A DNA stretch of 64,000 nucleotides from Gillisia mitskevichiae. GTDB lineage: Bacteria > Bacteroidota > Bacteroidia > Flavobacteriales > Flavobacteriaceae. The stretch covers positions 248,001 to 312,000 of the forward strand of contig NZ_RBLG01000002.1 in NCBI RefSeq assembly GCF_003634585.1. Direction: 5' to 3'. The translations under genes were made by a program, and so were the position numbers. Positions 1 through 64,000 of this stretch are shown piece after piece. Below the pieces are notes generated by a model that made no database searches, was not told the origin of the DNA, and saw nothing but the letters and a program-made list of their open reading frames with translations. The first letter of the stretch is position 1. Every line of letters begins with the position of its first letter.

Positions 1-3000
1 AAAGTGCTTCCACTGGTTTGGTCTACCACCACTTCCACTTCGGCATCATTAGTAATATCCAGATCGAAATTTAATTCTAAACCTTTCACTTCCTGAATTT
101 GAATTGGAATCCCTGCAAGACGAGATGCTTTTTCCTCAGGGCTCAAGAAATGTATATAAGAATTGTCTCCAATAGATTCAGTATCATTTAATGGGATCTT
201 AAAAATAGTTCCTTTTGCAGTAGATGCATTCACATCTATAACCAACTCATCTGTGGGTCCTTTTATACTAGCAAATCCATCGATGAATGCTGTTCCATAA
301 TAAAGCGCATCTTCTGTAGCTTCCGTATCTAAAACCAATAACCTATCGCTAGTTACACTTAGATCTAAGAACCATTCTTTAAAGTTCTTATGAGAAATAA
401 TACCATCTAAAATACCAGAAGTTTTAAACTTAGTGTCAACGATATCAATTTCGTCAAAGTTAAATTGCTGCTTGGTAAGATTAACAGTAGCATTTTCCTT
501 GAAATCTATATCTACATTTAAATATGGAATTCGTAGCCCTGCCTTTTCTAAAGTTAGTTGTCCTGTAATATCAGGGTTTTTATAATTCCCACTTACTTTT
601 GCATCTCCAGAAGCAAGACCTCTAATATTATCTATAGCATCCCTGCCTAGAGCACTAAAGGCTGCCATATTGAATTTCTTAAGATTCACATCCAGATCTA
701 TTGTAGGCTTATCCCCAACGTTGATACCTCCTTTAGCGTTTAAAGATTCGAATCCTTGATTTGTTAAAGTTGCATCTATATTATAGAAAGAGAGATCTCC
801 TTTCCCATCTACATCTAATTTAAGATTCCCCATTAAATTATCATTAACCGAAAGATCCTGAATGGTTAATGATGTATTTGGATAATAGGTACCTTTTTCT
901 TGAAGTAAATTCAATTTTCCATTTAAGGTACCAGCAAGGTCCAAACTATCTATATCTGGGGTGATCTTACCAATGTCTACATCTTCAAAAGCTATTTTAA
1001 AATCTTTGTAGGTGCTATCTCGTAAATTACCATTTAACCTTATAAATTCCTGCTCATGGCTTAATACCAAAGAATCTATTACAACGTCATTAAACTTATT
1101 ATCGAAAACAATCTTATTGCTCCTATTATTATTCTCATTTAGAAACCAGAGATTGTCTTTAAACTTCACATCTGATCGCTGAATTCCAACTACCGACTTG
1201 TTCTGCTCATTGATAGTATGATAAAAGTTGAGGTTAAAAATATCCTTATTATTTTTACCTCCTTGAAATTCTGAACGTATAAACAAGGTATCTCGTAAGG
1301 TTACATTAATAAGACTGAATTCTGAAAAGTTATAATATTGGGTAGAAACACTATCTGCTTCCACAAAGGTGTTATAGATAGGGTTGTTATTATCTACCTG
1401 AACATTGATATCCTTCATCATATTCCCAAAAGCTTCAATTTTCGGGGATCTAAAGGTGAGCTTAAATTCAGATTCATCAGATTCTATTCTTCCCCGTATA
1501 AAAGTATTCGGCGCAAGAGCCACATCTGGAAAGAAAACTTCTACGATCTTATTATATATATCGAAATCGAATTCTAAATATTGATCTGTAGTAATTACAT
1601 TTGGCCTATAGTTGGTATAAATACTTCCTATGGAATTAGTGATTAAAGACCCTACTTCCGAAACTTTAAACTTCCCAGTAACTTGTCCATTTATTACATC
1701 TGGAGAGTTTACAGAAATCGTTCTAACCCCTTCAGCATCAAAAGTAGAATTCACTTCTAAGTCATCAAAATAATAGAGATCATTAGGGTTTTGGTAAGAG
1801 GTATTTAATAACAATACCTTCCCTGCCACATTATCCAAGGTATTCCCCTGCATGTTTATTAGGATATCTCCTTTTAGGACAGAAATACTATCACGCGTAA
1901 TAAAATTCAGCTTATTAAGATCTGCATAGGCTATAGAAGCTTGAAAGTCGTACACATTTACTTTCTGTGAAATATCCACAAGCCCATTAAATTCTAATTT
2001 AAAATTAGCATCGTTAGAATTAAAGTTCCCGTTAAATACCGAATTTCTAACATTTCCGAGAATACTAATGTCTTGGTAAGTATAATTCTTAAAGTTCAGT
2101 TTAGCTATTTTTCCTCGAATTTGGGTATTCAAAGATTCTTGTGTAAATCCGCTTCCGTTTATATTAAGGTTAAGACTAGTCTTTCCAAGGTCTTTATTGT
2201 CTAATAACCGCCCGATATTAAATTCATTGAAAACCAAGTTTCCCTTATAATTAACATCTCTACTGTTACTAATATTATTCATTACAACATCTGCCTTTGC
2301 ACTACCAAGCTGCGTGTTAATAAGCACATTTGCATCTAAAGAATTTTTTGTGACAATCGTTTTACCAGTAAGTCTTAAATTCCCGAATTCTCTTAATGTT
2401 AGCGGTAACTTATCTTTTAAAATAGTTGGTAACAGATTTACGAGATCGTAGTAATTAGAAGCCAATTCGTTAAAATCTCCAGTTAGAATAAATTCATTCA
2501 TCTCTTCTGAAAATGCACCCTTTAAATTTACGAATCCATCAATTCTGCTTCTATCCATCCCCTTAAGATCTAAGTTTTTTAGATCGAAATCGTTGAGAGT
2601 TCCTATAAAATCTGTAGTGAGTTGTATATTTTGATTGCTACCAAAAGGTGCATAAAAATTCACCAGATCGTTTGTAGAAAGATTTGAGTCCTTAAATGAA
2701 GCATTAAATTGAACTTTATTTAGAAAGTCGGAAAAATCATCTAAGGTATAATTCATCTCAATAGCACCCTCCAATCTAGAATATGGAGTTACCAATAAAA
2801 AAGAATCTAGATTCATCTTTGTAGGCGAATAGGAAAAATCTGTTTTAAGATCACGAATATCCATCCCCCGACCTTCTTCTGCTTGTAATGAATTTAATGT
2901 AAGTTTAAAATCTTGATCTACGACATCAAGGTATTCTGCTTGCAGTTCTAATTTATCCAAAATGATCACTTCGGGATACGTGATATTTTCATCTACATAA

Positions 3001-3449
3001 CTGTAATACCCATCGGAAATAAAAATATCACGAACCTTTAAGGTGAACTGTTTAGGCTCTCCAGTTGGCTCGGTTTTCAACTTTTCTAGGAGGATACTTA
3101 GATTATCGGAATCTTCTCCTTTATAACGTTTCATCTTAAAAATGAAGCCTTCTGCAGTGGAGCTTCCTAAACTAGGATTGTTGGCAATAAGATTAGAAAT
3201 TCCAAGAATAGATGTTCTAAACTCCTTTATATCAAGTAACGTGTTGGCGTGATGATCTTTTATTAAAACCTCGTTTAATTTTACTTTTCCAAAATAAGAG
3301 AGACTTACCCTTCCTACAGACACGTCTATATCTGACCGCTCTTGTATAGAATTTGTAATCTTTTTTGCTACCGAAGTTTGAACGGCAGGGATAGAAAATA
3401 AAATCAATAAAAAAACGAAAAACAACAGCAGCGCTACTACTGTTCTCAT
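1..3449 (-). CDS. tamB: TamB-like translocation/assembly module protein, C-terminus beyond window
   Basis: Large envelope protein of the TamB (DUF490) family, which works with an Omp85-type partner in outer-membrane assembly or lipid transport. The minus frame is open from an ATG at 3449 to the window edge (about 1149 codons). It begins with one membrane anchor (FFVFLLILFSIPAV) followed by long beta-rich repetitive sequence typical of the TamB groove. The last residues inside the window (GLELNFDLDITNDAEVEV) look like the conserved DUF490 region, so only a few hundred C-terminal residues should be missing. The frame also continues upstream of the ATG with KRIKKLLKIL, so a TTG start at about 3464 is possible. 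It is divergent from tsaD, a common neighbour in this phylum. Family is clear; exact role is inferred. Confidence 0.85.
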   Translation of the reverse strand, partial: MRTVVALLLFFVFLLILFSIPAVQTSVAKKITNSIQERSDIDVSVGRVSLSYFGKVKLNEVLIKDHHANTLLDIKEFRTSILGISNLIANNPSLGSSTAEGFIFKMKRYKGEDSDNLSILLEKLKTEPTGEPKQFTLKVRDIFISDGYYSYVDENITYPEVIILDKLELQAEYLDVVDQDFKLTLNSLQAEEGRGMDIRDLKTDFSYSPTKMNLDSFLLVTPYSRLEGAIEMNYTLDDFSDFLNKVQFNASFKDSNLSTNDLVNFYAPFGSNQNIQLTTDFIGTLNDFDLKNLDLKGMDRSRIDGFVNLKGAFSEEMNEFILTGDFNELASNYYDLVNLLPTILKDKLPLTLREFGNLRLTGKTIVTKNSLDANVLINTQLGSAKADVVMNNISNSRDVNYKGNLVFNEFNIGRLLDNKDLGKTSLNLNINGSGFTQESLNTQIRGKIAKLNFKNYTYQDISILGNVRNSVFNGNFNSNDANFKLEFNGLVDISQKVNVYDFQASIAYADLNKLNFITRDSISVLKGDILINMQGNTLDNVAGKVLLLNTSYQNPNDLYYFDDLEVNSTFDAEGVRTISVNSPDVINGQVTGKFKVSEVGSLITNSIGSIYTNYRPNVITTDQYLEFDFDIYNKIVEVFFPDVALAPNTFIRGRIESDESEFKLTFRSPKIEAFGNMMKDINVQVDNNNPIYNTFVEADSVSTQYYNFSEFSLINVTLRDTLFIRSEFQGGKNNKDIFNLNFYHTINEQNKSVVGIQRSDVKFKDNLWFLNENNNRSNKIVFDNKFNDVVIDSLVLSHEQEFIRLNGNLRDSTYKDFKIAFEDVDIGKITPDIDSLDLAGTLNGKLNLLQEKGTYYPNTSLTIQDLSVNDNLMGNLKLDVDGKGDLSFYNIDATLTNQGFESLNAKGGINVGDKPTIDLDVNLKKFNMAAFSALGRDAIDNIRGLASGDAKVSGNYKNPDITGQLTLEKAGLRIPYLNVDIDFKENATVNLTKQQFNFDEIDIVDTKFKTSGILDGIISHKNFKEWFLDLSVTSDRLLVLDTEATEDALYYGTAFIDGFASIKGPTDELVIDVNASTAKGTIFKIPLNDTESIGDNSYIHFLSPEEKASRLAGIPIQIQEVKGLELNFDLDITNDAEVEVVVDQTSGST

Positions 3450-3467
3450 AAGTATTTTCAATAATTT

Positions 3468-3495
3468 TTTGATACGCTTTTATGTTTTAACTTTG
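3468..3495 (+). promoter_or_regulatory. Bacteroidota-type promoter for tsaD operon
   Basis: TTTG at 3468-3471 and TAACTTTG at 3488-3495 match the Bacteroidota -33 and -7 (TAnnTTTG) elements. The spacer is 16 bases, a little short. Transcription would start near 3502, giving a leader of about 30 bases before the tsaD ATG. Predicted from sequence only. Confidence 0.4.
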
Positions 3496-3533
3496 TAAAC
3501 AATATTAACTATTAATACGCCTACCTTTTCTTA

Positions 3534-4556
3534 ATGGCTTCCCAAAATATATACATTCTGGCTATAGAATCATCTTGCGATGACACGGCCGCCGCTATAC
3601 TAAAAAACGATACTTTATTATCCAATATTGTTGCGACCCAAGAGGTACATCAAAAATTTGGAGGTGTGGTTCCGGAACTCGCTTCTAGAGCACATCAACA
3701 AAACATTGTTCCTGTTATTCATCAGGCGATTGCTGAGGCAAATATCGACAAAAAAGACATATCTGCAATTGCCTTTACCAAAGGACCTGGTTTAATGGGT
3801 TCACTTCTGGTTGGTACTTCTTTCGCAAAATCTTTAGCACTTGGACTTAACATTCCTTTAATAGAGGTAAACCATATGCAAGCACATATTTTAGCGCATT
3901 TTATAAAGGAGCAGAATTATAAAATTCCGGAGTTTCCTTTCCTGGCACTTACTATAAGTGGTGGGCATACTCAAATTGTAAGGGTAGACAGTCATTTTGA
4001 AATGAAAGTGATTGGACAAACGATAGATGATGCCGTAGGAGAAGCTTATGATAAAAGTGCAAAAATCATGGGACTGCCCTATCCTGGAGGGCCTCTCATA
4101 GATAAATATGCACAATTAGGAGATCCTAAAGCTTACAAATTCACAAAACCAAAAGTGGGTGGTTTAGATTTTAGTTTCAGTGGTTTAAAGACTGCTATTC
4201 TTTATTTTATTCAGAAACAAGTAAAGGAGAACCCAAATTTTATTGAAGAAAACCGAAATGATATCTGCGCCTCTATTCAATATACCATTGTAAATATTTT
4301 AATGGATAAGCTGAAAAAAGCAGTGAAAGAGACGGGGATCAATCAAATTGCAATTGGCGGTGGGGTTTCTGCGAACAGCGGGATTAGAAAAGCTCTAAAT
4401 GAAGCAGAGGGTAAATACGGATGGAAAACCTATGTCCCAAAATTTGAATATACTACAGATAATGCTGCTATGATTGGAATTGTTGGTTATTATAAGTATT
4501 TAGCAAAAGATTTTACAGACCTTTCGGTAACCGCTCAACCGCGATATAAAATTTAA
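3534..4556 (+). CDS. tsaD: tRNA N6-adenosine threonylcarbamoyltransferase TsaD
   Basis: Transfers the threonylcarbamoyl group to A37 of ANN-decoding tRNAs, acting with TsaB and TsaE. The 340-residue length is normal. The N-terminus carries the ASKHA signature ILAIESSCDDTAAAI. The metal-binding pair is H114 and H118 (HMQAHILAH), and GGHT and GGGVSANSG nucleotide-binding motifs follow. It is the first gene of a tight plus-strand run with rsmE (3-base gap) and the DUF4159 gene. The function is essential in most bacteria and the family is unmistakable. Confidence 0.97.
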   Translation: MASQNIYILAIESSCDDTAAAILKNDTLLSNIVATQEVHQKFGGVVPELASRAHQQNIVPVIHQAIAEANIDKKDISAIAFTKGPGLMGSLLVGTSFAKSLALGLNIPLIEVNHMQAHILAHFIKEQNYKIPEFPFLALTISGGHTQIVRVDSHFEMKVIGQTIDDAVGEAYDKSAKIMGLPYPGGPLIDKYAQLGDPKAYKFTKPKVGGLDFSFSGLKTAILYFIQKQVKENPNFIEENRNDICASIQYTIVNILMDKLKKAVKETGINQIAIGGGVSANSGIRKALNEAEGKYGWKTYVPKFEYTTDNAAMIGIVGYYKYLAKDFTDLSVTAQPRYKI

Positions 4557-4559
4557 AGC

Positions 4560-5270
4560 ATGCAGTTATTTTATCACCAAGATATAGTAGAAGAAGCTCA
4601 ACAAATAATTTTTCCTAGAGAAGAAAGCAAGCATATAGTAAAAGTTTTACGGAAGAAAGAAGGAGATATTTTATATGTAACTAATGGAAAAGGATTTCTG
4701 TTTATTTCTGAATTAACTTTGATCACAGCGCAACAATGTATTGCGAAGGTGATAGAAGTAAAGAAAGAAGATAAACCTAAGTATTATTTACATATGGCTG
4801 TTGCTCCTACTAAAATGAACGATCGTTACGAGTGGTTCTTAGAAAAGGCCACAGAGATTGGTGTAATGGAGATCACGCCAATTATATGTGATCACAGTGA
4901 ACGCAAAGTGGTAAAACTGGATCGGTTTGAAAGAGTCTTACAAAGTGCAATGAAGCAATCCTTGCATTTTACAATGCCTAAACTCAATCAACCAGTAAGA
5001 TTTTCGGAGTTTGTTACAGATACTCCAGAGGGAAGTAAATTTATAGCACATTGCGAAGATGAAATAGATAAAAAATCCTTACAAAATTGTTTAGAGCTTA
5101 ATGACAGATCTATTATTTTGATAGGCCCTGAAGGAGATTTTTCTTCAGAAGAAATAGAATTAGCAATGCAAAATGACTGGAAACCAATAAGTTTAGGGAA
5201 CACGAGATTAAGAACTGAGACTGCTGCTATCGTAGCTTGTCACACCGTTGCTTTATTGAACGAAGATTAA
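4560..5270 (+). CDS. rsmE: 16S rRNA m3U1498 methyltransferase RsmE
   Basis: SPOUT-fold methyltransferase that makes 3-methyluridine at 16S rRNA position 1498, using SAM. The protein has 236 residues. An N-terminal PUA-like part (PREESKHIVKVLRKKEGD) is followed by the SPOUT domain, with KATEIGV, the GPEGDFSSEE loop and the terminal knot motif LGNTRLRTETAAIVA. It lies 3 bases after tsaD and 6 before the DUF4159 gene, so all three are probably cotranscribed. Confidence 0.95.
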   Translation: MQLFYHQDIVEEAQQIIFPREESKHIVKVLRKKEGDILYVTNGKGFLFISELTLITAQQCIAKVIEVKKEDKPKYYLHMAVAPTKMNDRYEWFLEKATEIGVMEITPIICDHSERKVVKLDRFERVLQSAMKQSLHFTMPKLNQPVRFSEFVTDTPEGSKFIAHCEDEIDKKSLQNCLELNDRSIILIGPEGDFSSEEIELAMQNDWKPISLGNTRLRTETAAIVACHTVALLNED

Positions 5271-5276
5271 TATTAA

Positions 5277-5921
5277 ATGAAACAGGTAGTAAGCATCTTC
5301 CTAATCTTTTTGTTCAGCCTTAATATAGCTGCGCAGGAAATTGCTTTGCTAAAGTATCAAGGAGGTGGAGATTGGTATGCTAATCCAACTGCATTGCCAA
5401 ACCTAATAAAGTTTTGCAATCAAAATATTAATACTGCTATAAAAAATAAGGTTGAAACCGTTACTCCCGGAAGCGTAGCTATTTTTCAGTATCCTTTTAT
5501 CCATATGACGGGTCATGGAAATGTAGTCTTTAGCAATGAGGAAGCTGTTAACTTAAGAACTTATTTACTTGGTGGAGGATTTCTGCATATAGATGATAAT
5601 TATGGGATGAATAAATTTATTAGAGCAGAATTAAAAAAAGTGTTCCCTAATAAGGAGCTTCAAGAATTATCTGCGTCTCACCCAATTTTTAGCAGTGCTT
5701 TTAATTTTCCAAATGGTTTGCCCAAGATCCATGAACATGATGGTTTAGGACCTCAAGCTTTGGGTTTATTTGAAAATGACAGGCTTATTCTTCTATTTAC
5801 TTTTGAAAGTGATCTTGGTGATGGCTGGGAAGATCCAGCAGTGCACAACGATCCGCCCGAAGTTCGCCTTAAAGCCCTGCAAATGGGAGCTAATATTATT
5901 AAATATGTTTTTGAAAATTGA
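5277..5921 (+). CDS. DUF4159 domain-containing exported protein
   Basis: A 214-residue protein with a signal peptide (VVSIFLIFLFSLNIAAQ) and then a DUF4159 domain: LLKYQGGGDWYANPTALPN, FIHMTGHGNVVFS, GGFLHIDDNYGMN, and a C-terminal HDGLGPQALGLF region. DUF4159 has a GATase-1/ThuA-like fold of unknown activity. In Bacteroidota it often sits in this tsaD-rsmE-SpoU run. Its stop codon overlaps the TTG start of the next gene, which suggests translational coupling. The substrate is not known. Confidence 0.85.
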   Translation: MKQVVSIFLIFLFSLNIAAQEIALLKYQGGGDWYANPTALPNLIKFCNQNINTAIKNKVETVTPGSVAIFQYPFIHMTGHGNVVFSNEEAVNLRTYLLGGGFLHIDDNYGMNKFIRAELKKVFPNKELQELSASHPIFSSAFNFPNGLPKIHEHDGLGPQALGLFENDRLILLFTFESDLGDGWEDPAVHNDPPEVRLKALQMGANIIKYVFEN

Positions 5922-6442
5922 GTTTACAACTAGATCACTCCACACATTCTGAATCTGAAAAGAAGTTTCCCATTGTTATTCTCACAGATAATATAACGGG
6001 AGAAGCAAATATTGGAAGTCTATTTAGACTGGCCGATGCTTTTAATATTGAGAAAATATTATTTTCTGGAACTCCTATCAATTTAAAAAGCAATAGACTT
6101 AGGAGAACAGCAAGAGGCACTTTTGAAAAAGTTGTTTTTGAACATACAGAAAACATTCTAGAAACAATCGAAAATTATAAAGCCAAGAGTTATATGGCTG
6201 TAGCTCTAGAAATCACTTCAGATAGTGTGGCATTGGATGTTTTAAAACTGAAAAATGACTCGAAAGTCTTACTTATTATTGGTAATGAGAGACACGGTAT
6301 AAGCCAATTAGTTCTAGATGCAATTCAAACAAAAGTCCATATTCCTATGTTTGGAAATAATAGCAGTATGAATGTTTCTCAGGCTACTGGGATTGCATTG
6401 TACGAATTTTCAAAAACCTTTCTTAACTTTCGTCAGAAATAA
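5918..6442 (+). CDS. TrmH/SpoU-family RNA 2'-O-methyltransferase
   Basis: SAM-dependent ribose methyltransferase of the SpoU/TrmH class, 174 residues. Visible motifs are motif 1 (TDNITGEANIGSLFRLADAF with RRTARG nearby), motif 2 (LLIIGNERHGIS) and motif 3 (IPMFGNNSSMNVSQATGIALYEF). The start is a TTG whose last two bases form the previous gene's TGA (5918-5921); no ATG precedes motif 1. No separate RNA-binding domain is present, as in TrmL/TrmH-like short forms, so the RNA target cannot be named. Confidence 0.9.
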   Translation: MSLQLDHSTHSESEKKFPIVILTDNITGEANIGSLFRLADAFNIEKILFSGTPINLKSNRLRRTARGTFEKVVFEHTENILETIENYKAKSYMAVALEITSDSVALDVLKLKNDSKVLLIIGNERHGISQLVLDAIQTKVHIPMFGNNSSMNVSQATGIALYEFSKTFLNFRQK

Positions 6443-6454
6443 TATCTTTACCCT

Positions 6455-7543
6455 GTGAACGCAAAAACATTTTCTTACGGGATATTAAGAGCTTTAGGAA
6501 TTCTATTTGGGATCTTTCTTCTTTTATTCTTTCTTTTTAAAATTCAATCTGTACTAGTTTACATAGCTATTGCAGGAGTGATCTCTTTAATTGGAAGACC
6601 CATTGTTATATTTTTAAGGTCAAGACTAAAAGTGCCAAATCTGGCAGCTGTTCTAATTGTGCTACTATTTGTATTAGCTATATTTGTAGGAATAATTTTA
6701 GTATTTGTTCCTATTGTAATTGAACAAAGCCATCATTTAGGTCAGATAGATGTAGAAGCTTTTAAGAGCGATATTAATTTAATGAACGATCAGATAAATG
6801 ATTATCTAGGAGTTAAAGACATTAACTTGATGGAAAGCTTAAAGCAAAGTGAGCTCGTTCAAAGCTTTGATGTGAATCTTATTCCAAAATTCTTAAATAG
6901 TGTTTTCGGGATCTTGGGAGCTACTTTGATAGCTGTTTTCTCCATCATGTTCATCTCATTTTTTCTTTTAAAGGATAGTAAATTAATGCTGAATAGCATT
7001 TTGGTTTTTGCTAATAAAGGTGAAGAAGATAAATTTCAAAGGGTATTTAATAAGATCAAAATATTACTTTCAAGATATTTTGTAGGGCTCACGATGCAAG
7101 TGTTTGTTTTATTCATCCTTTACTTTTTATTGCTTAGTATTTTTGAAATTAACAATCCTCTTGCAATTGCATTTATATGTGCGGTGCTTAACTTAGTGCC
7201 TTACTTAGGCCCTATTTTTGCTGGAATCTTGATGGCATTATTCGTTATTTCAAGTAATCTTGGAGCCGATTTTCAAATTGTAATTCTACCCAAACTAATT
7301 TTTGTGATGATGGGTTATTCCATTTCTCAACTAATAGACAATTTAATAAGCCAGCCAATGATCTTTGGTGCCAGTGTAAGATCACATCCCTTAGAGATAT
7401 TTCTTATTATCCTTATTTCAGGGCTATTATTTGGGATTATCGGAATGGTAGTGGCAATTCCTTTTTATACTGCTTTAAAAGTGATCGCTAAGGAATCCTT
7501 GAGCGAATATAAGATCGTTAAGAGACTTACAAGAGATCTTTAA
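6455..7543 (+). CDS. AI-2E transporter family (PF01594) membrane protein
   Basis: Polytopic inner-membrane protein of 362 residues in the TqsA/YdiK/PerM family. Two hydrophobic helices open the protein, a soluble loop follows (residues about 90-140), and the conserved C-terminal block contains NLVPYLGPIFAG and a run of four helices ending at AIPFYTAL. Members export varied small molecules or act as Na+/H+ antiporters; autoinducer-2 export is proven for only one, so the substrate is unknown. The start is GTG. The gene follows the SpoU gene by 12 bases. Confidence 0.85.
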   Translation: MNAKTFSYGILRALGILFGIFLLLFFLFKIQSVLVYIAIAGVISLIGRPIVIFLRSRLKVPNLAAVLIVLLFVLAIFVGIILVFVPIVIEQSHHLGQIDVEAFKSDINLMNDQINDYLGVKDINLMESLKQSELVQSFDVNLIPKFLNSVFGILGATLIAVFSIMFISFFLLKDSKLMLNSILVFANKGEEDKFQRVFNKIKILLSRYFVGLTMQVFVLFILYFLLLSIFEINNPLAIAFICAVLNLVPYLGPIFAGILMALFVISSNLGADFQIVILPKLIFVMMGYSISQLIDNLISQPMIFGASVRSHPLEIFLIILISGLLFGIIGMVVAIPFYTALKVIAKESLSEYKIVKRLTRDL

Positions 7544-7554
7544 AACCCATTAGC

Positions 7555-8751
7555 TTGAATAAAGCACTATTACATCCCGATGTTAAGAAGTTTATTCAGA
7601 GCCATCTAAATGATGATCTTACTAAGCTAATTTTGAAAGGCTCCCCTTTTCCAGATGTTAGTGTTCAAGAAATAGCAACCCAGATCTCTGGCCTAAAGAA
7701 AGCCAAAACCAAATTACCTACATGGTTTAAAAATCAAAGTATACTCTATTCTCCTAATTTAAATTTAGAGCAAACTTCTTCCGAGATCACTGCTAAATAT
7801 AAAAGCCAGTTAATTACTGGAGACACTTTAATAGATCTCACTGGTGGTTTTGGGATAGACGATTACTATTTTTCTAAAAGATTCAAAAAGGTCATTCATT
7901 GTGAACTAAATGCGGAGCTTTCTGAATTAGCCTCTCATAATTTTTCTGAATTAGGTGCAAGCAACATTAAAACACATATTGGAGATGGATTGGAAATCTT
8001 AAAAGAACTAGGAGAAAAAGTAAATTGGATCTATTTAGATCCCGCCAGAAGAGATGACTATGGCGGAAAAGTTTTTCTTTTAGAACAATGCACTCCCAAT
8101 GTCCCTAAAAACCTAAAACTTTTATTTCAGAATTCAGATAATATATTAATAAAATCCTCGCCGCTATTAGATCTTTCTGCTGGTATTGCTGAATTGCGAA
8201 AAGTAACTGAAATTCATATAGTTGCAGTAAATAATGAGGTTAAAGAGTTGTTATGGGTTTTAAATAGAAATATTTCCAAGGAAATAAAGATCAAGACCAT
8301 CAATATTACTAAAAATGAAACTCAGGTTTTTGAAGCTATTTTCGAAGAGCTGTTAGCACCTATAAAATATAGTTCAGCATTAAAATTTCTTTACGAGCCC
8401 AATCCGGCTATCATGAAAAGTAAACTTTTTAGTGCTTTAGCTACAGAAACAAATACCAAGAAATTACACTCAAATTCTCATTTATTCACTTCAGAAGTAT
8501 TACAAGCGTTCCCTGGTAGAAGCTTTGAGATCATGGAAGTTTTAAACTATAATAAAAAAGCTTTAAAAAGATCTCTTAAACTGAAAAAGGCAAATATTAC
8601 TACGAGAAATTTTCCTAAAACTGTAAGTGAGATTAGAAAAGAATTGAAAATTGAAGATGGTGGAAAAGACTACCTCTTTTTCACTACAGATCTCAATAAT
8701 GATAAAATTGTTTTGGAATGTAAGAAGATTGCTAATCTTAAGGAATCTTAA
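7555..8751 (+). CDS. Class I SAM methyltransferase with THUMP-like domain (PG_1098 type)
   Basis: A 398-residue Bacteroidota-specific methyltransferase. An N-terminal helical region comes first, then a Rossmann domain with motif I DLTGGFGIDDYYFSKRF, and a catalytic-type motif IV DPARRDDYGGKVF in the place of DPPY/NPPY. The C-terminal third is the THUMP-like region seen in PG_1098 homologues. RNA, possibly rRNA or tRNA, is the likely substrate by family. The start is TTG, 11 bases after the permease gene. It closes the plus-strand run; the minus pigment operon converges on it. Confidence 0.8.
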   Translation: MNKALLHPDVKKFIQSHLNDDLTKLILKGSPFPDVSVQEIATQISGLKKAKTKLPTWFKNQSILYSPNLNLEQTSSEITAKYKSQLITGDTLIDLTGGFGIDDYYFSKRFKKVIHCELNAELSELASHNFSELGASNIKTHIGDGLEILKELGEKVNWIYLDPARRDDYGGKVFLLEQCTPNVPKNLKLLFQNSDNILIKSSPLLDLSAGIAELRKVTEIHIVAVNNEVKELLWVLNRNISKEIKIKTINITKNETQVFEAIFEELLAPIKYSSALKFLYEPNPAIMKSKLFSALATETNTKKLHSNSHLFTSEVLQAFPGRSFEIMEVLNYNKKALKRSLKLKKANITTRNFPKTVSEIRKELKIEDGGKDYLFFTTDLNNDKIVLECKKIANLKES

Positions 8752-8819
8752 AGTCTACATTAGTTAGAATCCCAATAACAACAGGAACAATTTCGAGTAA
8801 TTAAAATCTCATTAAGCTA

Positions 8820-10103
8820 TTAACGCCTTAGATCCAGAAATAATACCGGTTTTCTACTTCCTTTTGGATTCTTTAAATTATTAATTTCAGAGTCGCTAAT
8901 CATTTCAATTTCAGGAATTACATGCAATCTTGTTTGAAAATGTTGTTTTAATTCTTCTTGCTCCACTTCTATTAAAGAATTGGAGATCTTAATAGTTAAT
9001 AGATCCAATTCATTTTCATCTTTTTGTACAACCACAACGAAATTGGAAATAGAATTAAATTCTACAAGAACATCTATTATATGCTGCGGATATAAGCTGG
9101 TTCCTTTATATTTAACATGTTGTTTCTTTCTACCAAGAACAGGACTTAAACGCATGGTGTTTCTACCACATTTACAGCTTTCATTGGTATAACTCACCAA
9201 ATCTCCGGTTGCAAAACGCACCAATGGCATAGTTTGCACTTTTAAAGTAGTGACCACTAACTCCCCTATTTCGCCCATTTTCACAGCATTTCCAGCTTCA
9301 TCTAAAACTTCAGTATAAACTAATTCTGGTTGAATATGATTTCCTGTGTGATGCTCACATTCTGTAAAAGCTGTAGCCATTTCTGTAGAAGCATAGGTAG
9401 AAAATAATTCTATACCCCACAGTTCTGTGATCTTTCTACCCAAGGCATTTAAGTCGTAATTTTGATCTCTTAGCGGTTCTCCGATACAAATTGCTGCTTT
9501 TACAGAAGAATTTTTATAATCTATAGCATTCGATTCTGCATATTCTATCATTTTCAATAAAAACGAAGGTACTGCCACCAAATAATTCGGTTTAAAGCGC
9601 TCTATGGAATCCCATTGTAAATGTGGCAATCCGCTTCCTGTTCTAATAATTCCTGCCCCAAGTTTCCTTAAACCCAAGAAATAAGCCATTCCAGCAATGA
9701 ACCTTCTATCTAAAGTAGTTGTAATTTGAACTTTATCTCCTTTTAAAATACCTGCCATCTTAAAAGATTGCATTTCATTTATGGCTAATCTCTCAAGATC
9801 GGCTTCATTCAATAAGAAATTCACAGGATTTCCTAAAGTTCCAGAGGTAGTTACATGATCTATTATGTCTTCCCTGGGAACGCATATAAAATCCTCGTTA
9901 TATCCCTGAAGATCTTCTTTTGTAGTTACTGGGATTCGTTTTAGATCTGCTTCCGTTTTAATTTCACTAACATCAATACCATGTACTTTAAAAAGTTGTT
10001 TGTAGAATTTAGAATTCTTTTGAACGTAGAGCAATTGCTTTTGCAGTTCTAACCATTGAATTCTAGCTATTCTTTCTTTAGATTCAGTTTGAAGGGAGGT
10101 CAT
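8820..10103 (-). CDS. Phenylacetate-CoA ligase-like adenylating enzyme (aryl starter activation)
   Basis: ANL-superfamily adenylating enzyme of 427 residues, the size of PaaK-type ligases. Visible motifs are the P-loop-like TTSGTLGNPVNF, YASTEMATAFTEC (the A5 region), and TGDLVSY with a four-Cys-type segment CKCGRN, typical of this family. It is the last gene of the 17-gene operon, 3 bases after the C45 protein. In aryl-polyene loci such an enzyme activates the aryl acid; here it probably loads 4-coumarate from the ammonia-lyase onto CoA or the ACP. The substrate is inferred from context. Confidence 0.85.
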   Translation of the reverse strand: MTSLQTESKERIARIQWLELQKQLLYVQKNSKFYKQLFKVHGIDVSEIKTEADLKRIPVTTKEDLQGYNEDFICVPREDIIDHVTTSGTLGNPVNFLLNEADLERLAINEMQSFKMAGILKGDKVQITTTLDRRFIAGMAYFLGLRKLGAGIIRTGSGLPHLQWDSIERFKPNYLVAVPSFLLKMIEYAESNAIDYKNSSVKAAICIGEPLRDQNYDLNALGRKITELWGIELFSTYASTEMATAFTECEHHTGNHIQPELVYTEVLDEAGNAVKMGEIGELVVTTLKVQTMPLVRFATGDLVSYTNESCKCGRNTMRLSPVLGRKKQHVKYKGTSLYPQHIIDVLVEFNSISNFVVVVQKDENELDLLTIKISNSLIEVEQEELKQHFQTRLHVIPEIEMISDSEINNLKNPKGSRKPVLFLDLRR

Positions 10104-10106
10104 AAT

Positions 10107-11777
10107 TTATAATTTTCGATAGCTTTTAGCGATCATTTTATCAAGATAATCAAGGTCTGGTAAGGTAGTAACTTCTCTCCTTTTAGCTTGTTTAAAATAT
10201 ATAATTGCTTTCTTAAATTCTTTTTTCTGAAAATAATACTCTCCAGCTAAAGCATATGTTTTCCAATAATTTATATTTAGCTGAATCAAACTATCAAGAT
10301 CTTCAGTTTTAATAGGTTCTTCATCTGTAATCTGTTGATGGAGCTTTTTATACAGAACCCTAAAGTCTTCGTAGTCTTTAAATTTCTTAGTGTAAATAAA
10401 GTCATCTGCCGGAATTGTTTCCGAAGCATTTAGCACACTTTTATAATTCGATCCTTTTTCAAAGATCTCAAAAGCTTCTTCAAGATCATAAGCTATAAAA
10501 GCTCCTAACTGATAGGGATTTGCACTTACCCACACTTTTCTTTCTTCAGGTTTAAAAATAATTCCGTGATGTGCAAGTAACTGATTGATCGCTTTTTCAT
10601 TTCCTAGTCCCAGATCTACTCCTTTAAGTCCCTCTTTATTTCTTAAGATTGAAGCTGCTTTCTTTGGATCTAAAGAATTATTAGTAGCTACTAATTCCTT
10701 CATTCTATCATATCTATATTGAGAATGACTTTCTAAGATTGCTTCAGAATTTCTTCTATCATCTTGATATGCCTCACTCTGAAAATGATTACTGCAAATA
10801 AGCTGATCTGAATTTGGAACTTCATATACTCCAAAATTATTCGGAGATACTTCAATTAAGATCGCTTTATTTTCCGCAGCGCTTCCTATCATAATAGATT
10901 CTGAAACAAAAACTTCTCTTTTGCGTGCTATTGCAATGGCTTCTTCTGTGTTTTCGGCATATTGAAGGATCTCTCTAGCCACCAATGAAATGGGTGTTTT
11001 CGCTATTAATGGAATCATAGATTTTCCTGCATTTATGGTAACCGTAAGACCTTTATCATTCATCCCGCTTACTACCCCTATCATTCCTCCCCAAGTGTAC
11101 ATCATAAATTTGTGCCCTTCGGTCGGATTTACAAAAGCGACCATTTTTTCTTCAGCAAACTCATCGCCTGCATAAAAGTCGAAGTTCCTGCCAACTAGTA
11201 ATTTCCCGTCTTCGGTTTTAAGATCCCATGCGGCAAAAGAGGTACAACCAACTAACATTAGATCCTGTAGCGCATGTCCAATATCATGTGCTCCATGTAA
11301 ATACAACATTCGCACATATGCTGGGGCAAAACTATCATATTTTGGCAGTGCGAATCTTGACACTCCGTAAATCTCTTTTTTATATTCCTCAGGGACGTAG
11401 AGGTAGATCTTCCGGTTAAACCAACCAATCATTTTGCTTAAAAAATTTTGATAACCAACAGAAGGTACCAAAGTCTCGATCTTCGTCATAAACGCAGATT
11501 CTTGCTTATGCATTAACTCTCTAGTCAGGGAGCCATTTACGATCCCTCTTTCCAAAGCATCCCCTTCTAAATATAATTCCCAAATGCCATATTTGTTCTT
11601 CAGAAGTGTGTTTTTTCCTATGGAATAAAGGCTATCGTTATGTTTAGTTCTAAGGGTATCAATTTTTTCTATCCCAGAAATATCTGGAATTTTCTGCATA
11701 GATCTATTAATCCCACATGAGACTTGTAGAAGAATCATGAAAAGAACAGCCCCTAAACGAATTATATACAGTTTCAT
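10107..11777 (-). CDS. C45-family Ntn-type acyltransferase/peptidase lipoprotein
   Basis: A 556-residue lipoprotein. The lipobox is LQVSC with Cys21, so it should sit in the envelope. Residues about 60-450 form a C45 (acyl-CoA:6-APA acyltransferase-like) Ntn domain. The expected autocatalytic nucleophile is Cys178 in VGCTSFAAW, followed by LLVGRNFDFY and the GMNDKGLTVTINAG strand. The C-terminal 90 residues are helical and TPR-like (TYALAGEYYFQKKEFKKAIIYFKQA). Homologues are recurrent in flexirubin/aryl-polyene loci. It may hydrolyse or transfer an acyl or aryl amide/ester during final pigment assembly outside the cytoplasm; that role is inference. Confidence 0.8.
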   Translation of the reverse strand: MKLYIIRLGAVLFMILLQVSCGINRSMQKIPDISGIEKIDTLRTKHNDSLYSIGKNTLLKNKYGIWELYLEGDALERGIVNGSLTRELMHKQESAFMTKIETLVPSVGYQNFLSKMIGWFNRKIYLYVPEEYKKEIYGVSRFALPKYDSFAPAYVRMLYLHGAHDIGHALQDLMLVGCTSFAAWDLKTEDGKLLVGRNFDFYAGDEFAEEKMVAFVNPTEGHKFMMYTWGGMIGVVSGMNDKGLTVTINAGKSMIPLIAKTPISLVAREILQYAENTEEAIAIARKREVFVSESIMIGSAAENKAILIEVSPNNFGVYEVPNSDQLICSNHFQSEAYQDDRRNSEAILESHSQYRYDRMKELVATNNSLDPKKAASILRNKEGLKGVDLGLGNEKAINQLLAHHGIIFKPEERKVWVSANPYQLGAFIAYDLEEAFEIFEKGSNYKSVLNASETIPADDFIYTKKFKDYEDFRVLYKKLHQQITDEEPIKTEDLDSLIQLNINYWKTYALAGEYYFQKKEFKKAIIYFKQAKRREVTTLPDLDYLDKMIAKSYRKL

Positions 11778-11788
11778 CTTTCGGTTTG

Positions 11789-14770
11789 TTAAACCATTTT
11801 TTGAAGCAAGATTACTCCATTCTGTCTATAAAGGATCTCAAAGTTTGAGTCTACGATCCATTGATAGGCGTAACCCTCATCTAAAATAATCACTTTTTGA
11901 ACATGTTTTGCAACTAATTGATGGATCTCTTTTTCAAACACATTATTAGAAGATCTGGAGATCACGATCGATTTAAATTCTGTGAAGTTCTCGGGAAGCT
12001 CATTTTTAAATTCCAGTTGCTGAGATCTAGTTGCGTAACAATTATTAGCGATCTGAAGTTTTTCCTGATTTATTTCCAATCCAGTAATTAAATTCTTAGG
12101 ATTCTTAAAATGTAGATAAATTGGTAACAGCCCGAAACCTGAATAAAAATGAAGAATATTTTCATTTTCTAAAAATTCAGCAAGCTTTAGATAACGTTCT
12201 CTATTCTTATCGAAATCTTTCTTTACCGTTCTAAATATCTTTTTATATCTATAATTAGCAATGATCTCTTTTTTAAAATACAGTTTATCCTTAGTCGAAT
12301 TCCTATTAAAATTAAGAGCTAAGCCTAAGGCTGTATAAGGCGCCAAGCCTTTTTCTCTGGGTTTTATAAAAAGAAAATCAAAGATTGCACCTTGCAAAAT
12401 AAATGCAACCGAAACTGCCGAAAACACTCCAATAATAGATACTATAGAAATAGATCTCAAAGCCGGGTGCTTGGCAAAGAATAAAGCTCCAATTCCCAAT
12501 AAGGTCGTAATTACCGAGAGCAATATGGAAGTTCGATACGTTTTAAGAACCTTGGCTCCAAATTCATATTCCTTCAAAAATGCGTTGGTAATAAATATGC
12601 TATAATCTAAGCCCAATCCAAAGATGAAGGTGGAAATTATAATATTTAAAATGTTGAATTCAATATTAAAAAAAGCCATCATTCCTAAAGCGATCACCCA
12701 TGTAATTCCTATTGGCAAAAGGGTTAGAAAACTTAACATCAAAGATCTATAACAGATTAAAAGTATTAGAAAAACAGCAATTATAGAGTAACTAATCAAC
12801 TGGTTAAAATCACTTTTTAAATTCCCTAGAAAGCTCTGGTTTAATTGCTTTCTATCTATTACCACAACATTCTTAGTTTCCTTTATTGTCGAAAGAATTC
12901 CCTTCGAGGATGTGGGATCCAAATTTATAGAAGTAGTTACGGTTGCAAGACCTGGCTTAGAAGATAAAAAATCATCTAGATATAAAGTTTTTGTATTTCT
13001 GTAGTCTTCAAGATAAATAGGATCAAAATCCTTAGAAATTTGATCATACAGGCTTTCAAAACTCTCTGGTCTAAATCCGAATTCTGAAGACTCTGCAATT
13101 AATGTGGACTTAAGGTTTTCTTGTCGTTCTAGAGTCCAGAATTCCTTCCACTTATTAATTTTTTCCAGTTGCGTATTTGTAGAAAGCACCACTCCCCCAA
13201 TACTACTAAATGCTTCTATATCGCCAGAATCCTTTAGAACATTTAATTTTTCATAGAGTTCATTATTTGCTTCCAAAGCTTCATCTGTAGTATTTCCATA
13301 AGTTACCAGATAAATCGATTTTGCTGCATTACCAGCAATAGCTTGAACTTCTTTTTCAGCTTGCTTAATTTCCGAAGGCTCAAAATTTATTGCTGAAAGG
13401 TCATTATTGAATTGAACTTTTGTAAAATAAAAAAGACTAAAAATGAACAAACCTAAGATTGCTATTATTAGATAAGGCTTCTTATGATAAGCTATTCCCG
13501 CAATCTTATCTATAAAGGTCTCTTTTGTAATTACTTTTTCTGTTGGTACATTATATAAAATAGGAATTAGGACAAGTGCAACAACAGAAGCGACTAAAAC
13601 ACTAACTGCTGCAAATATTCCTAAATCATTTAAAGCCTCACTTTTAACGAATAAAAGACATAAAAAAGCCACTGCGGTAGTACAGCTACTCATTAAAATA
13701 GGTGCCGTTACGTCCTTATATAAATGAGAAAGATCATTATTATTTTTATAATGCGTGAGTATATGCAAGGCGTAATCTAAACTGATCCCTAATAAAATTG
13801 CTCCTATCCCAACAGAAATTGCCGAAATACTACCTTTAAAAACATATAGTACAGCAATGGCAGTAATTCCACCTATAATACTTGGAACAAATAATATTAG
13901 TGGAATATAGATCCTTCGGTAATAAAAAAATAATAGTAGTAAAAGCACTCCGCTAGCAAAGCCAAGAGTTAATTTTATGTCCTTTTTTATCTGGTTGGCA
14001 TTGGCTACAGAATATAGAACACCCCCGAAAAATTGGGATTTAACCGATGAGTATTCCGCATTTAAAGAATTTTGAAGCTGATTTAATTCTTTTATAAACA
14101 CAGCATTTTTATCTGTTTCTGAAGCTGGATACGTTGGCGACAAGAATAGCAATAAATGCTTTTCATCTTTAGTTAAAAGGAAACTATTATATAATTTAAA
14201 ATCATCACCAACCTGTAATTCTTCGAGCTTTTTCAAACCAAGATTTGTGAAAGAAAGTGGATCTTTAAAAATAAAATCTTTGGTTACCAGACCAGTGGGA
14301 GAAATAATGCTTTTATAATCATTTTTTAAACGTTGCTGAATGGTATCTAATTCCAACCGATCACTTATGGTCTGGTAATCGGAATTATTTAAAAATAACG
14401 GTAAATTATTGTAAACAAAACCATAGATCTCCAAGATCCCTTCCTCTGGTACTTTTCCTTGAATATTCTTTACATAGCTTGGAAGCTTAGAATTTATAGA
14501 ATCTATAAACCGTTGTGCATATTCGGTTAGTTCTTCCGGAGAATTATTTTCTGAAGTCGCAGAAATTGTAACAATGATCTTATCTGAGAACTCAGTTTGA
14601 TTCAAGACTTTCTTAAGCACATCCTGCTGTGCTCCTTCCGGAATAAGGCTGGTAATATCTTCTTCTAAATTTATCTTAGATGCCAAAAATGACAACAAGG
14701 ATAAGATCAGGATTCCTGAAAATATCGCAAGAAATTTATGTTGCTTTAAATACTGGTTAAAGTGGAACAT
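11789..14770 (-). CDS. MMPL/RND-family exporter fused to a methyltransferase-like domain
   Basis: A 993-residue protein. Residues 1 to about 805 form an RND/MMPL transporter: two repeats, each with one helix (12-31), a large periplasmic domain and a five-helix bundle, with conserved GAILLGISLDYALHIL and FIFGLGLDYSIFITN. This is the likely exporter of the finished pigment. Residues about 870-993 are soluble and look like a Rossmann methyltransferase: HFYSGFGLLPIYL in the motif I position and GLEIN (acidic residue 899) at the end of strand 2. Motif I lacks the usual DxGxGxG pattern, so SAM binding may be weak or lost. It abuts the upstream gene with no gap. Confidence 0.85.
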   Translation of the reverse strand: MFHFNQYLKQHKFLAIFSGILILSLLSFLASKINLEEDITSLIPEGAQQDVLKKVLNQTEFSDKIIVTISATSENNSPEELTEYAQRFIDSINSKLPSYVKNIQGKVPEEGILEIYGFVYNNLPLFLNNSDYQTISDRLELDTIQQRLKNDYKSIISPTGLVTKDFIFKDPLSFTNLGLKKLEELQVGDDFKLYNSFLLTKDEKHLLLFLSPTYPASETDKNAVFIKELNQLQNSLNAEYSSVKSQFFGGVLYSVANANQIKKDIKLTLGFASGVLLLLLFFYYRRIYIPLILFVPSIIGGITAIAVLYVFKGSISAISVGIGAILLGISLDYALHILTHYKNNNDLSHLYKDVTAPILMSSCTTAVAFLCLLFVKSEALNDLGIFAAVSVLVASVVALVLIPILYNVPTEKVITKETFIDKIAGIAYHKKPYLIIAILGLFIFSLFYFTKVQFNNDLSAINFEPSEIKQAEKEVQAIAGNAAKSIYLVTYGNTTDEALEANNELYEKLNVLKDSGDIEAFSSIGGVVLSTNTQLEKINKWKEFWTLERQENLKSTLIAESSEFGFRPESFESLYDQISKDFDPIYLEDYRNTKTLYLDDFLSSKPGLATVTTSINLDPTSSKGILSTIKETKNVVVIDRKQLNQSFLGNLKSDFNQLISYSIIAVFLILLICYRSLMLSFLTLLPIGITWVIALGMMAFFNIEFNILNIIISTFIFGLGLDYSIFITNAFLKEYEFGAKVLKTYRTSILLSVITTLLGIGALFFAKHPALRSISIVSIIGVFSAVSVAFILQGAIFDFLFIKPREKGLAPYTALGLALNFNRNSTKDKLYFKKEIIANYRYKKIFRTVKKDFDKNRERYLKLAEFLENENILHFYSGFGLLPIYLHFKNPKNLITGLEINQEKLQIANNCYATRSQQLEFKNELPENFTEFKSIVISRSSNNVFEKEIHQLVAKHVQKVIILDEGYAYQWIVDSNFEILYRQNGVILLQKMV

Positions 14771-15979
14771 TTATGGCTTGATAACCTGTTTTGGATTAGT
14801 CATCGAAAATAAGAAATAAAAGACAATCCACAGTGTTAAAGCAGTGAATGCTGCTAATGCCATGCTTCCTATAATATATTGCCACAAACTCTCCAAGATC
14901 TCTGTGGAAGAATCAAAATCAGATAAACTTAATTCCCATTTAAATCCATGTCCTGTGAGCACATATCCTACTTGATAACTTGCATAAATAATAATAGGTA
15001 TTAAGGGTGGAATGCTAATATTGGAAAATAGAAAAGCAATTACTTTATTCAATTTAAAACTAGCTGCAAGTATAAAAACCAATAAGGTATGAAGTCCCCA
15101 AAAAGGCGAGATCCCAACAAATACACCAAGTGCAATAGCAGCTGCTTTTTTATGTGCTGGTTCCTGATTCTTTAGCACATCCTCGTTCCAAAACTTTTTA
15201 AAGCCTTTATCCTTAAAATCCTGATATTTATTCCTGGGATGAATATATAGAAAGCTTACCAAAACGAACCACATGTATAATAAAACGATCCTAACAATAT
15301 CCATAAAAGGCCGGAAATGCGAAACCCGCTCTTCTCCTTCTTGATAAAGAACTTTAATTGGAATGTTTCTAACGTCTACCTTTCGCCAGACAGCTTTTAC
15401 AATGACTTCAATTTCAAACTCGAATTTTTTGGTATATAAGGGGATCTTATTAACGATCTCTAATGGATAGAGCCTGTAGCCACTTTGGGTATCATGTAAT
15501 TGATTCCCGGTAACCACTAAATACCAAAAATTGGAAAATTTATTACCCGTAGAACTTTTATCAGGAATCCCTATTTGATTCATATTTCGATCTCCCACTA
15601 ATAACATTTCCCTATCGCCGATTTTCTTTTTTTCTAATTCTGATAAAAAAACATCCAAATCATCTGCATAATGCTGCCCGTCCGAATCTAAAGTAATAGC
15701 ATACTTATAACCTGCGCTTTCAGCTAACTGAAAACCTTTTTTTAGTACGCTACCTTTCCCTTGATTGGAAGGCTTATGACAAATAGTGAGTTGGGAAAAT
15801 TGTTCAAGAATATGAATGGTGTCATCTATAGAACCATCATTTATAATAATAATATTGTTGGTATATACTAAAACATTCTGGATCACAGATGCCAGAGTTC
15901 TTTCATTATTATAAGTCGGGATCACTACACAACACTGTAAGGAGTCAAATCTAGATTGAAATATAGGTGCTGCGCTCAA
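14771..15979 (-). CDS. GT2 glycosyltransferase fused to DUF2062 domain
   Basis: A 402-residue fusion. Residues about 15-235 are a GT-A family 2 domain (CVVIPTYNNERTLASVI, IIINDGSIDDT, TLDSDGQHYADDL with the DxD-like DSD, and TQSGYRLYP), most like polyprenyl-phosphate or dolichol-phosphate glycosyltransferases. Residues about 270-395 are a DUF2062 domain with two or three membrane helices (LGVFVGISPFWGLHTLLVF). The pair is regularly found in aryl-polyene/flexirubin loci, but the step is not assigned. The start is TTG; no ATG precedes the first strand. The gap to the dehydratase gene is 72 bases. Confidence 0.8.
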   Translation of the reverse strand: MSAAPIFQSRFDSLQCCVVIPTYNNERTLASVIQNVLVYTNNIIIINDGSIDDTIHILEQFSQLTICHKPSNQGKGSVLKKGFQLAESAGYKYAITLDSDGQHYADDLDVFLSELEKKKIGDREMLLVGDRNMNQIGIPDKSSTGNKFSNFWYLVVTGNQLHDTQSGYRLYPLEIVNKIPLYTKKFEFEIEVIVKAVWRKVDVRNIPIKVLYQEGEERVSHFRPFMDIVRIVLLYMWFVLVSFLYIHPRNKYQDFKDKGFKKFWNEDVLKNQEPAHKKAAAIALGVFVGISPFWGLHTLLVFILAASFKLNKVIAFLFSNISIPPLIPIIIYASYQVGYVLTGHGFKWELSLSDFDSSTEILESLWQYIIGSMALAAFTALTLWIVFYFLFSMTNPKQVIKP

Positions 15980-16051
15980 ACAAAAAGGTTTTAAAAATGC
16001 AAAAGTATTGTTTATAAATGGAACAGATTAGTTCCTACGGAAATACTTGTG

Positions 16052-16420
16052 TTAAGAAATAGACTTATAAGTTGCACTGATCTTTAAGGAGATACTATCA
16101 TTCTGTTTAGCTATTCCTTTAAGTTTAAAATGCCCATCATCCAAAACTATAGAAGATTGTAAAATTAATTTCTCACAAACATTTGGATCTACAACTGCCA
16201 TAAATTTCACATTAGCAGCGGTCATCAATTGCAATTTTTTATTAGATCTTCGCTCTGCTTCCTCCTTAAAAAGTTGCATCAATATAACACCTGGAGTTAC
16301 GGGTCTATCTGGAAAATGACCTTTGTATAATTCATGATCCTTATTGATCTTCACCTCAGTTATGAATTCTCCTTCTAGTTCGGTTGAACTGGTTACTGAA
16401 TAAAAATCTTTTAAAAGCAT
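16052..16420 (-). CDS. FabZ-like 3-hydroxyacyl-ACP dehydratase, hotdog fold (ApeI-type)
   Basis: A 122-residue single hotdog domain. The FabZ signature is clear: KGHFPDRPVTPGVILMQ, with the catalytic-type His in GHFP. The usual FabZ EALAQ helix is replaced by LFKEEAERR. By position and size it corresponds to one of the two dehydratases (ApeI-like) of aryl-polyene synthesis, removing water from 3-hydroxyacyl-ACP to leave a conjugated double bond at each cycle. A second dehydratase lies at 22534. Confidence 0.85.
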   Translation of the reverse strand: MLLKDFYSVTSSTELEGEFITEVKINKDHELYKGHFPDRPVTPGVILMQLFKEEAERRSNKKLQLMTAANVKFMAVVDPNVCEKLILQSSIVLDDGHFKLKGIAKQNDSISLKISATYKSIS

Positions 16421-16487
16421 CTTCTATCTATTTTGAAATGCTAAAATAGAGAGAAAATTGAATTTGGAGGTACGTGTACTTGAATTT

Positions 16488-17108
16488 TTAATTCTGAAAA
16501 ACGGAAGGAGGTATAGGCTGATTAAATCTGATGTTTTTAAAATCGATCTCCGTATAATCTCCCGAGGCTTCCATAAGTCTCACGGTTATTACTACTAAAT
16601 TCCTATCGAAGAGCAGGATTATTTGGTTAAACATGTCTCTAATAGCATTGTCTTTAGGAACAATAACTGCCGAAATTAGATTGGTAGTTTTGAAATAAGA
16701 AACATCATAATTTTTTTTGTCTTCTAGTAGCTTACCATTAATACTACCCGAGATCAAAGTAACTAATTTTTCAAATAGTTTATTAGATTTTAGATCGGTG
16801 ACCGTTTTGTAACCATCGTCGTCTATAATAAGTTTGTCGTCTTTAAATAATATCTTATAATTATAAGGCTGCCTATATTCCCATTTAAGTATATCCGGCG
16901 CCATATAATATAATCTCCCGTTGCTAATAGCCGCGCCTTTCATCATTTTAATATACTTTGTCTGGAGAAAATCACTAGACAAAGTTTCTAAGCCGTCCGA
17001 TCGCTTAGAAACAATTTCTTTGAACTTCAGCGTTTCAGCTTCCGTTAAAGGAGTCTGCGCAAAAGTGGCTACCGAAATAAGAAAAATAACTAGTTTAAGA
17101 ATACGCAT
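16488..17108 (-). CDS. LolA-like outer-membrane lipoprotein carrier family protein
   Basis: A 206-residue exported protein. A signal peptide (LKLVIFLISVATFAQ) is followed by a LolA/LolB-fold domain with DFLQTKYIKMMKGAAISNGRLYY and a long C-terminal beta sheet ending QPIPPSVF. LolA-like proteins are standard members of aryl-polyene/flexirubin loci and are thought to carry the hydrophobic product across the periplasm alongside the MMPL exporter. I use the ATG at 17108 rather than the TTG one codon earlier. It overlaps the end of the deacetylase gene by 14 bases. Confidence 0.8.
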   Translation of the reverse strand: MRILKLVIFLISVATFAQTPLTEAETLKFKEIVSKRSDGLETLSSDFLQTKYIKMMKGAAISNGRLYYMAPDILKWEYRQPYNYKILFKDDKLIIDDDGYKTVTDLKSNKLFEKLVTLISGSINGKLLEDKKNYDVSYFKTTNLISAVIVPKDNAIRDMFNQIILLFDRNLVVITVRLMEASGDYTEIDFKNIRFNQPIPPSVFQN

Positions 17109-17865
17109 CAATTTGAAATAAATTATCTACCCTTACAGATCTATAATTGTTGGTTTGCAAAAATAACAACAATTGTTCCAATATTTCCACAGTTAGAAGA
17201 TTGTTATCGTGTAATAAAATTACATCGCCAGGTTTAATATTTTTAATGATCCTTTTTAAAATAAAATTCTTAGAATTTAGAACGGCATCATAAGATCTCA
17301 CATTCCAACCAATTACCTGATGTCCTGTTATATGCAATGCTCTCATCACCTTCGGATTAATAATTCCGAAGGGAGGGCGAAAGGTTTTTAATCTAATTCC
17401 ACCTATCTCAAAAGCGATGTCATTACAGTGATTTATTTCTTCAATTATTTTCTGAGTTCTCAAAAATCCCATTTTTCGTGTATGAGAAAATGTATGATTA
17501 CCAATCATATGCCCTTCATCTATAATTTGTTGAAAGATCGCTGGGTTTTCTTGTATATGTTTTCCAATGCAAAAAAAACTTGCCTTCATGTCAAACTTCT
17601 TTAATAGAGCTAAAATCTGCAAAGTGTTTTCTACCGGGCCATCATCAAATGTCAGTGCAATTTCTCTAGTTTCTATCCTTGAATTGCTGTTGTAAGCTTT
17701 TACAAAAAAATTCCATTGCACATTCGTGGAAACTAGCAATAAAAAAAGGAGATAAACTAGAACAACAAGCAGTAAGATCCAAATAGATAAAAATTGAAAA
17801 AATACCAAGATCACTCCCATGAGAAATAAGAGAATGACTATAATATTAAATGGTTTGTAATTCAA
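17095..17865 (-). CDS. Membrane-anchored polysaccharide deacetylase-like (CE4/NodB) protein
   Basis: A 256-residue protein with two N-terminal membrane helices (residues 7-46) and a NodB-homology domain. All CE4 signature residues are visible: LTFDDGP (D74, D75), the metal pair H124 and H128 in NHTFSH, FRPPFG, and DVILLHDN. The active site faces the periplasm if the helices are read as anchors. The substrate in a pigment locus is not obvious; an N- or O-acyl group on a lipid or sugar carrier is possible. The start is a TTG overlapping the previous gene's TGA, so translation is probably coupled. Confidence 0.85.
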   Translation of the reverse strand: MNYKPFNIIVILLFLMGVILVFFQFLSIWILLLVVLVYLLFLLLVSTNVQWNFFVKAYNSNSRIETREIALTFDDGPVENTLQILALLKKFDMKASFFCIGKHIQENPAIFQQIIDEGHMIGNHTFSHTRKMGFLRTQKIIEEINHCNDIAFEIGGIRLKTFRPPFGIINPKVMRALHITGHQVIGWNVRSYDAVLNSKNFILKRIIKNIKPGDVILLHDNNLLTVEILEQLLLFLQTNNYRSVRVDNLFQIDAYS

Positions 17866-18929
17866 GGCTTTTGTAATAGGATTAGGCTATGATTGCTGTT
17901 TGAAGAAAAATTATATATAAGGATGTTTTTAGGCTTTGTACTAGAAACGGTATTGAGTTTTAAAATAGCTGGAATTTCCTGCTTTTTTAGAATTAAACAG
18001 CTCAACCAAATTGCAAATCCGGATACAGTATTAAAATCTCCTGCCAGATGTTTATATGCAAGTTGGCAAGATTCAGCAAATATGCTGATTTGCAACTCCT
18101 CATAGATCTTATCTTGCTCTAAATCTCCATTTTTTCCTAGAAAAAAAATATCCAGATCTTTTAATTTCAACCCATTTCTAGATAAAAAATCAATGATCTT
18201 TTCCGAAATTTCGACTGAAGAAGAGTCGGTATTAAAATTCGATACTGCTTTTATTTTAGCGTAACAATTCTCGTTGTATTCGGTTGTTAAATTGAAGAAA
18301 AAAGCACCTTCAGAAGTGATAGTTCCCCTAGATCTCTGGGAGAACAAACCTAAGTTATCTATTTTCCCTTGTTTTAAAAATCCGTTCAGATTTCCAAATG
18401 AAGTGATCTTTTTAGAAATTTCGTCTACCCCACCTACCAAAACTGAATTCATAGAAAGTTTTTCTTTCAGTAATAAAATAGCATCTATTAAAGCAGATTC
18501 TAGAGAAGCGTTTTCTTGGGAATAAGTAAGGTTATATCCCGTACATTTTAAATTTAAAGCGATCTGTCCTCCTACTGTGTTATGAGTAGATTGAATAAAA
18601 GAGGTAGGAGTTAACAATTCTTCCTCCTGAGCGAGCATGCTTTCCAGAAATTTCTCTGTATCCTGTTTGCAGCCTTCGCCTGTACCTGTAATTATAGCAG
18701 CCGGAAGTTCAACATTGGCATCTTGCAAAGCTATTTTCCCAGCTGTAAGTCCCATTTTTATTGCTTTAGACATTCTTCTTAAAGCCATAGCAGGAATATA
18801 TTCTTTGAAATTTGGCGAAATAGCCTGAAATATATTCGAATTGTATATCACTGGTTTTTCTGAAAAAATACTTTCTTCAGTTTGCGCAGATATTGCTCCA
18901 ATCCCAGTAATATAAATAGCTCTACTCAT
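17862..18929 (-). CDS. Ketosynthase-like chain-length factor without active-site Cys
   Basis: A 355-residue member of the FabF thiolase fold. It aligns with the next ketosynthase through GTGEGC, FIQSTHNTVGGQIAL and VLVGGVDEI. The nucleophile segment reads TYSQENASLES where the active partner has TISTACSSGAN, so Asn140 stands where Cys should be. The catalytic His motifs are also eroded. This fits a chain-length factor that pairs with a true ketosynthase, like ApeC with ApeO in enterobacterial aryl-polyene synthesis. It overlaps the start-proximal ketosynthase gene by 8 bases, which favours 1:1 production. Confidence 0.8.
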   Translation of the reverse strand: MSRAIYITGIGAISAQTEESIFSEKPVIYNSNIFQAISPNFKEYIPAMALRRMSKAIKMGLTAGKIALQDANVELPAAIITGTGEGCKQDTEKFLESMLAQEEELLTPTSFIQSTHNTVGGQIALNLKCTGYNLTYSQENASLESALIDAILLLKEKLSMNSVLVGGVDEISKKITSFGNLNGFLKQGKIDNLGLFSQRSRGTITSEGAFFFNLTTEYNENCYAKIKAVSNFNTDSSSVEISEKIIDFLSRNGLKLKDLDIFFLGKNGDLEQDKIYEELQISIFAESCQLAYKHLAGDFNTVSGFAIWLSCLILKKQEIPAILKLNTVSSTKPKNILIYNFSSNSNHSLILLQKP

Positions 18930-20112
18930 TTTTACTGAAGATTAGAGAGGTACAATTCCCGCCAAAACCAAAAGAATTGGAAAGTACGTAATTAACAGAT
19001 TTATGCTTTAATTCGGTAATTGGGAGTAATCCTGATTCCTGCATTGGATTGAAAAAATTCAAATTTGGAAAAATTAAATTCTTTTGAAGAGATAATATAC
19101 TAAAAACCGCTTCTAATGCTCCTGCCGCTGCTAAAGTATGACCAGTAAAGGCTTTAGTAGAACTCAGGTCTGGAATTTTCGAACTGTATATTTGTTTAAT
19201 AGCATTGCTCTCTGAAAGATCATTGTTTCTGGTTGCAGTTCCATGGGCATTGATATAATCGATCTTTTCAACAGCTATTCCTGCTACTTCCAATGCGTCT
19301 TTCATCGCTCTATAAGCGCCCTCACCAGTTTCCGAAGACGCTGTTTGATGATAGGCATCATTAGCATTACCATAGCCAAGGACACGACCAATAATTTTTT
19401 TGTCTTTTGCTAAATGCTCAGCTTCCAAAACTAAGTAAGCAGCACCTTCTCCTAAATTAAGGCCATTTCTTGAATCATCAAAAGCTTTGCATTTTTCTTC
19501 AGAAAGGATCTTCAAAGAGTTAAATCCGTTTAAAGTGAATTTCGTAAGACAATCTGTTCCACCTACTATAACCCGGTCTAATTCCCCTGCCTTTATTAGT
19601 CTTGCTCCTAACATAATGGCATTAGCGCCAGAGGAACAGGCAGTACTAATAGTGGTGGTAAATCCTTTTATATTATGGTAATCTGAAATCTTTTTAGTAG
19701 TAAATCCAGGATGTTGTGCAGGGATAAATTGATGATGTGATTTAGAACTTTCATATTCTAAATAATATTTCTCTGTAGCATCCATTCCTCCTACACTAGA
19801 ACCAGATATAAAACCAGTACTTAGCAGCTCCTTTTCAGATAAGCCAGAAGATTTCATTGCTTCTTTAACCGCTGCAATTCCAAGAAGTGCAGCCCGCGTA
19901 TAGGAATGATCATTTGCAATTAGAAGGTTTTTTTCTAGGTTAAAGTTGGATATTTTCACTTCTCCAACAGGAAGATGGGTATGTTTGGTAATTAATATTT
20001 CAGGAAAAGAAATTCCATCCCTAGCATCAATTAAGGCCTTAAAATTTGCCTCTACCCCGTTGCCTAAGGCAGAAATAATTCCCATTCCTGTTACGGCAAC
20101 TCCTTTATTCAT
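18922..20112 (-). CDS. FabF-type beta-ketoacyl-ACP synthase (KS partner, ApeO-like)
   Basis: A 396-residue ketosynthase with an intact catalytic triad: Cys159 in STACSSGANAI, His290 in NAHGTATRNND and His325 in TGHTLAAAG. It condenses malonyl units onto the growing aryl polyene on the ACP. It lies 9 bases after the ACP gene and overlaps the degenerate chain-length factor gene, its probable heterodimer partner. FabF-like length and motifs are complete; the ApeO equivalence is inferred from context. Confidence 0.9.
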   Translation of the reverse strand: MNKGVAVTGMGIISALGNGVEANFKALIDARDGISFPEILITKHTHLPVGEVKISNFNLEKNLLIANDHSYTRAALLGIAAVKEAMKSSGLSEKELLSTGFISGSSVGGMDATEKYYLEYESSKSHHQFIPAQHPGFTTKKISDYHNIKGFTTTISTACSSGANAIMLGARLIKAGELDRVIVGGTDCLTKFTLNGFNSLKILSEEKCKAFDDSRNGLNLGEGAAYLVLEAEHLAKDKKIIGRVLGYGNANDAYHQTASSETGEGAYRAMKDALEVAGIAVEKIDYINAHGTATRNNDLSESNAIKQIYSSKIPDLSSTKAFTGHTLAAAGALEAVFSILSLQKNLIFPNLNFFNPMQESGLLPITELKHKSVNYVLSNSFGFGGNCTSLIFSKNE

Positions 20113-20115
20113 AGA

Positions 20116-20373
20116 TTATTTAGTTCGGTGAGACTCGATATATTCTGCCATTTTATTAATGGAAATAAAAATTTCTTTCCCTTGATTGGGATCTGTTAAT
20201 TTGATCCCGTAATCTTTTTCCAGCAATACAATTAATTCCAAGGCATCTATAGAATCTAACCCTAATCCGTCTCCAAAAAGGGAATCATCATTATCTATCT
20301 CTTCAATGCTTAGTTCTTCTAAATTAAGTTGTTCTATAATACTCTGTTTAAGCTCTGTGCGTAAATCACTCAT
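20116..20373 (-). CDS. Acyl carrier protein of the polyene locus
   Basis: A small acidic four-helix ACP of 85 residues. The phosphopantetheine site is the Ser in GLDSIDALEL (Ser41 from the ATG at 20373). I prefer this ATG to a TTG two codons upstream. It is the only ACP gene visible in the operon, whereas enterobacterial aryl-polyene loci usually carry two. It overlaps the 203-residue ketosynthase-like gene upstream by 8 bases. Confidence 0.92.
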   Translation of the reverse strand: MSDLRTELKQSIIEQLNLEELSIEEIDNDDSLFGDGLGLDSIDALELIVLLEKDYGIKLTDPNQGKEIFISINKMAEYIESHRTK

Positions 20374-20977
20374 TTTCAAATCTATATAATTCCTCTAAGT
20401 TAACTTTGGTAAACGGTATCTTTCCATTATTTGAAACCAGGCACAAAAGTACGTCATATTCGTCATTTTTTAGCTCTAACCACCCACAAACAACACTTGT
20501 AGCCTTTCCCGAATTCAGTAATCCTTCCGAATAATCTACTAACAAATCTGGATTGAATTTATCTTCAATAAAAAACACATTCTCGCTTTGCAGTTTATAT
20601 TTTATGCTAATTTCTCCAAGAACAATATTTGGCAAAGTATACACAAAAACTGCTGGAGAAACTATGTTTTCCATAGATCGCTGATGCTTAAGATCTATGT
20701 CGTGACTAGAGGACCTATTAGAAAATACTAAAGCCGTATCCTCTGTAAAATTTTGATTCTTTAGTAATAATGAGGCACCAAGAATCCCTAGTTTACATAA
20801 AGAATCCATTTTGTGATATTTTGGATAATTAAGCTCCAATTTCTTATAAGAATCTTTTAAAAATTGAGGGAAGCTAATTTCAGGATCAAAAGAAAGAATA
20901 GTCTCTTTTTTTTGAAGGAATTTTTCATTTTTAATTCTAATGGAATTTGTGATAAAATATGTTTTAGATCTATCCAT
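20366..20977 (-). CDS. Short ketosynthase-like accessory protein of the pigment locus
   Basis: A 203-residue protein, half the length of a ketosynthase. The middle segment VFVYTLPNIVLGEISIKYKLQSENVFF resembles the active-site-side strand/helix of FabF relatives (compare FIQSTHNTVGGQIALNLKCTG in the chain-length factor here), and CKLGILGASLLLK matches the preceding KS helix. No nucleophile Cys or His pair is present. Such truncated ketosynthase-like proteins recur in Bacteroidota flexirubin/aryl-polyene loci. A structural or priming role with a ketosynthase is plausible but unproven. The start codon overlaps the previous stop as TAATG. Confidence 0.7.
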   Translation of the reverse strand: MDRSKTYFITNSIRIKNEKFLQKKETILSFDPEISFPQFLKDSYKKLELNYPKYHKMDSLCKLGILGASLLLKNQNFTEDTALVFSNRSSSHDIDLKHQRSMENIVSPAVFVYTLPNIVLGEISIKYKLQSENVFFIEDKFNPDLLVDYSEGLLNSGKATSVVCGWLELKNDEYDVLLCLVSNNGKIPFTKVNLEELYRFENE

Positions 20978-22113
20978 TAAAACGCTTTTTTCAGGATCAT
21001 AGCTAAATTACAACCCCCAAAACCAGAAGCTGTTTTTAATGCTATTTTAAGTTCTCTCTTTTCTAATTTATCAATAATATTTATAGGTTTAGAAACTCCT
21101 AATTCTTCGAAATTAAGCGAAGGATATAACTCATTATTAAGCAATGAATGCTTGGTTAGAATTGTTTCTATTAATGCCGAAGCACCTAAGGTATGCCCAT
21201 AAAAACCTTTAAAACTATTTACAGGAACATGTTCTAAGCCCGCTCTATTAAAGGCAATAGCTTCCATTTCGTCATTAAATAAAGTAGCAGTGCCATGTGC
21301 AGATAAATAATCTATTTCTAAAGCTGCTAATTTTGCTTCTTTTAAAGCTAGCTGAATACTTTTATATAAACCTTCACCAGTTCTAGAAGGTCCAGAAATA
21401 TGATTGGCGTCATTCACTGTGGCATCTCCAACCAAACTTATATTATTAGCTTTTCTCTCCCTCCTACTTACCAAAATCGCCGCAGCTGCTTCTCCTAAAC
21501 TAATTCCATCTCTGTTTTTTGAAAAGGGTTTACAGGGTGTTGCACTTAATGCTTGAAAAGATTGAAATCCGGAAGTTACAAAGTCGGTAACTAAGTCGCC
21601 AGCAACAACTATAGCATCAGTAAATTTTCCTACCTGTATAAATCTTTTGGCAATTGCAACTGCAAGTCCTCCAGAAACACAAGCATTAGAAACAATAATT
21701 GGTTGAAGTTTGAAGCCGAAGAAATCCTGAATGATCTTAGCTAAGGAAATTAAACTTGCCCGATCTTTAGAAAAATTTCGGGAATCACCTAAAAGATCTA
21801 CATTCCCTTTAGTACTCGAAATAACAAGCCCTGTTTCTGAAAGATCTAACTGATTATTATTTAAAACACTTTGAATTGAAAGCAGCATCATTTGCTCCAA
21901 TTTGGTGAATTTACTTGAGTCTCCTATCTTAGAAAAGTGCTCGGCTAATAGAGATTTGTCTACGATACCAGCATAAAAACCACCGTTTAAAAACCTTGAG
22001 TTTTCGTGAAAATGAAGTCCAGAGACCCCTGCTTTAATCGCTTTTATGTTTTCTGAAGTAGAAAAACCAAGTGGAGAGATAATTGAATCTTCCTGTAATA
22101 AAATATCCATCAT
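20977..22113 (-). CDS. FabF-type beta-ketoacyl synthase, second active copy (ApeR-like)
   Basis: A 378-residue ketosynthase with Cys145 in SNACVSGGLA, His273 in SAHGTATLFND and His307 in YGHTLGASALIE, so catalysis should be intact. It differs from the 396-residue enzyme around the active site (NACVSG versus TACSSG), which suggests a different substrate, for instance the first condensation on the aryl starter. It directly abuts the thioesterase gene. The assignment as the third ketosynthase (ApeR-like) is by context. Confidence 0.85.
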   Translation of the reverse strand: MMDILLQEDSIISPLGFSTSENIKAIKAGVSGLHFHENSRFLNGGFYAGIVDKSLLAEHFSKIGDSSKFTKLEQMMLLSIQSVLNNNQLDLSETGLVISSTKGNVDLLGDSRNFSKDRASLISLAKIIQDFFGFKLQPIIVSNACVSGGLAVAIAKRFIQVGKFTDAIVVAGDLVTDFVTSGFQSFQALSATPCKPFSKNRDGISLGEAAAAILVSRRERKANNISLVGDATVNDANHISGPSRTGEGLYKSIQLALKEAKLAALEIDYLSAHGTATLFNDEMEAIAFNRAGLEHVPVNSFKGFYGHTLGASALIETILTKHSLLNNELYPSLNFEELGVSKPINIIDKLEKRELKIALKTASGFGGCNLAMILKKAF

Positions 22114-22533
22114 TTAGATCAAGCCCATTTTCTTTTTCCAATCTAAGAAAAACGGTGGATTAATCAATACAAGTTCTTTGCTTTCATTTAGAAAAACTTG
22201 AGTTGTTTCTCCCACGCAAACCAATTTATCCCCTTTAAAGATCTTATAAGTAAATACAAGTTTAGCTGAATCTGCAGGTTGGAAGCAAGTTTCTACCTCG
22301 AAAGTATCTCCGTATTGCAAAGGCAATTTATGCTCGCAACTAGATTTTACTATTGGTGTAGCAAAGCCATGTTGCTTCATATCTAAGTACGAGATGCCAT
22401 GTTTAATACAAAGCGCCTCCCGACCATCTTCAAAATATTTTAAATAATTCCCGTGCCAAACGATTTGTAGAGGATCACATTCATTAAATCTTACTTTAAG
22501 TTGAATTCGGGATTTAAGAGTCGTTGGGGACAT
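22114..22533 (-). CDS. Hotdog acyl-thioesterase (4HBT/YbgC type)
   Basis: A 139-residue single hotdog domain of the 4-hydroxybenzoyl-CoA/YbgC thioesterase class. The signature VRFNECDPLQIVWHGNYLKYFEDGREAL carries the conserved Asp in the CDP turn and the WHGNY motif. It probably releases the aryl-polyene chain, or edits wrongly primed CoA/ACP thioesters. It abuts both neighbours with no gap. Confidence 0.85.
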   Translation of the reverse strand: MSPTTLKSRIQLKVRFNECDPLQIVWHGNYLKYFEDGREALCIKHGISYLDMKQHGFATPIVKSSCEHKLPLQYGDTFEVETCFQPADSAKLVFTYKIFKGDKLVCVGETTQVFLNESKELVLINPPFFLDWKKKMGLI

Positions 22534-22983
22534 TTATTCTACCGTTACAGTTTTCATTTCTGAAGTTGCTATCACTTCATCATTTTCATTTCTAGTTTCA
22601 GCAACTACTAAAGTTACACCCATAACTTCTTTTAGAATTATAACATTTGTAATAAGTTTGGTAGATACTTTAGGTAAGGTTTTTATTTCTATGGCTTTTA
22701 TAGCGCCAATAAATCCTGTTTTAGGCTTATCTAATCCAGATAAATATCCTTGATATCCACGGTGTAAAGACATACTTTGGGCCATATGTTCTATAAGGCC
22801 AGCTTCAGAAAAAAAGCCTTTTTCCACCAATATATTATCTGCGGGAATTACAAATCCTGTTTTCCCAGTTAATGCGGTATATTCAAATAAAGAATCTACC
22901 ATTACAAATGGTGGTTTCTGCGGTATAAGCTGAATAATTCTTTGAGGATCTAGAATAGGTTCTTGTAATAAATTTTGTTCCAT
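22534..22983 (-). CDS. Hotdog 3-hydroxyacyl-ACP dehydratase, ApeP type
   Basis: A 149-residue hotdog protein of the FabA/FabZ superfamily: IQLIPQKPPFVMVDSLFEY at the front and GLIEHMAQSMSLHRGYQGYL where the dehydratase central helix carries the acidic catalytic residue. This pattern is the one seen in the second (ApeP-like) dehydratase of aryl-polyene loci. Together with the 122-residue FabZ-like protein it could supply the two dehydratase subunits. It starts 6 bases after the acyltransferase gene. Confidence 0.8.
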   Translation of the reverse strand: MEQNLLQEPILDPQRIIQLIPQKPPFVMVDSLFEYTALTGKTGFVIPADNILVEKGFFSEAGLIEHMAQSMSLHRGYQGYLSGLDKPKTGFIGAIKAIEIKTLPKVSTKLITNVIILKEVMGVTLVVAETRNENDEVIATSEMKTVTVE

Positions 22984-22989
22984 AAAAGT

Positions 22990-23868
22990 TTAATTGAAAT
23001 CATTCCAATAATCGTAATAATTATACCACTGATGCGGGTATTTTCTCACCATGCCTTCCAAGTCTCTAAGATAGGCTTTTAATAATTCTTTTGATGAGTC
23101 TGCAGGGCCTTCAAAGGATCGCGCATAGAAATGATAATGAAAATCTTTTTCTCTCATTATATGCACAAATAATACAGGGATCTGGTTTCTTGCAGCAAGT
23201 TTAAAAGGACCTTGCGGGAATTTGGCAGGTTTACCAAGTAACTTTTCAGTATATGTTTTGGCGTCTTTATAAAACCGGTCTGCTGCAAAAACTAAAAGTT
23301 CATTTTTCTTTAAAGCGTCATTCATTAAAAAAATATGAGAAAGATCGTCCTTTAAAATAATTGTTTTTATAGCAGCCTTCCCCGTAACCGATTCTAAATA
23401 ATTCTTGATCTCCTTATGTTCTAGATCTGTCATGATCAAATTCACGACCGCAGAGTCATGCTTATCACTAAAAAAATGTTGAGCCAAATTAAAGTTCCCT
23501 ATATGTGCGGTTAAAAGAATTCCTCCTTTTTTCTTCGCTAGTAGGGTATTAATATGATGAATTCCATCGAACTCAAAACTGAATTTATTTTTTAAGCCAA
23601 CTCCAATAGCCACACGATCCAATTGGATCCTTCCAAAGGTAAAATAACTTCTATAAACCTGAAAAACGGAATTTAAAACGGAATAATTTAACCTCTTTTT
23701 AAAAAGGTAATACGTGCTTTTTGTAGATTTAAATGAAAATATTATGAAATATGCAGCTACAAACAGAAGCACAAAATAAGAGGCATAGAGCCCAAAGGTT
23801 TTTATAATAAAAACATAGATCCTAAATCCTAGAACGGTCCCTCTAGATTGCCCTTTCCATTCTGCCAT
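22990..23868 (-). CDS. LpxL/HtrB-like lysophospholipid acyltransferase
   Basis: A 292-residue membrane-associated acyltransferase of the LpxL/HtrB family, with the N-terminal WKGQSRGTVLGFRIYVFIIKTFG block and a helix at 28-48. The family motif H-x4-D/E appears as HIGNFN: His122 is present but the acidic residue is Asn127. APDRF-like AADRFYKDAKTYT and KFPQGPFKLA follow as in LpxL. In aryl-polyene/flexirubin loci this protein is thought to attach the pigment acyl chain to its lipid partner. The changed residue raises the question whether this copy is active. Confidence 0.8.
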   Translation of the reverse strand: MAEWKGQSRGTVLGFRIYVFIIKTFGLYASYFVLLFVAAYFIIFSFKSTKSTYYLFKKRLNYSVLNSVFQVYRSYFTFGRIQLDRVAIGVGLKNKFSFEFDGIHHINTLLAKKKGGILLTAHIGNFNLAQHFFSDKHDSAVVNLIMTDLEHKEIKNYLESVTGKAAIKTIILKDDLSHIFLMNDALKKNELLVFAADRFYKDAKTYTEKLLGKPAKFPQGPFKLAARNQIPVLFVHIMREKDFHYHFYARSFEGPADSSKELLKAYLRDLEGMVRKYPHQWYNYYDYWNDFN

Positions 23869-23870
23869 AG

Positions 23871-24608
23871 TTAAGAATACAATCCGCCATTTATATTGAT
23901 CACCTCTCCAGTAATATAAGATGACTTTTCTGAAGCTAGAAAGGAAACAAGATTTGCCACTTCCTCTGTTTCTCCAAATCTATTTAATGGAATCATTTTT
24001 TTAAGAGTGGTTTCATCAAAATCTGCAGTCATATCAGACTTTATAAAACCTGGTGCTACGGCATTTACTGTCACTTTTCTTTTTCCAATTTCTTGAGCTA
24101 AAGCTTTCGTAGCAGCGATCACAGCTCCTTTTGCGGCAGAATAGTTTACTTGTCCTGGGTTTCCTTTAAGTCCAGACAAGGAAACTATATTTATTATGCG
24201 ACCATAACGTTGAGTTAGCATGTTTTTTAAAACTGCCTGAGAACAATTGTAAAATCCATTAAGAGAGGTGTTTATAACAGAATGCCAATCTTCTAGCTTT
24301 GTCCATATAAATAAACCATCTTTAGCAATTCCAGCATTATTTATAAGTACTTCAATAGTGCATTCCGGATTATTAATTATCCATTCTCCTATTGTTCCTG
24401 AAACTTCTTCAGTATTAGAAACATTAAATTTTAGAAGTTCACAACGTACGTTTTTTTCAATAATAGATTTCTGCGTTTCTAATGCAGCATTTTCATTAGA
24501 ATTAAAATTCAGCAGGATATTGTAACCTAGATCTTCAGCAAGTTTAAGCGCAATGGCCTTCCCAATTCCTCGGGATCCTCCAGTTACTAAAGCATATTTT
24601 AATTTCAT
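23871..24608 (-). CDS. FabG-like 3-oxoacyl-ACP reductase (SDR), ApeQ-type
   Basis: Short-chain dehydrogenase of 245 residues. The NAD(P) motif is TGGSRGIG (residues 9-16), NNAG is at 90-93, and the catalytic Ser143, Tyr156 and Lys160 are present in VSLSG and YSAAK. It reduces the 3-oxo group after each condensation. It lies second in the operon, 32 bases after the ammonia-lyase gene and 2 before the acyltransferase gene. Confidence 0.9.
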   Translation of the reverse strand: MKLKYALVTGGSRGIGKAIALKLAEDLGYNILLNFNSNENAALETQKSIIEKNVRCELLKFNVSNTEEVSGTIGEWIINNPECTIEVLINNAGIAKDGLFIWTKLEDWHSVINTSLNGFYNCSQAVLKNMLTQRYGRIINIVSLSGLKGNPGQVNYSAAKGAVIAATKALAQEIGKRKVTVNAVAPGFIKSDMTADFDETTLKKMIPLNRFGETEEVANLVSFLASEKSSYITGEVININGGLYS

Positions 24609-24640
24609 TGAAAAGTTTTAAATATAAATACTTGCCTTGA

Positions 24641-26179
24641 TTAAATTTTATAGGCGTCCTGAGTTTTAATAAATTCTTTAATTAATTCCTGAATTTTATA
24701 AAGTGGGAAGTCTTCCTTTATCTCTGGAACTATTTTATCCAAGATTTCAAATTTTTCTCGAGTAAGCGTAGATAAGTGTTCTTTTATATCGAGATGTCTC
24801 AATGCCTGAACTATAGTTAGTAGCTCGACACTTAATACCTCAAATGCATTATCTATAACTGTTTTAGTTACAGTAGCAGCATTGGTTCCCATACTCACAA
24901 TATCTTGATTATCATTATTATTTGGAATACTGTGAACATACATAGAATTTGAAAGCATTTGGTTCTCTGCTGTTGTAGAGACCGCACAAAACTGCGCACC
25001 CTGCATCCCAAAGTTAAGACCAAGTACCCCTAAATTCACAAAAGGTGGTAAAATATTATTAAGACGATCGTTCAATAGATAATTTAATTGACGCTCTGCA
25101 AGCATGGTTAATTTAGTAACCACCAATTTAAGCTTGTCCATTTCTAGCGAGACATAATCTCCATGAAAATTCCCTCCATGATATACCTGCTTTCTTTCCA
25201 CATCTATAATAGGATTGTCGTTGGCAGAATTCACCTCTTCTAGTAATATCTTTTGAGTATGTTCTATCGTATCGTAAACGGGTCCTAGAATTTGCGGGAC
25301 ACAGCGTAAACTATAATATTCCTGAACCTTTTCTTCGAAATATTCGCTTTCAGGATTTTTTCCGCTGTATAAATGTTCATTTCTATCTCGGGTAAGAGAA
25401 GAATCTTTTAGATGAGTTCTCATTTTCTTAGCTACTTCTTGTTGGCCAACATGAAGTTTTGTTCCATTTAATTCAGAAGATAAATGATCGTCATAAGCTT
25501 CAACAATTTCATTGATCGCCGAAGAACAGAATATAGACCAGTTGAGTAACCTTTTTGCGTAAATAACATTTACGATCCCAATCCCCGTCATTGCAGAAGT
25601 TCCATTCATCAATGCTAAACCTTCCCTTTGTTCAATTTTAATTGGTTGTATATTTTCTTCTGAAAAAACTTCTGCTGTCTTCCTTTTTTCTCCTTTAAAA
25701 TATACTTCACCTTCCCCAATAAGCACTAACGCCAAATGTGCCAATTGTACCAGATCTCCGGAAGCTCCTACTCCCCCATGTTCAAAAATCAAAGGAGTAA
25801 TATCTTTATTTATAAGATTCTGCATGGTTTCTACTACAGAAGCATGTACGCCAGATTTACCGAGAGCCAAAGTATTTAATCTAGCAAGCATTAAGGATTT
25901 TACATATAATGGCTCCATAGGTTTCCCCATTCCTGAAGCATGGCTTCTTATAAGATTATATTGTAATTTCTGTCTATCCTTGTCTTTGATCTTATACTGA
26001 GCCATCGGCCCAAATCCTGTATTTACTCCATAAATCACTTTATTTTTAGAAAATTCCTCTAAAAATTTGAAGCTTATAGACATACGCTCCATTATTGATG
26101 GATCTAATGTTATTTTAGAATCTTCAAAAAGGACTTCATAAAAATTATTAAAATCAAGAGCTGTTGTAATTTGGAGCAT
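24641..26179 (-). CDS. Tyrosine ammonia-lyase (HAL/PAL family)
   Basis: MIO-dependent aromatic amino-acid lyase that deaminates L-tyrosine to 4-coumarate, the starter of the aryl polyene. The catalytic Tyr in VIYGVNTGFGPMAQY and the self-cyclising Ala-Ser-Gly in GGVGASGDLVQL are both present. The stretch LQYNLIRSHASGMGKP, including the SH selectivity pair, matches the Flavobacterium johnsoniae tyrosine ammonia-lyase from memory. A longer TTG-started frame exists (to 26242), but it would overlap a promoter-like TACATTTG; the ATG at 26179 gives 512 residues, the family length. It is the first gene of the operon. Confidence 0.88.
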   Translation of the reverse strand: MLQITTALDFNNFYEVLFEDSKITLDPSIMERMSISFKFLEEFSKNKVIYGVNTGFGPMAQYKIKDKDRQKLQYNLIRSHASGMGKPMEPLYVKSLMLARLNTLALGKSGVHASVVETMQNLINKDITPLIFEHGGVGASGDLVQLAHLALVLIGEGEVYFKGEKRKTAEVFSEENIQPIKIEQREGLALMNGTSAMTGIGIVNVIYAKRLLNWSIFCSSAINEIVEAYDDHLSSELNGTKLHVGQQEVAKKMRTHLKDSSLTRDRNEHLYSGKNPESEYFEEKVQEYYSLRCVPQILGPVYDTIEHTQKILLEEVNSANDNPIIDVERKQVYHGGNFHGDYVSLEMDKLKLVVTKLTMLAERQLNYLLNDRLNNILPPFVNLGVLGLNFGMQGAQFCAVSTTAENQMLSNSMYVHSIPNNNDNQDIVSMGTNAATVTKTVIDNAFEVLSVELLTIVQALRHLDIKEHLSTLTREKFEILDKIVPEIKEDFPLYKIQELIKEFIKTQDAYKI

Positions 26180-26239
26180 ACGATAGAAATCCAGGATTAT
26201 TAGTAGTGTATCCTTTGCAGGAACTGTTAATTCTCTTAA

Positions 26240-26247
26240 CAAATGTA
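26240..26247 (-). promoter_or_regulatory. Candidate -7 element for the pigment operon
   Basis: On the minus strand TACATTTG matches the Bacteroidota -7 consensus TAnnTTTG. No convincing TTTG is found at the right -33 distance. Transcription would start near 26233, between the upstream TTG and the ATG at 26179. This supports the shorter ammonia-lyase start. Confidence 0.35.
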
Positions 26248-26274
26248 CTATATTTACAACGCAAATGAAATGGA

Positions 26275-27513
26275 ATGAAAAAGGAAATTTCAGAAATTCT
26301 TATAATTGGTGCGGGTCCTTCGGGAATGGTCTCAGCCTCTTATCTTCATAATCAAGGAATAAAGGTTTTGGTCGTAGAAAAATCTATTTTCCCCAGATTC
26401 CAGATCGGGGAGAGTTTGATTCCGCAGTGCATGGATAATTTGGAAGAAGCAGGCTTATTAGAGGCCGTTAAAAATGCTGGTTTTCAAAAGAAATTTGGAG
26501 CCCGGTTTATTAAAGATGAAAAAATTGGAGAATTTAATTTCTCTGAAAAATATGGCGAGGGTTGGGATTGGACCTGGCAGGTTCCCAGAGCAGACTTTGA
26601 TCATTGTTTGGCATTAGAAGCTCAAAAGAAAGGTGTTAAGATCTTGTTTGATACTGAAGTAATTAATGTTGAGTTTAAAGAAGGTCATTCTACCACTATA
26701 GTAAGAAACTCGAATGGAGAGCTTACAGAGATTCAGGCAAATTTCATTATAGATTCCAGTGGATTTGGGCGAGTATTGGCAAAACAATTAAAATTGGAAG
26801 CGCCACCCCAAATTGCTGCACATTCTTCAATATTTACTCATATAGAAGAACCCGATCGCCCTTCAGGAAAAGAAGGAGAAATTATAACCTTTGAGGTTTT
26901 AGAAACACAAGTTTGGTTTTGGTATTTCCCATTCTCTAATGGTAATTCTAGCTTGGGTTTTGTTGCACCTACACATTGGTTCGAGCAATTTTCCAAAGAT
27001 CCTGATGTTGCAATGAGGGAAATGATGAATAAGCTTAAATTTTATAATAATAGATTTACAGATCACGCTTTTATATTCAAGCCAATTAAGGTAGAAAACA
27101 TAAGTAGAAATGTCACTCAACTATATGGAAAAGGGTTTGTACTTACCGGCAATAGTGCCGAATTTTTAGATCCTGTTTTTTCTTCTGGGGTATCCTTTGC
27201 CACCGCATCTGGATTACTAGCTGCGAAATTGATTATTAAAGAGAGAAATGGTGAGAAGGTTAATTGGGAAAATGAGTATGTAAATTATATCAAGGAAGGC
27301 GTGCTTGTTTTTTCGAGTTATGTGAAAGAGTGGTATTCAGGGAATCTTCAAAAGATCATTTTTCATCGCCATCCTAATCCAGAAATTAAAAAACAAATTT
27401 GTGCTGTTCTAGCAGGTTATGTTTGGGATAAGACTAATCCTTTTGTGAAAAAACACGAACATATACTTCAAAATTTATCCAAATTAATAGAATTAGAAGA
27501 GGCATCTCACTAA
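26275..27513 (+). CDS. FAD-dependent oxidoreductase of the pigment locus (halogenase/monooxygenase fold)
   Basis: A 412-residue flavoprotein of the geranylgeranyl-reductase/tryptophan-halogenase superfamily. An N-terminal dinucleotide motif (IIGAGPSGMVSA, residues 11-22) is followed by FPRFQIGESLIP, WTWQVPRADFD and the second FAD motif GNSAEFLDPVFSSGVSFA. Close relatives sit in flexirubin loci, divergent from the main operon as here. Ring hydroxylation, chlorination or a redox step on the polyene are all possible; the WxWxIP halogenase motif is only approximate (WTWQVP), so I do not call a halogenase. Confidence 0.8.
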   Translation: MKKEISEILIIGAGPSGMVSASYLHNQGIKVLVVEKSIFPRFQIGESLIPQCMDNLEEAGLLEAVKNAGFQKKFGARFIKDEKIGEFNFSEKYGEGWDWTWQVPRADFDHCLALEAQKKGVKILFDTEVINVEFKEGHSTTIVRNSNGELTEIQANFIIDSSGFGRVLAKQLKLEAPPQIAAHSSIFTHIEEPDRPSGKEGEIITFEVLETQVWFWYFPFSNGNSSLGFVAPTHWFEQFSKDPDVAMREMMNKLKFYNNRFTDHAFIFKPIKVENISRNVTQLYGKGFVLTGNSAEFLDPVFSSGVSFATASGLLAAKLIIKERNGEKVNWENEYVNYIKEGVLVFSSYVKEWYSGNLQKIIFHRHPNPEIKKQICAVLAGYVWDKTNPFVKKHEHILQNLSKLIELEEASH

Positions 27514-27602
27514 AGTTTATAATTTTTTTTGAGGTTAATTTTCTGAGTCCGACCCTTTTAATTAAAACTTAGAATTTTTATGTTGAAAAAAGGCATAAAA
27601 GG

Positions 27603-27634
27603 TTTGGATTGTTAATAGGTAAAAGTTAGATTTG
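27603..27634 (+). promoter_or_regulatory. Promoter of the tRNA-Ser/tRNA-Pro unit
   Basis: TTTG at 27603-27606 and TAGATTTG at 27627-27634 are separated by 20 bases, a near-perfect Bacteroidota promoter. Transcription would start near 27641, about 33 bases before tRNA-Ser. Confidence 0.75.
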
Positions 27635-27673
27635 CAACCGCAAAATAATTGCAATAAGTTCTTACAATTTAAC

Positions 27674-27758
27674 GGAGAGTTGCCAGAGTGGTTAATGGAG
27701 CAGTTTGCTAAACTGTCGACGAGCAATTGTCGCATGAGTTCGAATCTCATACTCTCCG
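27674..27758 (+). tRNA. tRNA-Ser (anticodon GCT)
   Basis: An 85-nt class II tRNA. The acceptor arms GGAGAGT and ACTCTCC pair perfectly, with discriminator G. The anticodon GCT is at 27707-27709, a long variable arm follows (GTCGACGAGCAATTGTCGC), and the T arm carries GTTCGAATC. CCA is not encoded. It reads AGC/AGU codons and is cotranscribed with tRNA-Pro 28 bases downstream. Confidence 0.96.
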
Positions 27759-27786
27759 CAAAACGATTAATTCTAACCGAATTATT

Positions 27787-27861
27787 CGGGGTGTAGCGTA
27801 GCCCGGTTATCGCGCCTGCTTTGGGAGCAGGAGGCCGCAGGTTCGAATCCTGCCACCCCGA
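27787..27861 (+). tRNA. tRNA-Pro (anticodon TGG), integration target
   Basis: A 75-nt tRNA with acceptor arms CGGGGTG and CACCCCG and discriminator A; CCA follows in the DNA at 27862-27864. The anticodon TGG is at 27822-27824 in a CCTGC/GCAGG stem. The 3' end (from 27847) is duplicated at 32319-32334, which marks it as the attachment site of the element to its right. The gene remains intact. Confidence 0.96.
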
Positions 27862-27862
27862 C
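27847..27862. repeat. attL: tRNA-Pro 3'-end copy of the 16-bp direct repeat
   Basis: ATCCTGCCACCCCGAC, identical to 32319-32334. It covers the T-arm 3' strand, the acceptor 3' strand and the discriminator. The match stops at 27846 and 27863. Confidence 0.9.
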
Positions 27863-27884
27863 CAAATGGGTATTAAAACCCGCC

Positions 27885-27919
27885 AAAACACTGTTAATCT
27901 CTTGATTATCAGTGTTTTT
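27885..27919 (+). terminator. Intrinsic terminator after tRNA-Pro, carried by the element
   Basis: AAAACACTG (27885-27893) pairs with CAGTGTTTT (27910-27918), and TAATC pairs with GATTA inside, around a TCTT loop with one T-T mismatch; a T-run follows. It lies inside the element, so the element supplies a new terminator for the tRNA unit in place of the original one at 32341. Confidence 0.8.
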
Positions 27920-27963
27920 TATTTTTAATGATATCAAATAATATCATTTAAATACATAAGTCT

Positions 27964-27985
27964 GGTGAATCATTCGGTGAATCAT
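27964..27985. repeat. Left copy of 22-bp element-end repeat (possible integrase arm site)
   Basis: GGTGAATCATTC is followed by GGTGAATCAT, a tandem of a 12-bp unit. It lies 102 bases inside attL and matches 32241-32262 at 21 of 22 positions in the same orientation. Paired sites near both ends of an integrative element commonly bind the integrase N-terminal domain or an excisionase. Confidence 0.65.
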
Positions 27986-28076
27986 TTTATTACAGATATT
28001 TACGTAACTTCATAGAGCATATAACTGATTTGACTTTCGTCTTTGCAAACTGATTGTTTCATTTAAGACGCTTGAA

Positions 28077-29291
28077 ATGCCTAATTACACTACCTTTTCC
28101 GTATTATTCTTTGTTCGTAAACACCACAACGAGACCAAGAAATTATTTATTTATGCCCGAGTTACCGTGGATGGTAAACGCTCAGAAATAAGTTTAAAAA
28201 GATCAATATCGGTGAATCATTGGGACGTCTCAAAAGGACGTGCCAAAGGAACTACTCCAAAAGCAAGAAGTTTAAACCAGTATTTGGACCAGATCTATAC
28301 TAAATTTCTGGACTGCCACAAGCAACTATCTTCCGAGAACAAAGTGGTTACAGCCCAAAGTATCAAAGCCCGGTTCTACGGGAATGATGAGCACCAGAAA
28401 ACCTTGTCGGAATTAATGAGCTATCACAATTCTCACATGAAGAACGTGTTGAAACCCGGCACGATGAAAAATTATCGTACTACCGAAACCTACTTAAATG
28501 AGTTTTTAAAGCAGAAAATGAACTGTAATGATATTAACATCAAACAGATCAACTATCAGTTTGTAACCGACTTTGAACAGTTCCTACGCAACTATTCGGC
28601 TAAGGTTTCTCGTAAGACTTGTGGCAACAATGGCACGATGAAACATTTGGAACGTTTTAAAAAGATGTTGAACCTTTCAATTAGGCTGGAATGGCTTGTT
28701 AAAAACCCTTTTGACAATTTCCAATTCAGGTTTGAGAAAAATGAGCGGCAATATCTAAGCAAACGGGAACTTCAAATAGTAGAGAACACTGAATTCACGA
28801 ATAGCAGTTTACAAAAAGTTAAAGACATTTTCATCTTCTCCTGTTATACTGGGCTTTCTTATATAGATATAAAAGAATTGACCATTCATCAGATTATTAA
28901 AGGAATCGATGGGAGCAACTGGATCTATACTAAACGGGAGAAAACAGACGAAACGGTAAAAGTGCCACTTTTGCCCCAGGCCCAAAATATTATGGATCGA
29001 TATGCCGATAGTATAAAAGACGAAATTTTATTCCCGGTATTTTCTAACCAGAAAGTCAACAAATATCTAAAAGAGGTGATGCTGCAATTGAAAATAAAAA
29101 AAACAATTACCTTTCATTCTGCCAGGCACACTTTTGCTACCACGGTTACCTTATCCAATGGTGTACCCATCGAAACGGTCTCTAAACTTTTAGGACATAC
29201 CAAATTATCTACTACTCAGATTTATGCAAGGGTTTTGGAAAATAAAATTAGTAAAGATATGCTTGCTCTTAGGCAAGTATTAAACCAATAA
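28077..29291 (+). CDS. Tyrosine recombinase/integrase (CTnDOT-like)
   Basis: A 404-residue phage-type integrase that should move the element in and out of tRNA-Pro. An N-terminal arm-binding region with VNHWD is followed by a SAM-like core-binding domain (about 105-215) and the catalytic domain. Catalytic residues visible are His347 and Arg350 (HSAR), His374 (LGHT) and the nucleophile Tyr383 (QIYARV). The first Arg is replaced by Ser261 in CYTGLSYIDI, as in the Bacteroides CTnDOT integrase family. It starts 215 bases inside attL and reads away from the tRNA. Confidence 0.93.
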   Translation: MPNYTTFSVLFFVRKHHNETKKLFIYARVTVDGKRSEISLKRSISVNHWDVSKGRAKGTTPKARSLNQYLDQIYTKFLDCHKQLSSENKVVTAQSIKARFYGNDEHQKTLSELMSYHNSHMKNVLKPGTMKNYRTTETYLNEFLKQKMNCNDINIKQINYQFVTDFEQFLRNYSAKVSRKTCGNNGTMKHLERFKKMLNLSIRLEWLVKNPFDNFQFRFEKNERQYLSKRELQIVENTEFTNSSLQKVKDIFIFSCYTGLSYIDIKELTIHQIIKGIDGSNWIYTKREKTDETVKVPLLPQAQNIMDRYADSIKDEILFPVFSNQKVNKYLKEVMLQLKIKKTITFHSARHTFATTVTLSNGVPIETVSKLLGHTKLSTTQIYARVLENKISKDMLALRQVLNQ

Positions 29292-29352
29292 ATTAATAAC
29301 ATGGATTCTAGTTTTAATAAACTTGAAACCATGTTATTAAATAAAAGATACC

Positions 29353-30921
29353 TTAATGTGCAACAATAATTTTATAGGTTTCTTCTTCCTCTCTAACTTG
29401 AATTTTTAGAAAATACAAGCCTTCTTTCAAATTGGACACATCCATTTTCGTAGTTCCGTATGGATCGAGTTCAATATCTTTTACAAATGCCCCGCTAAAA
29501 TCAAATAATTTCGCAAGTTGAGCAGTTTTTTCAAAAATCAAACTTTGCGTTTCATTTGTGATATTTGATTTTTCATTATTAGCTTTAATAGTAACTTCGC
29601 TCGATGCCGGGTTGGGGGATATCTTGAAACCACAAGGTCCACCCAGACCACATCTTTCAGAAGTAACATACATGGCACCTCTACTTTCTCCACATGCATT
29701 GGTTGTAAAAAGTTCAACCAAATAGGTTCCTGCTCGACTAGACGAAAAATAAATAAATGATATTGGACCATTCGTAAATGTTACTTCACTCTGTCCATTA
29801 ATATCTAAATATGGAGAGTTCGATTTTAACCTATAAGAAACTGCCCCGTCAGAATTAGGAAGTGTATAAGGCTCAGAAAAACTGTTGGTGCATAGATTAG
29901 GGGCTTGTGGCAAACTAGCGTCAGGTTTTCCTACATAAACTACTTTAGTCGCTTCAGCGCCATTATTATAGGTTGCTGTAATAAAACCATTACCACGACT
30001 GCTTGCGTATTTGGCTTTAACGGTGACTGTTGAAGTAGTAAAACTTATTATTTCTAAATTATTACTTGTAGTCCAGCTCATATGATTGGGTGCATTTTGT
30101 AAAGTGAAAACCGAATTCGAAGAATTGCAGACCAAAGATGCGCCAGTAATATCTGGGAGAGGTACATTACTATTAATCCAAGATATATAGTTAAATAACT
30201 TTGTATAAATTGTTGGTTTTTCAGCTTTTGGAAACTCTCCCCAACTACTACATCCAATTAGATATCGAATTCCGTTACTAACCAAGGAGAGAGGTCCACC
30301 GCTGTCGCCGCGAGATACCCCGGAGTCTGGTTGGTAAAGAGCAATCATATTATTGTTTACAGGTGTTGAGCCGGTATTAATACTGTTTGCTTGAGTATTG
30401 CTTATAATTGGCATTTCCAGTTCTTGCAATATAATAGATGGTGACGGATTAGTACCGTCCAAAGTGTTTCCCCACCCCGTAACTCTAGCTGTTTGTCCAG
30501 TATCAGAATGTGATAAACTATTAGTAAGCTTAATTGGTAGAACTCTAGCATTAAAATTTAGAGGGACGGCAAGCCTGATTAGTGCAACGTCATTGTTAGA
30601 AGTAGCAGGATCATAGTTTGGATGAATTATAACCTGTGCAACATTTAAATATTGTCCATTAATATTATCCGTTCTATCTGTTATCCCAGCAGCAACCTTT
30701 AATTGATTTATAGGTACGTTATCTAAACAGTGTGCAGCGGTTAAAATCCATTCCGGGGTAAGAATTGATCCGCCACACCAATGACCGCCATTTCTTTGAA
30801 TAGAAATTTGCCAAGGATTGTTCTCTACAGTCGTATTGTTTCCTCCGATTATATTCGTTTCTTGGCTATATCCATTAAGTGCAACGAGAAAAAATAATGT
30901 ATGAAGTAGTAGTTTTTTCAT
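29353..30921 (-). CDS. Secreted S1 (trypsin-fold) protease with type IX sorting domain
   Basis: A 522-residue secreted serine protease. A signal peptide is followed by a short pro-segment to IIGG (24-27). Catalytic residues are His64 (TAAHC), Asp111 (NNDVALIRL) and Ser207 (GDSGGP). The position matching specificity residue 189 looks like Gly201 rather than trypsin Asp, so cleavage after Lys/Arg should not be assumed. Two Ig/PKD-like regions (about 255-420) precede a type A T9SS C-terminal domain (FKISPNPASSEVTI, GLYFLKI). It is element cargo, 25 bases after the lipoprotein gene. Confidence 0.92.
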   Translation of the reverse strand: MKKLLLHTLFFLVALNGYSQETNIIGGNNTTVENNPWQISIQRNGGHWCGGSILTPEWILTAAHCLDNVPINQLKVAAGITDRTDNINGQYLNVAQVIIHPNYDPATSNNDVALIRLAVPLNFNARVLPIKLTNSLSHSDTGQTARVTGWGNTLDGTNPSPSIILQELEMPIISNTQANSINTGSTPVNNNMIALYQPDSGVSRGDSGGPLSLVSNGIRYLIGCSSWGEFPKAEKPTIYTKLFNYISWINSNVPLPDITGASLVCNSSNSVFTLQNAPNHMSWTTSNNLEIISFTTSTVTVKAKYASSRGNGFITATYNNGAEATKVVYVGKPDASLPQAPNLCTNSFSEPYTLPNSDGAVSYRLKSNSPYLDINGQSEVTFTNGPISFIYFSSSRAGTYLVELFTTNACGESRGAMYVTSERCGLGGPCGFKISPNPASSEVTIKANNEKSNITNETQSLIFEKTAQLAKLFDFSGAFVKDIELDPYGTTKMDVSNLKEGLYFLKIQVREEEETYKIIVAH

Positions 30922-30946
30922 TTTCTAAGAAAATTTAAATAATTAA

Positions 30947-31366
30947 TTATTTTGTAACCTTTAAATTTTCGATCAGATAAAATAAATGAAGATTGTTTGT
31001 CAATCGACCGTGCGCTCCGGAAACACATGTAGAAATCGTACCTTTAACCATAAGCTCCTCTCCGATTTCCCCTATATTATTTGCGGGAGCAAAAATCCTA
31101 ATTATTGATACGCTATCTTTGTTAGCCAACTCAGGTAAATGTATTTCGGCATCAACTTCCAAATAAAATCGATTGCCATCATAAAAATAATCCCCATCTT
31201 CTATTGACTTTACCGTGGCAGGAATAGCTTCTTTCAAAACTATTCTGACCTCCCTCTCGTTACATTTTGAAAAAATATCCTGATTGATATCATCCCTAGT
31301 AGAACAGGAAAAAAATGTTAAAACAACAAAATAAATTATAGGTTTTATCATAACTAATGTTTTCAT
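30947..31366 (-). CDS. Small lipoprotein cotranscribed with the element protease
   Basis: A 139-residue lipoprotein of no recognised family. The lipobox is TFFSC with Cys21 from the ATG at 31366, chosen over a TTG two codons earlier. The mature part is mostly beta strand with three further Cys (CNER, STCVS) and a segment ELMVKGTISTCVSG that recalls an OB-type barrel. It precedes the protease gene on the same strand with a 25-base gap. A role as protease inhibitor, chaperone or anchor is suggested only by that linkage. Confidence 0.75.
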   Translation of the reverse strand: MKTLVMIKPIIYFVVLTFFSCSTRDDINQDIFSKCNEREVRIVLKEAIPATVKSIEDGDYFYDGNRFYLEVDAEIHLPELANKDSVSIIRIFAPANNIGEIGEELMVKGTISTCVSGAHGRLTNNLHLFYLIENLKVTK

Positions 31367-31509
31367 TTTCAATATAAAATGTATTATAAAGATGCTTTAA
31401 CCTTTAAAAGGTTTCGAAAAAATATTGTTATTATGTGAATTTATTAATAAATATAGAGAATTCATTTTAAAATCCCTAATTATTTACTTTCCTTTGCAAC
31501 TTCCGGGCG

Positions 31510-31548
31510 CAAAGCAAGATTGTCATGACAATGACACATCTTGCTTTG
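31510..31548. repeat. 11-bp perfect inverted repeat upstream of element cargo
   Basis: CAAAGCAAGAT (31510-31520) and ATCTTGCTTTG (31538-31548) flank a 17-base loop that itself holds the palindrome TGTCATGACA. A T-rich tail follows on the plus strand, so it could end a plus transcript; equally it may be an operator 144 bases upstream of the lipoprotein start. Confidence 0.6.
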
Positions 31549-31865
31549 TTCCTTTGTTCCTTTTTAGTGCAAATCAATAACTATGGTATGTAAATTTTGA
31601 CTAACAGCTAGTAGCCTGAAATATAGCTGGAGATTTACCTCTAAAAAATGTTTTTAATAAAATTTGTCGCAAAAATCAAAGCATTTACTGGGCTTCTCAC
31701 GGCATTTGTCGCAAATTTCATAAAAAACCACATACTTAAACACTTTAAAAAGCTTATAATCAATGAATTAGGGATATATAACATCGCGCAGCGTGTTACC
31801 CTCTTGCTATTCCTAATTTCATTTTTTTATAAAATTAAAACGGAATACAAATTTAAAAAATAACC

Positions 31866-32183
31866 TCACGGTGAGCCATACAATTTACTTTTTTTATCCT
31901 GAGCACTTTCCTTTTTTTTGATTGCCTTAAAATTTTCTGATAGTAGGTTCTCCTTAACTATTTTATCAATTTACTTCTTCCAGTGCCTTCGCTACTACCT
32001 TTTTTTGATGCTGTTCTATCCAACGATTTAGAATTAGGAAAGGACTTATACAAAGGGCAAAGCATGAAGCCCGGCTTATGCAGTCCGGCTAACTTCTAAA
32101 TCTTGTCCATTTGCATCAACTAAAAAAAGTAGTAGGTACATGGAAAATTCGTTTTTAGGAAAGTATGTTTTAAAGAAAATCAT
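31866..32183 (-). pseudogene. Possible frameshifted coding remnant inside the element
   Basis: Three short minus-strand frames lie end to end. An ATG at 32183 gives a 35-residue frame ending QDLEVSRTA at 32076. A second frame is open from 32088 to 31966 and ends NRWIEQHQKKVVAKALEEV. A third continues with one base shift at about 31967 as DKIVKENLLSENFKAIKKK and ends at 31866. The last two read like one lysine-rich C-terminus broken by a single-base indel. I cannot name the parent family; a lost mobilisation or regulatory gene of the element is one option. Coding bias is weak, so confidence is low. Confidence 0.3.
31992..32135. repeat. Nested long inverted repeat (possible structured RNA or cruciform)
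   Basis: Four inverted pairs nest around one centre. CTACTAC, T7 and GATGC (31992-32011) pair with GCATC, A7 and GTAGTAG (32113-32135), with small bulges. GATTTAGAATTAG (32025-32037) pairs with 32089-32102. GGACT (32042) pairs with AGTCC (32082). GGGC (32055) pairs with GCCC (32069). In all about 40 pairs over 144 bases. It lies 184 bases inside attR and overlaps the decayed minus frames. Function is unknown. Confidence 0.6.
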
Positions 32184-32240
32184 ATCTTTATAGCACAAAG
32201 ACGAGTAAATAATATGAAAGCTCTTTGTTTTATGAAGTTT

Positions 32241-32262
32241 GGTGAATCATTCGGTGAAACAT
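32241..32262. repeat. Right copy of 22-bp element-end repeat
   Basis: GGTGAATCATTC followed by GGTGAAACAT; one mismatch to the left copy at 27964-27985. It lies 56 bases inside attR. Confidence 0.65.
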
Positions 32263-32318
32263 CAAATTGATTTGCAGTGAAAGTACTGTGGATAGGGCGT
32301 TTGTTCTTGAATAAATTA

Positions 32319-32334
32319 TCCTGCCACCCCGACT
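32319..32334. repeat. attR: right copy of the 16-bp tRNA-Pro direct repeat
   Basis: ATCCTGCCACCCCGAC, identical to 27847-27862. It is followed at once by the hairpin at 32341, which would be the original terminator of the tRNA-Pro unit. Confidence 0.9.
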
Positions 32335-32340
32335 ACATAA

Positions 32341-32372
32341 AGCCTTCAACGTAAGTTGGAGGCTTTTTTTTG
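32341..32372 (+). terminator. Displaced original terminator of the tRNA-Pro unit
   Basis: AAGCCTTCAAC (32341-32351) pairs with GTTGGAGGCTT (32356-32366) around GTAA, with one G-T pair, and runs into eight Ts. It sits 7 bases past attR, the right distance for a tRNA terminator before integration. Confidence 0.85.
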
Positions 32373-32424
32373 TTTGATATTTTTAATTATTTTGATGTTT
32401 TTTAAGTAACAATTGGAGAGAATA

Positions 32425-33093
32425 CTATTTACTTACAGTATCGGTACTAATAAATTCCATTTCATCAATTTGATTCTTGTCAATATCATCTTCAGGTATC
32501 ATATTCACGATCATAGAATTAACAATTCTACTCTTATTTTTATCGGGATTAATAATACTAGCCTTATGAAACACACCAAGCGTTTCCCTATCAACTTTAG
32601 GCTTACTGTTATTTATTAAAACAATCTTATACGCAGCCTTTTTCAATTGTTTTACTTTGGTGGTATAAGGCTCTAGGGAAGTATCATTATTTATGAATAC
32701 CGGATTAAAGTTTTCGAGATAATCTTTGGAGGCAGCCTCGCTTTCGTTTGCATATTTAAAATAATCTGCTAAATACAACTCACTCTCTATTTCACTTGGT
32801 TCATATCCTAACATTAAAAAGGATTGGTCTCCCGCATTATCAAGATGGTAAGGTGTGTTTACTTGCTGATCAAAACGGACAAGCCAATGATAGCTTAATT
32901 TCTTATTGAATCTTTGCTGTGTTAGATTTGATAATTCCTTCTTTAGTTCAACCATTATCGATCTAAACTGGTGAGAGCCTATGTTATTTCCAAAATCTAA
33001 ATGAACAAAGCCTGGCTTGTCGGTGGTTTTTCTGAAAACCTCTTCAATACAATGCTTAGCGATGTTTGGTATATTGATCTCTCGTATTTCCAT
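32425..33093 (-). CDS. 2OG-Fe(II) oxygenase-like protein
   Basis: A 222-residue soluble protein with the facial-triad spacing of 2-oxoglutarate/Fe(II) oxygenases: His83-x-Asp85 in TPYHLDNAGDQSF, then His176 in GVFHKAS and Arg189 as the likely 2-oxoglutarate anchor. The strand FLMLGYEPSEIESELYLADYF is a strong block, but I cannot name the subfamily or substrate. It follows the TetR gene on the same strand, with a motif resembling the TetR gene's own upstream site in the 198-base gap. The fold assignment is by motif only. Confidence 0.6.
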   Translation of the reverse strand: MEIREINIPNIAKHCIEEVFRKTTDKPGFVHLDFGNNIGSHQFRSIMVELKKELSNLTQQRFNKKLSYHWLVRFDQQVNTPYHLDNAGDQSFLMLGYEPSEIESELYLADYFKYANESEAASKDYLENFNPVFINNDTSLEPYTTKVKQLKKAAYKIVLINNSKPKVDRETLGVFHKASIINPDKNKSRIVNSMIVNMIPEDDIDKNQIDEMEFISTDTVSK

Positions 33094-33259
33094 GCTACTT
33101 TATTTAAAAACTATTTTGAAATCTTTTGCGGTAAGCATACTATTAAATTTGATATTGGAATTTTTATTAATAAGCGAAAAGTCTAATCTATAAAATACTT
33201 AAAGACTACTTTATTAATTTCCTTAGAGGAAAATTTCTAGCTATTGATAAACTATAAAT

Positions 33260-33272
33260 AACCGACCGTTTA
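33260..33272. promoter_or_regulatory. Operator-like motif upstream of the oxygenase-like gene
   Basis: AACCGACCGTTTA. It matches 11 of 13 positions with the motif found (inverted) just upstream of the TetR gene at 33880-33892. It has a partial dyad (TAA-CG..CG-TTA). A shared TetR operator is inferred. Confidence 0.45.
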
Positions 33273-33291
33273 ATTATTAAATAAAAAAAGA

Positions 33292-33855
33292 TCACAGGTT
33301 TTTAAATACATTTTCTACATAATTATTTAGTTGATCTTTTTTGAACATCCTTGTGGCAGATGATAAGCCGAACATAGAAATAATTAAAAAGTCTGCTTGT
33401 TCCTGTATAATTGCAATTTCTTTATTTAGGTCCTGACTTAAACTTTTGATAAAAACCTTTTTCAAGTCTTCCATAAAATTTGATAAAACTTCCTTCACTC
33501 TTTCATCTGTTTCATTTCCAATTTCATTAGAAGTATTTGTTACTAAACATCCTTTACCTAATTCTGAAATGTTCGTAAAATCTATAAAATCATAGAAATA
33601 TTGTTTTATTCCAAGGATTCCATTTGTTGAATTTTTCAACTTATCAATAACTAGATCTAGTTTTTTATTATAAATTCTTACACATTCTAGAAATACCCCA
33701 TTCTTATTTACAAAACTAGAATAGATGGAGAATTTATTGATGCCCATTTCTTTTTCGAGCATTTGCATAGAGGTATTTTCAAATCCATTAAGCCAGAATA
33801 AATTCATAGCTTTTTCTATAACTTCTTCTTCAATATATTCTTTCTTTCTAGGCAT
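33292..33855 (-). CDS. TetR/AcrR-family transcriptional regulator
   Basis: A 187-residue regulator from the ATG at 33855; a longer frame starts 7 codons earlier. The N-terminal helix-turn-helix is complete (AMNLFWLNGFENTSMQMLEKEMGINKFSIYSSFVNKNGVF). The C-terminal ligand domain ends with SMFGLSSATRMFKKDQLNNYVENVF, like the common TetR subgroup whose target lies next door. The adjacent oxygenase-like gene and the shared motifs suggest it controls itself and that gene. Confidence 0.9.
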   Translation of the reverse strand: MPRKKEYIEEEVIEKAMNLFWLNGFENTSMQMLEKEMGINKFSIYSSFVNKNGVFLECVRIYNKKLDLVIDKLKNSTNGILGIKQYFYDFIDFTNISELGKGCLVTNTSNEIGNETDERVKEVLSNFMEDLKKVFIKSLSQDLNKEIAIIQEQADFLIISMFGLSSATRMFKKDQLNNYVENVFKNL

Positions 33856-33876
33856 ATTCACTTTATCTCTGTACAA

Positions 33877-34199
33877 ATCTAAACGATTGGTTAGAAACAG
33901 AAAACCTTTTAATAAAATATTATGTTACCTGCATTTGTAAATGGATTTGGAAGGTTAAGTCAAATTAAAAAATCAAAAGTCCAATATCCCTTTATTACCA
34001 TCAATATCATTCAATTATGGAATTACAAGCTAATTCACATTTAATTGCAGATTTAACTATTGAATTGATATTTTTAACTCTTAATATGTAATATTTATAT
34101 ATACTTTTCCTACATTTAAGACTTTCCCTGCAATTTTGGATTTTTTGTTGGGATAAGAACTTAATTGTGCTTCCCCATAAGCAAGGAACAAAATTGATT
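33877..34199. other. Divergent intergenic region between TetR and PAS sensor genes
   Basis: A 323-base AT-rich gap. The only sites I can support are the operator-like TAAACGATTGGTT at 33880-33892 (inverse of the motif at 33260) and an AAGGAA ribosome-binding-like stretch before the ATG at 34200. No RNA gene or ORF is visible. Confidence 0.45.
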
Positions 34200-37100
34200 A
34201 TGCAAAATACCCTAAGGCAATTATTAAGTACTGCTAATGATATTATTTGCTCTATAAATATATCGGGCGAATTCATATGGCTTAATAAGAGTGCTAAAGA
34301 TTATTTCGGTTTTTCTTCCTCAAATCCTTCCAAGAAGAATTTTTTAGATGAGTTAAAGGAAGTAGATAAACCTAACTTTCAAGCTTTGATTACACAAATT
34401 CAATCTAAAGCCTCAAAAACCTTAAATTTTCATCCTGAATCATCGCTTAGAAATGGAACTGCTGCACGCAACTGGACCTTAACTTGGAATGAGGAGGAAA
34501 AACTTCTGTATTGTTTAGCCAATAATATTGATAAGCCATTCTTTTTGGCTGAAAATGATCGTTATCATTCACTTTTCAACAATAGTCCATATCCAAAATT
34601 GATCTATTCATCTGAATCCTTCCGGTTTTTAGATGCAAATGATCGTGCTTTTAGCACCTATGGGTATAGCAGAAAAGAGTTTATAGAAATTAGTATTAAA
34701 GACATCACTACCAAGGAAGATTTTTTAAATTTCGCTGAAGATCAGAAGGATCTTATTCAGCAAAATGAGCCGAAGCATCTGGGCATATATACTCATATTA
34801 AAAGTGATGGTGGAACCTTAAAAATAGAAATATCTGGTCAAAATTTTCCTTTAAATAATGAACCTGCAATAATTATCACTTGTCTTGATGTAACTGAACA
34901 ATTACAAAAAAATAGTTTAGAACATTTAGAGAATGAGATCATGGAAAAAGCTCTGGAAGTAGAAACTGATCTAGATTCACTTTTTCAATATTATATAAGA
35001 AGTCTTGAAGATATTTTTCCAGAGATTAAAGCTACAATTCTAAAGATAGAAGACAATAAAATATGGAACCTTGCTTCTTCCCTTCCAGAATCTTTTAAAA
35101 CGGCGATCCAAGGGGTAAACATTGGCCCAAGGGTTGGTTCTTGTGGGACAGCAGCCTTTTTAAAAAAGACAGTAATTACAAGCGATATTAGTACCGATAT
35201 ATTATGGGAAGATTTTAAGTCTTATGCTTTAAATGTAGGTTTAAAAGCCTGTTGGTCTGAACCTATTTTCAATTCTAAAAAAGAAGTTATTGCAACCTTT
35301 GCTAATTACTTTGGGACTTTACGCGAGCCCTCAGATATCGAGCTTAAAATATTTAAACGTTCTGCCAAATTAATAGGTATAATTTTCGAAAATAATGAGA
35401 AAAGCAAGGATTTAAAATTTAAAATCGAGCAATTTAATTATGTGAATCTAGCAACAAATGATGCTATATATGAGGCAGATTTTAATTTAGATACCATGGA
35501 ATGGGGATTGAGTCATCAGGCGCTATTTGGTCATAAATTAGAAAACACTACCCAACCTATTTCTCAATGGAGATTGCTTGTACATCCACATGATCTAAAG
35601 AAAAATGTAATATTATTAAGTGATTTTGCTGAAGATCCCACTAAAAAGCATTGGCACACTAAATATAGATTTAAAAGAGCAGATGGCACCTACTCGTTTG
35701 TTGAGGATAGAGCTTATGGAATTAGAGATAAAGAAGGGAATTTAGTAAGACTCATTGGAGTACTAAGAGATATAAGTCTGAACCGCTTAGAACTTCTAAA
35801 GAAAGAAGTTTTAACACACTTCAATACTATTTTTAATCGTAATAATGCTTTAAAACCTGCATTACATGAAATAACCAAATTATTATTGGATTATGGAGGT
35901 TTTAGTATTTCTGAAATTTGGCTTATAGATAGTAGCAAAACAGAACTTAATTTATACTCTACCGCTTCAAACGAAAATGGGGAGGTTTTTTACACTTCTG
36001 AAAATATTGATACTTTTAAAATTGGTGAAGGACTACCAGGCTTAGTATGGAAGAAAAAGAAAATTATTGCTTGGGATTATAAGGATACTATAAAACATAT
36101 GGTATACAGGCAATCTGCAATAAAGGCACAAATAAAAAAAGTTATGGGTGTGCCATTAATTAGACAAGGAGAACTCATAGGAGTATGGATATGTGCAGAA
36201 TCTACAGATGATAATAGCACTTTTGATACCACTAAACATATAGGTCTTGATATTGCTGAGAACTTAGCTTCAGAAATACATAGAAAACAACTAGAAGAGC
36301 AGCTATCTCATATTTTTCAACTTGCACCAGATATTATATGCACCATAGATTTTGAAGGGAAAATAAAAAAAATAAACGCTGCTGGATGTCAATTATTAGA
36401 ATACTCAGAAGAGGAATTATTAAAAATGAATTATAATGAGCTTTTAAACTCATCCAACACTGGAATATTTAATGAAACTGCTCAAACTTTCTATAATAAT
36501 AGAGATACATATAGAAATGAAAATAGATATATTACAAAATCTGGAAAAGTATTATGGTTAGACTGGAATTGCCGTGCTTCTTTAGAAGAAGGCTTAATAT
36601 ATACTGTTGTAAAAGATGTAACCGATAATAAAAAACTACGAAATTTATTAGATGATGCCTCTAAAATGGCTAGTGTTGGTAGTTGGGAGTTAGATTTAAA
36701 AAATAATTCTATTTATTGGTCTGATATTACAAGAGAAATTCTTGAAGCAGAAAAAGACTATGTTCCAATAAAAGAGGACGCTATTAACCATTATAGAAAA
36801 GACTTAAGAAAAAAGATAGATCAAACTATTTCTGAAGCCATAAAAAAAGGAGTATCATGGGATTTTGAATTCCCTATAATAACATTTAAAGGCAAAGAGA
36901 AATGGGTTCGGTCCATGGGAAAGTCTGAGTATGTAAATGGAAGGTGCATTCGTTTATATGGTAGTTTTCAAGACATTCATGAGCAAAAATCTCTCGAACT
37001 AAAATTGAAGGATACTTTAACGGAGAAAAAAGAAATTCTAGAAAGAATTAATGATGCCTTTTTTGCAGTAGACAAAAATTTTATAGTTACCTATTGGAAT

Positions 37101-37583
37101 AAAACAGCCGAGGAAATTCTTCAAACTCCAAAAGAGATTATTTTAGGTAAAAATCTTTGGGAGATTTTTGCAGATGCTGTAAACCTTCCTTCTTTTAGCT
37201 ATTATAATGAGTCGTTAAGTTCTGGAAAATCTATTCATTTTGAAGATTTTTATGAACCTGTAAAAAGTTGGTTAGATATAAGCGTTTATCCTTCTAGTAC
37301 CGGTCTTTCAGTTTATTTTAAAGATATAACACAAAAGAAAATTGCAGAGGAAAAAATTAGAATCACTACGCAACGCTTAAAGGATATTGCATGGCAACAG
37401 TCCCATTCCGTTCGTGCTCCTGTTGCGAGATTAATGGCAATAATTGATCTAATAAAGAACGGGAATTTAAATCTTGCTGAAAAAGAAGAGCTTTTTACAG
37501 AGATCTTAAATTCATCTGAGGAAATTGATGTGATAATTCGTGATATCTCTGAAAAAACAGATACTATTAATTTTGAAAAATAA
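34200..37583 (+). CDS. Multi-PAS/GAF sensor protein with DHp helix but no HATPase domain
   Basis: About 1127 residues from the ATG at 34200 (a GTG lies 11 codons upstream). Domains in order: PAS, PAS, GAF (about 255-390), PAS_3, GAF (about 545-685), PAS, PAS_3, PAS, then a phosphoacceptor-type helix with WQQSHSVRAPVARLMAIIDLI. The protein ends 58 residues after that His, so the ATP-binding kinase domain is missing. No membrane helix is seen, so it should be cytosolic. A CheY-like receiver follows 44 bases downstream. It may be phosphorylated by another kinase or act as a signalling scaffold. Confidence 0.85.
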   Translation: MQNTLRQLLSTANDIICSINISGEFIWLNKSAKDYFGFSSSNPSKKNFLDELKEVDKPNFQALITQIQSKASKTLNFHPESSLRNGTAARNWTLTWNEEEKLLYCLANNIDKPFFLAENDRYHSLFNNSPYPKLIYSSESFRFLDANDRAFSTYGYSRKEFIEISIKDITTKEDFLNFAEDQKDLIQQNEPKHLGIYTHIKSDGGTLKIEISGQNFPLNNEPAIIITCLDVTEQLQKNSLEHLENEIMEKALEVETDLDSLFQYYIRSLEDIFPEIKATILKIEDNKIWNLASSLPESFKTAIQGVNIGPRVGSCGTAAFLKKTVITSDISTDILWEDFKSYALNVGLKACWSEPIFNSKKEVIATFANYFGTLREPSDIELKIFKRSAKLIGIIFENNEKSKDLKFKIEQFNYVNLATNDAIYEADFNLDTMEWGLSHQALFGHKLENTTQPISQWRLLVHPHDLKKNVILLSDFAEDPTKKHWHTKYRFKRADGTYSFVEDRAYGIRDKEGNLVRLIGVLRDISLNRLELLKKEVLTHFNTIFNRNNALKPALHEITKLLLDYGGFSISEIWLIDSSKTELNLYSTASNENGEVFYTSENIDTFKIGEGLPGLVWKKKKIIAWDYKDTIKHMVYRQSAIKAQIKKVMGVPLIRQGELIGVWICAESTDDNSTFDTTKHIGLDIAENLASEIHRKQLEEQLSHIFQLAPDIICTIDFEGKIKKINAAGCQLLEYSEEELLKMNYNELLNSSNTGIFNETAQTFYNNRDTYRNENRYITKSGKVLWLDWNCRASLEEGLIYTVVKDVTDNKKLRNLLDDASKMASVGSWELDLKNNSIYWSDITREILEAEKDYVPIKEDAINHYRKDLRKKIDQTISEAIKKGVSWDFEFPIITFKGKEKWVRSMGKSEYVNGRCIRLYGSFQDIHEQKSLELKLKDTLTEKKEILERINDAFFAVDKNFIVTYWNKTAEEILQTPKEIILGKNLWEIFADAVNLPSFSYYNESLSSGKSIHFEDFYEPVKSWLDISVYPSSTGLSVYFKDITQKKIAEEKIRITTQRLKDIAWQQSHSVRAPVARLMAIIDLIKNGNLNLAEKEELFTEILNSSEEIDVIIRDISEKTDTINFEK

Positions 37584-37627
37584 ACGAAATACACGTTTAA
37601 CATTCTATTAAAAAGAGACTCTATTAG

Positions 37628-38011
37628 ATGATTAAAAAAGTACTGATTATTGATGATGACAACATTATTAGAAAAATAACATCACAAATGGTTAAGGTCT
37701 CTAAACTCTCTACTTCTGAGCCACTTTTGTTTAAAAATGGTTTAGAGGCATATAATTACCTAACTACTGAAAAGGACCAGGAATATAGATATATTCTTTT
37801 TTTAGATATTAACATGCCAGTGATGGATGGATGGACTTTCCTTAAAAGATTAGAAGAAGAAGATCTAGTTAAAGAAAAGCTTATTTATTTATTTACTTCT
37901 TCTGTAGATAGAGCAGATCATTGTAGAGGAAAAAATAATAAATATGTGAAAGACATAATTACTAAACCATTGACTATTGGTAAAATAGAAAATATAATTA
38001 AAGCTCTTTAG
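37628..38011 (+). CDS. Single-domain response regulator (CheY/Rcp1-like)
   Basis: A 127-residue receiver with no output domain. The acidic pocket is DDD at 9-11, the phosphoacceptor is Asp60 in FLDINMPVMDGW, with Thr90/Ser91 and Lys113 (TKPL). It lies 44 bases after the PAS sensor, its likely partner. It resembles the receiver at 56852, which also follows a PAS protein. Confidence 0.92.
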   Translation: MIKKVLIIDDDNIIRKITSQMVKVSKLSTSEPLLFKNGLEAYNYLTTEKDQEYRYILFLDINMPVMDGWTFLKRLEEEDLVKEKLIYLFTSSVDRADHCRGKNNKYVKDIITKPLTIGKIENIIKAL

Positions 38012-38164
38012 TATTTACATTCCTAAGGAATTTTGATGTTTGAAGAAAATATGAATGTGTATAAAATATGTTATTTGTACCAATTACCATTACAAAAAAT
38101 CTAATTTTGAGATTAAAAAATTTAAATAAGGTTTCAATCGAACCACATTTTAGTTAACTTTATT

Positions 38165-38191
38165 CCCCCTCCCCCCATAGTTTAACTCCCC
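38165..38191. other. C-rich tract before the Pycsar-like gene (minus strand G-rich)
   Basis: CCCCCTCCCCCC at 38165-38176 and CCCC at 38188-38191 stand out in AT-rich DNA; the minus strand could form a G-quadruplex. It lies 57-83 bases upstream of the next start. Shorter CCCC pairs recur before the OmpA gene (39296-39311 and 39446-39461). Confidence 0.5.
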
Positions 38192-38247
38192 AAAGTTTAA
38201 GAATTGATAAATTCAAAAGAACAATTTGAATTATAACTTAATATTTT

Positions 38248-38808
38248 ATGGAGCAAACAGCACCTCTAATAAAAGATCAAAAGATAAAAAACAAGCACAC
38301 AGATGATCTTATAGATCATTACTGGGGTAGTATTAATTACGTAACAAGTCTTATTAAGGCATCAGAATTAAAAGCTGGTCTTATATTAACCTTCTATGGG
38401 ATCTTACTAAACTTTATTTACCAAAGTTGGGGTATGATTATCACAGAGGTTTCTAACGATTTACTATTCGACGTGCTTGTTGGATTTTGGTTTTGTTGTA
38501 CGGCAGCATCAATCTTCTTTAGTATACGTTGTTTTATGCCTAAAATAGAAGGTAATTACGATAAGAATATTTTCTTTTTTGGCGATGTTATTTCCAAATT
38601 TGGAGACATTAAGCAATTTGCAAAGACCTTTTATACTGTGAGCCTTGATGAGGATCAGCTCTTTGAGCAATTAGGAGAGCAAATTTATATTATTTCAAAA
38701 ATTGCAGCCTGGAAATTTAGAAATGTAAAAAGAGCAATCCTTCTTTTAGCATTAGGGCTTCTTCTATTGCTAGTGGTAGTAGTGTATTACATACTTGCAA
38801 CAATTTAA
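38248..38808 (+). CDS. Pycsar effector-like membrane protein (PycTM, DUF5706)
   Basis: A 186-residue membrane protein matching the Pycsar effector family: SLIKASELKAGLILTFYGILLNFIY, a second helix with CCTAASIFFSIRCFMPKIEG, the block NIFFFGDVISKFGDIKQFAKTF, and IYIISKIAAWKFRNVKRAI before a last helix (160-184). In complete Pycsar systems this protein damages the membrane when a uridylate cyclase makes cCMP or cUMP in infected cells. No cyclase gene lies within about 10 kb either side, so this copy is an orphan or has a housekeeping role. The upstream 236 bases hold a C-rich tract. Confidence 0.8.
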   Translation: MEQTAPLIKDQKIKNKHTDDLIDHYWGSINYVTSLIKASELKAGLILTFYGILLNFIYQSWGMIITEVSNDLLFDVLVGFWFCCTAASIFFSIRCFMPKIEGNYDKNIFFFGDVISKFGDIKQFAKTFYTVSLDEDQLFEQLGEQIYIISKIAAWKFRNVKRAILLLALGLLLLLVVVVYYILATI

Positions 38809-38872
38809 TTAATTCTATAACTGTAAATAATTGTATATAATTTTTTTAGACAGCTAATTAAAATTTAATAAA

Positions 38873-39208
38873 ATGAAAAATGAATCAAAATACTGGTCCA
38901 AAGAAGAATTAAAAGTTTACATCTTATTGCTTTGCGCCAAGGCAGACTCAGTTGAAACCATTGAAGAGATCAATATGATAAGATCTAAAATAGATCCTGA
39001 AACCTTTGATAGACTATATAATGAGTTCAGCTGTGATGATGAAGATAATTGTCTGGACAAAATACAGTCGGCAATTGCCAAACATGAATATTCTAATAAG
39101 GAAATTATCGGGTTAAGAAAAGAAATACATGCAGTCTTCTTAACAGATAAAAAATTTAATATGAAAGAACGAAACCTAGATAGAATCCTAGATAGCATGC
39201 TTTATTAG
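38873..39208 (+). CDS. Small acidic all-alpha protein, possibly TerB-like
   Basis: A 111-residue soluble protein. The pattern YILLLCAKADSVETIEEINMIRSKI, then DKKFNMKERNLDRILDSML recalls the TerB fold (helical pairs with D-x-x-E spacing), but I do not recognise a close family. It starts 64 bases after the PycTM-like gene on the same strand and may be cotranscribed with it. It could be a partner of that membrane protein; this is inference from position. Confidence 0.65.
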   Translation: MKNESKYWSKEELKVYILLLCAKADSVETIEEINMIRSKIDPETFDRLYNEFSCDDEDNCLDKIQSAIAKHEYSNKEIIGLRKEIHAVFLTDKKFNMKERNLDRILDSMLY

Positions 39209-39532
39209 AAAAGCTTGAAACAAGTTTAATAAGAAAGTAAAAGTTGTTTAAATTTAAATTTTTATGAAATTTAAATCAATAACCTATTTTTTCCCTAAAC
39301 CCCACTAATGAACACTTAAAACTCTATTAATCAATATATTAAATAATTAGATATTAGGTTTTTATTTAATCTAATTTAGAATTTTCATCAAATATTCAGT
39401 AAATTTATAAACTTAGTTTTATAAAGAATTAAAAGCCAATTTCTTCCCCACTTTCCCCTTTCATTTTTAGAACTAGATTATTGAATTTCGAAAATAAAAA
39501 GTCTAAAAATAAATTCTAAAGTTTATATTATT
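39209..39532. other. Intergenic region before the OmpA-family gene
   Basis: A 324-base AT-rich gap with two C-rich patches (CCCTAAACCCC at about 39298-39308 and CCCCACTTTCCCC at about 39446-39458). No ORF, tRNA or clear terminator is visible. The patches echo the tract at 38165. Confidence 0.4.
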
Positions 39533-40816
39533 ATGAGAAGCAAAGTATATTTACGAATTCTTGTGCTTATGCTCATGACGTTTTTTATGTCTGTAAATAT
39601 TGAAGCACAAATCTTAGAAAAGCTAGGAAAGAAGGCAGAGAAAGTTGTAAACAGGAAACTTGAGAAAAAAACAGAAGAAGAAACTAGTAAGGCCATGGAT
39701 ACTATTCTAGGTAATAAAGGAAGTCAAAAATCTAGTTCTGGTGTTGTTGATAGTCCTGAAAAACCAAATAGTTCAACCGTTCCTAGTACAAAAAAAGAAG
39801 AAATCTCCCTCTACACAAAATCAGATTGGGTGGCAGGAGAAAATCTAATTTTATTTGATGATTACAGCAACGATGCTGTAGGAGATTTACCTAAAGCATG
39901 GAACTCCAATGGTAATGGACAACTTATAACATTGAACAACAATTCAGAGCAAAAATGGCTACGACTATATAATCGTGCTTATTATGAACCTGATCTTCCT
40001 AAAGAATTACCTGAGAATTTTACAATTGAATTTGATTTAGCCACTTATGGTATCTCAAAAAAGAATACTTCGCAAACCGCTAATTTTTATATTTATGTAG
40101 GTGATGGGAAAAGCCCTTTGAAATATGGAAACACTTATCTCTCAGCAAATATTTCCCCTTTTCAAGATTGGGTAAAGAAACAAGATTTTGTTTCATGGGA
40201 TAAAGGAGAAGTTGTGAGAGGTAGTAATGAAAAAGATATTCGAGAAGCTATTTTAAATGGAGCTCACATTGGGATATCAGTTAAAGGACCGCGTTATAGA
40301 ATGTATGTTAATGGAGAGAAAGTTTTGGATTTTCCAAGAGCAATTAGAGAGGGAACTAATTATGCGAGTATCCTTTTTTATTGCTATGGTGTTGGAGATG
40401 ATAATCAGAATGTACTAATTAGTAATTTACGGGTAGCGGAAGGTTTTCCTGAACCTGCAGAGAGTTTATTTAAGACAGGTAGTTTTTCTACTACAGCAAT
40501 TACCTTTGATGTCAATTCAGCTCAATTAAAACCAGAAGCATATGGTATTTTAAGAGAGATTTCTAAAGCTCTAAAATCAGAATCAGCTAAAAATTGTATT
40601 ATAATTGGACACACAGATAGTGATGGAAATGATGATAATAATATGGAACTTTCCATGCGCCGTGCGTCTTCTGTTAAAGAGGCACTAATAAAAGAATTTG
40701 GTATAGAACCCAATAGGTTAACTACAAAAGGAAAAGGAGAAACAGAGCCAATAACCTTTAATAATTCTGTTTTAGAAAAAGCTAAAAATAGAAGAACAGA
40801 ATTTGTTCTCAACTGA
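39533..40816 (+). CDS. OmpA-family outer-membrane protein with LamG-like middle domain
   Basis: A 427-residue exported protein. A signal peptide ending in EAQ is followed by a charged helical stretch (KLGKKAEKVVNRKLEKKTEEE), a Ser/Pro linker, a beta-sandwich domain (about 100-300, with LILFDDYSNDAVGDLPKAW and YRMYVNGEKVLDFPRA) and a C-terminal OmpA peptidoglycan-binding domain (FDVNSAQLKPEAYGIL, GHTDSDGNDDNN, LSMRRASSVKEAL, KGKGETEPI). It probably tethers the envelope to peptidoglycan. The middle domain may bind carbohydrate. Confidence 0.85.
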   Translation: MRSKVYLRILVLMLMTFFMSVNIEAQILEKLGKKAEKVVNRKLEKKTEEETSKAMDTILGNKGSQKSSSGVVDSPEKPNSSTVPSTKKEEISLYTKSDWVAGENLILFDDYSNDAVGDLPKAWNSNGNGQLITLNNNSEQKWLRLYNRAYYEPDLPKELPENFTIEFDLATYGISKKNTSQTANFYIYVGDGKSPLKYGNTYLSANISPFQDWVKKQDFVSWDKGEVVRGSNEKDIREAILNGAHIGISVKGPRYRMYVNGEKVLDFPRAIREGTNYASILFYCYGVGDDNQNVLISNLRVAEGFPEPAESLFKTGSFSTTAITFDVNSAQLKPEAYGILREISKALKSESAKNCIIIGHTDSDGNDDNNMELSMRRASSVKEALIKEFGIEPNRLTTKGKGETEPITFNNSVLEKAKNRRTEFVLN

Positions 40817-40950
40817 TAGTCATGACTTTAAATAAACATAACAAAATTTAACACTACTTCATTCTCTTAAACTGCAATTAATAATTTAGTTTATTAGGAA
40901 AAGAGTTAACTTGAGTTCCTATTTATAGATTTCATTTATTTAAAAAACTC

Positions 40951-41427
40951 ATGCCAAAATTCAATTTTAATATTCTCATTATTGTTGCTATTTGTGTATT
41001 TACAATGAGCTGTAATAAAACTGCTACAGTAGAAGCTCTGCCAGATCCAGTTGTAGATAAAACCCTCAAAAAAAGTGAGTTAGAGAAAGAAATAGACATT
41101 AAAAGATCCTATTGTTTTAGAAATGAAACAGCATTTAAAGATAATCTGGAAAATATTGATATTCTTGAATTAAAATTAGATGTTATTGGTAATTCTGTTT
41201 CGGGAATCTATAATTGGCTTCCTAAATTTAAGGACAGACGAGAAGGGACAATAACTGGACTAATTGAGAAAAATATTATCAAGGGCAAATATCATTTTAC
41301 TCAAGAAGGTAAAGAACAAACTATTCCCATTACAATAAAATTAAATGAAGATTCTGTTATAATATCTGATGATAAAAAGGGAGTTGGAATTGGCGCTGTA
41401 ATTAGCAGAACAAACTGTTCCCTTTAA
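40951..41427 (+). CDS. Small lipoprotein of unknown function
   Basis: A 158-residue lipoprotein with lipobox FTMSC (Cys21). The mature part is a small beta-rich domain (SVSGIYNWLPKFKDRREGTITGLIEKNIIKGKYHFTQEG) like many Bacteroidota lipoproteins of unknown role. It is 134 bases after the OmpA gene on the same strand and ends 13 bases from the convergent TauE gene. No function is assigned. Confidence 0.75.
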   Translation: MPKFNFNILIIVAICVFTMSCNKTATVEALPDPVVDKTLKKSELEKEIDIKRSYCFRNETAFKDNLENIDILELKLDVIGNSVSGIYNWLPKFKDRREGTITGLIEKNIIKGKYHFTQEGKEQTIPITIKLNEDSVIISDDKKGVGIGAVISRTNCSL

Positions 41428-41440
41428 GTATTAAATGAAC

Positions 41441-42169
41441 TTACTTCGCTATAAGCACGATTCCTGAAAAAAATAATAATGTTAGTAATGCTTTTTTAAA
41501 GTAGTATTCGTCTATTTTAGAGTACACCAATTTTCCTGTATATTGTGCTAAAAGAAAAACTGGGAAGATGATTAAAGCTACTTTCCAATGAGCCAAAGTT
41601 AAAATCCCACTTAAACTTAGCATAGGAATTCTCACTAAAGTAATTAAGCCCATTATTCCAATCATCGTGGCTCTAAAGGTACTTATATCTACGGCCATGT
41701 TCTTTACAGATATTACATACAATGGCCCACCGGTAGAAAATACTCCAGAAAAGAAACCGCCTAAAACCCCTAAAATAGAAACAGATTTCCTTCCTATTTT
41801 AAAATTAGTTTTTATAAATATTGCGTAAACAACATATAGAATTATAAAAATCCCTAAACCTTTCTTTAGAAGAATAGGGTTTGTTAAAGTTAGAACTAGA
41901 ATTCCTATTATAACTCCAATTATTGTAGGTATTGCAAGTTTAGCAATTATAGTAAAGTCTATATTTTTCCATTCCTTTTTTATTAGAAAAATACTAGAAA
42001 AAATATAGAATATAGATATATAGGCAATAGCATCTGGAAGAGCTATACTTATTAATAATATTGGTAAAGCTATTAAGGAGCCTGCAAAACCAACAACGGT
42101 CTGAACAAAAAAACCGAAAAATATCGCCAGAGCCACAATTAAATAGATATCTATTTCCATAATATTCAT
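41441..42169 (-). CDS. TauE/SafE-family anion permease
   Basis: A polytopic membrane protein of the sulfite exporter TauE/SafE family (PF01925), about 242 residues from the ATG at 42169; a longer frame to 42244 lacks support because it only adds a polar leader. Family features are FGFFVQTVVGFAGSLIALPILL in the first helices and GVLGGFFSGVFSTGGPLYVISV in the second repeat. Substrates are organosulfonates, sulfite or other small anions. It is divergent from an Lrp-type regulator that may control it. Confidence 0.85.
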   Translation of the reverse strand: MNIMEIDIYLIVALAIFFGFFVQTVVGFAGSLIALPILLISIALPDAIAYISIFYIFSSIFLIKKEWKNIDFTIIAKLAIPTIIGVIIGILVLTLTNPILLKKGLGIFIILYVVYAIFIKTNFKIGRKSVSILGVLGGFFSGVFSTGGPLYVISVKNMAVDISTFRATMIGIMGLITLVRIPMLSLSGILTLAHWKVALIIFPVFLLAQYTGKLVYSKIDEYYFKKALLTLLFFSGIVLIAK

Positions 42170-42282
42170 AAAATTTTCCACAAAATTACATGGTAGATAA
42201 ACACTTATGAAATTGAAAAAACGGGAAAAATCGACTATGTCCAACTATAAGATGTAATTTTATAAGATAAACACATTATTCA

Positions 42283-42696
42283 ATGTTAGATAAAATAGAT
42301 CTAAAAATTATAGAGGTATTACATCAAAATTCGCGAGCCTCCTTTGTTGAAATTGGAAAACTAATACCACTCTCAGCATCTTCAGTTAGGGAACGAATTC
42401 AAAAATTAGAGGAATTGGAAATAATTAAAGCTTATACTCTAAAAGTAGATTATTCCAAAATGGGTTATGGCTTAGAGGTTTTTATAATGATTAAATTATT
42501 TAGCGGGAAATTAGAAAGCTTCATGGCAGCTTTGGATTCCTTTCCTGAAATTAAAAGGGCTATACGTATAACTGGTTCTCATAATATACATATGAAGGTG
42601 GTTTTAAAAGATCAGTTACATCTGCAAAGATTTATAGATATGCTTATAAAATATGGAGAACCCACTACTCAACTAATACTATCGGAGTTGAAATAG
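42283..42696 (+). CDS. Lrp/AsnC-family transcriptional regulator
   Basis: A 137-residue regulator: an N-terminal winged helix (LDKIDLKIIEVLHQNSRASFVEIGKLIPLSASSVRERIQKLEE) and a C-terminal RAM ligand domain (FIMIKLFSGKLESFMAALDSFPEIKRAIRITGSHNIHMKV). The effector is probably an amino acid or similar acid. It diverges from the TauE permease gene with about 110 bases between starts, so that gene is the likely target. Confidence 0.92.
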   Translation: MLDKIDLKIIEVLHQNSRASFVEIGKLIPLSASSVRERIQKLEELEIIKAYTLKVDYSKMGYGLEVFIMIKLFSGKLESFMAALDSFPEIKRAIRITGSHNIHMKVVLKDQLHLQRFIDMLIKYGEPTTQLILSELK

Positions 42697-42871
42697 TTTG
42701 AAAATTTACTCTTTATCGATTATATAATAAACTTCATAGAAGATGATCAATAATTCAGTGAAACTTTAGTTTTTAATTCTACTTTTACAATCCCAAATAC
42801 TACACATACACATCTTAACTGCTTCTAATGCATGTATTGGCATAATTTAATTTTACACTAAAATTGAACTT

Positions 42872-43123
42872 ATGAATACTATTTTAGAACCAAAAACACC
42901 TATAGATCCCATTTCATATATCACTGCAATAAAAATGCATGTGGATGAACTTTATGAAAAACAAGAGATTTTCGGACTTTCCTTAGAAACTTTAGAATTA
43001 ACAAGACGGTTTTATAATTTATATACTCCATTAGAACAAGTAGATAATTTGACTCCCTTTGCAATTAATCAACTATTATCGATATCACAACATCTAGAAC
43101 GTAATCTAGTAAAAGAATCTTAA
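42872..43123 (+). CDS. Small protein of unknown function
   Basis: An 83-residue, largely helical protein (YITAIKMHVDELYEKQEIFGLSLETLELTRRFYNLYTPLEQ) with no signal or membrane segment. I do not recognise a family. The composition and clean ATG suggest a real gene. It stands alone between the Lrp gene and tRNA-Arg. Confidence 0.6.
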   Translation: MNTILEPKTPIDPISYITAIKMHVDELYEKQEIFGLSLETLELTRRFYNLYTPLEQVDNLTPFAINQLLSISQHLERNLVKES

Positions 43124-43207
43124 AAAAATATTTTTTAGGTTTGAGTCTGAATTTTAAGCAGTTAGCAATAGCTGCTTATTTATTTTAAATTTTTGATGAA
43201 AAAAACC

Positions 43208-43237
43208 TTGTTTTAAATATAAAGTAAGTTATATTTG
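43208..43237 (+). promoter_or_regulatory. Promoter of tRNA-Arg
   Basis: TTG at 43208-43210 and TATATTTG at 43230-43237, with 19 bases between, match the Bacteroidota consensus. The tRNA begins 13 bases after the -7 element. Confidence 0.75.
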
Positions 43238-43249
43238 CACCGCGAAATC

Positions 43250-43323
43250 GGTCGCGTAGCTCAGTTGGATAGAGCACCTGCCTTCTAAGCAGGCGGTCCC
43301 AGGTTCGAATCCTGGCGCGATCA
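43250..43323 (+). tRNA. tRNA-Arg (anticodon TCT)
   Basis: A 74-nt tRNA with acceptor arms GGTCGCG and CGCGATC and discriminator A. The anticodon TCT at 43284-43286 sits in a CCTGC/GCAGG stem; the T arm is CCAGGTTCGAATCCTGG. CCA is not encoded. It reads AGA/AGG. Confidence 0.97.
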
Positions 43324-43333
43324 CTTTGTAATT

Positions 43334-43363
43334 AAAAGCCCTTGTTTTTACGAGGGCTTTTTT
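43334..43363 (+). terminator. Terminator of tRNA-Arg
   Basis: AAAAGCCCT (43334-43342) pairs with AGGGCTTTT (43353-43361) and continues into a T-run. It lies 10 bases after the tRNA. Confidence 0.85.
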
Positions 43364-43794
43364 AGTTTTATACTATTCTTCTTTATAACTAGGGTCTATA
43401 TTATAAATTACTATGTAAGCAGTTTCAAACTGACGAATATATTTAATTTATTGTCATTGAAAATCCTCTTTATTATCTACAATTTAATTTAAACCCCCAA
43501 GTTTTTTTAAGTTAAATAAGATATTCATATTCTTAGCACAACATATAATTAATCTATGCTTTTTCAGTATTCTAAATACCTTCTAAGTATTTAGAACAAT
43601 AACCATAATACGAGAAAGGCTTTTAACTTAATTCCAATTTTAGAACTGTCTTAAATAAATGTCAAAGTGGGAATAATTCAGTAATAAGCTATGATTAATT
43701 TCTAAATTTATTAATATAATTTTTTAAATATTCTCTATAAAGCCCTATAAATAAAAGGTTTTCGAACTATTAAACATTTGAATTATTCAAATTT
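43364..43794. other. Long leader region of the MATCAP operon with a 10-bp inverted repeat
   Basis: A 431-base AT-rich gap without an ORF. TTCTAAATAC (43570-43579) and GTATTTAGAA (43587-43596) form a perfect 10-bp stem with a 7-base loop and no T-run, about 200 bases before the operon. It may be an operator or part of a leader RNA. Confidence 0.45.
43776..43792. promoter_or_regulatory. 17-bp perfect palindrome at the MATCAP gene start
   Basis: ATTTGAATTATTCAAAT, an 8-bp inverted repeat around one T, ends 2 bases before the ATG at 43795. Its position over the ribosome-binding region would let a bound protein or a folded leader block translation or early transcription. Possible operator. Confidence 0.45.
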
Positions 43795-45657
43795 ATGACC
43801 TCAGACTTAACCGAAATATCAGAATTATCAGAAAAATCGATTAAGCTAATATTAACAATTGTAGAGAATGAAAATGAAATTAATGCCACTCTTCCCGGAG
43901 GTGGGATATTACATATAGAAAAAGAACTTCCATATTTAATTATATACAGGCAAATATCAAATGATCCTGATACATATAGAATGGTTATCAGTGAGTCTTC
44001 ATATTTAATTATTGGAACTTCAGATTTTAGTGGTTACCAGAAATTGTTGTTCGAACTATCTAATTTACTATCTACGAAGTACAAATCTTATTTATTGTTG
44101 GAACTCTACACTGGAGAACAAGCTAGTAACAGTTTTATAATAAAGGGTCCCGAGAATAAATTACCCACAACTCTCGATGTACTAAAAAAAGAGTTAGATA
44201 CCATCAATTCTACTTTTTCTGGGCTTTATTTAAAGACCGAAATAAAAGACACTTCCCACAGGCAAGCAGAAGGGCAAAGAGAGCTTTTAAGTGTAGAGGA
44301 AGCTAAACAGTGCGGAGCTTTGCTTTTAGGTCTAGAGATCCCTCCTATTTACCGAGATGACAATCTTAAAACCTTTCCCGTTTTCTTTAGAAATTTTAGA
44401 GATTTTATAAATAGAGCCGTACATATTGCGATTTTTGATTACATAAGAGTGCAAACTTCATCTGGCGTAGCTAGCTATAATGCTCTTGGTAGAAAATATC
44501 TAAAAGAGAAAGTGTTTGAGATCGATAAAAAGTTAGCAGATATAGAAAAGTCATATCAGTTCTTATGGTTAGTCTCTCCAGTAAATATTCATGATATCAA
44601 AGAGAGCTTTCTGGGAAGTAAATACGAGAAACTATTAGATTATCACTACCGCTTGCTTCCAATAGATCCAGATGTTATAAAGCGTAAACTTTACAATTTA
44701 AAGATCGAGGAAATAGACGATCCAGCAATGTCTTATCTCTTTAGAGAAAAAAGAGAGGAGCTAGATCAACAAATTACGATGTTAAGCGAAAGAGGTACTA
44801 AAAATTTTCTTTATGATAGTGTAAGACTATACCAAGGTATAGATCCTCATCTATGCAGTGAGGCTAATCAAATTCTAGAGAAAATTCCAGAAGCTGAATT
44901 TTCTAAAACAGATAAAATTTTAGACAGCAAGGCTTTTAGTAGTCTAGCCAGAAAAGAATTTGATTTTTTTAGAAATCAGGATCAAAATTTTAAATGCAAA
45001 GTGCACATTCGTAAAGATGTGAACATTATGATGGTTTCCCAAGGGGAACTTTATATTCCAGAAGATTATGAATTAAGTGAAATTGATGCCAGAGGTCTAA
45101 TTCAGCATGAAGTAGGCACTCATGTGCTTACCTATCATAATGGATTACAACAACCACTAAAACAACTAAGCATTGGGCTAGCAGATTACGACCCACTGCA
45201 GGAAGGATTGGCAGTAATGTCTGAATATCTTGTAGATGCACTTACACCAAATAGGCTTAGAACTCTCGCAGGAAGAGTGATCGCTGGCGAAGCTGTAAAA
45301 GAAGGTGGGGATTTTCAAGAAATATTTAGACTACTCACTCGCAATCATGGTTTTTCACCAGAAAGAGCATTTAATATTACTTCCAGAATAATGCAAGGAG
45401 GCGGATTCTTAAAGGATATAATTTATTTAAAGGGATTAGTAGATCTTAGAAAATACTTACAAGATGGAGGAGATTATGAATCATTACTTTCTGGAAAGTT
45501 TGCTTTAAAGCATACAAAAATAATAGAAGAACTTACAGATAGAAAAGTACTGAAAAAGGGAACATTACGCCCAAATTATCTCATGAATGAAGAATCATCC
45601 AAAAGAATTAAATTAATTAGAGACGGGTTACCTATCTCACAAATGATAACCAAATGA
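43795..45657 (+). CDS. QEGLA-motif (DUF1704/MATCAP-like) metallopeptidase
   Basis: A 620-residue protein of the family annotated as flavohemoglobin expression-modulating QEGLA motif protein. The zinc motif is HEVGTH (His438, Glu439, His443) and the QEGLA motif is at 469-473, with a further acidic residue in SEYLVD. The eukaryotic members (MATCAP) are carboxypeptidases that remove the C-terminal Tyr of tubulin, so a tail-trimming peptidase is the best guess here. It starts an operon and overlaps the ATP-grasp gene by 4 bases (ATGA). The target is unknown. Confidence 0.85.
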   Translation: MTSDLTEISELSEKSIKLILTIVENENEINATLPGGGILHIEKELPYLIIYRQISNDPDTYRMVISESSYLIIGTSDFSGYQKLLFELSNLLSTKYKSYLLLELYTGEQASNSFIIKGPENKLPTTLDVLKKELDTINSTFSGLYLKTEIKDTSHRQAEGQRELLSVEEAKQCGALLLGLEIPPIYRDDNLKTFPVFFRNFRDFINRAVHIAIFDYIRVQTSSGVASYNALGRKYLKEKVFEIDKKLADIEKSYQFLWLVSPVNIHDIKESFLGSKYEKLLDYHYRLLPIDPDVIKRKLYNLKIEEIDDPAMSYLFREKREELDQQITMLSERGTKNFLYDSVRLYQGIDPHLCSEANQILEKIPEAEFSKTDKILDSKAFSSLARKEFDFFRNQDQNFKCKVHIRKDVNIMMVSQGELYIPEDYELSEIDARGLIQHEVGTHVLTYHNGLQQPLKQLSIGLADYDPLQEGLAVMSEYLVDALTPNRLRTLAGRVIAGEAVKEGGDFQEIFRLLTRNHGFSPERAFNITSRIMQGGGFLKDIIYLKGLVDLRKYLQDGGDYESLLSGKFALKHTKIIEELTDRKVLKKGTLRPNYLMNEESSKRIKLIRDGLPISQMITK

Positions 45658-46703
45658 AAATATGTTTTGTAGTAAATGGTATTGAGACAGAAACCTGTGG
45701 TACCACTGTGTATATTATGTTTGAAGCTTTAAAGAGAAAACATGAAGTACATATGATGGGAGTGGGAGATTTCAACTTTAAACATGATGAATCTATAAGT
45801 ATTAATAGTGTGTCCTTATCCAAAAATGCAGATCCTAAATCTCCCGAAGAGTATTTGGAACTATTGCAAAGTGATAAGGCTAAGAAAAAAACAATAGTTG
45901 CTAAAGATTTGGATGTATTATTCATTAGAAATAATCCTACAGAAGAAGGTAGTTCTAGACAATGGGCAGAACAAGCTGGAGTAGCATTTGGAAGAATGAT
46001 ACAACAAGAAGGAGTGCTGGTTTTAAATGATGCCTATGCCCTATCTAATGCTTTTATAGATAAGTTATATTTTGAAGAGCTTCCTAGCAGTATTAAACCT
46101 GCTTCTTTGATCACAAGAAAGAAAGAAGATATTTTAGATTTTTTCGAAAAGCACAAAAAGAAAATGGTTTTAAAACCATTAGAAGGATCGGGAGGTCGAG
46201 ATGTATATCTAATAGATAAAAATGAAAAGAATTTAAATCAGATCATAGAAAACATCACCCAACAAGGTTACGTAATTGCCCAAGAATTCCTTCCGGCAGT
46301 TAAAGATGGTGATGTACGGGTTTTATTGATGAATGGTCGTGTAATGGAAAAAGATGGTACCTATGGTATTATTAGACGTGTAGCTGGAAAGGGCGAGTTT
46401 CGTAGTAATTTTTCTCAAGGTGCTTCAGCAGATAGCAGTCCGCTTACGGATGCCATGAAAAAAATTATAGAGATCACAGCTCCCAAATTAATTAGGGATG
46501 GATTGTTTTTTGTTGGATTAGATATAGTAAAAGATAAATTAATTGAAATTAATGTGTTAAGCCCCGGAGGCTTAGATCATTTTAAAGAAATTGGATTACC
46601 AGATTTTAGCGATGTAATAGTGAAATCTATCGAGAAAAAAGTGGAATATAAACGCTTATATGGGAATACAATTTCTAATAGAGAATTAGCCACAATGGCC
46701 TAA
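45654..46703 (+). CDS. Glutathione-synthetase-like ATP-grasp ligase
   Basis: A 349-residue ATP-grasp enzyme resembling GshB: an N-terminal pre-ATP-grasp domain (ICFVVNGIETETCGTTVYIMFEALKRKHEV), the conserved KPLEGSGGRDVYLI lid, VIAQEFLPAVKDGDVRVLLMNGRVM, and the metal-binding LIEINVLSPGGLDHF. These enzymes join an acyl phosphate to an amine, usually an amino acid. No gshA lies next to it; instead it sits between a MATCAP-like peptidase (4-base overlap) and an AstE/AspA-like hydrolase (13-base gap). A role in adding amino acids to a peptide or small molecule is likely. Confidence 0.85.
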   Translation: MKICFVVNGIETETCGTTVYIMFEALKRKHEVHMMGVGDFNFKHDESISINSVSLSKNADPKSPEEYLELLQSDKAKKKTIVAKDLDVLFIRNNPTEEGSSRQWAEQAGVAFGRMIQQEGVLVLNDAYALSNAFIDKLYFEELPSSIKPASLITRKKEDILDFFEKHKKKMVLKPLEGSGGRDVYLIDKNEKNLNQIIENITQQGYVIAQEFLPAVKDGDVRVLLMNGRVMEKDGTYGIIRRVAGKGEFRSNFSQGASADSSPLTDAMKKIIEITAPKLIRDGLFFVGLDIVKDKLIEINVLSPGGLDHFKEIGLPDFSDVIVKSIEKKVEYKRLYGNTISNRELATMA

Positions 46704-46716
46704 AACCAATTAATAC

Positions 46717-47616
46717 ATGGAAAATAATTCCAGAATAATAGGAACGTATACAACCTATAATAAAGGCCCGTTATTGTTTATAACTGCAGGTGTTCACGGC
46801 AATGAGCCTTCTGGGGTAGAAGCTTTAGAGCGAGTTTTTGCAGCATTAGAAAAATCTAAGCCTCAAATAAACGGTTGTATAGTGGGAGTCTTTGGGAATA
46901 AAGCCGCATTAAAGAAAAAGGTACGTTATATAGACGAAGATTTAAATAGGACCTGGACCGAAACGAACATTAGTTTAGAGAAAAAGGAAACTAGTGAACA
47001 GAAAGAAATGCATGAGATCATTGAAATTCTGGAAAAGTTTCCTGAAGCAGATTATTCCAAGCGCTATTTTATGGATTGCCACACAACCTCATCAGATAGC
47101 TTACCGTATATTTCTGTACAGTTAGTAAACGATAATGATAAATGGGCACATCATTTTCCAACCTATATCGTTCAAGGTTTTAGTGATATTGTATATGGAG
47201 CCATCGATCATTATTTAAGCCGTATTGGATTAACTGGATTTACTTTTGAAGCTGGCCAGCATACTAGTAAAAATTCCGTAGAAAATCATGAGGGGATGAT
47301 TTGGCTTGCACTTAAAGAAGCTTGTAATTTAGAACTGACTCAAATTCCAGAATATCCTGCATGTGTTGAAAAATTTTCAGTGAAGAATGCGCCTACTCAA
47401 AAGACCTTTAAAATAATTTATAGACATGGACTTGAGGAAAATGACAATTTTAAGATGAAATCTGGGTTTAAAAATTTTCAAAAAATATATAAAGGAGATC
47501 TTTTAGCGATTCAGAATGACCAAGAACTAAAAAGTGAATGGGATGCACGAATCTTTATGCCGTTATACCAGGCTCAAGGGAATGATGGCTTCTTTGTTAT
47601 TGAAGAGGTAAAATAA
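46717..47616 (+). CDS. AstE/AspA-like zinc hydrolase (M14 superfamily)
   Basis: A 299-residue member of the succinylglutamate desuccinylase/aspartoacylase family. Zinc ligands are His27 and Glu30 in GVHGNEPSG and His122 in MDCHTTSSDS; DEDLNRTW carries the conserved Asn-Arg substrate pair; FTFEAGQH holds the probable catalytic Glu. It cleaves N-acyl amino acids or related amides. It ends the operon with the ATP-grasp and MATCAP-like genes, before a strong hairpin at 47629. It is not in an arginine-degradation context, so true AstE activity is doubtful. Confidence 0.85.
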   Translation: MENNSRIIGTYTTYNKGPLLFITAGVHGNEPSGVEALERVFAALEKSKPQINGCIVGVFGNKAALKKKVRYIDEDLNRTWTETNISLEKKETSEQKEMHEIIEILEKFPEADYSKRYFMDCHTTSSDSLPYISVQLVNDNDKWAHHFPTYIVQGFSDIVYGAIDHYLSRIGLTGFTFEAGQHTSKNSVENHEGMIWLALKEACNLELTQIPEYPACVEKFSVKNAPTQKTFKIIYRHGLEENDNFKMKSGFKNFQKIYKGDLLAIQNDQELKSEWDARIFMPLYQAQGNDGFFVIEEVK

Positions 47617-47628
47617 ATAATTATTGTT

Positions 47629-47668
47629 AAATAATAAAGGCTAGTACTTATACCAGCCTTTATTATTT
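47629..47668. terminator. Strong hairpin between convergent transcripts
   Basis: AAATAATAAAGGCT (47629-47642) and AGCCTTTATTATTT (47655-47668) form a perfect 14-bp stem with a 12-base loop, with AT-rich flanks on both strands. It probably ends the MATCAP operon and perhaps the lactonase gene on the other strand. Confidence 0.75.
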
Positions 47669-47802
47669 CCTAACGTAATATTGAGTTCTAAAATTAGATT
47701 TAAGCATTGACTATTATTCCTTTAATATTATTCTATTTTGCTGAAATAAATTAAGTGATTATGAAAATGCCCATGGATTATGTGATTAAGGTAGACTATA
47801 AA

Positions 47803-48966
47803 TTAATTTAAAAATTCGATACAAACTGGAGTCTTAATTGCCAAGCTATTTCCTGTTTCTAATAATTTACCAGTTTCTAGATCTACTTTAAAGCTTACAA
47901 GATTATTAGTGTTTTGATTGGCTACATATAAAAAATTTCCATCTGGAGAAATCGCGAAATTTCTTGGTGTTTCTCCTTGGGTATTGGTAAATCCAATATT
48001 CTTTAAACTTCCCGTATTTTGGTTTATTCTATAAGCTGCAATACTATTATGACCCCTATTAGATACATATAAATATTTTCCCGAGGGATGAATATGAATG
48101 TCTGCTGCAGAGTTTTTATCTGTAAAATCTTCAGGCAAAGATGAAATATCATTGAGATGATTTAATTTTCCATCTTGCTCTATTTTAAATGCGCTTATAC
48201 TTCCATTTAGCTCGTTTATAGAATAGGCATAATCATTCGATTTGGAAAATGCAAAGTGCCTTGGTCCAGATCCTTCCTCAAGTTGAATATAAGGAGTTGA
48301 GTTTGGTATTAATGATTTTGAATCTAGATCTAGATTAAAAATCCAAATACGATCATTACCTAAGTCTGTGATATAAGCGTATTTGTTATTTGATGAAATA
48401 TTAACGGAATGTGGGTGGGATTTTTCGGGATTTACAAGGCTTATCTTTTGCAAGCTTTCCAGACTTCCATCGGCCTTCTTTTCATACATCATTACCACTC
48501 CACCTAAATAATTCGCAACAAATATAAACTTCCCAGTTCTATCTTCAGCAATAAAACAGGGTGCAAAACTTTCTGTAGAAATACTTCCAACTTGCTCCAG
48601 GCTTTCATCTTCTTTAATTCTAAAAGAGTAGATTAACCCTGCAGTCCCATCGCTTGGCCCAAGCTCGCTTATGGCATATAGATTTTTATTATCACCCGAG
48701 GTTTTCACAAATGAAGGATTCACAACATTTGCAAGGATTTTACCCATTTCTATGGCTCCAGTTTCCGGGTTTTGATAAACTGAATAAATTCCATCTGCCT
48801 GTCCATCTACGTGGCCTTCTTTTTTGGTATAGGTGCCAATATAAATTGGATTTAGTTTAGAATTTGAAGAGCCACTAACTTCAGCTTTTTGTTTGTCTTT
48901 TATTTCATTCTTACAAGAAGTAAAAAAAAGTAGCACACATAAACTGCTTAAAAAAAATCTATTCAT
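47803..48966 (-). CDS. Lactonase-family seven-bladed beta-propeller lipoprotein
   Basis: A 387-residue lipoprotein (lipobox LFFTSC, Cys18) of the Pgl/YbhE lactonase family. Repeated blades such as GKFIFVANYLGGVVMMYEKKADGSLE, KYLYVSNRGHNSIAAYRIN and NFLYVANQNTNNLVSFKVD are visible, as are the conserved HPHSVN and GPRHFAFS. Cytoplasmic members hydrolyse 6-phosphogluconolactone; an envelope lipoprotein form is common in Bacteroidota and its substrate is uncertain. Confidence 0.85.
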   Translation of the reverse strand: MNRFFLSSLCVLLFFTSCKNEIKDKQKAEVSGSSNSKLNPIYIGTYTKKEGHVDGQADGIYSVYQNPETGAIEMGKILANVVNPSFVKTSGDNKNLYAISELGPSDGTAGLIYSFRIKEDESLEQVGSISTESFAPCFIAEDRTGKFIFVANYLGGVVMMYEKKADGSLESLQKISLVNPEKSHPHSVNISSNNKYAYITDLGNDRIWIFNLDLDSKSLIPNSTPYIQLEEGSGPRHFAFSKSNDYAYSINELNGSISAFKIEQDGKLNHLNDISSLPEDFTDKNSAADIHIHPSGKYLYVSNRGHNSIAAYRINQNTGSLKNIGFTNTQGETPRNFAISPDGNFLYVANQNTNNLVSFKVDLETGKLLETGNSLAIKTPVCIEFLN

Positions 48967-49008
48967 TTTAATGGGGTCTTTTATAATTAAGTTGAAGCTA
49001 ATAAAATC

Positions 49009-50091
49009 TTACAACCATTTCTTACGTTTAAAATATATGATCATACCTAGAAAGACCAAGATCATTAGTCCCCAAAGCACAAAATAGCTGTATTTCCATT
49101 GTAACTCTGGCATATATTCGAAATTCATTCCGTAGATACCCGCCATAAAGGTTAAAGGAATAAAAATGGAGGCCATAATGGTTAGCACTTTCATCACTTC
49201 GTTCATTTTATTGCTTATGGTGGTCATGTACATATCCATCAATCCCCAAGTCATTTCTCGGTAGATCTCTATGTTTTCTGAAACTTGAATAATATGATCG
49301 TATAGATCCCGAATATAATTTATTGTTTTTTCTTGGATAAGTGTACTGTCTATTTTTTCTAATCTACCTATAACTTCTCTTAAAGGAAATACAGCTCTTC
49401 GAATTCTAAGTACCGTTCTTTTTAATTCCTGGATCTCAAAAGTAATATCATCGTTAGGTTGAGCAGTAAAAAGTTGTTCTTCTAAGGTTTCTATTTTATC
49501 ACTTATTTCTTCAATAACTACAAAGTAATTATCTATAATCGAGTCTAAAATTGCGAACACCAGATAATCTGGTCCATTATTTCTTAATCTTCCTTTCTCG
49601 TTAGTAAGACGTTCTCGAATTGCATCAAACACATCGCCATCTGCCTCTTGGAATGTTAACACATAATCCTTCCCTATTACAATGCTAATATGCTCATGTT
49701 CCAAAATCCCATCTTTCTTATGATATAGCATCTTAGCAACTATAAATAAGTAATCTTGATATTCATCTATTTTAGGACGCTGATTCGTGTTAACTATATC
49801 CTCTATAATCAGGGGATGAAGTTTATAGAATTTCCCTAGCTTTTCAATTTGGGCAGTATTACTTAAACCATCTACATTTATCCAAGTAATATTCTCTTCA
49901 TTTTCAAATTTAAACGTGGCTTCTACATTATCGAAAATAAATCGATCATAGTTTACTTTGCTGTAATCTATAACCTCTATTTTAATTTCTGCAGATTCCT
50001 TTCTACCTACGTAGGCAACAGTTCCCGGAGCTTTATTAAGCGCATTTGTAGATTTAGGTCTTCGCTGCAGATGCCTGTGTCTTTTAGCCAT
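49009..50091 (-). CDS. corA: CorA-family magnesium/cobalt channel
   Basis: A CorA channel subunit of 360 residues from the ATG at 50091; the frame extends 30 codons further without support. A long cytosolic alpha/beta domain (KIEVIDYSKVNYD, FKFENEENITWINVDGL, FYKLHPLIIEDIVNTNQRPKIDEYQDYLFIVAKML) precedes the stalk helix and two C-terminal membrane helices. The selectivity motif YGMNFEYMPE lies between them. Pentameric inner-membrane Mg2+ uptake is expected. Confidence 0.93.
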   Translation of the reverse strand: MAKRHRHLQRRPKSTNALNKAPGTVAYVGRKESAEIKIEVIDYSKVNYDRFIFDNVEATFKFENEENITWINVDGLSNTAQIEKLGKFYKLHPLIIEDIVNTNQRPKIDEYQDYLFIVAKMLYHKKDGILEHEHISIVIGKDYVLTFQEADGDVFDAIRERLTNEKGRLRNNGPDYLVFAILDSIIDNYFVVIEEISDKIETLEEQLFTAQPNDDITFEIQELKRTVLRIRRAVFPLREVIGRLEKIDSTLIQEKTINYIRDLYDHIIQVSENIEIYREMTWGLMDMYMTTISNKMNEVMKVLTIMASIFIPLTFMAGIYGMNFEYMPELQWKYSYFVLWGLMILVFLGMIIYFKRKKWL

Positions 50092-50198
50092 AAAATGAAA
50101 GTTTGCATAAAAATAACAAAGTTTTTCGTTTAACATAGCTGTTAAACTTTTAAGACTAAGTTTTACCCTTCTACTTAGCAATACTTAAACCTATCTCC

Positions 50199-50206
50199 TA
50201 TTTTTG
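50199..50206 (+). promoter_or_regulatory. -7-like element immediately before recQ
   Basis: TATTTTTG matches TAnnTTTG and ends 4 bases before the recQ ATG. If used, the mRNA would be leaderless or nearly so. No good TTTG is seen at -33, so this is weak. Confidence 0.25.
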
Positions 50207-50210
50207 CCAC

Positions 50211-52328
50211 ATGGAAGAAAAGCAACTTTTTGGTGCATTGAAGGAATATTTTGGGTTCGACAGTTTTCGTCCACTTCAGAAGAAAATTATAGATGCCGTT
50301 TTTCAAGGAAAAGATAATGTAGTGATCATGCCAACTGGTGGTGGGAAATCTATTTGCTATCAGTTACCTGGTATTCTCTTACCAAATATCACCCTTGTGA
50401 TCTCTCCCTTGATCGCATTAATGAAGGATCAGGTAGACGGGCTAAAAGTGAACGGGATTGCTGCGGCATATTTAAATAGTAGTCAGTCGGAAACAGATCA
50501 GCAAGAGATTATTGCCAGTGTAGAAAAAAACGAATTAAAATTACTGTATGTTGCTCCAGAAAGTTTACAATTTGTAGACAGGTTTCTTACAGATGGTAAA
50601 GTGAGTTTAATTGCCATAGATGAGGCACATTGTATCTCCAGTTGGGGTCACGATTTTAGACCTGCATACACTCAATTAGGATATTTAAAAAAACGCTTCC
50701 CCTCTACTCCAGTTATCGCCTTAACAGCAACTGCAGACAAAGCCACAAGAAAAGATATTTGCCAGCAACTAAATATTCCCAACGCAAAAATACATGTTGC
50801 CTCTTTTGATAGAAAGAACCTTTCATTAGAAGTGAGACCAGGAACTAAGCGATTAGAACAAATTCTACAGTTTACTGAGGGCAGAAAAAATGAAAGCGGA
50901 ATAATTTATTGTTTAAGCAGAAAGAATACTGAAGATGTCGCAGCGAAGTTAAATGCAAATGGTATAAAAGCTGAAGCTTATCATGCAGGTTTAAGTCATG
51001 TAGAGCGAAGTAGGATCCAAGAGGATTTCATAAATGATACTCAACAAATTATATGTGCTACTATTGCCTTTGGAATGGGAATAGATAAATCTAATATTCG
51101 TTGGGTGATCCATTATAATATGCCGAAAAACCTAGAGGGATATTATCAAGAGATCGGGCGTGCAGGTAGAGATGGACTACCTTCTGAAACTATGCTTTTT
51201 CATAGTTATGCAGATGTGATCCAGCTTCAAAAATTTGCAGCGAATGCCAAGAATGAAGCTGTCCAGATGGCCAAACTGGATAGGATGAAACAATATTCTG
51301 AAGCACTTACCTGTAGAAGAAAGATTTTACTGAGCTACTTTGGAGAGTTAAAAAAGGAAGACTGCGGCAATTGCGATATCTGCAGGAATCCACCACAGTT
51401 TATGGATGGCACTTTAATTGCCCAAAAAGCACTCTCCTGTATTTATCGCCTAAAAGGGAAAGAACCTATAACCGTATTGATAGATGTGCTTAGAGGCGCC
51501 CAAAATGAGGCAGTAATAGGAAAAGGCTATCAAGAATTATCCACATACGGAGTGGGGAAGGAAATTTCTTGGAGAGATTGGCAACTTTATATCATACAGC
51601 TTATAAATCTTGGATATGTGGAGATCGCTTTCCATCTTCATAACCATCTTCAGCTAACTCCAATGGCCAAGGATATCCTGTTTAATGGGGCGAAATTAGA
51701 GCTGGCTAAAAATCTAGATCAAAAGGAAATTAAAGAAGAACAATCTAAAGCTTCAAAAACTGTAGATAATAGTCTCTTTGAAAAACTTCGCCAGTTAAGG
51801 TTAGGCATCGCTAAGGAAGAAGGAATTCCAGCATATCTAATCTTTAATGATGCTACTTTAAAGGAAATGGAAAAAGAACGCCCAATGACCGATGAAGACT
51901 TTATTCAGATTAATGGAGTTGGAAGAAAGAAAATGGAAGATTACGGGTATCAGTTTATCAAAGAAATTATAGCTTATAGTAAAGAAAAACGATTTAAAAA
52001 GAAACCTAAAAAATCTGGTAATTCACATAAAGAAACACTTTTGCTATATAATAAAGGACTTAGTGTGGAAGAAATCTCTATTTCCAGAAAATTGGCTCAT
52101 TCTACTATCAATTCACATCTCGTAAAACTTTACGAAGAAGGAGAGAACATAGATCTTTTGCAATTAATTTCTAAAACAGATTTGGATGCAGTAAAAAAAG
52201 CCAAAGATGTTATTGAAGACCCAAAAGGTTTAAAAACTTATTATGAGTACTTTGATGAAAGCTTAGATTATTGGACTATTAAATTTGCATTAACTATTCT
52301 AGAACAGAAGAAGAAGCAATCTTTATAA
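50211..52328 (+). CDS. recQ: ATP-dependent DNA helicase RecQ
   Basis: A 705-residue SF2 3'-5' helicase for recombination and fork repair. Motif I is MPTGGGKSICYQLP, motif II DEAHCISSWGHDFRP, with LTATADK and the motif VI region YQEIGRAGRDGLPS. The RecQ zinc cluster is CRRKILLSYFGE...CGNCDIC. A winged-helix RQC region, an HRDC domain (LFEKLRQLRLGIAKEEGIPAYLIFNDATLKEM) and a C-terminal HTH-like tail (LSVEEISISRKLAHSTINSHL) follow. Full-length Bacteroidota type. Confidence 0.96.
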   Translation: MEEKQLFGALKEYFGFDSFRPLQKKIIDAVFQGKDNVVIMPTGGGKSICYQLPGILLPNITLVISPLIALMKDQVDGLKVNGIAAAYLNSSQSETDQQEIIASVEKNELKLLYVAPESLQFVDRFLTDGKVSLIAIDEAHCISSWGHDFRPAYTQLGYLKKRFPSTPVIALTATADKATRKDICQQLNIPNAKIHVASFDRKNLSLEVRPGTKRLEQILQFTEGRKNESGIIYCLSRKNTEDVAAKLNANGIKAEAYHAGLSHVERSRIQEDFINDTQQIICATIAFGMGIDKSNIRWVIHYNMPKNLEGYYQEIGRAGRDGLPSETMLFHSYADVIQLQKFAANAKNEAVQMAKLDRMKQYSEALTCRRKILLSYFGELKKEDCGNCDICRNPPQFMDGTLIAQKALSCIYRLKGKEPITVLIDVLRGAQNEAVIGKGYQELSTYGVGKEISWRDWQLYIIQLINLGYVEIAFHLHNHLQLTPMAKDILFNGAKLELAKNLDQKEIKEEQSKASKTVDNSLFEKLRQLRLGIAKEEGIPAYLIFNDATLKEMEKERPMTDEDFIQINGVGRKKMEDYGYQFIKEIIAYSKEKRFKKKPKKSGNSHKETLLLYNKGLSVEEISISRKLAHSTINSHLVKLYEEGENIDLLQLISKTDLDAVKKAKDVIEDPKGLKTYYEYFDESLDYWTIKFALTILEQKKKQSL

Positions 52329-53108
52329 AAATTCTATTTTATGAAGAATTAATCCAGAAGCAGGTGCAATATAGGTCATTTGATTATTTACATCTGCTTT
52401 TAAACTTTCTGTTATATCCTCAAGACTCAACTCTCCTTTTCCTAATTGAATAAGAGTTCCAATCATTAACCGTATTTGATATCTTAAGAAACCACTGCCT
52501 TTAACTACAAATACATATGTCTTTTGAGGAAAAAAATTGGCGGTGTATATAGTATTTTCCTGAATCTCTGAGAAAATGATTTCTCTTTCGTACAAGCTTT
52601 TCCCAGAGGAGCGAACACAAAAATTTTGAAAATGGTGCAAGCCTTTAAACAGTTTTGCCCCTTCTTTCATTAATTCTATATTCAATGTTTCCTGAATATT
52701 GGTCATTAGAGGTGCACAAAAAGGATGATTCTTTTCACCAAACGAAAATAAATAATGATATTCTTTTTGTTTAGAATCCTGAATGATATTGAATTTTCCA
52801 TCTACTTCCTGAATATCTAAAGCTTTAATATCTGGAGGTAAATTCTTATTAAACAATTTTAAAAATGCTGAAAGATCTTCCAAAGGTTCTTCTTCTAAAA
52901 ACAACTCGAAAGCAGATTCATTTGCAGAAACCATGGCATCTGTCCTACTAGAACCAAGTACTTTGATCCTGCGATCTGGAAGAATGAATTTGAATGTTTT
53001 TTTAATTAGACCTTCCACCGTTTTAAAACCAGGCTGACTTTGCCATCCATGTAAACGATAACCTAAAAATTGAACTTTAATGAGGTAGTAGAAGCGTTTT
53101 GGCTGCAA
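52323..53108 (-). CDS. TruA-family tRNA pseudouridine synthase-like protein
   Basis: A 261-residue pseudouridine synthase of the TruA fold. The catalytic Asp lies in SSRTDAMVSANESAFEL, in place of the canonical GRTDAGVHA, and GSGFLRYQIRLMIGTLIQLGKGE is the second conserved block. The altered active-site neighbourhood suggests a divergent paralogue, so TruA specificity (positions 38-40) is not certain. The start is TTG; no ATG lies nearby in frame. Its 3' end overlaps that of recQ by 6 bases (convergent). Confidence 0.8.
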   Translation of the reverse strand: MQPKRFYYLIKVQFLGYRLHGWQSQPGFKTVEGLIKKTFKFILPDRRIKVLGSSRTDAMVSANESAFELFLEEEPLEDLSAFLKLFNKNLPPDIKALDIQEVDGKFNIIQDSKQKEYHYLFSFGEKNHPFCAPLMTNIQETLNIELMKEGAKLFKGLHHFQNFCVRSSGKSLYEREIIFSEIQENTIYTANFFPQKTYVFVVKGSGFLRYQIRLMIGTLIQLGKGELSLEDITESLKADVNNQMTYIAPASGLILHKIEFL

Positions 53109-53500
53109 GAGAAGTATTTTTTCGCGAAGATAGAGAAATATTGATTTAATTTCATTTTTACCAGCACTTCCATTAACCTTTAGATTTTAGAATTCATCGA
53201 AATTATCTTTGATGATAAAATTAAAATGTTAATTTTAACAAAAATTCATCCTGATCTGATCATTTGGTCAATCTTAATAATCACTACAATACCTACTAAG
53301 AGTGCCTATAATGAATATTGCTCCACAAATTCTGAATAGTAATCTCTTAACATTTTATAGAATATTACATTACTTGCAAAATACTAAAGGCCTATTATTT
53401 TTGGTATTTACCTTCCTAGTAATAAGCAATGCCTTCTCCAAAAAAGACATTCTTAGATATATAAATTCTGACTTTATAAATTTTAATAGAAGTTGAGTAT
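53109..53500. other. Intergenic region upstream of the sensory operon
   Basis: A 392-base AT-rich stretch. A 64-codon GTG-started frame (53302-53496) contains one hydrophobic segment but lacks other support. I see no RNA gene or clear terminator. Confidence 0.35.
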
Positions 53501-53731
53501 ATGATAATTCTTGAACATACATATAAAATAAGGCTCTTTTCTAAACAATTAAATAATAGAGTCTATATTGCAGGATTTGCCGATCAAAATTTTATATATC
53601 TAAAAAACGAAAAATTAAAATTTGAATTGGTAACTGAACATCAATTAGGTTTCCGGTTAATTGATGAATTATATGCAGTTGCGGATTATAGAATAAACAG
53701 CTTTTTACCCTCAATAAATTATGGGCAGTGA
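53501..53731 (+). CDS. Possible small protein before the sensory operon
   Basis: A 76-residue frame (IRLFSKQLNNRVYIAGFADQNFIYLKNEKLKFELVTEHQLGF) with alternating beta-strand pattern, no signal peptide and no recognised family. It has an ATG start and ends 34 bases before the binding-protein gene on the same strand. It could be the first gene of that operon or chance. Confidence 0.4.
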   Translation: MIILEHTYKIRLFSKQLNNRVYIAGFADQNFIYLKNEKLKFELVTEHQLGFRLIDELYAVADYRINSFLPSINYGQ

Positions 53732-53765
53732 TATGCTTTAGAATATAAAATAATTAATTAAAATT

Positions 53766-54905
53766 ATGATTTTTAAGAAAAAAGTGATCGTATTGTTTTT
53801 GATATTCCTTGCAACATTATCTGCTTGTAATGATCCTGAAGTTAAAGAAATTAATGTTGGTTTTATAGGGCCTATGTCTACAAGGGCGACAGATCTTGGT
53901 ATAGATCCATCTAAGGCTATGCAACTGGCTATAGAACAATATAATTCTTCAAAATCTGAAACTCAGCCCCAAATCAACTTATTTATTGAAGATGATAAAT
54001 GGGAAAAAGAAATGGCAAAACCTGCTTATGAGAAGCTTAGAAAAGAACATAATATTGATGTGCTTTTTATTAGCAATACCGATGGTACTATAGAATTACA
54101 AGATAAAATAATTGAAGATGGAGTTATTGCTATCAACCCACTAAACAATGATAAACTATTATCCTCATTAAATAAAAACACCTTTAAAATAGCTAAATCT
54201 ACCGAGGAGGTACATAAAGCATTAGGTATAAGAATGATCGAGCTAGGAATAAAAAAAGTATTGATACTTCATTTTCCGAATGATTTTATGACCATTGGTG
54301 GAAATGCTATTAAAGACATTTTAACAGAAAATGGCATTGAAAACAAATTAATTGAAATTAAAAAAGATCAAACCAATTTTACTGAGATTCTTCAAACAGC
54401 AAAAGAAACCGAAACAGAGGCTTATGTCTTTTTAGGATACAATGAATTTGGATTTGCAATGAAACAAGCGAGAGATCTTGGCATTGAAGCTCCCTTTTTT
54501 GGCTCTACAACCTTATTGGATCCAGTGTTTTTCTCTAATTCTGAAGGAGCTATAGTGGGCACCGAATGTACTTTTTTCACACCCTTAGATGGGAATTATA
54601 TTTTAGCCAATGAGTTTTTAGAATCCTTTAAAAAGAGGTTTGGAGAAGAACCTTTTTCAATTTGGCCTCCTCTTCAGGCATATGATGCTATGAATATATT
54701 GATTAACGAGGTGAAAACAATTAATGAGGATAAAAGTAAAGATGTAACTCAAGTAGATTGGCTAAGAAATCGATTACTTAACGTCAAATATTATCAAGGA
54801 GTTTGCGGGAATATTTCTATAACAAGTGATGGTTCTTCTAGAGGCATTTATTTCTCATTATATAAGGTAGAATCCGATGGTAAATTAATCAAGATCAAAC
54901 GCTAA
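53766..54905 (+). CDS. Leu/Ile/Val-type periplasmic binding lipoprotein, sensor partner
   Basis: A 379-residue lipoprotein (lipobox TLSAC, Cys21) with the type I periplasmic-binding fold (Peripla_BP_6): EINVGFIGPMSTRATDLGIDPSKAMQLAIEQYN, FIEDDKW, AYEKLRKEHNIDVLFISNTDG, and YVFLGYNEFGFAMKQARDLGIEAPFFGSTTL. No ABC permease or ATPase gene follows; instead the next genes encode a membrane histidine kinase and a receiver. It probably binds a small ligand, such as an amino acid or amide, and reports it to the kinase. Confidence 0.82.
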   Translation: MIFKKKVIVLFLIFLATLSACNDPEVKEINVGFIGPMSTRATDLGIDPSKAMQLAIEQYNSSKSETQPQINLFIEDDKWEKEMAKPAYEKLRKEHNIDVLFISNTDGTIELQDKIIEDGVIAINPLNNDKLLSSLNKNTFKIAKSTEEVHKALGIRMIELGIKKVLILHFPNDFMTIGGNAIKDILTENGIENKLIEIKKDQTNFTEILQTAKETETEAYVFLGYNEFGFAMKQARDLGIEAPFFGSTTLLDPVFFSNSEGAIVGTECTFFTPLDGNYILANEFLESFKKRFGEEPFSIWPPLQAYDAMNILINEVKTINEDKSKDVTQVDWLRNRLLNVKYYQGVCGNISITSDGSSRGIYFSLYKVESDGKLIKIKR

Positions 54906-54925
54906 CTACTTACGCTAAACTGAAT

Positions 54926-56848
54926 ATGAAAATACGTACTAAGTTAATTTTGAGTTTTGGTGTTATAATTAGTGTATTGTGCATAGAAATAATACTGAAT
55001 CAAATTATTAGTGATAATGCGGCAGACACCTATCAAAAGTTAAAAACTCAAGCGCTTCCAACACTAAGAATACTAGATAAATTTGAATCTGTAAATAATG
55101 AGTTTTTTCTACTTTCCTCAAATAAAGTTTATAATAGCAACCTTCCTTTAGATAGCCAGAATAGATTAAATGGAATATTAGAAGTTGAACTTCCCTATTT
55201 AAAAACTGAACTAGTTCAATTATCTAAAAACCTAGAGTTAAATGAGGAGATAAGTATTAAGTCTCCAGTTATTATAGAATTAACGAATGATCTAATTAGT
55301 CTGGGAAATGAGGTTAATAATCTATTAGTTTTAAAAGATGACTACGCAGATAGTGAAAAAATGCAAACTGCGATCGCCTTAGTAGAAAATGATATTTCTA
55401 CTAAACATGCACAGCTAAAAACTAATCTACTTATTCTAAAAGTTAATTATGGTAACCTTTTAGAGGATTATCAAAATGAATTTTCTCAAAATTTAAAGTC
55501 ATTATCTAATATTATTTTAATCACTGGAGGCTTAGGGATTTTATTTGGGATTGGAATTGCCTTTTTAGTAATTAGATCTATTTCAAAACCTATTAGAGCA
55601 TTGAATACAGCGGCATTAAGAGTTAGTAGTGGAGATTATGATGCCGATATTTCCCTTAATGGAAATGATGAATTAGCAAGCTTAGGGGATTCTTTTAATA
55701 TTATGACCTCTTCTTTAAAAGGTAATTTCGAATTAATTAAAAGTAATAATAAGGAGATAAAACAACAAGAGGAGAGAATAAGAAAAGTTATCGAAGCCTC
55801 TCCCGCTGCTATTATTTTAATGGATCCTACTAAGAAAATTTCCTTAATTAATAAGCAAACAGAAAAGCTATTCGGGTACTCTAGAGTTGATTTAATAGGG
55901 GAATCTGCAGAGAAATTAATACCCCTTCGAATATTGAACAAAGGTTCTATTGTGGATGACATCTTTTCTTCAAAAAATAAAATTGACACCTTAGGTGTGG
56001 ATCAAAATTTTTATGGTTTAACCAAAAATAACGAAGAATTACCTATTGAAATTAGTTTAAGTTTTATAGAAATACATGGGCAGGATATGATATTGGCTTC
56101 CATAGTAGATATTACGGAAAGAAAGCAACAGGAAGCAGATATCAAAAAATATGTAGAACAGCTTAAATCCAAAAATAAAGAATTAGAACAATTCTCCTAT
56201 ATTACCTCTCATGACTTACAAGAGCCTTTAAGAACTGTTCTAAGCTTCATAGACCTCATTAAGGAAGATTATAACGATAAATTAGATAAGGAGTTGAACA
56301 CCTATTTAAATTATATCTCTGATGCCTCTATTAGAATGAGCCATTTAATTAAAAGCTTGTTAGATTATTCTAGAATTGGGCATAAGGGGAAAATTGAGAT
56401 GGTGAATTGCAATAGGATATTAAGTAGTGTAACTGCAGATCTTAAATATAAGATTGAGGAATCCGAGGCAGAGATACATTATGGCGACTTACCCACTATT
56501 GAAGGATACAAACTTGAAATAAGACTTCTCTTTCAAAACTTGATTACGAATGCCATAAAATTTCAGAAGAAAACCGAAGTGGCAAAAATTAATATTTCTT
56601 TTGAAGATAAATGGACCTACTGGCAATTCAATATAGCCGATAATGGGATAGGAATTCGGGAAGAATTTCAAAATAAAATCTTTGTGATCTTTCAAAGATT
56701 ACACAATAGAGAAGCTTATGATGGTACCGGAATAGGACTTTCCCACTGCAAAAAAATCGTGGAATTACATGGAGGAGAAATATGGGTGAGTTCTGAGGAA
56801 GGAATTGGCAGTACATTCCATTTTACTATCCCTAAAAACATTGAATAA
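54926..56848 (+). CDS. Membrane sensor histidine kinase with HAMP and PAS domains
   Basis: A 640-residue kinase. Membrane helices at 9-27 and 196-216 flank a helical periplasmic sensor. HAMP (217-270), PAS (283-400) and a HisKA domain with phosphoacceptor His429 in SYITSHDLQEPLRTV follow. The HATPase domain carries the N box (LLFQNLITNAIKFQ), G1 (ADNGIGI), F (IFQRLHNREAYDGTGIGLSHC) and G2 (GIGSTFHFTI). It belongs to the phytochrome-like subclass (HDLQEPLR). It lies between the binding lipoprotein (20-base gap) and its receiver (3-base gap). Confidence 0.92.
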   Translation: MKIRTKLILSFGVIISVLCIEIILNQIISDNAADTYQKLKTQALPTLRILDKFESVNNEFFLLSSNKVYNSNLPLDSQNRLNGILEVELPYLKTELVQLSKNLELNEEISIKSPVIIELTNDLISLGNEVNNLLVLKDDYADSEKMQTAIALVENDISTKHAQLKTNLLILKVNYGNLLEDYQNEFSQNLKSLSNIILITGGLGILFGIGIAFLVIRSISKPIRALNTAALRVSSGDYDADISLNGNDELASLGDSFNIMTSSLKGNFELIKSNNKEIKQQEERIRKVIEASPAAIILMDPTKKISLINKQTEKLFGYSRVDLIGESAEKLIPLRILNKGSIVDDIFSSKNKIDTLGVDQNFYGLTKNNEELPIEISLSFIEIHGQDMILASIVDITERKQQEADIKKYVEQLKSKNKELEQFSYITSHDLQEPLRTVLSFIDLIKEDYNDKLDKELNTYLNYISDASIRMSHLIKSLLDYSRIGHKGKIEMVNCNRILSSVTADLKYKIEESEAEIHYGDLPTIEGYKLEIRLLFQNLITNAIKFQKKTEVAKINISFEDKWTYWQFNIADNGIGIREEFQNKIFVIFQRLHNREAYDGTGIGLSHCKKIVELHGGEIWVSSEEGIGSTFHFTIPKNIE

Positions 56849-56851
56849 AAA

Positions 56852-57256
56852 ATGCCTAAAAAACTGAATTGTATTTTATTAATAGATGATGATACAGCTG
56901 TAAATTTTATTCACAATAAAATTATACAAACTTCTGGCTGCGCCAAAGAAATTGCAATTGCTAGAAATGGATTAGAAGCTCTAGAATTTTTAAAAACGAG
57001 GGACGGTGAAAAATACCCGCAACCAGATCTTATATTTTTAGATATTAATATGCCGGTAATGAACGGTTGGGAATTTTTAGATAAATATGAAGAATTAGAT
57101 AATGAGCAAAAAGGTAAAGAACTAATAGTTATGCTTACAACTTCTCTTAATTTCGAAGATAAAGAGAAAGCCAAAAAAATTGGAAACATAAACAATTTCC
57201 ATACTAAACCACTTAGTCTAGAACACTTAAACAAAATACTTGAAACGTATAATTAG
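56852..57256 (+). CDS. Single-domain response regulator (Rcp1-like)
   Basis: A 134-residue receiver without output domain. The acidic pocket is IDDD (11-14), the phosphoacceptor is Asp64 in FLDINMPVMNGW, followed by LTTS (95-98) and Lys119 (TKPL). It follows the kinase gene by 3 bases and is its likely target. Such receivers usually relay by protein contact, so the output is not visible here. Confidence 0.92.
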   Translation: MPKKLNCILLIDDDTAVNFIHNKIIQTSGCAKEIAIARNGLEALEFLKTRDGEKYPQPDLIFLDINMPVMNGWEFLDKYEELDNEQKGKELIVMLTTSLNFEDKEKAKKIGNINNFHTKPLSLEHLNKILETYN

Positions 57257-57278
57257 CTTTAATTATATTATTATTACA

Positions 57279-57310
57279 AAAAAACCTCTAATTAATTTTA
57301 GAGGTTTTTT
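57279..57310. terminator. Bidirectional terminator between receiver and helicase genes
   Basis: AAAAAACCTCTAA (57279-57291) and TTAGAGGTTTTTT (57298-57310) form a perfect 13-bp stem with loop TTAATT; T-runs exist on both strands. It serves the plus sensory operon and the minus helicase gene. Confidence 0.88.
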
Positions 57311-57337
57311 ATATAATATAATCCTTCTGTTTAATTT

Positions 57338-58852
57338 TTAGAATTCTGCATTTATTTGTTGGCGTAATTTTCTAGCATAATCCTCTTCTAGCCAATCTCT
57401 ATAGTTTTTCGTGCTCTTACTAATACAATAGGAATATTGCTTTATTCTAGAAGATATATCGTCTTTTAATTCTTTTGCAAGAATTCTGGCATCAAAAACA
57501 TCTTCGCTATTTTCTACACACATTTTTACATGCTGTTCCATAGACCATTCTAAAACAGATTTAGATTTTAAACCTTTTCTAATTACAATATCATACGCAG
57601 CTTCCACATCAAAATCTACAACTTCAGATTGTTGAAATTGTTCTCTCATTTCTGGAGGCATTACATATTTAAATTCCCGCTCAATTTCTTCATCACTAAG
57701 TAAATTCTCAAAGTAGAAATCTGGAGATCTAAAAAGCTGCTTCCAGTCTACTGGCGCACTCCAATGACCAAATCTTACAACATTATTACCAAGATCTATA
57801 ACATTAAATTCCGATTTGTTTTTTAATATTCTAGAACCACGACCTATCATCTGGAAGTATAAAGTAAGAGATTTAGTTGCTCTGTTTAAAATAATGGTTT
57901 CTACTGAAGGTTCATCAAATCCAGTAGTTAATATACTCACAGACGTTACAATAGCATCTGGTGTATGCTTAAACCACCTTAAAATGTCTTTTCTGTCCTG
58001 TTTACTGGTAGTATTATCTAGATGTCTAATAGGATAACCTGCGTTCCTAAACGTCTCGTAGACTTCTTTAGAGGTATTAATACCATTATTAAAAATAAGA
58101 GTCTTTTTATTTTTGGATTTATCCATGTAGGCATTCAGCAATTTTTCCTGCATGCTCATGTTGGAATAAAGTTCTTCTGAAGATTTAACTGTATAATCTC
58201 CATTAATACCAACCTTAAGAGATTGCAAACCTACATCGTAGCTAAAAACCTTTGCTCTGGCCAAAAATCCTTTTCCAATTAAAGATCCAATAGAATCTCC
58301 TACAATAAGTTCTCTGTAATTATCCTTCATAGGAAGTTTAATGTTCGAACTTAATGGGGTTGCGGTTACTCCTAAAATAAAGCACTTTTCAAAAAACTTA
58401 AATAATTTTCTAAATGAATTATAATGCGCTTCATCTATAATAACCAATCCTATATCCTGAATTTCCAATTTTTCGTCATGAAGCCTATTATTTAGTGTTT
58501 CCACCATAGCCACAAAGCACATATAGTCTTCTTGATCTGGAAGTTCTTTTACTTTACTATTTATAATTTTATTTAGCACCCCAAATTCAGAAAGCATTTT
58601 GGAAGTTTGCTTACATAACTCAATTCTGTGAGTTAATATTAATACTTTCTTATTAGTACGCTGGATAAATTCTCTAACAATAGAAGAAAAGATCACCGTT
58701 TTACCTCCTCCAGTAGGGAGCTGATATAATAAATTATAATGATTAGGATGTGTATCTATTACACTAAAAATCTTATCTATATCTACCTGTTGGTAGTCGT
58801 AAAGTACTTTGTCATTTTTTTTCTCTTCAAGTCCAAATGTTTCAACAGCCAT
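57338..58852 (-). CDS. DEAD/DEAH-box SF2 helicase (type III restriction Res-like)
   Basis: A 504-residue SF2 ATPase from the ATG at 58852 (a TTG lies 6 codons upstream). Motifs: Q-like YDYQQVDIDKIF, motif I LPTGGGKTVIFSS, II VIIDEAHYNSF, III GVTATPL, V VSILTTGFDEPSVE and VI FQMIGRGSRI. The C-terminal 110 residues are helical. No nuclease domain or restriction-modification partner is adjacent. It is probably a stand-alone DNA or RNA translocase of the Res/SSL2 class, whose role in Bacteroidota is not known. Confidence 0.85.
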   Translation of the reverse strand: MAVETFGLEEKKNDKVLYDYQQVDIDKIFSVIDTHPNHYNLLYQLPTGGGKTVIFSSIVREFIQRTNKKVLILTHRIELCKQTSKMLSEFGVLNKIINSKVKELPDQEDYMCFVAMVETLNNRLHDEKLEIQDIGLVIIDEAHYNSFRKLFKFFEKCFILGVTATPLSSNIKLPMKDNYRELIVGDSIGSLIGKGFLARAKVFSYDVGLQSLKVGINGDYTVKSSEELYSNMSMQEKLLNAYMDKSKNKKTLIFNNGINTSKEVYETFRNAGYPIRHLDNTTSKQDRKDILRWFKHTPDAIVTSVSILTTGFDEPSVETIILNRATKSLTLYFQMIGRGSRILKNKSEFNVIDLGNNVVRFGHWSAPVDWKQLFRSPDFYFENLLSDEEIEREFKYVMPPEMREQFQQSEVVDFDVEAAYDIVIRKGLKSKSVLEWSMEQHVKMCVENSEDVFDARILAKELKDDISSRIKQYSYCISKSTKNYRDWLEEDYARKLRQQINAEF

Positions 58853-59103
58853 ATTTTCTGATTTCAGCAAGTTTGCAAAAATAGCAGATTTTTAAGTTAT
58901 ACTAAAATGTTTAGGCATATTTAAGTTTTATAATTATTTCTTTTTAATCAATTTAATATTGATTATTTTTAATTCAGAATTTAATTCTTTAAAAATCACA
59001 ATTTTACCCTGCGCTTGGAGTTAGTTTCATGACCATCTGTAGCTTATATATAAATAGAAATATTTAAATAATAGCGCAAATCCCCTCTATCAGAATTTCG
59101 ATT

Positions 59104-59817
59104 ATGGGAAGGGGACAAACATCTACAGAAAAATATTTACTCCAATTAAAAGATTGTGAGTTAATTAAAAATATGGATTCCAAAACTGCAGAATCCTTTT
59201 TCTCATTATTTCACAAAGAATCTTGGCCCAAACATTCTTGTATTCTCAATCAAGAAAAATTAATCTATCACTTTTACATAATTCTTTCAGGTAGAATAAA
59301 AATGTATCAGGTAGATTCTGGGAATGGAAAAGAGCTCACCTTGTTTCTTCTAACTAAAAATGATGTTTTTGATATCTTTTGTTTACTAGATGGTTCAAAA
59401 CATAACGCCTATTATGAATGTTTAGATGATGCTAAGGTTTTAGCAGTACCTATGGAAGATTTAAGAAAATGGTTGAAGAAACATCCAGAAAATTATCAGA
59501 CCATACTTTCATATTCTGGGAAACAGCTGCGAATGCTAGAGGATTTTGCATCAAATATTACTTTTACAGATATATCAACCAGATTGCTTAACCTTCTACT
59601 AAAGCATGTTAATAGAAAATCTCAAAATCTGGAGCTTATAAATGATCTACCTAATAAAGAAATAGCAAATTTAATAGGCTCTACTCGAGCGGTGGTTAAT
59701 AGACATCTTCAGAAATTAAAACAACTAGGATCTATTAAGATCTCTCGAAAGAAAATGGAGATCAAAAACCTAAAAATGCTGATTAATTTACTAAAAGAAA
59801 AAAAGAAAAATAAATAG
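59104..59817 (+). CDS. Crp/Fnr-family transcriptional regulator
   Basis: A 237-residue regulator with an N-terminal cyclic-nucleotide-binding barrel (ILNQEKLIYHFYIILSGRIKMYQVDSGNGKELTLFLLTKNDVFD) and a C-terminal winged helix (LPNKEIANLIGSTRAVVNRHLQKLKQLGSI). No Cys cluster for an FeS centre is seen, so it is not Fnr-like in sensing. The effector is unknown. It diverges from the helicase gene and lies 81 bases before a secreted unknown. Confidence 0.92.
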   Translation: MGRGQTSTEKYLLQLKDCELIKNMDSKTAESFFSLFHKESWPKHSCILNQEKLIYHFYIILSGRIKMYQVDSGNGKELTLFLLTKNDVFDIFCLLDGSKHNAYYECLDDAKVLAVPMEDLRKWLKKHPENYQTILSYSGKQLRMLEDFASNITFTDISTRLLNLLLKHVNRKSQNLELINDLPNKEIANLIGSTRAVVNRHLQKLKQLGSIKISRKKMEIKNLKMLINLLKEKKKNK

Positions 59818-59898
59818 TGCAGTTGTGCTACTTAAGTGATAGTAGGAAAATCTATAGACCAATATCTTTAATGTATCATTAACTTAAAGATATATATT

Positions 59899-60453
59899 AT
59901 GAAAAAGCTGATTTTATTTTTATTCGTTTTATGTGGGTTCGCTGCGATGCAAGCTCAAGAGGTAATTGAACTTGATGAAGCTAGACTTAGTTTTGATCCA
60001 GATGCTATATCTGTAGATTCTGATCTTGGTATAATTAAATGTTTAGTTAAAGAAAGCTATACAGGTGAGTTTTCTGAAAACCCGATTAGATTTATGCAAG
60101 AGAACTTTGATTTCAATGAATTTTTATCGGCAATTGTAAATAGGACTGAATTTGACAAGTATCTTGTAACTTTTAACAGTACTAAAGGTTTTTTGGAAGC
60201 AACATATACCAATAATGGAGAGTTAGTTGAAACTAAACAACTATTTAAAAATATTGCTTTACCACCATCAGTAAGAAATGAACTTTTTCTTCAAAATCCA
60301 GGTTGGTCATTAGCTAGCAATAAGTATTTAGCGACAGGCAAAAGTGACAGAATAGACCGAGAGGTTTATAAGATTAAGATACAAAATGGTAATAAAAAGA
60401 GAATGGTAAAAATTGTTCCTAGTACTACCATAGTAGGCCTTGTAAGTAATTAA
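59899..60453 (+). CDS. Exported protein of unknown function
   Basis: A 184-residue protein with a signal peptide (LILFLFVLCGFAAMQAQ). The mature part includes FSENPIRFMQENFDFNEFL and KGFLEATYTNNGELVETKQLFKNIALPPSVRNELF, a pattern like small periplasmic PepSY/beta-propeller-inhibitor-type domains seen in Bacteroidota, where a strand-turn-helix repeat reads G...A.Y...G. I do not assign a family. It may be controlled by the Crp regulator just upstream. Confidence 0.75.
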   Translation: MKKLILFLFVLCGFAAMQAQEVIELDEARLSFDPDAISVDSDLGIIKCLVKESYTGEFSENPIRFMQENFDFNEFLSAIVNRTEFDKYLVTFNSTKGFLEATYTNNGELVETKQLFKNIALPPSVRNELFLQNPGWSLASNKYLATGKSDRIDREVYKIKIQNGNKKRMVKIVPSTTIVGLVSN

Positions 60454-60500
60454 ATAGACCTTTCCGAATGTTCATAATGATGTCCTTAAAATATATACTG

Positions 60501-60544
60501 TAAGATTCAAGGAACACCCCTACCCTATGTTCCTTGAGATCTTA
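60501..60544. terminator. Hairpin between convergent genes
   Basis: TAAGATTCAAGGAAC (60501-60515) pairs with 60529-60544 with one bulged base, around a C-rich 13-base loop. It overlaps the cysM stop codon region and has no long T-run on either side, so termination strength is uncertain. Confidence 0.5.
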
Positions 60545-61426
60545 TAAAAATAGATCTGATGATAAATACCTATCTCCTCGATCGCATATAATACTCACCA
60601 CCACACCTTCATCTAACTCTTCACATAATCTTACCGCTGCACTAGTAGCTCCTCCACTACTCATTCCTGCAAAAATACCTTCATCTTTTGCCAAGCGTTG
60701 TGTCATTGCCTTGGCCTCTACATCGCTTACTTCTATAACCTGGTCTACTTTTTTAGGATCAAAAATCTTTGGCAAATATTCTAAAGGCCATTTTCTTATC
60801 CCTGGAATTTTAGAATTATCTGTAGGTTGCACTCCTACTATTTGAATGGTATCATTTTGTTCTTTCAAGAAAGTGGACGTGCCCATAATAGTTCCAGTAG
60901 TTCCCATGGAGGAGACAAAATGCGTGATTTTATGCTTAGTATCTCTCCAAATTTCAGGTCCTGTAGTCTTATAATGTGCCTTCCAATTATCATTATTCGA
61001 AAATTGATTTATCATAAAATAACCATCAGAATTTACTTTTTCTTCGGCATAATCTCTTGCATACTCAATACCTCCATCTGCATCGGTTAAGGTAACTTTC
61101 GCACCATAAGCTCTCATAGTTTGTACTCGCTCTATTGTAGAATTCTCAGGCATAACCAACTCTATATTCAGTTTAAAAATTCCTGCTATCATAGCTAAAG
61201 CAATCCCAGTATTTCCACTAGTAGCTTCAATAAGTTTAGACTCTTTATTGATCTCTCCTCGCTCCAAGGCGCTTTTTATCATATTGTAAGCAGTACGATC
61301 TTTTACACTACCTCCAGGGTTTTGTCCCTCAAGTTTTAAATAGAGACTAACTTTAGGATTTTTGATCAAAGTTTCAGTCTTAACTAATGGGGTGTTCCCA
61401 ATTAAACTTATAATTGAATTACTCAT
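60542..61426 (-). CDS. cysM: Cysteine synthase B (O-acetylserine sulfhydrylase)
   Basis: PLP enzyme of 294 residues that makes cysteine from O-acetylserine and sulfide or thiosulfate. The Schiff-base Lys42 lies in NPGGSVKDRTAYNM; TSGNTGIALAM binds substrate; SSMGTTGTIMG and GMSSGGATSAA complete the PLP phosphate site. The length and the VKDRTA/CysM pattern favour CysM over CysK. It overlaps the serine acetyltransferase gene by 8 bases, so product and substrate enzymes are made together. Confidence 0.92.
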   Translation of the reverse strand: MSNSIISLIGNTPLVKTETLIKNPKVSLYLKLEGQNPGGSVKDRTAYNMIKSALERGEINKESKLIEATSGNTGIALAMIAGIFKLNIELVMPENSTIERVQTMRAYGAKVTLTDADGGIEYARDYAEEKVNSDGYFMINQFSNNDNWKAHYKTTGPEIWRDTKHKITHFVSSMGTTGTIMGTSTFLKEQNDTIQIVGVQPTDNSKIPGIRKWPLEYLPKIFDPKKVDQVIEVSDVEAKAMTQRLAKDEGIFAGMSSGGATSAAVRLCEELDEGVVVSIICDRGDRYLSSDLFL

Positions 61427-62216
61427 TTTTTATTGATTTTTTAATTTTGATTTGAGGATTATGAGACACCATAGAATTTGATGGAACCGAAGCTGTTAAC
61501 CAAACATTACCTCCAATAATACTATTCGCTCCAATTATAGTATCTCCTCCTAAAATTGTGGCATTTGCATAGATCGTTACATTCTCCTTTATCGTGGGAT
61601 GTCGCTTTATGTTTCTTAATTCTCTATTTACAGAGAGGGCTCCTAAGGTAACACCTTGATATACCTTTACATTATCCTTAATAATACAAGTTTCACCAAT
61701 CACAACTCCAGTAGCATGATCTATAAAGAAAGGAACTCCTATTTGAGCTCCTGGATTTATATCTGTTCCGGTTTGCCTATGCGCACACTCAGACATTAAC
61801 CTAGGCACCAATGGCAAGCCATATTTTTTAAACTCATGACTAAGCCTATAAATTGCAATGGCAAAAAATCCTGGGTAGGCAAGATAAATTTCTTCAATAG
61901 AATTTGCTGCCGGGTCATGCAACATAATTGCGCTTGCATCTTTATTTAACTTTTCTAAAATCTCTGGTAACTTTTGCAAATAAGAGTTCCATATCTCGCT
62001 ACAAGGCTTATTTGGTTCCCAACATACTAGCTCCACTAATTCTTGAAAGTCTTGTTCTAGAATTACTAAATTACTTTCTACAGGAGTATCCCCATCAAAT
62101 AGTGTATAGAATAACTTATGCGTGAAAGTCTCCGTTTTTTCACGAATTATGTACCTTAAATTAGGTAGCTGCTTCTGCTCTTGAATTTTATTGATAATCT
62201 CACTTTTTTCCATCAT
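61419..62216 (-). CDS. Serine O-acetyltransferase (CysE/EpsC type)
   Basis: A 265-residue enzyme that makes O-acetylserine from serine and acetyl-CoA. An N-terminal helical domain is followed by the left-handed beta-helix: DINPGAQIGVPFFIDHATGVVIGETCIIKDNVKVYQGVTLGA, with the catalytic Asp-His in IDHATG, and KRHPTIKENVTIYANATILGGDTIIG. The C-terminal tail ends in IKIKKSIKNE and lacks the Ile that CysE inserts into CysK, so a stable cysteine synthase complex is not expected. First gene of the two-gene cysteine operon. Confidence 0.92.
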   Translation of the reverse strand: MMEKSEIINKIQEQKQLPNLRYIIREKTETFTHKLFYTLFDGDTPVESNLVILEQDFQELVELVCWEPNKPCSEIWNSYLQKLPEILEKLNKDASAIMLHDPAANSIEEIYLAYPGFFAIAIYRLSHEFKKYGLPLVPRLMSECAHRQTGTDINPGAQIGVPFFIDHATGVVIGETCIIKDNVKVYQGVTLGALSVNRELRNIKRHPTIKENVTIYANATILGGDTIIGANSIIGGNVWLTASVPSNSMVSHNPQIKIKKSIKNE

Positions 62217-62439
62217 TAAACCATGTGTTTAGCCGGTACTAAGCCGTCTAGTAATTTGCTCTTATTTATTCAAAGTTATGGATTTCCCATATACCCATAA
62301 GGGATCAAAATTTAAATTTGAAACCTAAATTTTAAGTTTAAAAATTTAACATCACACTTCAGTTAAAATTATATTAATATCCAAAATATTATTTCCAAAA
62401 TTCTGTAAATTAGCGTGTTAACCAAATAAAAAATATATT

Positions 62440-62544
62440 ATGGCACAATCACAGAATCCTCAAAAAGGGAATCAAAAACAAGATCCTAAAAAGTCAGATC
62501 AAAAGAAACAGGATCAAAAGAAAACTCAACAGCCTAAACGTTAA
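62440..62544 (+). CDS. 34-residue Lys/Gln-rich small protein
   Basis: A short frame encoding a disordered, strongly basic peptide built from KQD/KKQDQKK-type repeats and no hydrophobic residue beyond the start. It stands alone with an ATG and is followed 30 bases later by a strong terminator, which supports a real short transcript. The composition recalls small basic nucleic-acid-binding or stress peptides, but no family is recognised. Confidence 0.6.
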   Translation: MAQSQNPQKGNQKQDPKKSDQKKQDQKKTQQPKR

Positions 62545-62574
62545 TTAGGTTAAAATTTTTTTATTAAATTTTGG

Positions 62575-62602
62575 AAGCCACCTTTTAAAGGTGGCTTTTT
62601 GT
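62575..62602. terminator. Terminator after the K/Q-rich small gene
   Basis: AAGCCACC (62575-62582) pairs with GGTGGCTT (62590-62597) around TTTTAAA, with T-runs following on the plus strand (GGCTTTTTG). It also lies just after the FUSC stop on the minus strand. Confidence 0.85.
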
Positions 62603-62618
62603 TGAGTGTATGCCAAGT

Positions 62619-64000
62619 TTAATTTTTTGGTAAATCAATTTTTGAGGTCCTTATTATTATTTTTTCGCTTAAAGCATATAACCATTTTAACTGTGAGGTA
62701 ATCAATTGAACTTCCTGCAATTGCTCTGTATTGCTAATATTAATTAATTTATCCTTGGTTTTTGTTTCTTCATGAGTCTTATTTAACAACTCAAAACGAT
62801 TATCAAAATAATACTGTGCTTCCTTTCTAATGTTAGAGTCTAAAGTTTTATCATACACCTTTTCTGTAATAAGACCATTGGCAATATTAAGATTATGAGA
62901 TATCCCTTCTATATAATTATTAAAATAATTGGAGGCCTCTGTAGTAGGGTGGTTTTGAATATATGTACCCATAGATGCGAGAGAAGAAAGAAATGTATGA
63001 TTTAGTACAACAACTTCATAAAACTTATCCAAATGCATTTGTTTAGATTTCGGTTCCTGCGTCATTCTTTGAAAGGTTGTACTTAAATTCCCACTTGCTA
63101 AAAAAGCTCTTTTTCTAGCCAACTTATAAGAGGTTGGAACAGGCCCCTTCTCCTGATAATATTTCTGAATTGAAAAAAGGTATTCAATATTTGCTTTTAA
63201 ACTCTCCCCAATTACCGCATTTAGGCTAAAATATTCCCAAGAAGGCCAAAGTATAGCATTCCCTAATGCCGCCAATCCTGCACCCAATATGGTATCTACA
63301 ATTCTAAACTGGATTACATTAAGCACATCTGGTTTTAAAAGCGCATAAATAAAAACCACGCTTAACGTAATAAAAGTTGCAGAGGTCTTATAATTTCTTT
63401 GCACCATTGAAAAAGCAATTATCAAACTTAATATCCCTAGAATGGCGTATACTGTAGTATCCTGAATTAACAAAACTATACCAGTTGCAATTATCCCTCC
63501 CAATAAAGTACCTATGATACGTTGTTTAGATCGCTGCTTAGTTAGTCCATAATTTGGACGCATAATAACTATGATTGTAAGTAAGATCCAATAGGCATTC
63601 TGTAAAGAAAAATATGCGCCAATGCTAAATCCAACCATAACCACAAGAGCTAATCTTAAGGAATGTTTGAAGATTGTTGATTTTAAAGTAAAATTTTCAA
63701 TTAATATATTAAGATCGTATTCTTGATGCGAGATAAAGCGTTGAGCATCTCCACTTTTCGCAAAACCTAAATCCTTAAAATCCTTATTACTTAAAATACG
63801 TTCTACTTTAATGATTTTTTCTACCTGCTTGCATTGGTAATCATATAAATTTTTAAGCAGAATAGAATTTTGTAAGGCCCCAACATCTCTAGATGGTGAT
63901 ACTTCTTCTATTTGATCCTTTATGTTTTGAAGATATTTTTCTAGTAAATTCGCGTTATTTAATCCTTTAGATTGTATAATTATTTTCGAAATGTACTTCA
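62619..64000 (-). CDS. FUSC-family inner-membrane protein (YccS/YhfK-like), N-terminus beyond window
   Basis: The frame stays open from the stop at 62619 to the right edge (459 residues visible). A soluble region (DLNILIENFTLKSTIFKHSL and upstream) is followed by a C-terminal membrane module with VGFSIGAYFSLQNAYWILLTIIVIMRPNYGLTKQRSKQRIIGTLLGG, the conserved FUSC block, and then a helical cytosolic tail. Full-length proteins have about 700-750 residues, so the N-terminal membrane half is missing. The Met at 63644 is internal, not the start. These proteins are linked to efflux of aromatic acids or stress resistance; the substrate here is unknown. Confidence 0.85.
   Translation of the reverse strand, partial: KYISKIIIQSKGLNNANLLEKYLQNIKDQIEEVSPSRDVGALQNSILLKNLYDYQCKQVEKIIKVERILSNKDFKDLGFAKSGDAQRFISHQEYDLNILIENFTLKSTIFKHSLRLALVVMVGFSIGAYFSLQNAYWILLTIIVIMRPNYGLTKQRSKQRIIGTLLGGIIATGIVLLIQDTTVYAILGILSLIIAFSMVQRNYKTSATFITLSVVFIYALLKPDVLNVIQFRIVDTILGAGLAALGNAILWPSWEYFSLNAVIGESLKANIEYLFSIQKYYQEKGPVPTSYKLARKRAFLASGNLSTTFQRMTQEPKSKQMHLDKFYEVVVLNHTFLSSLASMGTYIQNHPTTEASNYFNNYIEGISHNLNIANGLITEKVYDKTLDSNIRKEAQYYFDNRFELLNKTHEETKTKDKLINISNTEQLQEVQLITSQLKWLYALSEKIIIRTSKIDLPKN

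Follow-up and report, generated by a model that had tools for sequence, protein, structure and literature searches.

A recurrent bacterial gene set predicted to encode an ATP-grasp ligase, a MATCAP-type metallopeptidase and an amidohydrolase

The gene trio and its proteins

Three genes lie close together on the + strand at positions 43795–47616 of the window (the whole 64,000 bp stretch of the Gillisia mitskevichiae genome analyzed here). We call them Q (43795..45657), which encodes a 620 amino acid (AA) two-domain metallopeptidase of the MATCAP/DUF1704 type (Pfam PF08014); G (45654..46703), which encodes a 349 AA GshB-like ATP-grasp ligase of subfamily PRK12458 (NF009110); and A (46717..47616), which encodes a 299 AA zinc hydrolase of the AstE/AspA type (PF24827). 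The Q stop and G start overlap by four bases (ATGA) and G and A are separated by 13 bases. A sequence-only reading of this DNA had already described this spacing and these families, and both hold here; the three proteins score above the Pfam cut-offs of PF08014, PF02955 and PF24827, respectively. The interpretation offered there, a ligation/removal cycle on a protein tail, peptide or small amide, is partly supported. The trio probably comprises one putative ligase that attaches an amino acid and two putative cutters of such bonds, and it looks like a real working unit because sets much like it turn up repeatedly across many bacterial phyla. Promoter-like sites are not in excess (27 found, compared with 27.3 in shuffled sequences).

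Residues 270–608 of Q match the MATCAP family PF08014 with 269.8 bits (Pfam cut-off 27). In 48 aligned sequences that include the window's Q, H438, E439, G441 and H443 of its HEVGTH motif (residues 438–443; 45106..45123, + strand) are invariant, as are Q469, E470, G471 and A473 of its QEGLA motif (residues 469–473; 45199..45213, + strand), and a motif count found HExxxH in 118 and QEG in 116 of 119 Q proteins. The third metal ligand of the human enzyme sits in an EEG motif (PMC10499314; papers are cited here from excerpts), and comparison and alignment with human MATCAP make E470 the probable third ligand of Q. The AlphaFold2 model of Q (pLDDT 91.8, pTM 0.81) has human MATCAP (7z5g) as its top solved structure, with E 1e-9 and a TM-score of 0.70 by target length, and Q is predicted to have the MATCAP fold with the metal motifs kept. 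A phmmer search of the solved structures with the Q sequence alone gave no match; unlike it, a profile search reached human MATCAP. The suspicion that the flavohemoglobin name is misleading is borne out, since Q falls below the cut-off of the very family that carries it (300.4 versus 338.65 bits for TIGR02421, "Flavohemoglobin expression-modulating QEGLA", NCBIfam).

The N-terminal domain of Q (about residues 1–235; 43795..44499, + strand, boundary approximate) is a relative of N-formylglutamate amidohydrolase (FGase) that lacks the FGase metal motifs. When 103 N-terminal domains of this type were compared by hhalign with 76 F proteins (the FGase-like proteins of related loci, described below), the probability was 94.8 and the E value 4.9e-8; the same domains gave 0.2 against A and 0.3 against G. 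None of the 103 has the F metal motifs, and a metal-dependent amidohydrolase in this domain is rejected on that count. The Q model also weakly matches YndL (E 1.8e-3, printed with no match range), which we take to be a poly-gamma-glutamate hydrolase; its length and fold class lead us to place this match on the N-terminal domain.

G matches GSH-S_ATP (PF02955) with 167.5 bits (Pfam cut-off 23) and exceeds the cut-off of the GshB-like subfamily NF009110 (433.4 versus 408). It is below the cut-offs of both glutathione-synthase equivalogs (TIGR01380, 191.4 versus 299.05; NF003573, 195.9 versus 272) and of the RimK family (TIGR00768, 80.6 versus 143.4). On these profile scores we reject the identification of the window's G as an ordinary glutathione synthetase, a possibility that the sequence-only reading had singled out for checking. 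PRK12458 is counted as GshB in PMC3462692. Ten matches are in phage records, where they are annotated as glutathione synthase, S6 glutaminyl transferase or hypothetical, or are unannotated.

A matches AstE_AspA_cat (PF24827) with 73.5 bits (Pfam cut-off 25) and retains the motifs HGNE, DLNR, D-C-H-T and EAGQH, including the HxxE plus later H metal motif; the motif residues are invariant in 17 aligned sequences, C121 nearly so. It is below the equivalog cut-offs of AstE (TIGR03242, 64.5 versus 305.65) and aspartoacylase (NF002601, 58.3 versus 180). The top solved structures for its model (pLDDT 85.8) are AstE and DoeB/EutE, then aspartoacylase and CphZ, the last a cyanophycin dipeptide hydrolase.

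Distribution of the gene set

The sequence-only reading had proposed a search for conserved co-occurrence and order of the three families, with rarity outside close relatives counting against its idea. Its idea is not refuted in this way: Q and G occur side by side well outside that circle, with some exceptions, and A is confined to one lineage. Across the window's phylum (247 genomes) 14 of the 15 genomes with MATCAP have a high-scoring G, and 0 of the 232 without MATCAP do. In 299 Pseudomonadota genomes G adjoins Q in 7 of the 29 that have MATCAP. No such G is present in the remaining 22; of these, the 11 that were opened have another type of MATCAP or a fragment (this division into two types was made after the scores had been seen, and the 20 stretches then opened come from 6 of the 7 genomes with the link and 11 of the 22 lacking it). 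A scan for loci found at least 566 relatives (at least 591 stretches), ranked against long-type Q; Q and G are both present in 79 of the best 80 of these, labelled with 13 phyla. The scripts placed each gene start at the earliest candidate codon, and intergenic distances at these loci are therefore approximate. Q stands without a nearby G in a Vibrio fusion (L148, 17 kb), in the second long Q of one Pseudomonadota genome (L160, 11 kb), and at L036 and L054. The link between Q and G is real and wide.

The usual third enzyme in these loci is F, which is sometimes fused to Q. It was counted in 63 of the best 80 of the at least 566 relatives and is also visible in an overlapping frame at L133 and as a fragment at a contig edge at L130; the contigs of L083 and L106 end upstream, and seven loci (L100, L105, L111, L120, L121, L123 and L128) have neither F nor A despite upstream room. 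FGase-like domains and MATCAP occur in one protein at L035 and L040 (Pfam) and L058 (custom profile), and in one Photobacterium record, one Vibrio record and one Pseudomonadota genome (L156). The active-site motifs of F are kept in 72 and 75 of 76 proteins. A replaces F in the window's lineage, and F and A occur together in 0 of 114 loci. The Q-G-A set is also kept in the window's genus and some other genomes; the AstE/AspA enzyme is not the third partner in general. On a quick Q tree whose root is not sure (106 rows, 93 of them labelled, with twelve near duplicates and two broken Qs, L052 and L053, left out) the exchange of F and A for one another occurs once. Profile comparison of F with A gives probabilities of only 5 and 10 and so does not establish their kinship; both presumably have M14-like folds. 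The AstE and FGase families hydrolyze N-acyl acidic amino acids such as N-formyl-Glu, N-succinyl-Glu and N-acetyl-Asp.

A GltP-like symporter gene adjoins the short-Q form in several relatives (the symporter protein of L034 was scored); one also lies beside L036, which has neither G nor F, and this neighbourhood may be mere synteny. Among the 40 largest neighbour clusters no candidate substrate protein recurs, and no acyltransferase for making an N-acyl amino acid and no cofactor-biosynthesis gene was recognised.

Possible function of the module

Sequence comparison thus delineates a recurrent module with one predicted ATP-grasp ligase, one predicted MATCAP metallopeptidase and, in most loci, one predicted amidohydrolase (mostly F; A here). 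To our knowledge no activity or substrate has been reported for any member of it. We propose that G would use ATP to form an amide between an incoming amino acid, with glutamate or another acidic residue the likeliest choice, and the carboxylate of a small acceptor (for example an oligo-glutamyl compound or N-acyl amino acid), that Q would take the C-terminal residue off again, and that A (or F) would cleave the remaining N-acyl amide and release the acidic amino acid. The metal-motif-less FGase-like domain of Q would, as a guess, be a docking or substrate-holding part. We give such a cycle, in which a small acidic amide would be formed by ligation and hydrolysed again in the manner of the NAA/NAAG cycle of mammals, a probability of about 0.45. 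It is supported by the mutual exclusion of F and A together with the action of both families on N-acyl acidic amino acids, by the Q-G linkage, the FGase-MATCAP fusions and the kept active-site motifs, by the resemblance of Q to human MATCAP, which trims C-terminal residues, and by the GltP-like symporter neighbours and published salinity and locus-tag data (below). It is weakened by the failure to recognise an acyltransferase in the 40 largest neighbour clusters, by loci without F or A and Qs without G, by RimK, an ATP-grasp enzyme that modifies a protein, and by the match of A to CphZ.

The module could instead act on a protein tail, with G adding a residue, probably glutamate, to a C-terminus or side chain, Q trimming it, and A or F removing the last residue, in the way that TTL/TTLL, MATCAP and CCP work on tubulin, or RimK and RimB on ribosomal protein S6. 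We consider this unlikely, as small molecules are the known substrates of the AstE and FGase families, G scores 191–196 bits with the glutathione-synthase models and 80.6 with the RimK family, and no candidate substrate protein recurs in the 40 largest neighbour clusters; the MATCAP fold of Q argues for it, since human MATCAP and TMCP act on protein tails (PMC10499314), as does RimK-RimB, a bacterial example of the principle (PMC12239564). Somewhat more doubtful still is the editing of a coenzyme, in which a cofactor's glutamate chain would be lengthened by G and shortened by Q and F/A (compare methylofuran and F420). The methylofuran polyglutamate enzymes are ATP-grasp ligases. The side chain of that cofactor is a long polyglutamate, and the enzymes for it are identified (PMC8141765), two or three whole G copies are present at some loci (for example L089, L102 and L103), and the YndL match probably falls in the extra domain of Q, but the 40 largest neighbour clusters yielded no recognised gene of cofactor biosynthesis.

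Glutathione-like thiol metabolism, with G making glutathione or a close analogue and Q and A/F recycling it, is improbable. One G of the short-Q type (L055) does pass the NF003573 cut-off (281.6 versus 272), though not that of TIGR01380 (237.4 versus 299.05), G is within the GshB family, and the window's own genome has one GCS2-family match (81.8 bits). However, that match lies inside another ligase cluster, GshA (PF04262) was found in 0 of 21 genomes searched, the window's own included, and the window's G is under both equivalog cut-offs. On NF009110, moreover, module-type Gs score 336–488 bits and no other GshB-like copy exceeds 241, if the fragments of a disrupted tandem copy in G014 (257 and 135) are set aside; genomes G001, G002, G285, G286 and G530 have one copy of each kind. 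That the three genes are neighbours by chance, with no functional link, might be argued from the Qs without G and the limitation of A to one lineage; co-occurrence, adjacency and fusion across phyla speak against it, and the counts (14 of 15 versus 0 of 232 genomes, and 7 of 29 in the Pseudomonadota) lead us to reject it as having next to no probability.

Since one bacterial MATCAP branch travels with a single ligase and a single amidohydrolase, the question of its function narrows to three genes of defined chemistry. Three labels are put in doubt: flavohemoglobin modulator, glutathione synthetase and desuccinylase. The fuller picture of a reversible acidic-amide cycle in this branch, with a docking domain on Q, a counterpart in NAA/NAAG and an osmotic use, is rather unlikely to be right in all its parts; if true, it may show the ancestral chemistry of tubulin carboxypeptidases.

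Relation to known systems and published data

The mammalian NAA/NAAG cycle comprises the ligase RIMKLA/B, the carboxypeptidase GCPII and the aspartoacylase ASPA, and the module would resemble it in combining a ligase of the ATP-grasp fold with a zinc carboxypeptidase and a deacylase of the AstE/AspA family, A being in the aspartoacylase superfamily. It differs in that its peptidase is MATCAP-type, its ligase GshB-like and its third enzyme mostly FGase-like instead of A. Iyer et al. in 2009 reportedly described operons of ATP-grasp amidoligases with diverse peptidases, and may mention this gene set. The tubulin tail enzymes (TTL/TTLL, MATCAP/TMCP and CCP) are paralleled by Q, with its predicted MATCAP fold and its metal motifs, whereas G and A belong to families different from those of TTL and CCP. 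Human MATCAP is a tubulin carboxypeptidase (Landskron et al., 2022, cited in PMC13269789), and MATCAP/TMCP enzymes take off C-terminal residues and trim chains of glutamate (PMC10499314). The RimK-RimB/RloABC system of Pseudomonas likewise pairs, at a single locus, a peptidase with an ATP-grasp protein, RimK, by which Glu is added to a ribosomal protein, but this peptidase is a retropepsin-like aspartic protease and the excerpted text has no MATCAP, FGase or AstE there; at low osmolarity, mutants lacking the RloA proteases fail (PMC12239564).

In the open-licence literature we found nothing on the function of bacterial MATCAP relatives, and N-formylglutamate appears together with ATP-grasp or MATCAP in no paper among the matches listed. 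COG3930, a family named in one of the papers below, we take to be the QEGLA family. In Photobacterium damselae at 1% versus 3% NaCl, GshB was up 38.4-fold and QEGLA 27.5-fold (one species, with genes matched by annotation); the two genes have consecutive locus tags, and GshB is discussed as glutathione synthetase (PMC10308900). Because its tag adjoins that of QEGLA, this 38-fold-induced "GshB" may be the ligase of the present module, and more tentatively this one expression set hints that the module may serve in osmotic adjustment. Neighbouring tags (VV2_1203/1204) are likewise carried by a COG3930 protein and a "glutathione synthetase" of Vibrio vulnificus, and a further COG3930 protein, VV1_0515, is listed apart from this pair (PMC3091676).

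Gene set and surroundings

The window's MATCAP-type metallopeptidase gene (QEGLA/DUF1704; product Q) lies at 43795-45657 on the + strand and is followed on that strand by a GshB-like ATP-grasp ligase gene (product G, 45654-46703) and an AstE/AspA-type zinc hydrolase gene (product A, 46717-47616). The products match PF08014 (MATCAP, 269.8 bits), PF02955 (prokaryotic glutathione-synthetase ATP-grasp domain, 167.5 bits) and PF24827 (AstE/AspA catalytic domain, 73.5 bits), respectively. The stop of Q and the start of G overlap as ATGA and 13 bases separate G from A, so the order and tight linkage of the trio are as the sequence-only reading described them. Upstream are an Lrp/AsnC-type regulator (42283-42696, profile match) and a tRNA gene (43250-43323). 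A lactonase-type propeller (profile match) is encoded downstream in the opposite direction. An 83-aa open frame (42872-43123, +) shortly before the tRNA gene is, by eye, the window's member of a protein cluster with loci L043, L049, L052 and L146. A 111-aa protein (38873-39208, +) is, again by eye, the window's member of a cluster of small proteins from loci L034, L062 and L126, where they sit between G and an N-formylglutamate-amidohydrolase-like (FGase-like) enzyme, F.

Linkage of Q and G

The linkage of Q and G exceeds chance. Within a set of 40 genomes (the window's own and relatives) MATCAP occurs in 20, and a G scoring 336 bits or more on profile NF009110 (subfamily PRK12458) is present in exactly those 20 genomes. 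MATCAP is found in 15 of 247 genomes of the window's phylum. Of these 15, 14 have a G scoring 396 bits or more, versus 0 of the 232 without MATCAP; only G223 departs from the pattern, with a MATCAP of 424 aa and no G within its 14-kb stretch (L054). Among 299 Pseudomonadota genomes 29 have MATCAP and eight have a G scoring 399 bits or more; seven of the eight (G286, G293, G324, G380, G400, G460 and G530) are MATCAP genomes in which G adjoins a MATCAP, and in the eighth, G396, MATCAP was not found and G begins 48 bases into its contig.

We opened 20 Pseudomonadota stretches, covering six of the seven linked genomes and 11 of the 22 MATCAP genomes without such a G. G286, G293, G324 and G380 have F, G and a long Q (a MATCAP with an extra N-terminal domain, about residues 1-235 in the window's Q), G530 has an F-Q fusion and G, and G400 has Q and G with F absent from the opened stretch. 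No G or F is present in 12 stretches from 11 of the 22 genomes without a high-scoring G, or in the stretch around a second MATCAP in G286; the MATCAPs there are mostly 390-550 aa, with one of 702 aa and one 165-aa piece. The 11-kb stretch around a second, 640-aa long Q in G380 (L160, G380:C24:11000-22000) lacks G, F and A, and G380 has the whole set elsewhere.

One genome from each species was scanned (84,980 species according to the tool), and the best 80 of 566 relatives were kept; their loci carry labels from 13 phyla, many of them from metagenome-assembled genomes. G is present in 79 of these 80; in the other, L139, the contig stops 98 bases past Q. G and Q share a strand in 75 loci according to the script and, on inspection, in L123; in L107, L113 and L147 G is on the opposite strand, and so is the whole G closest to Q in L077. 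The median Q-G gap is 1 base, with a 4-base overlap in 42% (n=97 same-strand pairs). At least two frames were called G in 16 of 114 loci; some are separate copies (three each in L089, L102 and L103) and others a single G split in two (L080, L083, L120 and L053). The Planctomycetota loci L102 and L103 have a consecutive F-Q-G-G-Q-G array of two Q and three G frames. Q is broken into pieces in two relatives, L052 (G004) and L053 (G014); L053 also has a fragmented second G copy and a shortened A.

The third enzyme

Of the trio in the sequence-only reading, the association of Q with G extends across phyla, but the usual third member is F, which A replaces in one lineage. By script F is present in 63 and A in 6 of the best 80 of 566 relatives, and the two occur together in 0 of 114 loci; on the Q tree (93 labelled rows) A versus F is a single change. 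A is present in the window's genus, two further genomes from the same family, five loci labelled with named Flavobacteriaceae, and Litoribacter, where it is divergently placed. It keeps the motifs HGNE, DLNR, D-C-H-T and EAGQH, aligns with aspartoacylase across the first three, and has a predicted structure matching AstE, DoeB/EutE, aspartoacylase and CphZ.

In 4 of 4 rhizobial plasmid regions opened (127 records matched), Q is preceded by a gene annotated as N-formylglutamate amidohydrolase, and PF05013 was matched in 5 of 5 separate F proteins and 2 of 2 fusions submitted. The metal motifs of F are kept in 75 and 72 of 76 proteins, and two F examples score 22.2 and 28.8 bits, far under the HutG cut-off of 278.75. 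F and MATCAP form a single protein in L035 and L040 (by Pfam), in L058 (by custom profile) and in L156; such a fusion is located after G in a Photobacterium record, and in a Vibrio record has no G in 17 kb.

The confidently predicted Q model (pLDDT 91.8) has human MATCAP as its best match (E 1e-9; TM 0.70 normalized to the target's length); its next match, to YndL, is weak (E 1.8e-3) and is taken to be to the N-terminal domain. In profile comparison this domain matches the F set (probability 94.8, E 4.9e-8; in reverse 91.2, 1e-6) but not A or G (0.2 and 0.3). Neither F metal motif is found in any of 103 Q N-terminal domains; both kinds of motif are present at that N-terminal place in the L035-like fused proteins. 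Given this kinship and the missing motifs, the N-terminal part of Q appears to be an FGase-like domain whose metal site has been lost, the metal-bearing enzyme being a separate gene. In L036 (6907-8058, +; G022) a short Q lacks HExxxH and adjoins a GltP-like gene, with no G or F in the stretch; G022 also holds the whole trio at L037.

Is G a glutathione synthetase?

By score G is not an ordinary glutathione synthetase, the outcome that would have counted against the sequence-only reading: the window's G is over the PRK12458 subfamily cut-off and under both glutathione-synthase equivalog cut-offs. On NF009110 the range for module-type G proteins is 336-488 bits; the remaining GshB-like copies reach 241 at most, except that fragments from a broken tandem copy in G014 score 257 and 135 bits. 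G001, G002, G285, G286 and G530 each have one of either kind. The short-Q branch of G may be nearer to true GshB, since the short-Q-type G of L055 is over one glutathione-synthase cut-off. PF04262 (GshA) was found in 0 of 21 genomes searched, the window's own included. The one GCS2-family match in the window's own genome (81.8 bits) lies elsewhere on it, in a second cluster of ligase-like genes (L153, G000:C2:90500-97500) that encodes consecutive 483-aa weakly G-like, 406-aa GCS2-family and 228-aa weakly F-like proteins. Glutathione-synthase-like matches also occur in phage-collection records AGRM01000002.1, titled as a Salmonella genome record, and OR851139.1.

Possible function

The families of both alternative third enzymes, F and A, cleave N-acyl acidic amino acids, and mammals have a small-amide ligation/hydrolysis system, the NAA/NAAG cycle, that serves as a comparison. 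By analogy with it, the most economical reading is that the module may be a small-molecule cycle in which the GshB-like ligase G would catalyze the reverse of removal by the MATCAP-type Q. MATCAP enzymes take off C-terminal residues, glutamates among them (PMC10499314). A GltP-like gene precedes the short-Q form in several relatives (the L034 copy scores 262.7 bits, cut-off 638); it would fit such a cycle, but synteny alone may explain it. In P. damselae two genes with consecutive tags, labelled GshB and QEGLA, have their expression raised 38.4- and 27.5-fold at low salt, and a RimK gene elsewhere is induced 52.2-fold (PMC10308900). From a Photobacterium relative we infer that this induced pair probably represents the module.
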